Shown: positions 1 through 37,067 of the stretch, one piece after another
Layout of the letters: every line of letters begins with the position of its first letter
Position numbering within the stretch: position 1 is the stretch's first letter
Origin: Planctomycetaceae bacterium
Lineage (GTDB): Bacteria > Planctomycetota > Planctomycetia > Pirellulales > Thermoguttaceae
Direction: 5' to 3'
DNA length: 37,067 nucleotides
Assembly: GCA_031279215.1 (NCBI GenBank)
Contig: JAITIZ010000325.1
Location: 1 to 37,067 of the forward strand
The notes under the pieces: model-generated
What the model saw: the letters and a program-made list of their open reading frames with translations, nothing else
What the model was told of the DNA's origin: nothing
Databases searched by the model: none
Translations under genes and position numbers: made by a program

Positions 1-39
1 GATAATCATTTTCAAAACCAAAATAACACTATTGCTGTC

Positions 40-117
40 GCCCTTACAGGGCTTTAGTGTTTTATATTTGTTACGTAGGGCGTTGCCCTACGCTAATGCT
101 GATTGCCCTTTCAGGGC
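40..117. repeat. Palindrome cluster (GCCCTTTCAGGGC type)
   Basis: Three palindromes lie side by side: GCCCTTACAGGGC (40-52), CGTAGGGCGTTGCCCTACG (74-92) and GCCCTTTCAGGGC (105-117). The stretch from about 53 to 117 recurs inverted at about 32141-32203. Similar palindromes lie at 1120-1180 and 13855-13935, always between genes. A dispersed non-coding repeat is the safest reading; nothing shows what it does. Confidence 0.75.
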
Positions 118-120
118 GAA

Positions 121-580
121 TTCATAGACAATTTTTTGACTCAAAAACAAATTGTAGTTATTAAAAAATATTTCAACGTTTATTGACAATATTTTAAATA
201 AAAAAAGAATTTTAAAGTGTAATTGGTATATTACCTCAAACACAATTTTAAAGTCTTGATAATTGTACCATCAATAACAAGACATCAACCCACGAAGCAT
301 AGCCGAAGCATAGCCACAACCAAAGACAGGCAATCCTTCAAAAAGATCGCCTATCTTTGGTTATACGGTGGTGATTGCTGCGCTTGTCCAATAACTTTGA
401 AAAGGCTTAAAGTTATCGATACGATAAACAGATTTAGGACGAATTTTAGAAAATGTTACTAGAAATGAAGCGGATTATCGTTTCTATAATTCTTAAAAAA
501 CAACAAATTTGTTTTGAAATCGCGTTTTGCGCATATTATGATCGCGGATTGATCATTGATAATCCGGCTGGTAAGATAAA
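121..580. other. Intergenic stretch without a convincing gene
   Basis: No supported gene is visible. The only structure noted is an imperfect hairpin at about 318-362 (arms AACCAAAGACAGGCAATC and GATCGCCTATCTTTGGTT). A 79-codon open frame at 223-462 has no recognisable motif and unlikely composition and is not called. Confidence 0.5.
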
Positions 581-1006
581 TTAGATTTGCTCAATACGAA
601 TGAGTGGCAGATATAACTGCCCCTCAAGAAATTCAAGGCGAAGTTTTATTTTTGTTCCAATTTTATCGGCAATACACATTCTTGGTTTAGCACATAGAGT
701 CGAATGTTTGACTTTGGGGCGTGTTTCAATTCTTGGCTTTGCATTGGCGGCATGACGATGGTAATAAACTTCGTTTGGCGTTTTTCCATTTAATGTCGTA
801 TGTGGTCGATATTCATTATACCAATCAAAGAATAATTTCGTTTCGTGAATCATATCGTCTTTCGAAATTGGAATAACAATTCTTACTAAGGCAATGACGT
901 GAAGAATTGCGAAGAGTGTGTAATCCATCCAATTTTTCGGCAATGGAATTTCTGGAACTTCGGGCGGGTCAAGAATAATATCGGGTTCTGGTAAAATCGT
1001 ATTCAT
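581..1006 (-). pseudogene. Remnant of an integrase-core (rve) transposase
   Basis: The open frame encodes 141 residues. Residues from about 55 on read like the C-terminal end of a DDE integrase-core transposase: FFDWYNEYRPHTTLNG followed by KTPNEVYYHR, then a tail with PRIETRP, CAKPR and GQLYLPL that I recall from planctomycete transposases of this type. The catalytic D-D-E region and the DNA-binding N-terminus are missing; the first 50 residues hold a proline-rich start and a hydrophobic stretch (MDYTLFAILHVIALV) that may be the original N-terminus joined by an internal deletion. No terminal inverted repeats of an IS were found next to it. It sits among short repeats, in keeping with a decayed insertion. 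Certain: homology of the C-terminal motif. Inferred: the deletion. Confidence 0.7.
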
Positions 1007-1077
1007 AGAAAACCAAGAGATTTAATAAGAGATTTAATAGGTGATACTATTCATAAATTGACAAATATCAATTTATC

Positions 1078-1301
1078 GTAATATATCAGTGGACTAATTG
1101 TAGATAACAAGCATAGTAGCCCTGAAAGGGCGATAGGAAATTTTACACGGTTCGTTATTTAATCATCTTCCCGTTGCCCTTTCAGGGCGTTGGGATGGGA
1201 GGAGGAACTTAACCACCCCGTTGGGGCGGGCGATTCAGTAAAAAATCCTGACGCCCCTAGCGAGGCTAATATAAAAAATAAAAATTCCACTGATAGATTA
1301 C
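1078..1301. repeat. Family-c repeat element, inverted GTAATATATCAGTGGA ends
   Basis: The left end GTAATATATCAGTGGA (1078-1093) is matched in inverse by TCCACTGATAGATTAC (1286-1301). The interior carries GCCCTGAAAGGGC and GCCCTTTCAGGGC palindromes and a CACCCCGTTGGGGCGGG segment that recurs at 13895-13911. The left 55 bp match, inverted, the end at 13920-13977. It lies between the transposase remnant and ftsH and holds no gene; a 68-codon frame at 1314-1520 beside it is not credible. Confidence 0.7.
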
Positions 1302-1520
1302 AATTTATCTATTTTACCACCAAACAAATAGAAAATCACTACAATCTCTTGAAAAATTAAATTGATGATTACAAGAAGTATATTTATCCCGATACATTTT
1401 GCTTTTGAAGGACGTATCAAATTGGCAAAACGGTTTATATTGTAAACCCAATTCTGTATTCCTATCTGAAATCTTGCCCGAATAATTCCAAAATTTGTGG
1501 AGATTTACTTTTCCGATCAA

Positions 1521-1548
1521 TTGTCAAGCGGCAGGAATTTGTTAAAAT
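1521..1548 (+). promoter_or_regulatory. Candidate sigma-70-type promoter of ftsH
   Basis: TTGTCA (1521-1526) and TAAAAT (1543-1548) are separated by 16 bp and lie 67 bp before the ftsH start codon. The fit to the bacterial consensus is fair, but the region is AT-rich and chance matches are common. Confidence 0.3.
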
Positions 1549-1615
1549 TTATCGTTTTATTGTAGATTCAATTAACTGAAAATTTGGGCGTAATGCCTAA
1601 TTCGATGATAATACA

Positions 1616-3715
1616 ATGCCGCTAAAAGATTATAATGACGATTCCGAACGGAAACACAACGGTACTTCCCCTAAAAAGTCGAAAAACCGACCAACTACCA
1701 ATTCGGAAAAAAATACCAACCCCCAAAAAAATGATAACAACAATTCCTCTTCCGATCCCGTTAAACCGCGAAAAGCAGTTTCACCGGAAAACGGAGCTCC
1801 ATCAATTCTACTCATTTTGGGTTTAATTATTGGAACAGCTCTGATTTTGATGTTGTTCCGAACCAATAGTCATGAAATTCCCTATAACAAAATGATGGAA
1901 TTGATCGATATGGGACCGGAAAGTTCCGAAAATCCTGATCCGCATATTATTATCGAAGAAGGAACCGATATGTCTGCAATGACCGTCCGATATTCGAAAC
2001 TCAATCATTTGGTTGTTAATAATTACGAAATTCGCGGTCTGGTAACACGTCAGATTCTCAAAACAGCGAAAAAACCGGGACCGCAAAAAACGATTCCTAA
2101 TGTTACTATTTTCTGCGGGCGTTCCGGTTTTGCCGACGACAGCGCACAACTTCAAGACCGTCTCGAAAAAAGTAAATTCATGTATCGGAGTGAAGGTTAT
2201 AATTTTCTTCGTGAAAACGGAATTTATATTTTTCTTTTTCTGGTTACTATTGGAATTATGATCTTTGTTATTCGCGGTATCACTAATTCCGGCGCAATGG
2301 CATTTGGACGGAATCGTGGTCGGCTTGTCGCTCAAGAAGAAATCAATATCACCTTCAACGATGTTGCCGGCGTGGACGAAGCAGTGGACGAACTCAAAGA
2401 AATTGTCGATTTTCTGAAAACACCGGAGAAATTTCAGGCATTAGGCGGACGAATTCCGCGCGGTGTTCTTTTGGTCGGACCTCCCGGAACAGGTAAAACA
2501 ATTCTTGCCAAAGCAGTTGCCGGTGAAGCCAATGTTCCGTTTTACAGTCTTTCCGGTTCTGATTTTGTCGAACTTTATGTTGGAGTTGGTGCGGCAAGAG
2601 TTCGTGATTTGTTCGATCAGGCGCAACGAAAAAATCCGTCTATTGTTTTTATTGACGAGTTGGATGCGTTGGGAAAGGTTCGCGGAAACAGCCCAATGGG
2701 AGCACACGACGAACGCGACCAAACTCTGAACGCCTTATTAGTTGAAATGGACGGGTTCAGTACCAATTCCGGTGTTATCGTGATGGGAGCAACCAACCGC
2801 CCCGAAATTCTCGATCCGGCATTACTGCGACCGGGACGATTCGATAGACAAGTCCTTGTTGACCGCCCCGATTTGCACGGACGTGAAGCAATCTTAAAAG
2901 TACACGCTAAAAATGTTAAATTAGCTCCAGATATTGATCTTAAAGAGATTGCGTCGATTACTTCGGGTTTTGTCGGAGCGGATATTGCAGCGTTGGTGAA
3001 CGAAGCGGCATTACTGGCGGCACGCGCTGGAAAAAATTGCGTTACAATGACCGAATTCAACGAAGGTGTTGAACGGGTTACAACGGGATTGCAGAAAAAA
3101 CAGCGTGTTATCCGACCTGACGAAAAAAAACGAATTGCTGTTCATGAATGTGGTCATGCGCTGGTTGCGTATTTCACCCCCAATTCCGATCCTGTTCATA
3201 AAGTTTCAATTATTCCGCGCGGTTTGGCGGCTCTCGGTTATACCTTGCAGCGACCGGAAGATGACCGGTATTTAATGACACAGAAAGAACTCGAAGCCCG
3301 TATTCAAACTTTTTTAGCCGGAACAATTGCAGAAGAAATGGAATTTGATGCTGTTTCGACTGGAGCACAAAATGATCTTGAGCGGGCAACCGATATTGCC
3401 AGAGCGATGGTTATGGATTTTGGAATGAGCCGGTTGGGGCGTATCACGTTTCGGAATACCCCAAGAGGAAGTTTTTTAGGCGATGGTTTTCCGTCCGCTC
3501 GACAACACAGCGAAAAAACCGCATGGGAAATCGATCAAGAAATCCGTTCTATTATCGATACTCTTTTCGATAAAACACGGGAATTTCTCCACGATAAACG
3601 CAATATATTAGAACGACTCACAGAACGTCTGCTCGAAAAAGAAATTATCGAAAACGATGAACTCAAAGAAGTTATCGAGTCTTGTAATCAAACACAACTG
3701 TTTGAATTTTCGTAA
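1616..3715 (+). CDS. ftsH: ATP-dependent zinc metalloprotease FtsH
   Basis: Membrane-anchored AAA+ protease that degrades misassembled membrane proteins and short-lived regulators. The 699 residues show a 60-residue hydrophilic, Asn/Lys-rich N-terminal extension, a first membrane helix at about 62-81, an extracytoplasmic domain, a second helix at about 203-222, then the AAA module: Walker A GPPGTGKT (288-295), Walker B IVFIDELD with the catalytic D347/E348, and the second region of homology RPGRFDRQ. The protease site HECGH (510-514) has the usual HExxH histidines and glutamate, with D587 as third zinc ligand at the spacing expected from E. coli FtsH. The pore loop reads YVGVG rather than FVGVG. 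The N-terminal extension is longer than usual. The gene stands alone on the plus strand, with repeats on both sides. ATG start chosen because the frame opens there; no clear Shine-Dalgarno. Confidence 0.96.
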
Positions 3716-3728
3716 CTGTGGATTTGTA

Positions 3729-3788
3729 TCTATTCAGCAGCAATTCTCTTGTTTATTATCCGTTATAATTATTCAGTGGAATTTTTGT
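3729..3788. repeat. 60-bp gene-end repeat, copy 1
   Basis: The segment starting TCTATTCAGCAGCAATTCTC and ending CAGTGGAATTTTTG begins 14 bp after the ftsH stop. A close copy lies at 30227-30287 across the end of the iorB-like gene. Its last part resembles the family-c terminus (TCAGTGGAATTTTTG). Confidence 0.65.
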
Positions 3789-3814
3789 GTGAAATACCAA
3801 AAAAGTAATAATTA

Positions 3815-4010
3815 AAAGGTAGGCAACGTTTCGCCGAAACATTGCACCAATTGGTTTTTGATTCCGTTCGTCAACAGGGGCAAGCCGGCGAGTACGCCGA
3901 CGCAACCGTGCGGGAAAGCCTTTTAGCAAAAGGCTCTCACCTACGGTTGCCTACCTTTCGAAAACATAATTGGTAATATAAAAACAACCAATTGATAACA
4001 GGGTTGAGTA
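3815..4010. repeat. Dispersed repeat with GGTAGGCAAC ends
   Basis: The segment opens with AAGGTAGGCAACGTTTCG and contains an inverted GGTTGCCTACC at about 3945-3955. Positions 3938-4010 recur inverted at 36778-36849 with about 90% identity by eye. Phrases such as GTTTCGCCGAAAC and ACGCCGACGC recur in the interior of the repeat at 16855-16995. It fills most of the gap between ftsH and the converging prenyltransferase gene. No coding potential. Confidence 0.7.
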
Positions 4011-4086
4011 TAACTTGCGGTGAATTGGGAGTTATTAGAGATTCCCAACAATAAAATGACCAATTGTTGGCAGAGTAAAGTATCTT

Positions 4087-4992
4087 CTACATAAAAAGAT
4101 CAAATAATCCGACAACAAGTAAACCAATCGAAACAAAAATATTCATTTGAAAAAAAGCAATATTGACACGTAACAAATCAATTGGTTTACCTGATTGCGG
4201 AACAGCAATCCAGTGTTCCGCCGCCAAAATCAGTGCCGTAACTACAACACCAAACTCAAAAATAAGTCCAAACAATTCATAAACGTATGGAATTAACGCC
4301 AAGCAAAGAACCGAAATAACATGGCATATTGCAGACAACCGGAATGCTATTTTATTTCCGTACTTGCCCGGTACACTGAATAAACCAGCCTTTTTATCAA
4401 ATTCCATATCTTGCGTTGCATAAATCAAATCAAAAGCAGTAACCCAGAATAACACCGCAAATGCCAACAAAATAGGCGGTAACGGAATTGGCCAGAGAAT
4501 TGGCCGAACAACAATCCAAGCAGCAAACGGAGCAAGCATTAAGGCCCCGCCAAGCCAAAAATGTACCGCAATTGTCCAGCGTTTGGCATAACTGTAGCAA
4601 AAAAGAAAAAGAAGCACCGGCACCGAAGCACAAAACGGAATCCAATTCGGAAGAAAAAGAAGTGTCGAAACAATAAAACCAACCGAACAAACCACAACAA
4701 AAAATAGAACACTTCGTACCGTCAACAACCCAGTAGGTAAATGCCGGTTCGCTGTTCGAGGATTTTGAGCATCCAACTCACAGTCAGCCCAACGATTAAA
4801 CCCCATTGCCGCACTTCGAGCAAATACCATACACAACAAAATACCAACCCATTCAATCACACGGGGACAATATTCCAAATCTTCATATAAATTCAGTTTC
4901 AATGCCATTGCCGCCCCCAGTATCGCAAAAGGTAATGCAAAAAGCGTATGAGAAAACCGAATCAAACTCAATAATTTTCGCAACAAATTCAT
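4087..4992 (-). CDS. UbiA-family prenyltransferase
   Basis: Integral membrane enzyme that transfers a polyprenyl chain to an aromatic acceptor, most likely for menaquinone or another quinone (UbiA/MqnP type). The 301-residue length is normal. The two Mg-diphosphate motifs are intact: NRWADCELDAQN (N66, R67, D70, D74, N77) with RTANR after it, and DLIYATQDMEFD (D188, Y191, D195, D199). About eight or nine hydrophobic helices are visible, starting near residue 14. The start lies 19 nt after the stop of the pseudouridine synthase gene, so it is probably the last gene of the chaperone-led run. The exact acceptor cannot be read from sequence; a futalosine-pathway role is inference. Confidence 0.9.
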   Translation of the reverse strand: MNLLRKLLSLIRFSHTLFALPFAILGAAMALKLNLYEDLEYCPRVIEWVGILLCMVFARSAAMGFNRWADCELDAQNPRTANRHLPTGLLTVRSVLFFVVVCSVGFIVSTLLFLPNWIPFCASVPVLLFLFCYSYAKRWTIAVHFWLGGALMLAPFAAWIVVRPILWPIPLPPILLAFAVLFWVTAFDLIYATQDMEFDKKAGLFSVPGKYGNKIAFRLSAICHVISVLCLALIPYVYELFGLIFEFGVVVTALILAAEHWIAVPQSGKPIDLLRVNIAFFQMNIFVSIGLLVVGLFDLFM

Positions 4993-5011
4993 TGTGTCAT
5001 TTAATCCGAAC

Positions 5012-5671
5012 TCAAAAAATCACAGTGAATTTTTTCCAAATCACCGGTATTGGCGCAGTTAGTATAATACGTTGGCATGTGGTCGGATGCGTAACAGTTA
5101 ATTTCAAAGCATGCAACGCAATTCCTTTTGGAAAAACAGTCTTCGCTCCATATTTTCTGTCACCAAAAATCGGAAAACCATGACCCGCAAACTGAACCCG
5201 AATTTGGTGTTTACGGCCAGTTTCCAACCGAATTTCAATTAAAGAATTATTGTTAGTTTTATGAAGAGTCCGGTATTGAAGTTTTACTTCTTTACCTTCC
5301 CCGTTTCGAGTCAGCCATACTTTTCGATGCCGTTCATCCTCCCGAATCCAATCAATCCACCCATCTTCCGGCGGATCAATAGAACCCTCCACTAACGCAA
5401 CATAAATTTTTTCAACAGAATGAGTACGAAATTGTTCATTTAACCGCGCCGCCGCCTTAGAGGTTCGGGCAAAAAGTACCACTCCCGACACCGGAATATC
5501 CAATCGGCTGACAACACCAAGATACACTTCACCCGGTTTATTATATTTCCGTTTAATATAATCTTTACTATGCGTCAAGAGCGTCTCCTCTCCTTTCGCA
5601 AGCCCCATCGTCGCCAGACCGCTCGGCTTCACAACTGCCAGAAGATGATTGTCCTCATAAAGTATCTGCAC
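5012..5671 (-). CDS. RluA-family pseudouridine synthase, no S4 domain
   Basis: Isomerises uridine to pseudouridine in rRNA or tRNA. The 219-residue protein begins directly with the catalytic fold (ILYEDNHLLAVVKPSG) and lacks an S4 domain. The signature normally read as HRLD is SRLD here; D58 is the expected catalytic aspartate. The C-terminal motif LETGRKHQIRVQFAGHG followed by GDRKYG is typical of the family. The start codon is GTG at 5669-5671, 11 nt after the preceding stop, with a purine-rich stretch before it. It lies between the zinc-ribbon gene and the prenyltransferase gene. The target RNA site is not predictable from sequence. Confidence 0.92.
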   Translation of the reverse strand: MQILYEDNHLLAVVKPSGLATMGLAKGEETLLTHSKDYIKRKYNKPGEVYLGVVSRLDIPVSGVVLFARTSKAAARLNEQFRTHSVEKIYVALVEGSIDPPEDGWIDWIREDERHRKVWLTRNGEGKEVKLQYRTLHKTNNNSLIEIRLETGRKHQIRVQFAGHGFPIFGDRKYGAKTVFPKGIALHALKLTVTHPTTCQRIILTAPIPVIWKKFTVIF

Positions 5672-5682
5672 TACTCTTACTC

Positions 5683-5952
5683 TTATTGAAAATCCCGCAA
5701 CAACCGTAACTGTTGCAAAATTTCATTTAACAAAACCGGATCTATTTGTTTAAGTTTTTGAGCATATCGTACCGCCTGACGATAATTGCCAACATCCAGC
5801 GCATCTGTCAATTTCCGCTCCAACAATTGAATATTTTCATTCAACTGCCGAAGTTCACTGAGATCTGTTCGGCAACGACGGCATACATCCTGCCATGTCT
5901 GTTCTACACCACAGGATGGACACCGACATTGTGTACGATTAGTTAGTATCAT
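5683..5952 (-). CDS. Small zinc-ribbon protein coupled to the Hsp70 gene
   Basis: An 89-residue protein with a CPSC pair at residues 11-14 and a CRRC pair at about 24-27 (a four-cysteine zinc ribbon), followed by a helical region of about 60 residues (NIQLLERKLTDAL, then NYRQAVRYAQKLKQIDP) that resembles one TPR-like helix pair. Its ATG overlaps the TGA of the Hsp70 gene (ATGA), which points to translational coupling. I do not recognise the family. The context suggests an accessory factor of the Hsp70 system; DnaJ also carries a zinc ribbon, so this could be a detached substrate-binding or regulatory piece, which is inference only. Confidence 0.85.
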   Translation of the reverse strand: MILTNRTQCRCPSCGVEQTWQDVCRRCRTDLSELRQLNENIQLLERKLTDALDVGNYRQAVRYAQKLKQIDPVLLNEILQQLRLLRDFQ

Positions 5953-7748
5953 ACCGAATCCTCTAAATAATACAAGAGATCATCCAATTGCGAAACAAGC
6001 GAAGTTATCTGATTCGAATCGTTACGCTTGATCGCATCAACAAGTTCTTTGATTCGCGTTTCGATATCTTTCTTGTCATCATCGGCTACTTTTGAAAGAT
6101 AAGCCGCTGCCCGTTGAATCAATGCAGCTTCTTTCGCATAATGTTGTTCCCAACCATCAGCAAGACCCAACCGGTTTATAAAGTTTTTATCGTCTATTGT
6201 TGATTCGGAACCGACTTGCTCCGGTTCAACCGAAACCGCTTCCTCATCCGCAAAAAAGCCGTTCAGATGTTCCCGGAATGACTGGTTGACTTCAGGTTTA
6301 TACTCAGTTAAAACGTTTTCGACAGTAATGTCCCCGGCAAGTCCGGTATCTTTTTCAGTTGCTGTTACATGCAAAATTCCATTGATGTCCAAATCAAATC
6401 GGCAAACAATCTGATTACCATGAGGAACTTTCGCAAGACCGGCTAAATGAAAACTGCCAATCTGCGCATTTTGACGAACATCATCAGCCTCACCTTGATA
6501 AACATTAATCTCTACCGTTTCCTGATTATCAACTACAGTTCCATAAACCTTGGAACGGGAACAAGGAATAGGAGTGTTACGTTTAATAATGGGTGAAAAA
6601 ATAAACGGCGAATATATTCTTGGATCAAAAACACTGGTTCCAAGAGTGTGAGGCGTAATATCAATCAAAACACGCCCCACCTTCGTACCGGAAATAAGAC
6701 CGCCCTGAATCGCCGCACCCATCGTAACACAAAGATCAGGATCAATTTCACCATGTAATTTATTACCCAACCGGCTTTCAAGTAACTCATGAACACGCGG
6801 TGTTCGCGATGCTCCGCCAACCATGATAACCTTGTCAATATCGTCAGGATGCAACTGAGCATCATTCAACGCATCATTGAGACAAGTCAGCGTCTTCTCA
6901 AGAAGCGGCATTATCTGTTCTTCATATTGATGACGACTCAACTCCATATCAAGATGTAATGATATTCCATTTTTTTCCGTAATAAATTCTTCTTTAATTT
7001 GAGTAAACGGTTCCGTCGAAAGACGTTTTTTGGCTTCTTCAACCGCTTGTAACACACGGGAAACAGCAACCGGAGTTTCACGAAGATCAATTTTATGCTG
7101 CTTTTTGAACTCATCACAAACATAATCGAAAAGCAATTGATCAAAATCATCACCGCCAAGATGAGTATCTCCGTGACTAGCCAAAACTTCCAGAACACCT
7201 TCTTCAACACGAACAATTGATACGTCAAATGTTCCGCCGCCAAGATCATAAACAAGCAATGTTTCCCGTTGGGTCGAATCGGAATTATAAACAAGCGATG
7301 CGGCTGTTGGTTCGTTGATGATTCGTACCACATCAAGACCGGCTAATTCCCCAGCAAGACGAGTCGCTTCGCGTTGCGTATCATTAAAGAACGCCGGAAC
7401 CGTAATAACCGCTTTGGATACTTTTTGACCAAGCGATTCTTCGGCATAAGACCTGAGCGTCCTAAGAATCATCGCAGAAATTTCAGGCGGCGTATATTCC
7501 CGTTCACCAAGTTGGACATGAACATCTTCGCCCATCTTACGCTTAATTGACTTAATTGTTCGCTCCGGGTAGAGAATCGCCTGATTTTTCGCCGGATGAC
7601 CAACCAAAAGATTGCCGGCTAAATCAATGCCAACTACTGATGGAAGAAGCCGATTACCGTCTTTTTCAATAACAACAACATCGTCACCGTGAATAACGGA
7701 TACCTCACTGTTGGTTGTACCAAGATCAATTCCAAGAATTGTTTCCAT
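5949..7748 (-). CDS. Hsp70-family chaperone (DnaK-like)
   Basis: ATP-driven protein-folding chaperone acting in the cytoplasm. The 599 residues contain the actin-like ATPase domain with phosphate-1 motif GIDLGTTNS (6-14), VPAFFNDTQREAT (118-130), phosphate-2 motif VYDLGGGTFDVSIV (166-179) and the adenosine motif VGGASRTPRV, then a beta-sandwich substrate domain and a shortened helical lid. It is shorter than E. coli DnaK (638) and ends in LEDSV without the acidic tail of housekeeping DnaK. It follows the repeat-tailed GrpE gene by 56 nt and overlaps the zinc-ribbon gene by 4 nt. Given the unusual partners I read it as a second, specialised Hsp70 and not the main heat-shock copy; a genome-wide count of dnaK genes would settle that. 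Confidence 0.93.
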   Translation of the reverse strand: METILGIDLGTTNSEVSVIHGDDVVVIEKDGNRLLPSVVGIDLAGNLLVGHPAKNQAILYPERTIKSIKRKMGEDVHVQLGEREYTPPEISAMILRTLRSYAEESLGQKVSKAVITVPAFFNDTQREATRLAGELAGLDVVRIINEPTAASLVYNSDSTQRETLLVYDLGGGTFDVSIVRVEEGVLEVLASHGDTHLGGDDFDQLLFDYVCDEFKKQHKIDLRETPVAVSRVLQAVEEAKKRLSTEPFTQIKEEFITEKNGISLHLDMELSRHQYEEQIMPLLEKTLTCLNDALNDAQLHPDDIDKVIMVGGASRTPRVHELLESRLGNKLHGEIDPDLCVTMGAAIQGGLISGTKVGRVLIDITPHTLGTSVFDPRIYSPFIFSPIIKRNTPIPCSRSKVYGTVVDNQETVEINVYQGEADDVRQNAQIGSFHLAGLAKVPHGNQIVCRFDLDINGILHVTATEKDTGLAGDITVENVLTEYKPEVNQSFREHLNGFFADEEAVSVEPEQVGSESTIDDKNFINRLGLADGWEQHYAKEAALIQRAAAYLSKVADDDKKDIETRIKELVDAIKRNDSNQITSLVSQLDDLLYYLEDSV

Positions 7749-7804
7749 AAATTTTAGGGATAGTAAATATTAAAGGTTGTAACAAAAAAGGATTAGAAAT
7801 ATGT

Positions 7805-9871
7805 TTAATGTTTCGTTTGAGATCGAACTGCAACACGAACATCTGCAAAACGAACCGGTTTGTTGCGCCAAAGATATCCTGCCCGAACCACCTCAACCAC
7901 ACTGCCCGGCTCTGTTGTATTCGTCTCAACTGTAGCAAGAACCCGCATCGTCTCTGGATTAACCGGTTCACCCGTCGGGTTAAGCCGGCAAATCGCGTGC
8001 CTTTTCAACACATCATCCATACGACTCTGCATCATCTCATAACCAAGCCGAAACGGTTCAAGTATTCGTTCAATTTCCAAAATATGTTGATGAGCAAGAT
8101 GTTCGGCAAAATGCCGGACTGCTCTTCGCTGCCAAAAACGCTGCCACGATGTTAATTCATCACAATAGGATTTAGCCAACGTCGAAATCCGCTCAAAAAC
8201 AAGACCCGTCAAACGTTCTTGCAAAACTTTCAGTGCCACACCCGCTCGCTGGAGTGCCTCGTCAATCTCAATCAAACTCATCAAATACGGTTGAATCGCT
8301 TTACGCTCAATCTCCGGACGCTCTTTACGCAAACGACGAAGTTGATCAAGCGTTTGCGAAGTTTCTTCTATATTCTTTTCAAGAAGTTCCTGGGTTTGCC
8401 GATTGGATTTGGTAAACAGCTTAAACTCATGACGCTGAGCCGTAAGCGTTTCAAAAACCTGATAAAACCCAATCTTCGGTAACTCCTCCTCCTCGCCGTC
8501 TGGCTCGTCTTTCGCAGCAAACCAGTCAATAAAATGTTTCAAAGTTTCTTCACGATATTTGAAAAGTATCTGTTCAAATGCCTTGAATTCTTCCGCTTCC
8601 GTCTGATTCAATAAATAATTTTCTTCGGTAACAATATTTTCTGTTTCATCTTCTTCCGTTTCCGTCTGATTCAATGAATAATTTTCTTCCGCAACAATAG
8701 TTTCAGTTTCATCTTCTTCCGCTTCCGTCTGATTCAATGAATAATTTTCTTCTGCAACAATAGTTTCTGTTTCATCTTCTTCCGTTTCCGTCTGATTCAA
8801 TGAATAGTTTTCTTCCGCAACAATATTTTCTGTTTCATCTTCTTCCGTTTCCGTCTGGTTCAATAAATAATTTTCTTCCGCAACAATAGTTTCTGTTTCA
8901 TCTTCTTCCGTTTCCGTCTGATTTAATGAATAATTTTCTTCCGCAACAATATTTTCTGTTTCATCTTTTTCCGTTTCCGTCTGATTTAATGAATAATTTT
9001 CTTCCGCAACAATAGTTTCTGTTTCATCTTTTTCCGTTTCCGTCTGGTTCAATGAATAATTTTCTTCCGCAACAATAGTTTCTGTTTCATCTTTTTCCGT
9101 TTCCGTCTGATTCAATAAATAATTTTCTTCCGCAACAATAGTTTCTGTTTCATCTTTTTCCGTTTCCGTCCGGTTCAATGAATAATTTTCTTCTGCAACA
9201 ATATTTTCTGTTTCATCTTTTTCCGTTTCCGTCTGATTCAATGAATAGTTTTCTTCCGCAACAATAGTTTCTGTTTCATCTTCTTTCGTTTCCGTCTGAT
9301 TCAATGAATAATTTTCTTCCGCAACAATAGTTTCTGATTTATTTTCCGTCGACTCTGTTGGAACTAAAATGAAATTTTGCTCCGCTGTAACCTGTTGCTC
9401 TGATTTACTTTCCTCCGGCTCGGTCGGAACTAAAATGAAATTTTGTTCTGCTGTAACTTGCTCTGATTTATTTTCTGCCGGTTCAGTCGGAACTAAAATG
9501 AAATTTTGCTCCGTTGTAACTTGCTCTGTTTTATCTTCTGCCGGCTCTGCTGAAACTAAAATGAAATTTTGTTCCGCCGTAACCTGTTGCTCTGTTTTAT
9601 TTTCTGCCGGCTCTGCTGAAACTAAAATGAAATTTTGTTCTGCTGTAACTTGCTCTGTTTTATTTTCTGCCGGCTCTGCCGGAACTAAAATGAAATTTTG
9701 TTCCGCTACAACATTTTCCAATCTATCTAATTCTGATTTTGCCGGAATTAAAACAAAATTCTGTTTTGCGGAAATATTTTGTTTTACAACAATATTTTCC
9801 GATATCGTTTCCGAAGAGAATTGGAATGATTCATTCGGTTGCTGTACTGCCGCTAATTCGTTCTCTATCAT
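7805..9871 (-). CDS. GrpE nucleotide-exchange factor with long repeat tail
   Basis: GrpE releases ADP from Hsp70. Here 688 residues replace the usual 200 or so. Residues 54-428 are 18 tandem units of 21-22 residues (19 with a degenerate one before them): first six of the type TAEQNFILVPAEPAENKTEQ, then twelve of the type IVAEENYSLNQTETEEDETE, strongly acidic and Gln/Asn/Thr-rich. Residues 429-688 hold the GrpE-like part: a long helical region (FETLTAQRHEFKLF, TSQTLDQLRRLRKERPEI) and a C-terminal beta domain with GEPVNPETMRVLATVET, EPGSVVEVVRAGYLWRN and PVRFADVRVAV, matching the GrpE pattern. The next gene downstream is Hsp70. The tail is probably extended and surface-exposed; its role is unknown. 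No Shine-Dalgarno before the ATG. Confidence 0.92.
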   Translation of the reverse strand: MIENELAAVQQPNESFQFSSETISENIVVKQNISAKQNFVLIPAKSELDRLENVVAEQNFILVPAEPAENKTEQVTAEQNFILVSAEPAENKTEQQVTAEQNFILVSAEPAEDKTEQVTTEQNFILVPTEPAENKSEQVTAEQNFILVPTEPEESKSEQQVTAEQNFILVPTESTENKSETIVAEENYSLNQTETKEDETETIVAEENYSLNQTETEKDETENIVAEENYSLNRTETEKDETETIVAEENYLLNQTETEKDETETIVAEENYSLNQTETEKDETETIVAEENYSLNQTETEKDETENIVAEENYSLNQTETEEDETETIVAEENYLLNQTETEEDETENIVAEENYSLNQTETEEDETETIVAEENYSLNQTEAEEDETETIVAEENYSLNQTETEEDETENIVTEENYLLNQTEAEEFKAFEQILFKYREETLKHFIDWFAAKDEPDGEEEELPKIGFYQVFETLTAQRHEFKLFTKSNRQTQELLEKNIEETSQTLDQLRRLRKERPEIERKAIQPYLMSLIEIDEALQRAGVALKVLQERLTGLVFERISTLAKSYCDELTSWQRFWQRRAVRHFAEHLAHQHILEIERILEPFRLGYEMMQSRMDDVLKRHAICRLNPTGEPVNPETMRVLATVETNTTEPGSVVEVVRAGYLWRNKPVRFADVRVAVRSQTKH
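8588..9712 (-). repeat. 63-bp coding minisatellite in the GrpE gene
   Basis: Eighteen tandem copies of a 63-bp unit (two units are 66 bp) encode the GrpE tail. Copies at 9329-9712 belong to type A (EQNF-containing) and 8588-9328 to type B (EENY-containing). Within type B the unit ends alternate DETET and DETEN and the variants EKD and EED cluster, which points to growth by block duplication. Since 63 is a multiple of three, gain or loss of units leaves the frame intact. Confidence 0.95.
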
Positions 9872-10020
9872 TTTTTATTTATATTCGTTTATAATTTATA
9901 ATATTCTCAAACCCGCAAAACAAGTGTTTGTAGAAAATACACTTCATACACTCTAATACGGGAACAAATTGTTAATTTGTTACAATTCAATTAAACCGTT
10001 CAACAAAAAATTGTACTGAT

Positions 10021-10311
10021 TTATTCTCCCATTTTAAGGAGTGCTGAGGTTGGCAATCGTTCATTTCGAATGGCTGTGAGGAATACTTCGATAATTTGTT
10101 CCATAGAATCATTATGATGTAACGATATAAGTAATTCGGAAATTGTTCCGAGCGGATCACGAAGTTTTTCGTATGCCTCATGAATTTTCGAAAACTTATC
10201 AGGATGCGATTCCGGCGGAAACTGTTGAACTAATTCAAGATACCGCTTTCGCAATACTTCTTCAGAACAACCCGGTAATAACTCCAATGTGTGATAATAA
10301 ATATCGTACAT
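10021..10311 (-). CDS. J-domain-like mini-protein with displaced HPD
   Basis: A 96-residue protein whose first 53 residues follow the J-domain pattern: YDIYYHTLELLPGCSEEVLRKRYLEL (helices I-II) and KIHEAYEKLRDP (helix III). J proteins stimulate Hsp70 ATPase through an HPD at the end of helix II. Here that position reads FPPE (31-34), and an HPD appears at 36-38, only one residue before the helix III phenylalanine F40; the loop is shorter than usual. The C-terminal 40 residues are helical and unassigned. It lies between the TPR-like gene and grpE, so a role as co-chaperone of this Hsp70 is likely. Whether the displaced HPD works is unknown. 149 nt separate it from grpE. Confidence 0.82.
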   Translation of the reverse strand: MYDIYYHTLELLPGCSEEVLRKRYLELVQQFPPESHPDKFSKIHEAYEKLRDPLGTISELLISLHHNDSMEQIIEVFLTAIRNERLPTSALLKMGE

Positions 10312-10383
10312 AAATCAAATAATACTGAATAATTTGTGATTTTCGTATTGTTTCAATGAAATTTTAGTAAATTTATTTGCGTC

Positions 10384-13224
10384 TTATCTTTTATTTTTTT
10401 TCTTCTTTTTGAAGTGTTTAGGAGTAGGGAACAGATAGTTATCGTCATCGTCGTCGTCATCATTATTGTTCTTTTCGTTTTGTTGTAAACTACTAATTTG
10501 TACTATAGCGGAGATAAATCGCATTCTTTCTAATGGGGGCAACGAGTCCGCTTTCTTCATCAAATATTTATCCACTTGATCCATTGGAATTCCTTGTGCC
10601 AAACACTCCAGAAAAGTATCAAACATCAGTACACGCAATTCCCCCAATTCCTCCGGCAAAGAATTTATCAAATCTTGTTTTAACTCCGGCGGCAAAACGC
10701 CTTTCGCAATGGATTCTTTGAGATCAGGCGGAATATCAATAATATTACGTGAAGAATTAAACCTAGAAGAAAAGAGTTTTTCCTCCTCGTTATCAAATTT
10801 GTAATAGTCATCGCCGTCATCATCGTCATCATCATCTTCGTCATCAAAAAATTCATAATTTTTATTATCAAATCTATCATAACCATACGACAACAAATAA
10901 TCAATATCGTCAAACCGTAATTTTGCTTCATTAAGATAAAATTCCAACACCGGATCATTTCGAAAATGACCGCACTGTTCAATAAATGATTGATATTTTT
11001 TAATTGTTGAATCTCGGCATGACATTTGATAATATCTTGATTCCAGAAAAAATATTTCTGCATCGAAAAAAAGGAAATACGGAGAAAGCGGAAATTGCGA
11101 AAGTCCTTTTTGGACTAATTTTTTGTACATTGCATCGTAATCATGTTTTCTAAGTTTGACCGCAAGATACCAGAGAACTTTACACGCTCCGTATATATCT
11201 TTTTCCGTTTTCCATTTAACCTGTGCCGACCGATTGATAAAATCAAATATTTGTAAGAGAATTTGTTTGGAATTGGTAAATGTTTTTTTTTCAACCATGA
11301 TCGTGTAAGCAATATTGCCCAACGCGCCGGCAAGATTACCGTTACAACGTCCGGTAATAGCCGAATTCCATTCGTCCTGAAACGATTGGAGAACTTGTAC
11401 AGGAAATTTGGGAAAATTCTCAACTTCCAAAAAAATTGTCAGTATCAATGGAAGACGTTTTTCCAAACCTACTTTTTCAGCCAATGTAAACACATTTTCC
11501 GCCTCAGACGGATGATTTGAGATTGTTTCATAAATATATCTCAATGCTAACGGTACTAAATCATAATTGTATTCAATTGTATTAAGATTTGTCTCTTCAA
11601 TTTCTTTGAACAGTTGTTCTATTTCGGAGTGTTCCTGATTCAATTGCAACAGTTCTTTTAAACGGACATATTGGAGTTTCCGTTTCAAAAATATTGGTTC
11701 ACGGGAAAGGGGTTCCAGAGTTTGGATTCGCTCAAGATAATGAAGAGCATCCGCATAATTCTCTTCAGCAATATAATATTGGAACAAATATTTTAATGCT
11801 TCTATATTGTTCGGAACATGTTCAATAAGTTTGCGGTAAACTTCAGCAATTTTCGGATGATGCTGATTATTTTCGTGTTCGGGAATAGTGATGCAATAAA
11901 ATTCCTGAAGACGAGAATATGTAATGAGATAAGTTGGATCGTATGCAATGGCTTTATCAAAATATTTAGAGATTTTCTCTTGTCCCTGAATTTCATCTTC
12001 ATTATGATACGAATCAAAATCATTATTATATAACGACTGCATGATGAGATTGCCGAGAAAACTGTAAATAACAGCCTTCGCACGGGCTTTCATATTCGGA
12101 GTAAACGATTTGATTTGGTCAATATCATGTTCGGCAAAGAGTTCAAAATAATAAAGCGGATCCCGAAGCCATCGAGGGATATGGCCTCCTTTTTCCCTCA
12201 TGCTTGTACTTGATCCAAAATTGAGTGAAAGTAACCCTAATGTTCGATTACCTCGCGGGTCAAACGGAAGCGGAAGATTACGTTCAGCAAATTGCCTAAC
12301 GATTTCCGGTTTTGCTTCGTCAACAAGAGTAAAATGTACTGTACGAAAAACACGATCAAACAAAAGCGGGTCTGTTTTTTGAAGAAAAGAACGGGACACT
12401 TGAAAATGCCCAATTAGTTCCTTATATTTTTTTTGCCGGATATAATTATCCAGTTGACGAAGATGATTAAAAAATTCAATTTTTTCCGTCTGAACCGAAT
12501 CGGTTTTGGCACGGAATAGATCAAAGAACCGTGAAACAAAATTAGATGAAGAAGCGTTGGGATCATCGGTGAAGAATTTCCGCAAACGGCTGACAATTTG
12601 ATATGGCGGACGCGAATCTGATAGCCGTTTCCAACTTTCATTAGCTTTTTCATCATTCTTATTGTAATAAGAAATCAACCCTCGAATAAAAAGCCGCCAT
12701 TCGGACAAAGGAGAATGAAATGAAATGGGATGAAGCAATTCCAAAGCCTCATTATCAAGTTTTGCCTCAACTTTTTCGAAAGCTTTTTTAATTAGAATTG
12801 CTTGATCGCGAAGGTCAGGTAATAAATCGTCGGAGTTTTCGCCATAGACAAGAAAACGATCTACCAATTCAATTTGAATTTCGGGAGAATTCATATCCTG
12901 ACGCAGATGTTCCGGTAACAATGCGTTCAAGCCAAGAACCCGAAAGATTGCAGGAAATTCTTTTTGTATTTCTGAGTTTTTGATATTTGGATTTTTGATT
13001 AGCCGAAGCAATTCCTTAATATTCGTTTTAGCTTCTTCTCGTTGGTTACGGTTGAACTGTTCTTTGATCCATTCCCACAGCGAAGAGGCGAGTAATTCCT
13101 GCAATTCCGGTTCATTATGGAGTCGGCTTAAAAACAAAGCTTCTTTATAAGCCTTCTTCCAATAACCTCGACGCCGTAAATCTTGTATTTTGTTAATTTT
13201 AGGTTGTAATTTGGCAGAAATCAT
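10384..13224 (-). CDS. Large TPR-like helical repeat protein with acidic tracts
   Basis: A 946-residue, apparently soluble protein without signal peptide. Helical repeat pairs of TPR type are clearest around residues 425-530 (AYDPTYLITYSRLQEFY; PNNIEALKYLFQYYIAEENY; ADALHYLERIQTLEP). Two aspartate runs lie near 793-812 and 918-930, and the protein ends in a lysine-rich tail (HFKKKKKNKR). It is the first gene of the minus-strand run, 72 nt before the J-like gene. TPR proteins often bind Hsp70 or its clients, so a client adaptor or scaffold role is plausible but inferred. I do not recognise a named family. No promoter or CIRCE-type operator could be identified upstream. Confidence 0.85.
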   Translation of the reverse strand: MISAKLQPKINKIQDLRRRGYWKKAYKEALFLSRLHNEPELQELLASSLWEWIKEQFNRNQREEAKTNIKELLRLIKNPNIKNSEIQKEFPAIFRVLGLNALLPEHLRQDMNSPEIQIELVDRFLVYGENSDDLLPDLRDQAILIKKAFEKVEAKLDNEALELLHPISFHSPLSEWRLFIRGLISYYNKNDEKANESWKRLSDSRPPYQIVSRLRKFFTDDPNASSSNFVSRFFDLFRAKTDSVQTEKIEFFNHLRQLDNYIRQKKYKELIGHFQVSRSFLQKTDPLLFDRVFRTVHFTLVDEAKPEIVRQFAERNLPLPFDPRGNRTLGLLSLNFGSSTSMREKGGHIPRWLRDPLYYFELFAEHDIDQIKSFTPNMKARAKAVIYSFLGNLIMQSLYNNDFDSYHNEDEIQGQEKISKYFDKAIAYDPTYLITYSRLQEFYCITIPEHENNQHHPKIAEVYRKLIEHVPNNIEALKYLFQYYIAEENYADALHYLERIQTLEPLSREPIFLKRKLQYVRLKELLQLNQEHSEIEQLFKEIEETNLNTIEYNYDLVPLALRYIYETISNHPSEAENVFTLAEKVGLEKRLPLILTIFLEVENFPKFPVQVLQSFQDEWNSAITGRCNGNLAGALGNIAYTIMVEKKTFTNSKQILLQIFDFINRSAQVKWKTEKDIYGACKVLWYLAVKLRKHDYDAMYKKLVQKGLSQFPLSPYFLFFDAEIFFLESRYYQMSCRDSTIKKYQSFIEQCGHFRNDPVLEFYLNEAKLRFDDIDYLLSYGYDRFDNKNYEFFDDEDDDDDDDGDDYYKFDNEEEKLFSSRFNSSRNIIDIPPDLKESIAKGVLPPELKQDLINSLPEELGELRVLMFDTFLECLAQGIPMDQVDKYLMKKADSLPPLERMRFISAIVQISSLQQNEKNNNDDDDDDDNYLFPTPKHFKKKKKNKR

Positions 13225-13646
13225 CGAAATTGCACAAAGAGAAAATTACAGAATCAAAGGAAGAATATAAATTTCAGAAAGACAATATTTTAATTTTATT
13301 TACCCTGATTTTTGAATCGTTATTACAAATATACCTTACCGTGTTAGAATTACGGCTGGGCTTGACTGTGGAAACGATTACATTTCTTAAAAAATATCAG
13401 TAAATTTTATAACACCGTTAGAAAATAAAACCGAATTTTAAAGCATCAAAAGCATCACCAACTTTTAATTGTGAGTAATATACCAAAACTAAAACCAAAT
13501 GTCCATAGCCCACAACCAATTCCCCTCCAATTTTTTTTCTTTCTATTCACAAGCAGGTTTTATCACAAAAGTATTTTTCATAGACTCTGATTATAAAATA
13601 AAGGTGATTTACAATTCATACCTGTAATTTGGAATCTTTAAAAATA
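13225..13646. other. Upstream region of the chaperone run, no gene seen
   Basis: About 420 bp of AT-rich sequence without a credible open frame. It should contain the promoter of the minus-strand chaperone run; no convincing -35/-10 pair or heat-shock operator stands out. Confidence 0.4.
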
Positions 13647-13845
13647 TTCCTAGCGTTCACAGGCTGGCGTGTTAAAATAGGGAAAATTTTAACAGAAATC
13701 ATGATTTTGAATGGCAGACTTGCTATTTTCAGATATGTTTTTTCCAAGACTTTGTTTGTTCCACTAGTCTGCCGATAATAAGCGTTTGTCGATTTTATTT
13801 ATAAAAATTTACCTAAATTAACAACCACCTTGTGAATACTAGGAA
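13647..13845. mobile_element. 199-bp MITE, family b, copy 1
   Basis: The left end TTCCTAGCGTTCACAGG is matched inverted by the right end CCTTGTGAATACTAGGAA. The inverted similarity runs on inwards (GGGAAAATTTTAACAG against TAAAAATTTACCTAAATTA; GGCAGACT against AGTCTGCC), so nearly the whole element could fold into one long hairpin. It is flanked by TA on both sides, as for IS630/Tc1-type insertion. Copy 2 lies at 20763-20960. No open frame; any transposase would act in trans. Confidence 0.8.
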
Positions 13846-13847
13846 TA

Positions 13848-13977
13848 TCTTGCCGCCCTTTCAGGGCTTTGAAATAATTGATGATTCATGCCCCACCCCG
13901 TTGGGGCGGGCTATAATACTAACGCCCTTTCAGGGCTACTATGGTTGTTATCTACAATAATTCTACTGAAATATTAC
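13848..13977. repeat. Family-c end with GCCCTTTCAGGGC palindromes
   Basis: The right end AATTCTACTGAAATATTAC (13959-13977) is the inverted family-c terminus. With the palindromes at 13853-13935 and TAGTTGTTATCTACAATAAT-like sequence, it matches the left part of the element at 1078-1301 in opposite orientation. The matching left terminus is not seen; element b sits in its place. Nothing else is seen to about 14170 apart from a related ATTCAGCAGCA motif at 14012. Confidence 0.6.
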
Positions 13978-14173
13978 GGAAAATATTTATTGATGTATAT
14001 GTTTTAGGTAATTATTCAGCAGCACTTTTATTTTTCCGTTTTATTCCTTCTCACGGCCAAAACTGAGACTTTATTTTCTGTTGAAAATTCAGTTTTTTGG
14101 CTTCGGACACCGTAACTATTCAGTAGTGTATTATCAGGAAAGCCTCTTATTGCGGCGTAGTCACAACTAAAGA

Positions 14174-15883
14174 TCACCTACTTTGCGGTGATTTGCATAA
14201 ATAATAAGGGCTGTTTTTAATCGTGAAAAGTATATTTCCATTTTTGTACCATTCCATAAAAATCAGTACAAAAACTCCCAACATGCAGAGCATGGACGGC
14301 AGATCACCGATATAATGATAAACTGGTGTACGGTAATCCATGGTCGAAACCGAACCTGTTACAACTTCCGCCTCACGGCGTTTCCCGATTTTCTGAATCA
14401 CACCGCGACTGTCAATGATCGCCGAAAAACCGGCATTGGATGACGTAACATAGGGTCTCCGGTTCTCCACCGCACGAAAAACATGCGTTGCGAAGTGCTG
14501 ATCAATTTGTTGCGAAAATAAAAACCAGGCGTCATTCGACATGTTCACTAAAATTGCCGGTTCTTGACCTTGTTTTTTCAGAGTTAAAATCTGATTTCGT
14601 ATAAAATGCGGCAACGTACTTTCATAACAGATATTCACCGCAAGAAGAACACGCCCGCCGTCCAACGGAATCACCACCGGTTTCGTACCGCATTCGAGTT
14701 CGGGACAAAGTGCCTTAAGAAAAGAGTTTTTCGGTAAATATTGCGAAAACGGGACGTATTCACCTACCATGAGAAGCCGCATTTTATCATAACGATATTC
14801 AGTTTGGTCGTTTTTCGGATCAATTAACATTGCAGAATTGAATTCTTTGGGTTTTGGCGGTCTCTCAAACTCAAATGTTAAAAGCCCCACAAGAACCGGA
14901 ACGCCAATCCGTTGAACCATGGTTCGTAATTGTACGAATCGATCTTCCCAATAGTCAACGTGATGATCGGCCCAACGGTCAAACTCGGCCGGTTTCAACT
15001 TAGGTTTGTACTTTAACAAACGAATAGAAGCCATCGCTTCAGGAGTAATAATCAGATCAAGCGGTTGTTGTTCTGTCTGAGCATTTTGAGCGGCTTTTTT
15101 TGTTAAATCAATAAATTGTTTTACCGCTTTTACCGCCTGTTCTTGATAATCGTCATACATAAGCGGAATATTACCTTGTAACACGGCAATTGTCAGATTC
15201 GACTGACTGATATGGGAACCGGCGGTTTGGAAAAAACCATAGCCAAGTGTTGCCACAAAAACAAATCCGGCAACAAAACACCAACCATAACGTTTAACCG
15301 ATCTTTCGCGTTTCCACAAAGACCGAATACCGGAAGCAACACCCGCACCAACAAGCATAATCATTCCGCCAACCAAATACCTGCCGCCGATGTCTGCAAT
15401 TTGAATCAATAACGGTTGACTATACAATGCGTGTTCTAGCGAAAAGGAGGAAAAACCGCCGAAAAGATGGTTACGCAGATATTCGCAACCGATCCAACAC
15501 ACCGGAACCGCCCAAACAGATGGAATCCCAAAACGGCAAACCGCAATTCTTGAAGCATAAACAAAGAGAGACCAGTAAATTGAAAGATAAGCGGCAAAAA
15601 GCAGCAATACCAAAACGGTAAGTTGATGTGAACAGATAATCCCCCCCAAAAGAACCATACTCCAAAAACAAAATGTTACAAAATAAATGATACGAAAACA
15701 AATTGGTTTGGGGTGTTCAATAACGAATGTCCAAAAAACCGGAACCAGAAAAACCAACAACCAAAATCCATACGGCGGCAAGGAACCACAATAACAAAAA
15801 ACTCCGGCAATAAATAGAAAATGAACCTTGGAAAACAAACGATTCTTTTTTTCATCTGTACCGATACTTTTCATGGGGAACAC
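14174..15883 (-). CDS. lnt: Apolipoprotein N-acyltransferase
   Basis: Inner-membrane enzyme that adds the third acyl chain to the N-terminal cysteine of lipoproteins. The 569 residues comprise several N-terminal membrane helices (from about residue 22), then a periplasmic nitrilase-type domain starting at LTIAVLQGNIPL. The catalytic triad is present: E282 in ITPEAM, K367 in YDKMRLLMVGEYVPF and C419 in VNICYEST; the Lys-Cys spacing of 52 equals that of E. coli Lnt. SNDAWF and a C-terminal membrane helix follow. Length is slightly above the usual 500-530. Three lipoproteins with clear lipoboxes are encoded in this window, so its substrates are at hand. It stands alone between repeat-filled gaps. 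Confidence 0.95.
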   Translation of the reverse strand: MFPMKSIGTDEKKNRLFSKVHFLFIAGVFCYCGSLPPYGFWLLVFLVPVFWTFVIEHPKPICFRIIYFVTFCFWSMVLLGGIICSHQLTVLVLLLFAAYLSIYWSLFVYASRIAVCRFGIPSVWAVPVCWIGCEYLRNHLFGGFSSFSLEHALYSQPLLIQIADIGGRYLVGGMIMLVGAGVASGIRSLWKRERSVKRYGWCFVAGFVFVATLGYGFFQTAGSHISQSNLTIAVLQGNIPLMYDDYQEQAVKAVKQFIDLTKKAAQNAQTEQQPLDLIITPEAMASIRLLKYKPKLKPAEFDRWADHHVDYWEDRFVQLRTMVQRIGVPVLVGLLTFEFERPPKPKEFNSAMLIDPKNDQTEYRYDKMRLLMVGEYVPFSQYLPKNSFLKALCPELECGTKPVVIPLDGGRVLLAVNICYESTLPHFIRNQILTLKKQGQEPAILVNMSNDAWFLFSQQIDQHFATHVFRAVENRRPYVTSSNAGFSAIIDSRGVIQKIGKRREAEVVTGSVSTMDYRTPVYHYIGDLPSMLCMLGVFVLIFMEWYKNGNILFTIKNSPYYLCKSPQSR

Positions 15884-15900
15884 CTAAAATTCAATTTTTC

Positions 15901-16275
15901 GTAATATTTCAGCGGAATAATTGTTTTTCAATTTTTTGGGGTTATGAATTTGAAAATTAGGTAACTTCATAAAAACTAATATTAGGAGGAACGCAGGCGT
16001 CTCGCCTGCACTGTTTTTGTACAAAAAACTCCTAAAAATGCGGCCGAGACGACCGCGTTCCTTCTAACAATAAATTTTTACATTAGGTTTTTAGAAGTTC
16101 CCATTAGACAAAAATAAGGTTGACGAAAATAAATACATAAACATTGAAAAAATGTATCTTTTTATTTTAAACACGAAATACACGAAAATTATCTAAAAAA
16201 AACTTTCGTGTTTTTCGTGTAATTTCGCGTGTTTCGTGTTAAAAAATTTTAACAAAAATTCCACTGATATATTAC
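15901..16275. repeat. Family-c element enclosing a MITE
   Basis: GTAATATTTCAGCGGAAT (15901-15918) is matched inverted by ATTCCACTGATATATTAC (16258-16275). The 375-bp interior contains the complete 143-bp family-a MITE and a tract of imperfect repeats of TTTCGTGT (about 16170-16240). The right end stops 15 bp from the lipoprotein stop codon, the left end 17 bp before the lnt start codon. Confidence 0.7.
15960..16102. mobile_element. 143-bp MITE, family a, copy 1, duplication ATTA
   Basis: The ends are GGTAACTTCATAAAAAC and, inverted, GGGAACTTCTAAAAACC. ATTA stands directly on both sides (15956-15959 and 16103-16106), a 4-bp target duplication. Inside are GGAACGCAGGCGTCTCGCC and its near-inverse CGAGACGACCGCGTTCC. 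No open frame. Copies: 17041-17183 and 32372-32509. Confidence 0.88.
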
Positions 16276-16290
16276 AAATTTACATTTTTT

Positions 16291-16785
16291 CTAGAATTTC
16301 ACTTTAATTGCCTTACCAACATCGAAGGTTATTTCTACCTTTTTTCCTTTTCCGGTAATTTCAATCTTATGAGGAGTTGTTTTGACATCAGAGAACTGTG
16401 GTTCAACCGTTTTATAAGTTTTATAAGAGATTATTTCTTCTCTGCCGGTTGAAGGATTAGTTTTATAAATCGGATCGTCATCAATATTTTTTGTCACAAC
16501 AACTTTGTATTTTCCAATCGGAACTCCTTTATATCCATAAGTGGACACGGCCACTTTCCCTTCCACATCGGTGATGGCAAGAGATTTGTATTTAGTGTTA
16601 TTTTGATCTGTTTCTTCTGTTGCTGCAAGTTCGACAGAGGCACCTTCCAATGGTTTGCCGTCTTGCGTGATCGTGATGATACACGGATAAAGTTTTGGTA
16701 AATCTTTGGGACGCGAATTATTGCCGCATCCTGAAATGAAAAACAGTACACAGAACAACGTCAATGAAAAAAGAATACGTAGCAT
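16291..16785 (-). CDS. Small lipoprotein with Ig-like regulatory fold
   Basis: A 164-residue lipoprotein: basic/hydrophobic signal MLRILFSLTLFCVLFF, lipobox ISGC with C20 as the lipidated residue, then one beta-rich domain with the pattern of carboxypeptidase-regulatory-like repeats (ITQDGKPLEGASVEL, TDVEGKVAVSTYG, VPIGKYKVVVTK). Such small lipoproteins are frequent next to DUF1559 genes in planctomycetes. It follows the DUF1559 gene at 17260-18459 on the same strand, but a strong terminator and two repeat elements now lie between them. Function unknown; probably cell-envelope. Confidence 0.85.
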   Translation of the reverse strand: MLRILFSLTLFCVLFFISGCGNNSRPKDLPKLYPCIITITQDGKPLEGASVELAATEETDQNNTKYKSLAITDVEGKVAVSTYGYKGVPIGKYKVVVTKNIDDDPIYKTNPSTGREEIISYKTYKTVEPQFSDVKTTPHKIEITGKGKKVEITFDVGKAIKVKF

Positions 16786-16804
16786 AAAAAATCCTTTTGA
16801 AAAT

Positions 16805-17040
16805 GTAATATATCAGCGGAATTTTCGTAAATTTATTTATGTTGATCATCTGACGGCAGGCAATGTTTCGCCGAAACGTTGTACCAGTTGGGTTTGTCCT
16901 TGTGTTGTGCGCAGTTGGCTTTTAATTTCCAACTATCAAAACAGCCAAGCTGACGAATACGCCGACGCAGCATTTCAGCAAAACATTGCCTACTTTTTAA
17001 TGGTCTAATGATTCAAATAAAAATTCCAATAATATATTAC
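16805..17040. repeat. Family-c element, 236 bp
   Basis: GTAATATATCAGCGGAAT (16805-16822) is matched inverted by ATTCCAATAATATATTAC (17023-17040). The interior includes GGCAATGTTTCGCCGAAACG and GACGAATACGCCGACGCAGC, shared with the repeat at 3815-4010. A family-a MITE begins at the very next base, having used the last four bases TTAC as its target. It lies 19 bp upstream of the lipoprotein start codon. Confidence 0.7.
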
Positions 17041-17183
17041 GGTAACTTCTAAAAACTAATATTAGAAGGAACGCAGGCGTCTCGCCTGCCCTGTTTTTTT
17101 ACAAAAGAACTCCTAAAAATGCGGTCGAGACAACCGCGTTCCTTCTAACAATAAATTTTTACATTAGGTTTTTAGGAGTTCCC
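17041..17183. mobile_element. 143-bp MITE, family a, copy 2, duplication TTAC
   Basis: Ends GGTAACTTCTAAAAAC and, inverted, GGGAACTCCTAAAAACC. TTAC flanks it at 17037-17040 and 17184-17187. Same length and about 93% identity by eye to copy 1. No open frame. Confidence 0.9.
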
Positions 17184-17203
17184 TTACGTGAAAATCAAGT
17201 TTG

Positions 17204-17240
17204 AAAAAAAAGATCGGGCATGACCGTTTCTTGCCCGATC
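17204..17240 (-). terminator. Rho-independent terminator after DUF1559 gene
   Basis: On the minus strand GATCGGGCA and TGCCCGATC form a perfect 9-bp stem with an 11-nt loop, followed directly by eight T. It lies 20 bp after the stop codon of the DUF1559 gene at 17260-18459. Confidence 0.92.
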
Positions 17241-17259
17241 AAAATTTGTAACATAAAAA

Positions 17260-18459
17260 TTACAGTGCTTTCGACTCACCGCCGGCAGGTGTTCCAAACG
17301 CTCCCCAGACTCCGTATGGGCTTTCGCCCTTTAAAGCTTTACCTTGTGGTCCATTGGGAAGTCCATTTGTGTCAACAGTGTCGGAGACAAAACTCACGGA
17401 ACCGTCTATTCTGCCGCAATTCACTCCTCCTGGATGATTACTGCTTGCCGTATAAAGCCCCCAGACAATTTCACTGCTTGTGCGTGCGCAACTTGGGGCA
17501 TTGGGCGGCATAATGGTATTAAATCCGGTATATAAAACCAAACCATCTAAGTAACGGCTACAACGCCAGTGAGGAAATGATGTTGTTCCTGCGGTAAAAG
17601 TTGATCCGTTTTTAATCGCCATACAAGCGGAAGGAATAAGTTCACGATTAGCGTACGCACTTCCTTGAATCCCTACCCCTACTACCGCAACTCCTCCCTT
17701 GATCAAATCATTTCCTGCTGTAGGACCAGCAACACATTCACTGATTGCAACAGTATTACTAGTTCCATCGATAACAGACTTAATGGATTTCCAGTATTTG
17801 GGATAGAATAGCCCCCGTGACATAACATTGTTCGCTTTGTCACCACTATCAGGATCGTATTGAGAAATCTCCAATGCGCCATCTCCGTAACTAACAACAA
17901 GATTTCCGCGAGCACAGTCGGGACCGGATGTTTTGGAATTCTCTTCGGACGGACAGAGAACTGTTGCAACATTTTTTCTGACACTGTGATCGGCAGATAC
18001 ACCGCCCCATGGAGAACTTGTCTCTACTCTGATGGCATCAAAAAGAGCCTGTTGTTCCATAAAAGGAAGAAGGCAATACGTGGCACTGAAACGTTCGGTA
18101 TCTGTGCTTGTGCTGTGGCACGGATTTTGTGCCGCAGGGAACGAGCTGTATGTGTCGTGATAGTTTTGGAGTCCAATCGTCCATTGTTTCATGTTGTTGG
18201 TACATTGCATTCTTCGCGCTGCCTCGCGCGCCGCTTGAACGGCAGGTAACAGTAATGCGATTAACACCCCGATAATTGCAATCACCACAAGAAGTTCAAC
18301 TAACGTAAAACCGAACAAAGAGGGACGAAAATAAGAGAAAAAGTTACATTTGACACAAGAAAATTTCTCATTAACTTTTTTCTCTTTTAACATTTGGTTT
18401 TTCGCGAAAATGACCGTCAAAAAACCAATAACATAATTCATTAAATTTTCCATTGTCAT
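17260..18459 (-). CDS. DUF1559 pseudopilin-like protein (399 aa)
   Basis: A secreted or envelope protein of the DUF1559 family. Residues after the leader show the type IV prepilin motif: G before [14 protein letters not shown], a hydrophobic helix and AAREAARRMQCTNNMKQ. The C-terminal H-x9-DG signature is HPGGVNCGRIDG. The leader before the cleavage site is unusually long (about 50 residues) and begins MTMENLMNYVIGFL; it aligns with the leader region upstream of the DUF1559 gene at 19172, including a shared QMLK. AAGGA precedes the start codon, which supports this long form, with the ATG two codons later as alternative. The gene lies between two small lipoprotein genes. Exact function of DUF1559 proteins is not known. 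Confidence 0.93.
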   Translation of the reverse strand: MTMENLMNYVIGFLTVIFAKNQMLKEKKVNEKFSCVKCNFFSYFRPSLFGFTLVELLVVIAIIGVLIALLLPAVQAAREAARRMQCTNNMKQWTIGLQNYHDTYSSFPAAQNPCHSTSTDTERFSATYCLLPFMEQQALFDAIRVETSSPWGGVSADHSVRKNVATVLCPSEENSKTSGPDCARGNLVVSYGDGALEISQYDPDSGDKANNVMSRGLFYPKYWKSIKSVIDGTSNTVAISECVAGPTAGNDLIKGGVAVVGVGIQGSAYANRELIPSACMAIKNGSTFTAGTTSFPHWRCSRYLDGLVLYTGFNTIMPPNAPSCARTSSEIVWGLYTASSNHPGGVNCGRIDGSVSFVSDTVDTNGLPNGPQGKALKGESPYGVWGAFGTPAGGESKAL

Positions 18460-18640
18460 ATTCCTTATTTAATAAGGTTTTATCGAAATGATCGCAATTC
18501 GCTTGCCGTAAACAATTACAGCAAAGAAAACAAGTTGCAATCAAATAAGCCTAATTTAACTGTAGGCAACTCCTTCTACTGAAGTGTTGCCTATGTCTTA
18601 ATTTTTGACATAAATAATTATCCCTAGAAATGTGAAACAA

Positions 18641-19054
18641 TTATTTATTCTTTTGTTCTACCGTAAAATTGAAATGACCGTTTTTGGTTACTTCGCATGA
18701 CAAACCGGAAGTCGATGCACTCTCATACTTTTCGTCAATATCTGAAACAGCAAGAATTCCCTTCGGTGAATCAAGATGGTTGTGATGTCCCGAAAGATAA
18801 ACTTGATACGTACCGGGTGCCAGTCCGTCGTTGTCTTTAAGTGAATCGAGTTTATACGTACCATCGGCTTGTAATTTACCGCGTGCAGAAATTTTCCCAT
18901 TGGTAAAAACGACATAACCTTTGGTATAAGGTTGACCGTCAGAATCGGTTACTTTGCCGCCAAATTGAATTTTATTATTGCAACCGGAAAACAAAAATAA
19001 CACAAAAAGTAATACGGTAAACAAAATTCGTAAATTTGAAAATGTTTTTAACAT
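18641..19054 (-). CDS. Small lipoprotein, second copy type
   Basis: A 137-residue lipoprotein with signal LRILFTVLLFVLFLFSGC (C25 lipidated) and one beta domain: GGKVTDSDGQPYTKGYVVFTN, GKLQADGTYKLDSL, LAPGTYQVYLSGH. The pattern is that of carboxypeptidase-regulatory-like or transthyretin-like folds. It is related in architecture, not closely in sequence, to the lipoprotein at 16291-16785. It lies between two DUF1559 genes, 117 nt after the upstream one. Function unknown; envelope-located by the lipobox. Confidence 0.87.
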   Translation of the reverse strand: MLKTFSNLRILFTVLLFVLFLFSGCNNKIQFGGKVTDSDGQPYTKGYVVFTNGKISARGKLQADGTYKLDSLKDNDGLAPGTYQVYLSGHHNHLDSPKGILAVSDIDEKYESASTSGLSCEVTKNGHFNFTVEQKNK

Positions 19055-19127
19055 AGTTAATTTTGTTGCTAATACATCATTGAAATTTTTATTTTTGTTA
19101 AAATTTTAGAAAACGTTAAAGAAAATA

Positions 19128-19158
19128 CCGGAGCCGCTTAATATTTTAACGGCTTCGG
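19128..19158 (-). terminator. Possible terminator or attenuator between DUF1559 and lipoprotein genes
   Basis: On the minus strand CCGAAGCCG and CGGCTCCGG form a 9-bp stem with one mismatch, extended by TT/AA, followed by TATTTTCTTT. It lies 14 bp after the DUF1559 stop and before a same-strand lipoprotein gene, so partial termination is plausible. Confidence 0.55.
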
Positions 19159-19171
19159 CGTATAGAAAAAG

Positions 19172-20518
<1,347 letters not shown>

Positions 20519-20762
20519 TTTAACATTTGGGTTTTTAGTAAAATTTTCACCGTGTTTTTCACAAAATTCAACACGTTTTCTACTAAGTTTTTCATTTCAT
20601 GCTCCTCATTTAATAGGTTCCATTAAAATTGTTGCGATTCGTTTGTTGCAAAAAAAGCGACAAAAAAAGCAAACCACAATCCAATATATTCCCCTAATAT
20701 TACACGAAGACATCAGAATTGTCAATAGATACTTTTTTTATAATTCAAAAAAGTAAAAAATA

Positions 20763-20960
20763 TTCCTAGTGCTCACAGACTGACGTGTTAAAATAGGTAA
20801 ATTTTAACAGAAATCGTAATGTTGAATGGCAGACTTGCTATTTTCAAATCTTTTTTTTTCAAGACTTTGTTTATTCAACCAATCTGCCAATGATAAATCT
20901 TGGTCGATTTCGCCTATAAAAATTTACCTAAATTAACAACCAATCTGCGAACACTAGGAA
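20763..20960. mobile_element. 198-bp MITE, family b, copy 2
   Basis: Ends TTCCTAGTGCTCACAGA and, inverted, TTCCTAGTGTTCGCAGA. About 85% identical by eye to copy 1 at 13647-13845, with the same long internal inverted similarity (AATAGGTAAATTTTAACAG against AAAATTTACCTAAATTA). TA precedes it; the right flank is AA, so the TA duplication is not preserved. A family-c terminus (AAAATTCTAATGAAATATTAC without its first bases, ending 20981) follows directly, the same neighbour as in copy 1. Confidence 0.8.
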
Positions 20961-21001
20961 AAAATTCTAATGAAATATTACCCTCGCATCAACTTACAAA
21001 C

Positions 21002-21074
21002 TGGAGCCAGACGGACTTGAACCGACGACCCCCGCGTTGCAAACGCGGTGCTCTCCCAGCTGAGCTATGACCCC
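21002..21074 (-). tRNA. tRNA-Ala (UGC)
   Basis: A 73-nt cloverleaf on the minus strand: GGGGTCA/TGGCTCC acceptor stem with one G-U pair, D arm AGCTCAGCTGGGAGAGC, anticodon stem CCGCG/CGCGG around TTTGCAA (anticodon TGC at 21039-21041), T arm with GGTTCAAGTCC, discriminator A. CCA is not encoded. The upstream protein gene runs 10 nt into its 5' end. Confidence 0.96.
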
Positions 21075-21388
21075 TTTTCGTTCTTATTTATTTGAGATTC
21101 TTTTGTGTCAATTTGTAAACAATTCCGATTTGATTTTTCCCATAAAAGCCGTATTTCCATATAAGTCTTCATGATATCATAAATCCCTACCAGAATAGAT
21201 ACAAATAAAAAAAACGCAGCTAATGTCCAATACAACGCATAATAATACAATTCATCAAACGGCGGCGTCAGCCCGCCGAAAATCATTAGCAATAACGAAA
21301 AAAACAACAATACAAGCGTCAAACGGCGACGCAACGGAAAAGGAACACTTGTTTGTGTTTCATTAATTCCATTATCACGCCTTATCAT
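21065..21388 (-). CDS. Small two-helix membrane protein ending inside a tRNA gene
   Basis: 107 residues from the ATG at 21386-21388, which has GGAG 9 nt before it; a TTG three codons further up is the alternative. A basic N-terminus (RRDNG, PLRRRL) is followed by two membrane helices (LTLVLLFFSLLLMIFGGL; YALYWTLAAFFLFVSILVG) and a charged tail. The last codons and the TAG stop lie in the first 10 nt of the tRNA-Ala gene. It starts 14 nt after the stop of the small conserved protein upstream, so the two are probably co-transcribed with the tRNA. No family recognised. Confidence 0.75.
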   Translation of the reverse strand: MIRRDNGINETQTSVPFPLRRRLTLVLLFFSLLLMIFGGLTPPFDELYYYALYWTLAAFFLFVSILVGIYDIMKTYMEIRLLWEKSNRNCLQIDTKESQINKNEKGS

Positions 21389-21402
21389 TGCTTTCAACTC
21401 CG

Positions 21403-21642
21403 CTATTTGTGGTAACCCAAAGACTTGATTACCGAAAGCATTTCCTCATAAGTAATAAAACGGCGGCGGTTTTGAAATTTATATTGATCTATCGCTTCGG
21501 CAAGCTGTTGGGCATCCGGCGAAAGACCATCATAACAATTCGAAAACTGGCGGCGTTCCACGCCCGGAGGAGGACCGCCGCCACTATTTGGGTTCATGCC
21601 GCGCCGTTGCACAAAAGGATAGTTTACTGAATCTGTACTCAT
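21403..21642 (-). CDS. Small conserved planctomycete-type protein
   Basis: 79 residues without signal or membrane helix: a Gly/Pro-rich N-terminal third, then a compact helical part (QFSNCYDGLSPDAQQLAEAI, then YKFQNRRRFITYEEMLSVIK). I recall this second half as a conserved short protein in planctomycete genomes but know of no function. AAGGAAAGG stands 3-11 nt before the ATG, so the start is well supported. It heads a short group with the two-helix membrane protein and tRNA-Ala. Confidence 0.8.
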   Translation of the reverse strand: MSTDSVNYPFVQRRGMNPNSGGGPPPGVERRQFSNCYDGLSPDAQQLAEAIDQYKFQNRRRFITYEEMLSVIKSLGYHK

Positions 21643-22335
21643 CGACCTTTCCTTAAATTGCTGTATGCAAAATTTTTTCCAAAAAAATTATATAGCCTAA
21701 AATTCTAAATTTCTTATTTTTTTATGCAATAAAGAAAATAGGAACCACATTAACACTAAGTTTTAATAGAGTATAAGGAATTTAATTTTATATCCAATTT
21801 GATAAGCATACCCTACTTCGTCAAATCTAAATTTATAAAATAACTTATTAAACTCTTGAATCTTTAATAATTTTTAATATAATAATCCCAATTATAACAA
21901 ACTATTCCAAAGTAAATAAGTCCCCTACTACATCTTTTTTATTATTATTTTTTTTATCTTCCCTAAATCTCCTTATATTTTGTTGTACTCCAATGATAAA
22001 AAACATGTTCCTTTTGTGTCTTTTACAAACCGATAAAAAGACTTTTTGGCTTATTCCTATTATTTTAAGTTCTTTTATGTTTTATTTTCGACAGTTTTTT
22101 TACAGGATACTTACAAGTTTTCCCTACAACATAAAGTTTTGTAATCCTTATTTTATAAAGGTATTTTGTAAAAAAACATTATATGTAAACATTTTTTTTC
22201 TCTTTCTTAACATTCTCATCATATTTATATTTCTTTATTTTATTTCTTTCTTATTAAAAAACATTTTCTGCATTATCAATTACCGGTTATTAAATTAAAT
22301 CTCATTTTTTCAATTTTCATTTTTAAGGTTCAATA
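21643..22335. other. Very AT-rich gap without a convincing gene
   Basis: About 690 bp with visibly lower GC than the neighbouring genes and many T and A runs. A 101-codon frame at 21993-22298 yields a Phe/Ile/Leu-rich peptide, as T-rich DNA does by chance; it has no start signal and is not called. Could hold the mutS promoter region. Confidence 0.45.
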
Positions 22336-22457
22336 TTCCTATTCCCAATTGATGAAAATAAAGATTTTCGCCGTAGTAAGGTGAGAATCATATCAGCAAT
22401 GTCGGTTGTATTATATAACATTCAACCAACTTGTACCAGATCAATTGGGAATAGGAA
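22336..22457. repeat. Perfect 18-bp inverted repeat before mutS
   Basis: TTCCTATTCCCAATTGAT (22336-22353) and its exact inverse ATCAATTGGGAATAGGAA (22440-22457) are separated by 86 bp. The right arm ends 15 nt before the mutS ATG. This may be a small MITE-like element, or a leader hairpin that affects mutS translation. No matching direct duplication is seen at the ends. Confidence 0.75.
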
Positions 22458-22472
22458 AAACCTCCTCCTCCT

Positions 22473-25112
22473 ATGTCTTCTAATTTCCGAACGCTAACTC
22501 CCATGATGAAGCAATACAACGAGGCCAAAAAAATATGCCCTGAAGCGTTATTGCTTTTTCGTATGGGAGATTTTTACGAAATGTTTTTTGAGGATGCCAA
22601 AATTGCGGCGCAAGTTCTCGGCTTGGCTTTAACCAGCCGCGAAAAGGGTCCCAATGGAATGCCAATGGCAGGGTTTCCGCATCATCAGCTTGATTCTTAT
22701 ATTGCAAAACTAATTGCTGCCGGATACCGTGCTGCAGTTTGTGAGCAAATGGAAGACCCAAAAAAGGCAAAAGGTATTGTCAAAAGAGAAGTTACGCGAA
22801 TTGTTACTGCCGGAACTCTTACCGAAGAAACATTGCTAAATCCCAAAAAATCAAATTTTTTGGCATCTATTTGTCAAGATTCGCGAACACCGAACCTCGA
22901 AGTTGGATTAGCATGGGTTGAGTTATCTACCGGAGAGTTTTTTGCCACAGCAGTTCCCGGTAAACAAATTGCCGAACAGATTGCCAGAATTTTGCCGTCT
23001 GAAATTATTTACAGTGACAAAGAAATTTTTGATTGCCCGATTTTTTTCAAAGCTCAATTGACTAAACGTCCTGACTGGACATTTAGTCATAGAACTGCTT
23101 TTGATTTGCTTTTGAAGCAATTTGGAACATCTACGCTTGAAGGTTTTGGTTTTTCAGATAAATCGTTTGACGTTCAAGCGATTCGGGCGGCTGGAGCTAT
23201 TCTCAGTTATTTGAACGAGACGCAACGCCAGATTTCAGTTCAGATTGATTCGATTACCGCATATCGTATTGATTCTCAATTGGAAATTGACGAAACCAGT
23301 CGCCGAAGTCTTGAAATAACAACAACAATTCGTGGAGGTAATCGCGATGGTTCGCTTCTTTCAGTGATGGATAGGTGTATTACGTCTATGGGGTCACGGC
23401 TTATTGCAGATTTTATTTCCAGTCCGTTAGCGAATATTTCGAATATTAATGCCCGATTGGATGCTGTGGAGGAATTTTATCATGATGATTTGGCAGTAAG
23501 AGATATACGGGAAAATTTGCGGCGTATCTATGATCTTCAACGAATTTTAACTCGAATTCTTCAAAATCGCGGTACTCCCCGTGATTTGGCAATGATTGCC
23601 CGAACTTTACGGACGTTGCCGTTTTTTCGTGTTAAATTGGAAAACGCTGTGAGTTCTCTTTTGAAATCGATCCATGAAAGTATTGATCCGTGTGAATCGT
23701 TATCTGAATTACTTTCTGTAGCTTTAGAAGATGATGCTTCCACGAATTTCAAAGAAGGCGGTTTTATACGGTCTGGTTTTAATACTGAACTTGACGAATT
23801 GCGGCATCTCCAGAGCGGCGGAAAAGATTGGATAGCGCAATATCAGGCAAGAGAAATCAATCGTACCGGAATTCCAAGTTTAAAGGTAGGATATACACGA
23901 GTTTTTGGTTATTACATTGAGATTACAAATGTTCATCGTGATAAAGTTCCAGATGATTATATTCGGAAGATGACGATCAAGAATGCCGAACGTTATATCA
24001 CGCCGCAACTTAAAGAATATGAGGAAAAAATTCTTACATCAGGTGAACGAGCCAATAATTTGGAACTTGACCTGTTTGAAATGCTTTGCAAAAAAACTTG
24101 TGAAAAAAGGCAATCTATGCAATGTACAGCGCGTGCTTTAGCGGCATTGGATGTTATTGCATCGTTGGCTTTAATTGCGCGGGAACGAGGATATTGCCGA
24201 CCTCAACTGGTTGAAGAACCGACTTTGAAAATAGTTGAAGGGCGTCATCCTGTACTTGACGCATTGGAACCTGCCGGAACTTTTGTTCCCAATGATACAT
24301 TACTTGATGACAAACATGGACAGATTCAGTTGATTACCGGTCCGAATATGGCAGGAAAAAGTACGTTTATTCGTCAAACAGCGTTACTTTGCGTGATGGC
24401 TCAGATAGGGAGTTTTTTGCCGGCAAGTGAAGCAATTATTGGAATTTGTGATAGAATTTTTGCGCGGGTGGGAGCCAGTGATGAAATTTCGCGCGGTCAA
24501 AGTACCTTCATGGTCGAGATGACGGAAACCGCCCGAATCTTGAATCAGGCAACACAACGAAGTTTGGTTATTCTCGACGAAGTAGGGCGCGGAACCAGTA
24601 CCTATGACGGAATTTCATTAGCATGGGCTATTGTTGAATATCTGCACGATAAAATAGAATGCCGAACTCTGTTTGCTTCTCATTATCATGAATTAACCGA
24701 TTTATCGGAAACATTTGAAAAGATTCATAATTTAAATGTTGCGGTAAAAGAGCAAAATGATGATATTGCTTTTTTGCACAAAATTATTCCTGGAACAGCG
24801 GACAAGAGTTATGGAATTTACGTCGCAAAAATTGCCGGTATTCCCAAAAGTGTTGTAAAGCGCGCACGGGAAATTCTGGACGAACTTGAACAAACGCATG
24901 TTAAAGTAACAACTCATAGTAATGAGTCGGAAATGTTTCAAAATGTTCGGCGACGAATGGGTGCTATACAGTTTTCCTTGTTTGGACCGGAAAATCATCC
25001 GGTGCTTGAAGAACTTCGTGATCTGGATGTTGATAACTTGAAACCGCTTGACGCCCTTCAAATTGTCGCAAAATGGAAAGATATTGTTCGAAGTCGTGAA
25101 TCAAAAAATTAA
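22473..25112 (+). CDS. mutS: DNA mismatch repair protein MutS
   Basis: Recognises mismatches and starts repair with MutL. The 879-residue length is typical. The N-terminal mismatch-reading motif GDFYEMF has F34-Y35-E36 at the place of the E. coli Phe-x-Glu. The ATPase domain has Walker A GPNMAGKST (623-631), then EISRGQSTFMVEMTE and Walker B LVILDEVGRGTSTYDG, and the SHYHEL signature. The start fits the family (LTPMMKQY follows at residue 8). Oddly, the 12 nt before the ATG are CCTCCTCCTCCT, the anti-Shine-Dalgarno sense, with AGGAA further up. The FabI-like gene follows after 12 nt, probably in one transcript. Confidence 0.97.
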   Translation: MSSNFRTLTPMMKQYNEAKKICPEALLLFRMGDFYEMFFEDAKIAAQVLGLALTSREKGPNGMPMAGFPHHQLDSYIAKLIAAGYRAAVCEQMEDPKKAKGIVKREVTRIVTAGTLTEETLLNPKKSNFLASICQDSRTPNLEVGLAWVELSTGEFFATAVPGKQIAEQIARILPSEIIYSDKEIFDCPIFFKAQLTKRPDWTFSHRTAFDLLLKQFGTSTLEGFGFSDKSFDVQAIRAAGAILSYLNETQRQISVQIDSITAYRIDSQLEIDETSRRSLEITTTIRGGNRDGSLLSVMDRCITSMGSRLIADFISSPLANISNINARLDAVEEFYHDDLAVRDIRENLRRIYDLQRILTRILQNRGTPRDLAMIARTLRTLPFFRVKLENAVSSLLKSIHESIDPCESLSELLSVALEDDASTNFKEGGFIRSGFNTELDELRHLQSGGKDWIAQYQAREINRTGIPSLKVGYTRVFGYYIEITNVHRDKVPDDYIRKMTIKNAERYITPQLKEYEEKILTSGERANNLELDLFEMLCKKTCEKRQSMQCTARALAALDVIASLALIARERGYCRPQLVEEPTLKIVEGRHPVLDALEPAGTFVPNDTLLDDKHGQIQLITGPNMAGKSTFIRQTALLCVMAQIGSFLPASEAIIGICDRIFARVGASDEISRGQSTFMVEMTETARILNQATQRSLVILDEVGRGTSTYDGISLAWAIVEYLHDKIECRTLFASHYHELTDLSETFEKIHNLNVAVKEQNDDIAFLHKIIPGTADKSYGIYVAKIAGIPKSVVKRAREILDELEQTHVKVTTHSNESEMFQNVRRRMGAIQFSLFGPENHPVLEELRDLDVDNLKPLDALQIVAKWKDIVRSRESKN

Positions 25113-25124
25113 CCGTAAAAAAAG

Positions 25125-25931
25125 ATGGATTTTTTGCAACTTAATAATAAACGTTTTTTAGTATTTGGTGCAGCGAATAAAAAAAGTGTTGCATTTCAAA
25201 TTGCGAAAATGCTTCTTGAAGAAAACGCAATCGTTGATTTTGCAGTTCAAAATGAATCGGTTGCGAAAAAAATTCGTGAACTGTTTCCGAAACAGAATAT
25301 TTTTTCGTGCAATGTGGAAAATGACGACGAAATCAAAAAACTTCGGATAGAAATTGAAGAGAATGTTGGTTTATCAGTTTGTTATGATGGTTTGGTTCAT
25401 TCAATAGCGTTTGCGGATTATAGTAACGGAATAAAACCGTTTCATGAGACTTCAAAACAAGCATTTTTACAGGCGTTGGATATATCGTGTTTTTCGCTAA
25501 TTTCGATTTGTCGAGAGTTTGCCGGGCTTTTGAAAACAAATGCTTCAGTTGTAACAATTTCTATTTCAACCACGCAAATGGCAAGTGAAAATTACGGTTT
25601 TATGGCTCCGATTAAGGCGGCGTTGGATTCATCGCTTGCGTTCTTAACGAAGTCATTTAGCCAATTTTCAGAAATCCGTTTCAACGCTGTTGCTCCGAGT
25701 TTACTTAAAACATCCGCCTCTGCGGGAATACCGGGTTATGCCGATTCCTATCTTTTTGCGGAACAAATAATTCCGCGCAAGCGTGCCGTTTCAACCGAAG
25801 AAGCCGCTGCTGTTGCTGTTTTCCTGCTTAGTCCGCGTTCCGGCGGAATAACTGCACAAAAAATAATCGTTGACGCCGGTATGGGAATCAATTATTTCGA
25901 TAAGGAAATCATTAAAAAAATTATACATTAA
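25125..25931 (+). CDS. FabI-like enoyl-ACP reductase (SDR family)
   Basis: Short-chain dehydrogenase fold; FabI reduces trans-2-enoyl-ACP with NADH or NADPH in fatty acid elongation. Seen: the FabI-style nucleotide motif GAANKKSVAFQIAKML (15-30), DGLVHSIAFAD, the catalytic pair Y-x6-K in NYGFMAPIK and the C-terminal ITAQKIIVDAGMG. 268 residues is a normal length. The outer active-site tyrosine (Y146 in E. coli FabI) is replaced by isoleucine in VTISISTTQMASENY, so substrate handling may differ, or the enzyme may be a FabI-related reductase with another substrate. Twelve nt after mutS. Confidence 0.82.
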   Translation: MDFLQLNNKRFLVFGAANKKSVAFQIAKMLLEENAIVDFAVQNESVAKKIRELFPKQNIFSCNVENDDEIKKLRIEIEENVGLSVCYDGLVHSIAFADYSNGIKPFHETSKQAFLQALDISCFSLISICREFAGLLKTNASVVTISISTTQMASENYGFMAPIKAALDSSLAFLTKSFSQFSEIRFNAVAPSLLKTSASAGIPGYADSYLFAEQIIPRKRAVSTEEAAAVAVFLLSPRSGGITAQKIIVDAGMGINYFDKEIIKKIIH

Positions 25932-26138
25932 ATAAAAAAAGAAACGTTATATATCTTTTGGATTTTGATAGCCAACCGTCCGCAACCATTTTTTCGTAAA
26001 TAACAACTTTTTACCGTGAAAAGTCTATTGCTTAAATATTTCTCTATTGCTATCCCTCAATTTGTCGATAAAATTATAATTCAGTTTTAAATTAGATCGG
26101 CATTCTGAAAGCGTAAACTTTTAACCCAAATCAAATAG

Positions 26139-26996
26139 ATGTCCAACCAGTCCATTTCCTCGATTTACGAATCGGTCATGCAATCCATCCGCGAAGCGCA
26201 ACAAGAAACCTATAAAGTGATCCAAGACTTCGTAAAAGATACAAACCAAGCGATACAGCGGGTTTCCGTCCAACACGAGGAAACCAAAAAATCTCTCCAA
26301 GAGCTTTCCGCCCAACATAAAGAAACCGAAAAAGCAATTGATAGAGTATCCGCCCAACATAAAGAAACCGAAAAAGCAATTGATAGAGTTTCCGTACAAC
26401 ATAAAGAAACCGAAAAAGCAATTGATAGAGTTTCCGCCCAACATGAGGAAACCAAAAAGTCTCTCCAAGAATATATTAATGAAGGTAGAAAAGAAAGAAA
26501 AAAACTCTCAAAACAAATAGGAATTTTAGGAAAACAAATGGGAATTTTAGGAAAACAAATGGGAACATTAGGAAATCGTTTTGGCGAAATTACGGAACAC
26601 ATGGTTTTTCCCGCCGTTGTTAAACGTTTCAACGAACTCGGTTATAATTTTAATTTTGAATTTGAAGGCAATTGTAAAGTACGAGACAAAAATAATCAAA
26701 TCATTGCTGAAATTGATATTTATCTTGAAAATGGTACAACAATTGCTGTTGTCGAAGTCAAAACGAAACCCGACTTAAACGATATTGGTAAACATATTCA
26801 ACGTATCGAAAAATTGAAACAAAACCGCAAAGAAAAAAATGAGCCGTCCAAAAAACTTATTGGCGCAATAGCTGGCGCAATTTTCCCCAAAGAAGTTAAA
26901 GAGGCCGCTCTGGAAGTTGGTCTCTACGTGCTTGTCCAATCCGGCGATACCATGAAATTAGAAATCCCGGAAGGGTTCAAACCAAAAGAATTTTAA
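26139..26996 (+). CDS. PD-(D/E)XK-like protein with coiled-coil repeats
   Basis: 285 residues in two parts. Residues 1-150 form a coiled coil with five 14-residue tandem units at 42-111 (VSAQHKETEKAIDR type) and a GILGKQM heptad repeat after them. Residues 150-285 look like a PD-(D/E)XK nuclease-like core: FGEITEHMVFPAVVKRF helix, E191-I-D193, and E206-V-K208 in AVVEVKTKP. This family of DUF3782-like proteins is common in bacteria with mobile or multi-copy content; no substrate is established that I can name. No Shine-Dalgarno seen. It stands alone, 140 nt before the helicase gene's ATG. A nuclease activity is inferred from motif order only. Confidence 0.8.
   Translation: MSNQSISSIYESVMQSIREAQQETYKVIQDFVKDTNQAIQRVSVQHEETKKSLQELSAQHKETEKAIDRVSAQHKETEKAIDRVSVQHKETEKAIDRVSAQHEETKKSLQEYINEGRKERKKLSKQIGILGKQMGILGKQMGTLGNRFGEITEHMVFPAVVKRFNELGYNFNFEFEGNCKVRDKNNQIIAEIDIYLENGTTIAVVEVKTKPDLNDIGKHIQRIEKLKQNRKEKNEPSKKLIGAIAGAIFPKEVKEAALEVGLYVLVQSGDTMKLEIPEGFKPKEF
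26262..26471 (+). repeat. 42-bp coding tandem repeat
   Basis: Five units of 42 bp encode 14-residue coiled-coil units. The outer two carry ETKKSLQE and the inner three ETEKAIDR, so the array is symmetric in its variants. Unit gain or loss keeps both frame and heptad phase. Confidence 0.9.
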
Positions 26997-27106
26997 CAAT
27001 ATCATTGTCTTGTCTATTTTGTTCTATTAAAATAGATTGTTACCTCAAATCATAATGATAATTATGTTATTTTTTTTAATACAAAATTCTATTTTTAATA
27101 TATCAG

Positions 27107-29425
27107 ATGCTTTCCCGTGAAGACATTGCATTTATGTATCTTGAACAATTGCCGTTTGAGCCATACCCATTTCAGGAGGAGGCAATACTTGGTTGGTTTT
27201 CTTCGGAACAAGGAGCGTTGGTTTGCGCACCAACCGGAATGGGGAAAACATTGATCGCCGAAGCAGGAATTTATGAAGCAATAAAAACCGGCAAAAAAGC
27301 CTATTACACTACTCCGTTAATTGCATTAACCGAACAAAAATATCGTGAAATTCAAACGGCTCTTGAACGTTGGGGTTACAACAAACATTACGTTGGTCTT
27401 GTAACGGGAAATCGGCGTGAAAATCCTGATGCTCCGATTCTTGTTGTTGTAGCGGAAATTCTTTTTAACCGGTTATTGACGGCACAAAGTCATGCGAATA
27501 CGTTCCATTTTGACGATGTTACGACGGTGGTTATGGACGAATTTCATAATTTTGCCGACATGGAACGCGGTATGGTTTGGGAATTTACGCTTAATTTACT
27601 TCCAAAACATGTTCGAACACTATTGATTTCCGCAACAGTTGGAAATGCTTACGAATTTGTTGCGTGGCTTCGTGATAATGTTCAACGGCGTTTGACATTG
27701 ATTGAATCCTCTGAGCGAAAAGTTCCGCTAACTTATCAATGGATTGGCGATCAGTTGCTTACAGAACAGCTCGAATTTATGACTCACGGCGATGAGGAAT
27801 CCCGTTTAACGCCGGCGTTGGTTTTCTGTTTTGATCGAAACGAATGCTGGAATATTGCCGATCAGGTTCGCGGGCGCGATTTGATAACACCGGATCATCA
27901 GAAAATTGTTGCGCAAAATCTTGAGCATTATGATTGGAAAGAAGGAGCAGGACCGCATCTAAAACAACTGCTGCTTCGCGGTGTCGGAATTCATCACGCT
28001 GGAGTGTTACCGAAATACCGGCGAATTGTTGAGGATTTATTTCAACAAAAATTATTGTCAATCTGTGTTTGTACGGAAACTCTTGCTGCCGGAATCAATT
28101 TACCGGCAAGATCGGTTGTTTTGCCGAGTATTCTCAAAGGAAAACCGGGTGAAAAGAAACTTATCGAATCAAGTTCAGCGCACCAAATTTTCGGCAGAGC
28201 AGGAAGGCCGCAATATGATGATCATGGTTTTGTGTTTGCACTGGCTCATGAAGACGATGTAAAAATTGGGCGGTGGAAAGTGAAATATGATCAAATTCCC
28301 GAAGATACGAAGGATCCGAAACTTCGTGAAATGAAAAAGAAAATGAAGAAAAAAGCTCCGACACGCCGAACAACCGAACAGTATTGGACGGAGGAACAAT
28401 TTTTGAAACTCAAAGAAATGCCGCCGGGAAAATTAACAAGCCGCGGTGTAATTCCTTGGCGGCTTTTAGCGCATATTATTTCGTTGGATCATAATATTGA
28501 ACCGATTCGTCAAATTGTTGGGCGGCGATTAATGAGTGAAAAATGGGTTAGAGAAGGTCAGAAAAAACTCGATGAAATGCTTTTAACTCTTGCTAACGCA
28601 GGATTTATCAGATTGGAAAAAAAGTTAGAAAAAAAGAACGAATATTCTGAAAAAGCGGACAAAAATATTGTAGAGCCGGAGTTGTCTGAGTCAAAAGAGT
28701 TTGATTTTTGTTTTGCTTATCCGGCGGAGCGTTTACCGGAACTGATGAAATTTCGCGGGGTTAATCCGCTTTACGGAATATTTTTATTACAACATTTAGG
28801 TTTTGCGGATCGTGCGGAGCGTCTTCAGGCGTTTGAAAGTTTGCTGGAACTTCCGCCGTCGATTGGGCCGAGTGTTCGTGTTCCGAAACAGGATGTGTTA
28901 CCGAATGGTCCTTTGTCAACAGACCGGCTTGATTCCATGCTCCTTTCGTTGGGGCTTGCTGTTGCGGATGAACTTGTTCCGAAAACTGAAGAGGAGGAAG
29001 ACGAAGAACGTGAAAAACGCCGTCATTTTGGCGGTTGGGCGGAAGAACGGTTTTATGTAATTCCGTTAGCGGAAAAACTGCGGCGGCTTTTTGAGTACGA
29101 ATATCCTTCGGTTGAAGTTCGTATCAATCCGGTTTGGGCGGCGGGAGAGGTTTTGCTCGAATTTAAGGGCGATTTCAATAAATATATTGTTTCGCGTGCG
29201 ATTCAGAAGCAGGAAGGAGTTATTTTCCGTCATCTTTTGCGGTTGATTTTGTTACTTGGAGAGTTTATTGAAATGCCTCCGGTGGACGGTTCGCCGGACG
29301 ATTGGAAAGCCGATTTAACAGATATGGCGGAAACACTGATTGCATGTTGTACCAAAGTTGATTCGCAAAGTACCGAAGAAACTCTCGAACGCGCAAAAGA
29401 AAACGCTATCGATAAAATATTGTAA
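27107..29425 (+). CDS. Ski2-like DEAD/DEAH-box helicase
   Basis: ATP-dependent RNA or DNA helicase, 772 residues. The N-terminal RecA domain has a Q-motif-like EPYPFQEEAI, Walker A APTGMGKT (A41-T48), DEFH (144-147) and SAT in LLISATVGN; the second domain has GVGIHHAGVLPKYR, TETLAAGINLPARSVV and motif VI QIFGRAGRPQYD. This motif set is of the Ski2/Hel308 group. The C-terminal 350 residues include charged linkers (MKKKMKKKAPTRR; EEEEDEEREKRR) and are not assignable. Substrate unknown. It lies between the PD-(D/E)XK-like gene and the iorB-like gene without close coupling. Confidence 0.9.
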   Translation: MLSREDIAFMYLEQLPFEPYPFQEEAILGWFSSEQGALVCAPTGMGKTLIAEAGIYEAIKTGKKAYYTTPLIALTEQKYREIQTALERWGYNKHYVGLVTGNRRENPDAPILVVVAEILFNRLLTAQSHANTFHFDDVTTVVMDEFHNFADMERGMVWEFTLNLLPKHVRTLLISATVGNAYEFVAWLRDNVQRRLTLIESSERKVPLTYQWIGDQLLTEQLEFMTHGDEESRLTPALVFCFDRNECWNIADQVRGRDLITPDHQKIVAQNLEHYDWKEGAGPHLKQLLLRGVGIHHAGVLPKYRRIVEDLFQQKLLSICVCTETLAAGINLPARSVVLPSILKGKPGEKKLIESSSAHQIFGRAGRPQYDDHGFVFALAHEDDVKIGRWKVKYDQIPEDTKDPKLREMKKKMKKKAPTRRTTEQYWTEEQFLKLKEMPPGKLTSRGVIPWRLLAHIISLDHNIEPIRQIVGRRLMSEKWVREGQKKLDEMLLTLANAGFIRLEKKLEKKNEYSEKADKNIVEPELSESKEFDFCFAYPAERLPELMKFRGVNPLYGIFLLQHLGFADRAERLQAFESLLELPPSIGPSVRVPKQDVLPNGPLSTDRLDSMLLSLGLAVADELVPKTEEEEDEEREKRRHFGGWAEERFYVIPLAEKLRRLFEYEYPSVEVRINPVWAAGEVLLEFKGDFNKYIVSRAIQKQEGVIFRHLLRLILLLGEFIEMPPVDGSPDDWKADLTDMAETLIACCTKVDSQSTEETLERAKENAIDKIL

Positions 29426-29641
29426 AAAAATAATTTGCGAAAATCTGCGTAATCTGCGGACGAAAATAGACAATCACTGCAAGAAGTAGATACCGCCTCT
29501 TCCCTAAAGCATTGCTTACTACTTGATTTTCATCCGTAAACAGATACAATTTGTTTTTCTATGAAAGTTCTGCTAAATAATTCCGTATAATTCTGTGTTT
29601 TTAATTCATTGATCGTTCAAGTTAACCATGAACTAAATAAA

Positions 29642-30238
29642 ATGACAATAAGTGTTGTATTAGTTGGAGTAGGTGGGCAGGGGATTTTGTTAGCAAGTGA
29701 AATTGTTGCGCAAGCGGCGGTTGCGGCGGGTTTTGATGTGAAGACAAACGAGGTTCACGGAATGGCACAACGCGGAGGGTCGGTTATTGCGCAAATTCGT
29801 TATGGTGAACACGTGTTTAGTCCGCTCGTTCCTAAATATACGGCAAAAGTTCTTGGTTCATTGGAACAGATTGAGTGTTTACGTTATCTTGATTATCTTG
29901 CAGACGATGGTTTAGCGGTTGTTTCAAACCAAAAGATTATTCCTGTAACATCGTCAACCGGCGGTACTCCCTATCCTGATATTGATGAGAAGATTTTATC
30001 TCAATATTTTTCAAAACTGGTTTACCTTGATGCGATTTCTATTGCTTTAGAACTCGGTAATGCCAAGGCTGCCAACACCATTTTGCTTGGAGCCATGTCA
30101 ACCTGTCTTGATCTTCCAGAAACAGCATGGATCGAAGCGATTCGCCAAAGTGTTAAGAAACAATTTATTGATGTAAATATTACTGCTTTTCAAAAAGGCA
30201 AAGAAATGGCAAACAAAGTATTTGCTTCTATTCAGTAG
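29642..30238 (+). CDS. iorB: 2-oxoacid:ferredoxin oxidoreductase gamma-type subunit (IorB-like)
   Basis: Smaller subunit of indolepyruvate-type or related 2-oxoacid:ferredoxin oxidoreductases, oxygen-sensitive enzymes that oxidise 2-oxoacids to acyl-CoA with reduced ferredoxin. The protein has the family N-terminus VVLVGVGGQGILLASEIV and NEVHGMAQRGGSVIAQIRYG, then LGAMSTCLDLP. The ATG at 29642 gives 198 residues; a TTG 11 codons upstream is possible but less likely. The partner (IorA) is not in the window. The last codons and the stop overlap a dispersed repeat shared with the ftsH 3' end. Distinguishing IorB from other gamma subunits needs the partner gene. Confidence 0.85.
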   Translation: MTISVVLVGVGGQGILLASEIVAQAAVAAGFDVKTNEVHGMAQRGGSVIAQIRYGEHVFSPLVPKYTAKVLGSLEQIECLRYLDYLADDGLAVVSNQKIIPVTSSTGGTPYPDIDEKILSQYFSKLVYLDAISIALELGNAKAANTILLGAMSTCLDLPETAWIEAIRQSVKKQFIDVNITAFQKGKEMANKVFASIQ

Positions 30239-30287
30239 CAATTCTCTTGTTTTATCATCCGGTATCATTATTTCGCGGAATTTTTGT
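30227..30287. repeat. 60-bp gene-end repeat, copy 2
   Basis: TCTATTCAGTAGCAATTCTC to GCGGAATTTTTG, about 87% identical by eye to 3729-3788. It supplies the last codons (Ser-Ile-Gln) and the TAG stop of the iorB-like gene. Confidence 0.65.
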
Positions 30288-30358
30288 TTTTCGGCAAATG
30301 GATATCAAAATAGACAGCGATAAAAAGTGGCGTTTTTAACTGTGAGAAGGTAATAGTA

Positions 30359-30814
30359 ATGAGGAAGATTCCATTATTTCTTGTTGTTCCTGATCGCCGG
30401 TTAATTCAGGCGGTTCATGTTGTTGATGACCAACACCGGTTTGAAACCATACGGTTTCGTTCTCTTCAGAATGCTCTCGAAAAAGAAAATTCGGAAAGAA
30501 ATGTGTCCCGCCTTCTTATTGTTCAATGGACGGTTGAAGAAGTTTTGGTTGAACTTAGCCAAAACAAACGATTCAATTTGTGTCATTATTCCTCGCGTCT
30601 TATTGTTTATTGTCCTGAGCTTTTACAAAAAACGGTTGCCGAAGGGGAAGAAATCCGTTTCGCCCTACTCCAACTTGGAGTAATCGCCGTTTTTTCGCAA
30701 TTCCGTGAACTCCCAACTGTTCTCTCAATACTGTTACGCTGCGCAAACCGTTTCCCGCCGCCCCAAAAACAATGGTCACAACTAATTTATGATTCATTGC
30801 CCTGGAAAAAATAA
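30359..30814 (+). CDS. Conserved small protein, receiver-like
   Basis: 151 residues without membrane helix. The order of strands and helices (PLFLVVPDRRLIQAVHVV; RLLIVQWTVEEVLVEL; SRLIVYCPELLQ; ALLQLGVIAVFSQF; ELPTVLSILLRCANRF) recalls a response-regulator receiver fold, but the phosphorylation aspartate is not at its expected place, so it would be a degenerate receiver. GAGAAGG precedes the ATG by 11 nt. It follows the iorB-like gene at 120 nt and precedes a DUF1559 gene. No named family; the fold assignment is inference. Confidence 0.72.
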   Translation: MRKIPLFLVVPDRRLIQAVHVVDDQHRFETIRFRSLQNALEKENSERNVSRLLIVQWTVEEVLVELSQNKRFNLCHYSSRLIVYCPELLQKTVAEGEEIRFALLQLGVIAVFSQFRELPTVLSILLRCANRFPPPQKQWSQLIYDSLPWKK

Positions 30815-30966
30815 TTTCAACTGCTTTCATGAAAAATGGAATGGAAAAAATTTTTTTTCAAAAATTTTTCCAAATAACAAAATTTTAGTGGAAATTTTTT
30901 TATAATATGCGACAATAATAGAAGTTTTTCTCTATTCTTTAATTTTTTAACCTTTGGATTTCAATA

Positions 30967-32028
30967 ATGACTTCATTTTATTTCAATCGGTATTTTGGTA
31001 TCAGACGTGCGTTTACACTGGTGGAACTTCTGATTGTTGTTGTGATTATTAGTATGTTGGCGGGACTTCTCATTCCGGCGGTCAACTACGCACGAGAAGC
31101 CGCACGGCGTACCCAATGTATCAACAACCAAAAAAATCTCGGCATCGGCATCATCAATTACGCCACAAACAACAACGGATTGCCGGGTTATCTCAATCAG
31201 TTAGGAAGATATTCTAACAATTCTCCTCGTATGTTGAGTTGGGTTGTTGCTATTCTGCCGGAAATTGAAGAGAATAAACGTTATGAAATTTTGATCGCTG
31301 ATGATGCCGCTGATGATGTCGATGATGATGACAATCACTTTGACAATGCAGCACCAGCTCTTCAATCCTCACCTCCAGTACTAATTTGTCCTTCTGCATA
31401 TCTTCAACAACGATCTGATACTCCGATTTTGAGTTACGTTGTCAACTGCGGACCAGAAGCAAATTCAGGAGATGGGACCGCAATTACCGGTAATGTTACT
31501 CCTACATTTACACTTTTCAAAGATCGGCGCAGTACATTAACCACTATCAACAAAAAAGTTAAATTAGATGAAATCGTTGATGGAACAAGTAATACGATTT
31601 TGCTTTCTGAAAATATGCAGGCATGGACTTGGTGGGATTCTGATTGGAGTATTAGTATTTCTACAATTTTTGCACCCAATGAACTTCTTAATAATACACG
31701 TGAACTTAGTAATACACGTTGTTCTCTTATCGTTGCGAGTTTAGGCTTCGTTTGGTCGAATAGAAGTGGTACAAGCTTTCTTTCAAAGATCAACGCTGGT
31801 CGAGAAACTGAGCCAGTGCTAACAAATACCAACAAGGCACGTCCGTCATCAATGCATCCTGGACTTGTCGTTGTCCTTTACGGCGATGGTTCCGCTAAAT
31901 CAATGGATGATGATTGCGGTTTCGGACCCTATCTTTCCGCCGTTTGCCCGAATGATACAAAAGCAAAGAAGACTGTTAGTGAAGGCGGACTCGGTTATTC
32001 TGCTGATTTCCAAAAAAAGACTTGGTAA
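30967..32028 (+). CDS. DUF1559 pseudopilin-like protein (353 aa)
   Basis: Prepilin-type N-terminus after a short basic leader (YFGIRRA before [15 protein letters not shown]), with alanine rather than glycine before the cleavage site, then [19 protein letters not shown]. The C-terminal H-x9-DG motif is [12 protein letters not shown]. An aspartate cluster (about residues 113-125) is an unusual insertion. Unlike the other long-leader DUF1559 genes here it has a 17-residue leader and no lipoprotein partner next to it. TATAAT at 30901-30906 is a possible -10 element. Envelope location expected from the family; role unknown. Confidence 0.93.
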
Positions 32029-32058
32029 CACTAATTATGTTGAATATTTAGATGTTTC

Positions 32059-32203
32059 GTAATCTATCAGTGGAATAATTTTAAATTACTCTTACTTGAA
32101 TTTTCGGTATTTGTTTTTAACTATGTATTCATTAAAATCGCCCTGAAAGGGCACCCTGCATTAGCGTAGGGCAACGCCCTACGTAACCAATATAACACTA
32201 ATA
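32059..32203. repeat. Family-c terminus and palindromes after DUF1559 gene
   Basis: GTAATCTATCAGTGGAAT begins 31 bp after the DUF1559 stop. GCCCTGAAAGGGC (32143-32155) and CGTAGGGCAACGCCCTACG follow, an inverted match to 53-117. No right-hand family-c terminus is seen. Confidence 0.65.
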
Positions 32204-32205
32204 AT

Positions 32206-32306
32206 AGTGGAGAGTGGAGAGTGGAGAGTGCCGCAAGCGGAATTATTGCCGTGTGGTAGTAATCCGCTTGCGGCACTCTCCACTATCAACTCCCAACTAT
32301 CAACTA
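32206..32306. repeat. Strong hairpin, GTGGAGAGT and CCGCAAGCGG type
   Basis: GTGGAGAGTGCCGCAAGCGG (32221-32240) and CCGCTTGCGGCACTCTCCAC (32264-32283) are exact inverses, giving a 20-bp stem. GTGGAGA is repeated three times before it and ACTATCAACTCCCAACTATC follows. Related to the structure at 35361-35474, which shares the GCGGATTACTGCC and CCGCTTGCG parts. Confidence 0.75.
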
Positions 32307-32371
32307 CTCTCACACTCCTAGCGGGGTTAAGAGCGAAAAACAAGGTCATGTAGATTCCAAAATTATCTTTT

Positions 32372-32509
32372 GGGAACTTCTAAAAACTCATTTTTTTAGG
32401 AACGCAGGCGTCTCGCCTGCACTTTTAGGAACACAGGCGTCTCGCCTGCACTTTTTATAGGCAATGTGCAGTCGAGACGACTGCGTTCCTGATGTTTTTA
32501 GAAGTTCCC
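32372..32509. mobile_element. 138-bp MITE, family a, copy 3, duplication TTTT
   Basis: Perfect 16-bp inverted ends GGGAACTTCTAAAAAC / GTTTTTAGAAGTTCCC with TTTT on both sides (32368-32371, 32510-32513). Inside, the AGGCGTCTCGCCTGC hairpin occurs twice in tandem, unlike copies 1 and 2. No open frame. Confidence 0.9.
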
Positions 32510-32513
32510 TTTT

Positions 32514-32942
32514 ATAAATTTTCCGAAAAAACATTGTCCCCGCTTGCCTTTTTTGGTCGATGTGTTAATATAATGAGTGCTTTCACGGTATTCGTGATTC
32601 GGATTTACAATCCGGGGGGTCGATACATAGCCCAATGGGTTCCTGATTCGGTAACGAAATTAGCAACGTGTATAGTCGTACTATGGAACATAGTACGAAT
32701 CACACAAGTTAATTTCCAGGTTCCCACTTAAATTTTGGGCCTCCAAATTCTGTTGACGAATACCATGGGAGCATTTTTTGTTTCTTGTTTCAACTCTGTT
32801 ACGTCTTTTGTAACAATTCACGCAAAGAATTAAAATCAGAAAAAGCAGGCAGTATTTCACCGAAACGCCGCATCTTTTTAAGGTATTACCGTAAACAGTT
32901 GCAGCGCGGGCGATTATCTCGAACAAATATTTGTTGATAAAA
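32514..32942. other. Intergenic region with a tRNA-like fragment
   Basis: No credible gene. Around 32599-32622 the sequence TCGGATTTACAATCCGG, then GGGGTCG, has the shape of a tRNA-Val(UAC) anticodon arm and variable loop, but acceptor and T arms do not form, so at most a remnant. GGCAGTATTTCACCGAAACG at 32847-32866 echoes the 3815-4010 repeat. Open frames at 32492-32731 and 32681-32926 are not convincing. Confidence 0.4.
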
Positions 32943-33281
32943 CTAATATTCGTTTTCTGTAGAGAGCGGTATATTATACCGGTGATTGGAGATATTTTGT
33001 TGTTTTTCCCGTGCTTGCTGTTGGCTTTCCTGGCGGATTTTTTGACTCAGAACCGCCGCATCATACCACGTAAAACTCAACTCTGGATTCGACGCATAAC
33101 GCCCCAAAATACGAAGCGTTTCCGCACGATGGCTCTCGTTGTAGAGGAAAACATATCGCTCCTCACCCTTCACTAACGCCAAAACATTTATATCCTGACT
33201 CACGGTTTTGTTTCCTTTGTCGGCTAATTCGGAATAGTTACTTTCCATGGAAAGTGTGATTTGCTGAGTATTGTTTTTCAT
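32943..33281 (-). CDS. Conserved small planctomycete-type protein
   Basis: 112 residues from ATG 33279-33281 (a TTG five codons upstream is the alternative). The core EERYVFLYNESHRAETLRIL and GRYASNPELSFTWYDAAVL, then SQKIRQES, is a pattern I recall from planctomycete genomes as a conserved protein of unknown function. Ends in a Gln-rich tail. No signal or membrane segment. It stands alone; the LpoB/CsgG-like gene upstream is separated by a 450-bp repeat-containing gap. Confidence 0.75.
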   Translation of the reverse strand: MKNNTQQITLSMESNYSELADKGNKTVSQDINVLALVKGEERYVFLYNESHRAETLRILGRYASNPELSFTWYDAAVLSQKIRQESQQQAREKQQNISNHRYNIPLSTENEY

Positions 33282-33448
33282 GGTTTCGATATACAAATCG
33301 GGTAAATAATTTCAGGCATGAAAAACTGCATCGAATGTTGTTATCGGACAACTCTTGTCTTGATTTCAAGCATTTTGACGCGATTTTTCTTTTTCGCCCC
33401 TTAAAATAAAAACTGTTTCCTTAAGGAATGAATAATCCTTATATTTTA

Positions 33449-33729
33449 GTTGATATTGATAGTGAATAGCGAATATAAGTAATAAATAGTGAATAGTAAA
33501 CCGTTTGCGTTATTACCGATTGTCAGGTCTTGTCAGTTCTCACTACATAACTACGATTCATTTATGTTATCGTTCATTCATTTTTTGTATTTTTACAAAA
33601 ACTCCGCTTTTCACTTTTCGTTATTTTTTAACACAATACGACAATAAGTGTAACTAATTTAACTGCTTACTGCTTACATAACAATTCACTACAATTCATT
33701 ACAGTTCGCTGTTCACTACTCACTATTAA
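33449..33729. repeat. AGTGAATAGT-type repeat element
   Basis: AGTTGATATTGATAGTGAAT at the left is echoed inverted by TTCACTACTCACTATTAACT at the right, directly at the stop codon of the lipoprotein gene (33730). Interior includes more AATAGTGAATAG and ATTCACTACAATTCATTAC copies. Same family as 35361-35474. Confidence 0.6.
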
Positions 33730-35262
33730 CTAAAAAGGTCGTTCACCGCCTTGCCAAGGTTTCCAGCGTCGTGTAACTTTTTCGGCAGTTCCTGCGCCGC
33801 CGCGTGCGGAGAATATTTCCCAGATATGAAGCCGGCAACAAAAACCGGTAAACTCATTTCGGTTGTTTAAGATCGATTGTTTTCCGGCAATTCTTTTATC
33901 ATCCCGAAACAAAAAATCATAATCATACAACGCCTGCATCAATTCACTGTCATTACCGTTATAAATATTGATATGGCTGATAAACGGGGCATTATTTTTG
34001 ATTTCCCGTTTAGGGCGTTCCGGTTCGGGGCTTTCGGGAATGAATCCGCGCGGGTCAGGCCAATCGGCCGGCAAACCGGGGAAACGATTGGGTTCCCCCA
34101 TCACCATACCGGGTTGCCCCTCAACCGGCATTCCGGGCATCAATGGAGACAACGGTAAAACCGGCATAATCGGTTGATTGATCCAACCGTATTGAGTAAG
34201 TTCTTCCGGTGTTAAACCGATTGGTTGCGGAAAACCGGCGTAATGACCTTGATACAAACCGGAATTGATTTGATTTTGCTGAAACAAAGGATATTGGTTT
34301 TGGTCAGACCAAGGATTTTGATTTTGCGAAAATGTTTCACTTCGCCAAGGTCCGGCGTGAAGTGGATGAGGCATTTCCAATGAAAACTTAACCTCTTCTT
34401 TTCGTTGATCTTCGGCGGAAAGCGGCACGGCTTCAGGAATATACGGAACTCCTGTTTTTTCAAGCATTTTGTTAATAGACCGTTCCTGACGATATTCGGC
34501 GTATTGAGAAAGAACCGATTCGTCTGATGTTTCTTTGCCCATATTGTTCGGAATTGTTCCTGCTGCCAAACGTATCGGATTTTCACGTTTGGCGGATTTT
34601 GGTTCCTGAGGTTCAAAATAATAATCAGGCGGTATTTCTGATTCTGTTTCGTTTGGCGATTTTTTTTCTTTCTTTTTCCGTTCAGCGGGTGATAAAACCG
34701 GTTCATATTCTGGTGTTTGCGTTTTGAGTTGTGCGGAGGCAAGTTCCATTTCGGCAAGAAGAACAACTTTGTCCGGTATAAATTCTTCGTGTTCCGTCCC
34801 CCACGGCAAATTACGACCGGGCGGAATCGGATGAAAATACGGATTTACCGCATACCATTCCGTTTCAAATTTAATGAACGGCGGATAATTCATACTAAAA
34901 CCATGTATTTTTCCAATTACAACCGCGTCAACATTAAGAAGTTGGGCAAGATAGCGAATATCATCAACCGATTCAAATTTTTGTAAATCGTTTTGTAACA
35001 TAGTTTCTTCGACGATTTTATTGGCAATGACCCGAAAACCGGGAATTTTTTGGAGTTCATTACTGAAAGCTTGGGCGAATTCACGGCCATCGACTTTGGA
35101 GTTGTCGGTGTAATTGTAAAAGGGAACAACGGCAATACTTTGAATTTGCGGAAACGGATTATGAAGTGTCGGTTTATATCGTATGACCGGCATGATTTCG
35201 CAACCGGTTTGTACGAAAACCGTTAAAAACAACAATAAAATAAGCAATTTAGGCAATTTCAT
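33730..35262 (-). CDS. Large LpoB/CsgG-like lipoprotein
   Basis: 510 residues. Signal KLLILLLFLTVFVQTGC puts the lipidated cysteine at C21. Residues 38-140 (IQSIAVVPFYNYTDN, AFSNELQKIPGFRVIA, DVDAV-like NVDAVVIGKI) match the fold of LpoB, CsgG and TolB-type domains. The middle, about 190-410, is low in complexity, rich in Pro, Gln, Glu and Asn (QNQNPWSDQNQYPLFQQNQ; MPVLPLSPLMPGMP). The C-terminal 85 residues are ordered again (FISHINIYNGNDSELMQALY) and end in RRWKPWQGGERPF. Cell-envelope location is clear; the partner is unknown. Long insertion makes it more than twice the length of LpoB. Confidence 0.85.
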   Translation of the reverse strand: MKLPKLLILLLFLTVFVQTGCEIMPVIRYKPTLHNPFPQIQSIAVVPFYNYTDNSKVDGREFAQAFSNELQKIPGFRVIANKIVEETMLQNDLQKFESVDDIRYLAQLLNVDAVVIGKIHGFSMNYPPFIKFETEWYAVNPYFHPIPPGRNLPWGTEHEEFIPDKVVLLAEMELASAQLKTQTPEYEPVLSPAERKKKEKKSPNETESEIPPDYYFEPQEPKSAKRENPIRLAAGTIPNNMGKETSDESVLSQYAEYRQERSINKMLEKTGVPYIPEAVPLSAEDQRKEEVKFSLEMPHPLHAGPWRSETFSQNQNPWSDQNQYPLFQQNQINSGLYQGHYAGFPQPIGLTPEELTQYGWINQPIMPVLPLSPLMPGMPVEGQPGMVMGEPNRFPGLPADWPDPRGFIPESPEPERPKREIKNNAPFISHINIYNGNDSELMQALYDYDFLFRDDKRIAGKQSILNNRNEFTGFCCRLHIWEIFSARGGAGTAEKVTRRWKPWQGGERPF

Positions 35263-35360
35263 ATCGTCTCATACAAACATTCGGAAAATCCGCTACAATT
35301 CAGATAATCGGCAAAACCCATAAAGTTTCTCCAATTTATTTTTCACAAACACAAAAATTT

Positions 35361-35474
35361 TAATAGTGAATAGTAGTGAGAATAGTAGTGAATAGTATTG
35401 CATGCGGATTACTGCCATTATGGAAAAATTCCGCTTGCGAACACGAACACTATTCACTATCAACTATTCACTAA
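35361..35474. repeat. AGTGAATAGT hairpin at a DUF1559 gene end
   Basis: TAATAGTGAATAGTAGTGAG at the left and ACTATTCACTATCAACTATT at the right flank GCGGATTACTGCCATTATGG and CCGCTTGCG. The element stops at the stop codon of the DUF1559 gene (35475). It may act as its transcription terminator. Confidence 0.65.
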
Positions 35475-36374
35475 TCAGTCACCGGCATAGGCGGTGAAGG
35501 TGGAGATGAAGATTTCGGGATGAATAGTTTCCGAGAGAAAATGAACGGTTCCATCTCCGTAACAGAAATTGGCTCCGCCGTAATGAAAACTATAGATTTC
35601 GTTTTGATTGGTACAATTAAATAGTTGTGTTCCGCCTGCTCCGCAGGATTCATGAACATAAAATGCGGCTCTGTTGCTTGCCCAATCAGCGCCGGATTCT
35701 TTTCGCTGTTTAGGTTCTGTATTAGCGAATTCAACGAATTGCCGTCCAATATTGTACTTAAATGGTCTTGCGGCGCATTCGGAAAACATTATTGTACGGG
35801 AAAGACCGTCTGTTACCGAAGCAATCGAAACAATTTTTTCATTCGGTGGTTGGAGCATTCCGTATAATCCGTAAGGACTATTCCGTTGGGTTGCGATACC
35901 GTTATCAAACAATGGTTTAATTTTTCCTTCTGTGCGTTGCATTTGTTCTGCAACGGTGTAATCACCGGTAAAATATTCATAATTATTGTATTGAAATTGT
36001 TTTGGAGATTCGGGACAAAGATAAACCGGCAAACGAATTTTTGTTGCTTCATTATCAAACCAATGTTTACTGAAGTCAATTTGATCGTGAAGAGATTGCT
36101 GTTCCAAAAATGGAAGAAGAAAGGACAAGACATGATGTTTAATTCTGGAATCGCTCATATCCTGAATTCCCCATTTTGACGGGGGAAATTGGTCATAGAG
36201 ATTGTGATAATAATGAGCGGCAAGACCGATTTGTTTCAAATTATTGGTACATTGGAGTTTTCGCACGGTAGCGCGAGCGGCTTGAACTGCCGGAAGAAGC
36301 AATCCGAGAAGAACAGCAATCAATCCGATCACGACAAGGAGTTCAACCAATGTAAACGCGGTATTCGGTTTCAT
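35475..36374 (-). CDS. DUF1559 pseudopilin-like protein (299 aa)
   Basis: Short leader MKPNTA, then [16 protein letters not shown], a hydrophobic helix and AARATVRKLQCTNNLKQIG. The C-terminal motif is HYGGANFCYGDG (H-x9-DG). It is the shortest of the four DUF1559 proteins here, with alanine before the predicted cleavage site as in the 353-residue one. The next gene downstream on the same strand is the LpoB/CsgG-like lipoprotein, 212 nt away with a repeat hairpin between. Envelope protein of unknown role. Confidence 0.93.
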   Translation of the reverse strand: MKPNTAFTLVELLVVIGLIAVLLGLLLPAVQAARATVRKLQCTNNLKQIGLAAHYYHNLYDQFPPSKWGIQDMSDSRIKHHVLSFLLPFLEQQSLHDQIDFSKHWFDNEATKIRLPVYLCPESPKQFQYNNYEYFTGDYTVAEQMQRTEGKIKPLFDNGIATQRNSPYGLYGMLQPPNEKIVSIASVTDGLSRTIMFSECAARPFKYNIGRQFVEFANTEPKQRKESGADWASNRAAFYVHESCGAGGTQLFNCTNQNEIYSFHYGGANFCYGDGTVHFLSETIHPEIFISTFTAYAGD

Positions 36375-36777
36375 GATACACCGTCGCTAATTGGGGCAAT
36401 CTATTTTTTATTCAACAGAACAAATTGACAAGATTGCATTGTTGAAAAAGGTTATCCGTTAATGACAAGGAAATAAGGAAATATAGTATAACATCGGCAT
36501 ATTCCGTTGACAATACGTAATGAAAAATAAAAATAGAAATTGCAAATATTTCGTAATTATTCGGTAGAGGGAAAGTTTCATCAAGAATTTTTAATTCAGA
36601 ATGAACGGTACACATTTTCATGTAAATAACTGTTTATTTTGTTATCGTTCCTGTGAAGTAAAATGATATTTTTCCTACACTCCGAAAGGACAAAAGCGAA
36701 ACCAGAAATAACGGCTATTACCCTTTAATAGGGTGTTGTTTGTTTGGAATATTTTTGTAGGGTATTGTCCTACGCTA
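36375..36777. other. Intergenic, no gene supported
   Basis: About 400 bp with no supported gene. A 69-codon frame at 36412-36621 (minus) has no motif. ACCCTTTAATAGGGT (36720-36734) and GTAGGGTATTGTCCTAC (36758-36774) are palindromes of the kind seen at 40-117. Confidence 0.5.
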
Positions 36778-36849
36778 TACTCAATCCTGTGATGAATTGG
36801 TTGTTTTTATATTATCATTATGTTTTCGGAAGGTAGGCAACCGTAGGTG
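36778..36849. repeat. Inverted copy of the repeat at 3938-4010
   Basis: TACTCAATCCTGTGATGAAT through GGTAGGCAACCGTAGGTG is the inverse of 3938-4010 with a few differences. A further inverted GCCTACC follows at 36871-36877. No gene is seen between 36850 and the window end. Confidence 0.75.
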
Positions 36850-37067
36850 AAAACCCTTCAGCGAAAGGTCGCCTACCTCTTTCAGATTCGACGTAAATCT
36901 TTGTACCATAAAGACTTACGAAAACATATAAGCGGCTGTTCACTGCCGGGTTCACTCCTCAAAACGGCGTTGTTCACCAGGGACAAGAATTGATGTAAAC
37001 TCTTGATTATAAAAGAGTTATGAAATATTTCAATATGAAACGAAATTATTCTTTGACTGGTACAATG

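Follow-up and report, generated by a model that had tools for sequence, protein, structure and literature searches.

The locus analysed here resembles the housekeeping DnaK-DnaJ-GrpE set in its Hsp70, J-domain and GrpE components, and the HscA-HscB and HscC-DjlB/DjlC systems in pairing an accessory Hsp70 with a dedicated J protein. The HPD motif is regarded as a requirement that no functional J protein can dispense with. Changes in it abolish stimulation in every system tested (PMC8215388). In E. coli, the DnaK substitution R167H suppresses DnaJ D35N (PMC7289447, PMC5519331). Also, an HPD-less J domain acting with Hsp70 and GrpE is found in Pam16/Magmas. Here, we describe a five-gene unit at positions 5683-13224 (minus strand) of a 37,067-nucleotide window, the whole stretch of DNA analysed, from a termite-gut planctomycete. 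The genes encode, in order, a TPR solenoid, a 96-residue J protein, GrpE, Hsp70 and a zinc-ribbon mini-protein, being additional to the normal Hsp70 chaperones of the organism. At a probability of roughly 0.55, we read this cassette as a dedicated, self-contained and horizontally transferred Hsp70 machine, in which the J-Hsp70 contact is rewired and clients would be presented on the TPR protein as a platform.

Extent, genomic setting and spread of the cassette

Seven genes lie on one strand between positions 4087 and 13224 according to the ORF check, and in strand and coordinates this agrees with the initial annotation, which had taken all seven as a unit. However, the last two, encoding an RNA pseudouridine synthase (RluD, 5012-5671, minus strand) and a UbiA prenyltransferase (4087-4992, minus strand), both identified by Pfam, are found 3' of the cassette solely in relatives from its own genus. 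Given this restriction to close relatives, they were rejected as members, and the unit is a core of five genes with two passengers of one genus. The pseudouridine synthase gene is probably co-transcribed with the cassette, and a terminator-like stem-loop downstream of UbiA (3823-3845, minus strand), with a 10-pair stem and recognised by consensus match only, is a possible transcript end.

The canonical DnaK of the genome is encoded on a separate contig (C312), the GrpE and DnaJ of the housekeeping set on C404, a second J protein with an HPD on C244, and two more short Hsp70s on C251 and C76. Since dnaK, grpE and two dnaJ genes are thus present elsewhere, the identity of the cassette with the housekeeping set was rejected, the locus being an accessory Hsp70 system distinct from DnaK-DnaJ-GrpE. 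This count, together with a comparison of gene order in relatives, where the Hsp70 gene is conserved together with its TPR and zinc-ribbon companions, bears out the earlier proposal of a specialised machine rather than the housekeeping dnaK set.

The identical five-gene order occurs at 16 complete loci, distributed among several planctomycete families and one Nostoc plasmid, and its recurrence across families and in a second phylum shows an organisation beyond chance. Three Acaryochloris plasmids carry similar TPR-J-GrpE-Hsp70 sets, in which the zinc-ribbon gene is absent and frames are broken. Among planctomycetes the occurrence of the cassette is patchy; across 60 genomes, the TPR gene is co-present with the Hsp70 gene and with the J gene (Fisher p=1.5e-11 each). 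Pairwise-identity correlations among the cassette proteins give r values of 0.88-0.97, and at the sequence level these proteins co-evolve. Three relatives have the TPR gene with no detected cassette Hsp70, possibly owing to incomplete genomes, and in some genomes of the same genus TPR-J-GrpE and Hsp70 are kept on separate contigs, both being retained. Across the cassette loci compared, the genomic surroundings are unrelated: no neighbour gene outside the five recurs and no conserved neighbour offers itself as a candidate client. Plasmid searches with the planctomycete TPR or GrpE proteins returned zero matches. A phage origin was rejected, as the best 80 viral-contig Hsp70 loci lack the cassette and the matches in phage records are other Hsp70s of under 60% identity. 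Inheritance and horizontal transfer as a unit of five genes is the best reading of this distribution.

The J protein, the Hsp70 and their proposed contact

The J protein (96 residues, 10021-10311, minus strand) consists of one bare J domain and is the sole J protein of the cassette. Its assignment is supported by Pfam DnaJ (30.2 bits, cut-off 27.8) and by the profile of the cassette J proteins, which matches DnaJ with E=9e-10. In the HMMER alignment, PPE (P32-P33-E34, codons at 10210-10218, minus strand) is placed under the HPD of DnaJ. The best structural matches of the predicted model are J domains at ~1.5 Å rmsd, with Foldseek E values above 0.01 and a modest model confidence (pLDDT 66, pTM 0.41). 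The aligned site reads PPE, PPD or SPE in planctomycetes and PAH in cyanobacteria, HPD being found there in none of 29 cassette orthologues, whereas in a sample of 20 ordinary J domains from related genomes 19 have it. The initial annotation was right in recognising a J-like protein, but the HPD that it considered displaced is in fact lost; the HPD at residues 36-38 is coincidental and is present in just 2 of the 29 orthologues. The protein keeps the J fold without the catalytic histidine.

The Hsp70 (599 residues, 5949-7748, minus strand) is matched by Pfam HSP70 across the NBD and SBD with 520.6 bits against a cut-off of 20.6 (E=6e-156; two stretches, the best at residues 76-591). However, it falls below the curated cut-offs for DnaK, with 558 against 648 bits for PRK00290 and 554 against 822.55 for TIGR02350, and below that for HscA, with 426.9 against 708.55 bits. 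In the tree, a branch with support of 100/99 and a stem of 1.34 separates 24 cassette Hsp70s from DnaK, and copies from other orders are nested within this clade. In the alignments, cassette Hsp70s differ as a class in the linker, the L1,2 loop and the lid: compared with DnaK, they have a GxVLVD linker, a shortened lid, no disordered tail and, in the substrate-binding domain, an L1,2 loop enlarged by an insertion. In the present Hsp70, this SBD-beta loop (6591-6638, minus strand) spans 16 residues versus 10 in DnaK. For cassette Hsp70s in general, 14-19 residues separate LG from the RN motif, also versus 10, which corresponds to an HscC-type L1,2 insertion (4-8 residues); HscC itself carries such an insertion (PMC8215388). 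Nonetheless, the GrpE gene in the operon argues against an HscC identity. These changes in lid, linker and loop had been missed by the initial annotation, as had the plasmid copies in another phylum and the fact that HPD is lost throughout.

The arginine equivalent to DnaK R167 (codon at 7323-7325, minus strand) is kept in planctomycete Hsp70s, where the facing J site is E or D, and is replaced by Q in the cyanobacterial cassettes, where the J site is H. The coincidence of this R167Q change with the exchange of the J aspartate for histidine suggests, as judged from alignments, a real J-Hsp70 pairing, the R167/D35 covariation representing one evolutionary split and two cyanobacterial genera.

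The TPR, GrpE and zinc-ribbon partners

The head gene encodes a 946-residue TPR-like alpha-solenoid (10384-13224, minus strand), as originally annotated. Its Pfam TPR matches are weak, its AlphaFold2 model is all-helical (mean pLDDT 78), and an orthologue heads every cassette not truncated by a contig end. The C-terminal tail is acidic and then basic. A PDB fold search with the model retrieved generic helical-repeat solenoids only, with very low TM-scores, and was uninformative on function.

The GrpE-type nucleotide exchange factor (688 residues, 7805-9871, minus strand) is recognised by its C-terminal domain (7829-8065, minus strand), in which residues 603-681 match the C-terminal half of the Pfam profile (E=3e-16; 59.9 bits against 25.8). 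Tandem Repeats Finder locates units of 63 bp (21 residues) at 8588-9707 (minus strand), in 11.9 and 5.9 copies. For this region, described before as a 375-residue repeat tail, the length holds (about 373 residues), but the repeats are N-terminal. Moreover, they vary in length inside the genus and are absent from orthologues outside it and in other families; being lineage-specific, they were rejected as a functional hallmark.

The last gene (5683-5952, minus strand) encodes an 89-residue protein with a CPxC...CRRC zinc ribbon and TPR-like helices, aligned across planctomycetes and Nostoc. Its four cysteines are conserved among orthologues, and the C-terminus is TPR-like in the Nostoc orthologue and one other. 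Its start overlaps the Hsp70 stop by 4 bases (5952 versus 5949), and this overlap recurs at other loci; the protein is probably made in step with Hsp70 through translational coupling, as the initial annotation had it.

Proposed mechanism and relation to known systems

The presence of Hsp70, J-domain and GrpE components means that the cassette probably runs an ATP-driven bind-and-release cycle. According to its architecture, the TPR solenoid would select and hold a restricted client or serve as the platform of the machine. The small J protein would dock on Hsp70 through the rewired contact, the planctomycete J protein keeping an acid that faces R167, and would either bring Hsp70 to the TPR-bound client or stimulate ATP hydrolysis independently of HPD, which the altered Hsp70 linker would permit. 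The dedicated GrpE would then reset the cycle, and the zinc-ribbon protein, again from its architecture, may be an assembly factor or a redox-sensitive holding factor. A bolder version, which we put forward only tentatively, is that of a distinct class of Hsp70 machine, mobile between phyla as a five-gene cassette, in which the HPD-less J protein is a productive ATPase trigger, the linker and L1,2 changes replace the His-linker contact, and the TPR solenoid is a mandatory co-activator. A transferable operon whose sole J protein lacks HPD in 29 of 29 cases, with a matching R167 change, constitutes a natural test of the role of this motif.

On the other hand, the J protein could be a regulatory pseudo-J that, like Pam16/Magmas, binds or restrains Hsp70 while the HPD-bearing housekeeping DnaJ proteins of the genome stimulate the ATPase. 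The homologous site being never HPD in the 29 orthologues, the effect of HPD changes noted above (PMC8215388) and the inability of Magmas, also without HPD, to stimulate mtHsp70 (PMC8605242) are in its favour. Nonetheless, the working form of Pam16 is a heterodimer whose other half is a true J protein, and no cassette encodes one. The dedicated GrpE and the R167/D35 covariation also favour a direct productive pairing, and we consider this regulatory role rather improbable. Patchy presence, plasmid copies and horizontal transfer would also suit a role in conflict or defence. An invader would then be sensed by the TPR protein and an effector controlled through the Hsp70 cycle. Such a system would be akin to GAP1-N2, a GTPase-centred type in which genes for Hsp70, GrpE and DnaJ or TPR fusions are neighbours (PMC7159879). 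However, no DO-GTPase, GAP1, variable effector or FNIII fusion was found among the window neighbours or the flanking genes scanned at other loci. Moreover, PADLOC gave no convincing match, with one weak partial Hsp70 match of 20 bits, and the lack of the cassette at the 80 best viral-contig Hsp70 loci also speaks against defence, which makes this function quite unlikely. The three cycle components and the other Hsp70 paralogues of the genome would fit a further DnaK-DnaJ-GrpE operon of the ordinary kind that serves in general stress and has TPR and zinc-ribbon genes only incidentally. Already disfavoured, this reading is very unlikely given the sub-threshold DnaK scores, the separate long-stem Hsp70 clade, the bare J domain without HPD, the conservation of the TPR and zinc-ribbon genes across phyla and the absence of a CIRCE heat-shock element from the window.

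Compared with known systems, the dedicated machine favoured here differs from the housekeeping DnaK system in its bare 96-residue J protein without HPD, its TPR and zinc-ribbon partners and its separate clade. HscA and HscC systems are thought to be GrpE-independent and have recognised J partners, whereas the cassette includes GrpE in the operon and a J protein without HPD. Pam16 requires a true J partner and the translocase, and the motif of Magmas is DKS (PMC8605242) versus PPE in the cassette. The zinc-ribbon protein resembles Ruc/Rv0991c, a small four-cysteine zinc-ribbon chaperone whose gene is often encoded near DnaK, DnaJ and GrpE genes, planctomycetes included (PMC7448276). However, the Ruc C-terminus is disordered, whereas the cassette protein has TPR-like helices, a CRRCxxDL signature and no established sequence match to Ruc. 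From a PDB title (9dvi) only, we presume a further likeness to DafA of Thermus, also a small protein in complex with Hsp70 and Hsp40. To the bacterial DnaK, HscA and HscC systems, the cassette thus adds a TPR- and zinc-ribbon-linked type.

Composition and conservation of the cassette

Seven ORFs occupy the minus strand at 4087-13224 of the window, which lies on contig C100 of a genome of 5.46 Mb in 716 contigs. Its closest named relatives are Planctomycetaceae MAGs, and its source is presumably a termite gut, judging by isolate codes and general knowledge. The initial annotation took the seven ORFs as one specialised Hsp70 locus; the shared strand stands, but the real unit comprises five genes (5683-13224), UbiA and pseudouridine synthase following only in own-genus relatives. 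The order TPR, J, GrpE, Hsp70 and zinc ribbon, on one strand, is complete in the window, at L041, L046, L050, L052-L054, L073, L076-L079 and L196-L198, and at L081, a Nostoc plasmid, so that, TPR and zinc-ribbon genes included, it is indeed kept from planctomycetes to Nostoc. The genes mostly overlap or are separated by short gaps, the overlap between Hsp70 and zinc ribbon being often exactly 4 bases, and additional loci are interrupted by contig ends. Three Acaryochloris plasmids bear TPR-J-GrpE-Hsp70 sets devoid of the zinc-ribbon gene, some frames being broken as if by decay or mis-sequencing. These copies (L083, L084 and L085) belong to one strain, with Hsp70 broken in L083 and L084, and TPR in L083 and L085.

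Across distant loci, no recurrent gene was found outside the five, and the flanking genes that were scanned have unrelated functions in metabolism, transport or regulation; therefore, the client is not encoded beside the cassette. Upstream of the TPR gene, the intergenic region shared with an apolipoprotein N-acyltransferase gene holds short inverted-repeat elements, copies of GCCCTGAAAGGGC (13880-13950). The window also encodes four DUF1559 (SBP_bac_10) proteins (17260-18459, 19172-20518, 30967-32028 and 35475-36374), and one or more of these carry a pilin-type methylation motif; this looks ordinary for planctomycetes.

Elsewhere, the genome encodes a canonical DnaK of 640 aa (contig C312), adjacent GrpE and DnaJ (C404), a further J protein that has the HPD motif (C244), and a pair of Hsp70 paralogues of lesser length (C251 and C76). 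Because dnaK, grpE and dnaJ exist separately, the cassette is not the genome's only such set, in agreement with the earlier claim that it is not the housekeeping one.

Pfam confirmed Hsp70, GrpE, UbiA and pseudouridine synthase, and also the J domain, slightly above its cut-off; the 946-aa protein gave only weak TPR matches and all zinc-ribbon matches of the 89-aa protein were sub-threshold. The TPR protein is predicted to form an uninterrupted solenoid of helices that ends in an acidic, disordered tail. The zinc-ribbon core, CPxC...CRRCxxDL, is almost invariant from planctomycetes to Nostoc, and some orthologues have TPR-like helices after it. In GrpE, the domain spans residues 603-681 of 688, with a conserved VExFTAxRHExK motif upstream across the family. 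Its repeats (63-bp units, 11.9 and 5.9 copies) are real but N-terminal, not the tail formerly described; since their number varies within the genus and they are absent elsewhere, they are a lineage ornament.

Distribution and probable transfer

The evidence throughout consists of sequences and structure predictions, and many of the genomes are fragmented; beyond Planctomycetota, sampling was confined to plasmid, phage and viral records plus a single pattern scan of a genome collection. Of 297 genomes in the order, 14 have a strong Hsp70 match (E<=1e-140), and strong matches to the cassette GrpE (>200 bits) occur in 4 of 392 across the phylum, own genome included. TPR is present in 18 of the 60 nearest relatives, and J and Hsp70 in 15 each, co-occurrence being almost perfect (Fisher p=1.5e-11, a value that ignores relatedness). 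Within the genus, only about half of the genomes, themselves incomplete, carry the cassette.

In a tree of 45 Hsp70 sequences, the 24 from cassettes form a single group (support 100/99) on a long stem, with cyanobacterial copies sister to planctomycete ones and copies from other orders nested inside (L196 with L078, L197 with L073, L198 with L053/L054). Pairwise identities of TPR, J, GrpE and Hsp70 are correlated (0.88-0.97). Moreover, several own-genus genomes, G007 and G019 among them, have TPR-J-GrpE on a contig separate from Hsp70 and retain both parts. Taken together, distribution, nested tree, correlated identities and co-retention of split parts indicate that the cassette is one functional unit moving between genomes. 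Cassettes seemingly split between contigs or loci, with parts retained, were noted at L200, L201, L202-L203 and L205-L206 in same-genus G007, G018, G019 and G020.

The J protein and its probable contact with Hsp70

A profile from 15 cassette J proteins matches DnaJ in the PDB (E=9e-10), and HMMER aligns PPE under HPD. The predicted model shows a helix II-loop-helix III hairpin with PPE within the loop; in Foldseek it matches J domains best (~1.5 Å over some 50 residues), although the E-values are weak and confidence in the model is modest. The "displaced HPD" of the initial annotation sits at the start of helix III and is not the homologous site. That site reads PPE in 19 of 29 orthologues, PPD in 5, PAH in 4, SPE in 1 and HPD in none, and HPD has evidently been lost in the cassette J proteins. 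Ordinary J domains sampled from related genomes have HPD in 19/20, the remaining one adjoining another unusual Hsp70. A second accessory arrangement occurs in three other planctomycetes (L231:5297-10361, L232:5610-9924 and L233:6580-11119): Hsp70, an uncharacterised 340-443-aa protein, and a long protein that has a J domain at its N-terminus, with KPE at the HPD site. J proteins lacking HPD may recur among accessory Hsp70 loci.

In the DnaK-DnaJ pair, each HPD residue makes its own contacts: histidine bonds the linker at L391, proline touches P419, and aspartate binds both R167 and Q378 (PMC8215388). Planctomycete cassettes retain proline and an acid in J, and equivalents of R167, P419 and, in nearly all, Q378 in Hsp70. 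Four cyanobacterial cassettes pair PAH in J with glutamine at R167. Because DnaK R167H suppresses DnaJ D35N (PMC7289447, PMC5519331), this looks like a compensatory change at a real contact, albeit one that represents a single evolutionary event.

The Hsp70 of the window scores below curated DnaK and HscA cut-offs. In the cassette Hsp70s as a class, the L1,2 loop has 14-19 residues versus 10 in DnaK, recalling the larger loop of HscC, and the linker is GxVLVD versus DVLLLD. The reshaped, shortened lid ends in a conserved ELDDLLFYL-like helix, the disordered tail being absent. Separately, L234:5147-8140 encodes a 997-aa Hsp70 running into an apparent Ser/Thr protein kinase domain, judged by eye (GEGGMGSVYKA ... 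HRDIKPSN).

Proposed mechanism and known systems

The cassette parts, their linkage and co-evolution, the HPD loss and the altered contacts are documented at the sequence level. In the proposed cycle, the TPR solenoid would pick or hold a restricted client, the J protein would dock Hsp70 via the rewired contact, either triggering ATP hydrolysis independently of HPD or acting only as a tether, GrpE would reset Hsp70, and the zinc-ribbon protein would assemble or modulate it.

A literature search, with subscription journals and preprints largely outside its coverage, found no published description of this gene set. Among published neighbourhoods, the closest belongs to the GAP1-N2 GTPase conflict systems, a subset of which includes Hsp70, GrpE and DnaJ/TPR fusions (PMC7159879), but GTPase, GAP1 and effector are all absent from the cassettes. 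The cassette is classed by kind with the Hsp70-J-GrpE systems, and not under DnaK, HscA, HscC or the canonical J proteins.

Follow-up and report, generated by a model that had tools for sequence, protein, structure and literature searches.

A divergent planctomycete GrpE with a repeatedly enlarged tandem-repeat tail as a candidate multivalent pseudosubstrate of Hsp70

Comparison with its relatives showed that the window, the 37,067-nucleotide stretch of planctomycete DNA analysed here, encodes a divergent GrpE, termed GrpE2, that belongs to a second, planctomycete Hsp70 operon, and that its amino-terminal tail has been enlarged repeatedly, separately in each lineage, via in-frame tandem duplication of short units. 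By analogy with the short tail of E. coli GrpE, we tentatively propose that the GrpE2 tail could work as a multivalent pseudosubstrate of the partner Hsp70.

The GrpE2 frame occupies positions 7805–9871 of the window on the minus strand, encodes 688 residues plus the stop codon from an ATG start, remains open through tail and core, and has orthologues in five near species. Two related arrays detected by TRF lie inside this single frame (9871–7805), one with a period of 63 bp at 8588–9336 (11.9 copies, 94% matches, 0% indels) and one of 63/64 bp at 9330–9707 (5.9 copies). When the protein was divided at each E[EQ]N[YF], 18 unit starts of 21–22 codons emerged ahead of the GrpE core. The first block (residues 57–184; 9320–9703, minus strand) comprises six EQNF units of the EQNFILVPAEPAENKTEQVTA type, two of them 22 residues long, with the core motif NFILV[PS], whose NFILV is invariant in five species. 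It is followed by 12 EENY units of the EENYSLNQTETEEDETETIVA type (residues 185–428; 8588–9319, minus strand) with the core NY[SL]LNQ, 11 of which are full 21-residue units, the last being truncated to 13 residues at the start of the GrpE core (residues 429–688; 7808–8587, minus strand). Full units measure 66 bp in two cases and 63 bp in all others. Ahead of the array, the head of the tail (residues 1–56; 9704–9871, minus strand; MIE.E...QQPNE.F.FSSE) is kept in L017–L019 and contains a degenerate KQNF unit (KQNFVLIP) from residue 36. The preliminary description had reported an in-frame array of 18 units over 375 codons (8588–9712) with unit variants grouped in blocks, and TRF, the open frame and unit splitting all bear this out. 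A higher-order repeat of four units, hinted at by YLLNQ in every fourth unit, was dismissed, as a lag of 4 gave no peak in unit identity.

An assembly artefact is unlikely, as exact repeats do not exceed 59 bp and similar arrays occur in relatives. With the longest exact repeat of the array region at 59 bp and no 61-mer present twice, standard short reads, or k-mers longer than 59, suffice to resolve the order of the units; the assembly of the source genome is fragmented into 716 contigs. No further occurrence of the 63-bp unit was found anywhere in the source genome, and a family-wide search recovered it only in the GrpE2 gene of four g1 genomes, besides a weak, stop-containing match in G016 that we judged unrelated. 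Its absence elsewhere in the genome and the outcome of the family search led us to reject a mobile or multi-copy repeat.

In 285 kb sampled from the source genome, window included, small in-frame coding tandem arrays with periods divisible by three were common. These many smaller arrays make a mutational cause plausible, in which a slippage-prone array within a permissive disordered tail changes size with little functional effect; we treat this as a serious rival, albeit an unlikely one. The GrpE2 array exceeds every other coding tandem array of the sample several times over in length, the next reaching at most 160 bp, which speaks against the mutational account. A 285-residue coiled-coil protein of the window (26139–26996, plus strand) contains a further in-frame array in its coding sequence (42 bp, 3.8 copies, RVSAQHKETEKAID) together with one of 21 bp. 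Separately, a repeat with GGAAC(A/G)CAGGCGTCTCGCCTGCAC is present at window positions 32394–32455, at L060:2972–3185 and at L093:1–224, on several contigs and mostly outside long open frames, and is perhaps a small dispersed palindromic element.

The Pfam GrpE model (PF01025) matched residues 603–681 (7829–8065, minus strand) and scored 59.9 bits, the cut-off being 25.8, but covered model positions 86–164 only, and the best score of the NCBIfam GrpE equivalog models was 45.8 bits against a cut-off of 231. A canonical GrpE of 202 residues is encoded elsewhere in the source genome (G000:C404), beside groEL, groES and dnaJ. Since the equivalog scores fall far under their cut-offs and this canonical gene exists, we assign GrpE2 as a diverged GrpE paralogue, the housekeeping grpE being another gene, which corrects the earlier label "GrpE". 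The AlphaFold (AF2) model of GrpE2 exhibited helices at residues 414–624 and strands at 627–682 with good confidence (pLDDT 70–94 for most of the core), reproducing the long amino-terminal helix, helical bundle and carboxy-terminal β-domain of the GrpE fold, and the PDB fold matches ranked 1–12 were all GrpE structures. For residues 1–411, pLDDT was below 50, mostly 26–36, and the tail is accordingly predicted to be disordered. Within the core, G610 is invariant in 20 orthologues and aligns with a glycine of the human mitochondrial GrpE homologue; judged by eye, it appears equivalent to E. coli G122, which is needed for DnaK binding (PMC12915176). Of 398 genomes searched class-wide with a GrpE2-core profile, 96 gave a match, with probable canonical GrpEs at the weak end, and the longest open frame among these matches has 689 codons.

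The next in-frame ATG after codon 1 is codon 531, inside the core. Comparison with L017 yielded a dN/dS of 0.13 for the head (codons 1–66) and 0.10 for the core. Against more distant relatives the head gave 0.29–0.45, and between other pairs of relatives up to 0.86 and 1.24 on 33–35 codons; only the closest pair, the window and L017, thus shows clear purifying selection on the head. Between units, pN/pS was 0.29 for EENY and 0.33 for EQNF, values that are indicative only, as the units share history. As the head is under purifying selection and no further in-frame ATG follows the start before codon 531, we conclude from these sequence comparisons that the tail is translated. The preliminary description had allowed that related genes might all lack the array and that translation might start independently near residue 430; instead, relatives possess the array, the head is under purifying selection and no in-frame ATG lies between codons 1 and 531.

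Outside a few genera, tailless GrpE2 orthologues are widespread, with MGNWPDHEAIL or a similar sequence directly preceding the core, and the acidic tail is, from this distribution, a derived trait of few genera. L017, the sister of the window species (92/84 support), carries 14 unit starts, mostly EENLVLNQTETEESEAENIVA; L018 carries five, mostly EENQFLNQTETEEDDEEENIVA; and L019 has about four degenerate units. In L020 the repeat unit is a different one of about 50 residues, L022 has a non-repeat acidic tail with poly-Glu, and in another genus (L029:4505–6025, L030:473–1834) GrpE2 exhibits a tail with an unrelated QIIDIFQ repeat of ~14 residues (NIGQIIDIFQKE) and, after it, an acidic stretch. 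The arrangement with NF-type units first and EEN-type units second is common to the window, L017, L018 and L019, and both unit types are therefore probably older than the amplification. Unit DNA identity amounts to 0.94 within the EENY block of the window and 0.92 within the block of L017, but only 0.73 between the two, indicating that amplification or homogenisation acted on a separate version of the unit in each lineage.

Copy number thus differs between related genomes (18, 14, 5 and about 4), a between-species comparison with one genome per species. The earlier proposal that the array grows and shrinks in frame holds at this level, with 14, 5, about 4 or zero units of this kind in relatives. 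A swing from 18 to 4 or none among close species and the absence of the tail from many orthologues are in line with slippage of little functional effect. The same account is at odds with purifying selection on head and units, with the conservation of hydrophobic motifs and with the independent origin of repeats in a second genus.

The net charge of the long-tailed orthologues is negative throughout, from −23 to −104; in GrpE2 itself, the EQNF block carries −20 over 128 residues and the EENY block −80 over 244, with a neutral core (0). A second serious rival builds on this property, treating the tail as a flexible acidic spacer or bristle whose role is to maintain the solubility of GrpE2 or of its complexes, or to fix how far the GrpE body reaches towards a partner, with length and charge mattering and the exact sequence hardly at all. 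We regard it as somewhat unlikely. Strong negative charge extends to non-repeat tails such as the poly-Glu tail of L022, tail length varies freely and disorder is predicted, all in line with such a bristle, which has, however, no need to keep NFILV, SFDRLMxFSV or [VI]DIFQ while the acidic parts drift and does not require the pN/pS of about 0.3 between units.

These motifs are the best-conserved part of the tail in each of three lineages, in every case a short hydrophobic motif amid acidic residues. While most tail positions drift, none of the five species of the repeat clade has lost NFILV; TSFDRLMxF[ST]V, a motif of the SFDRLMxFSV type, opens the tail in L022–L026 and is present in each of the five non-repeat species; and the GrpE2 tail of the other genus (L029, L030) contains several copies of [VI]DIFQ. 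Conserved hydrophobic residues with acidic flanks are thus evident for NFILV and weaker in the EENY units. Hydrophobic clusters exceeded those of shuffled tails in L017, L020 and L030; the window tail contained 12 versus 9.8 in shuffles, which was not significant (p 0.21). The preliminary description had offered spacing, binding or solubility as functions without choosing among them, and the conserved motifs would favour binding.

A precedent for such binding is the E. coli GrpE tail, whose IIM in PEEIIMDQH weakly enters the client groove of DnaK as a pseudosubstrate, helped by local concentration (PMC12915176). IIM binds despite unfavourable acidic flanks and aids peptide release, and its mutation nearly abolished the effect of the tail (PMC12915176). 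In M. tuberculosis, GrpE without its 42-residue tail was blocked in client release (PMC10803776).

Following this precedent, the GrpE2 core would dock on the ATPase domain of its partner Hsp70, and the hydrophobic patch of each unit (NFILVP; weaker, NYSLNQ, NLVLNQ and NQFLNQ) would then transiently occupy the client groove and so help to expel the client. With 18 units per chain, and 36 per expected dimer, the local concentration of weak sites would be raised, while the acidic linkers would keep every site weak and the tail soluble, and the strength of the competition between exchange factor and clients would depend on copy number. The pseudosubstrate reading is favoured by a hydrophobic patch within an acidic disordered tail, the same anatomy as in E. 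coli GrpE, multiplied, and by the retention of hydrophobic motifs in the otherwise drifting tails of three lineages. It is weakened by the poor hydrophobic patches of the 12 EENY units, which form the majority, by the hydrophobic clusters of the window tail not rising above shuffles, by the disfavour of Hsp70s for acidic flanks and by the tailless orthologues that function elsewhere. A further-reaching version, which we consider rather unlikely, would make unit copy number an evolvable dial on the Hsp70 cycle, with tens of tandem pseudosubstrate sites turning GrpE2 into an avid client-ejection factor and with such multiplication having arisen more than once in planctomycetes from unrelated motifs.

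The presumed partner is an Hsp70 paralogue of 599 residues (5949–7748, minus strand; Pfam HSP70, 520 bits), a neighbour of GrpE2 that is kept in relatives. The gene order comprises a TPR-like protein of 946 residues (10384–13224, minus strand) heading the conserved cluster, a J-like protein of 96 residues (10021–10311, minus strand; Pfam DnaJ, 30.2 bits), GrpE2, the Hsp70, a zinc-ribbon-like protein of 89 residues with CPxC...CxxC (5683–5952, minus strand; a conserved member by gene-order comparison that had no Pfam match), and RluA-like and UbiA-like genes. The operon core, from the TPR-like to the zinc-ribbon gene, recurs family-wide in conserved order, which supports a dedicated Hsp70 partner for GrpE2. 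The source genome contains four Hsp70 loci, one being a strong DnaK at C312. In L022–L026, which form one branch within the genus of the window, we detected no Hsp70 next to GrpE2; the gene that follows GrpE2 in L023, L025 and L026 is release-factor-1-like, a name given by eye from a start resembling RF1. The J-like protein carries [PS]P[ED] at the position expected for HPD, with FPPE, YSPE or NPPE replacing it in every orthologue read over that stretch; the usual stimulation of Hsp70 may be absent. The end of the TPR-like protein, with poly-Asp runs and a KHFKKKKKNKR tail, forms another low-complexity region of the operon. A role in defence was set aside, padloc giving no match for the operon besides a weak, generic one to the Hsp70, and so was a GAP1-N2 conflict system (PMC7159879), no GTPase or FNIII partner having been seen in the cluster.

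Helical repeat proteins are frequent binders of short linear motifs in disordered tails, and the hydrophobic tail motif could have another partner, for example the TPR protein. Since a large TPR-like protein is encoded in the operon alongside small conserved partners, the repeats might serve as multivalent docking sites for the TPR or zinc-ribbon protein and build a chaperone assembly, instead of acting on the Hsp70 groove. This scaffold is less likely than the rivals above, and in our view highly improbable, as the same operon is kept by tailless orthologues and a fixed docking site would be expected to vary less between lineages than the motif does.

Under the pseudosubstrate reading, GrpE2 is of wider interest, since a direct view of GrpE tails ejecting Hsp70 clients is recent and comes from tails with only one weak motif in each chain. 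The GrpE2 orthologues have similar cores and differ in their number of motif-like units (0, about 4, 5, 14 and 18), a natural dose series in which tail valence could be set against charge and length in client release. GrpE2 would likewise clearly exemplify how a chaperone co-factor evolves through turnover of in-frame tandem repeats. Attention is due also to its conserved Hsp70 operon in planctomycetes, which includes a J-like protein devoid of HPD and of which our literature search found no account.

The preliminary description knew of no GrpE with such a tail, and literature searches, which covered papers outside subscription, likewise found none with a tandem-repeat tail. The statement needs qualifying: GrpE2 orthologues of another genus have an unrelated repeat tail, and E. 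coli and M. tuberculosis GrpE have short disordered tails that are important in client release (PMC12915176, PMC10803776). In-frame repeats in a low-complexity disordered region are shared with prokaryotic low-complexity regions generally, as far as the available part of that survey describes them (PMC6821194), whereas the GrpE2 repeats lie in an exchange factor for a chaperone and show hydrophobic motifs that are conserved, and relatives have independent arrays of their own. Hsp70–GrpE pairs beside GAP1-N2 GTPase systems resemble the GrpE2 operon in placing an extra GrpE and Hsp70 next to a DnaJ- or TPR-bearing protein; in the accessible sections of that study, these systems comprise GTPase and FNIII-repeat proteins, mainly in actinobacteria and firmicutes, with no repeat tail described (PMC7159879), whereas neither GTPase nor FNIII-repeat proteins were seen in the GrpE2 cluster. 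M. tuberculosis GrpE likewise has a disordered tail before the long GrpE helix, needed there for client release, but this tail spans about 42 residues and no tandem array is mentioned in the available part of the report (PMC10803776). Closest in anatomy is E. coli GrpE, which, like GrpE2, has a GrpE fold behind a disordered acidic amino-terminal tail with an acid-flanked hydrophobic motif (PMC12915176). The E. coli tail, however, is 33 residues long with one 17-IIM-19 motif in a housekeeping protein, whereas the GrpE2 tail presents 18 units over about 428 residues of a paralogue, with putative binding to the client groove.
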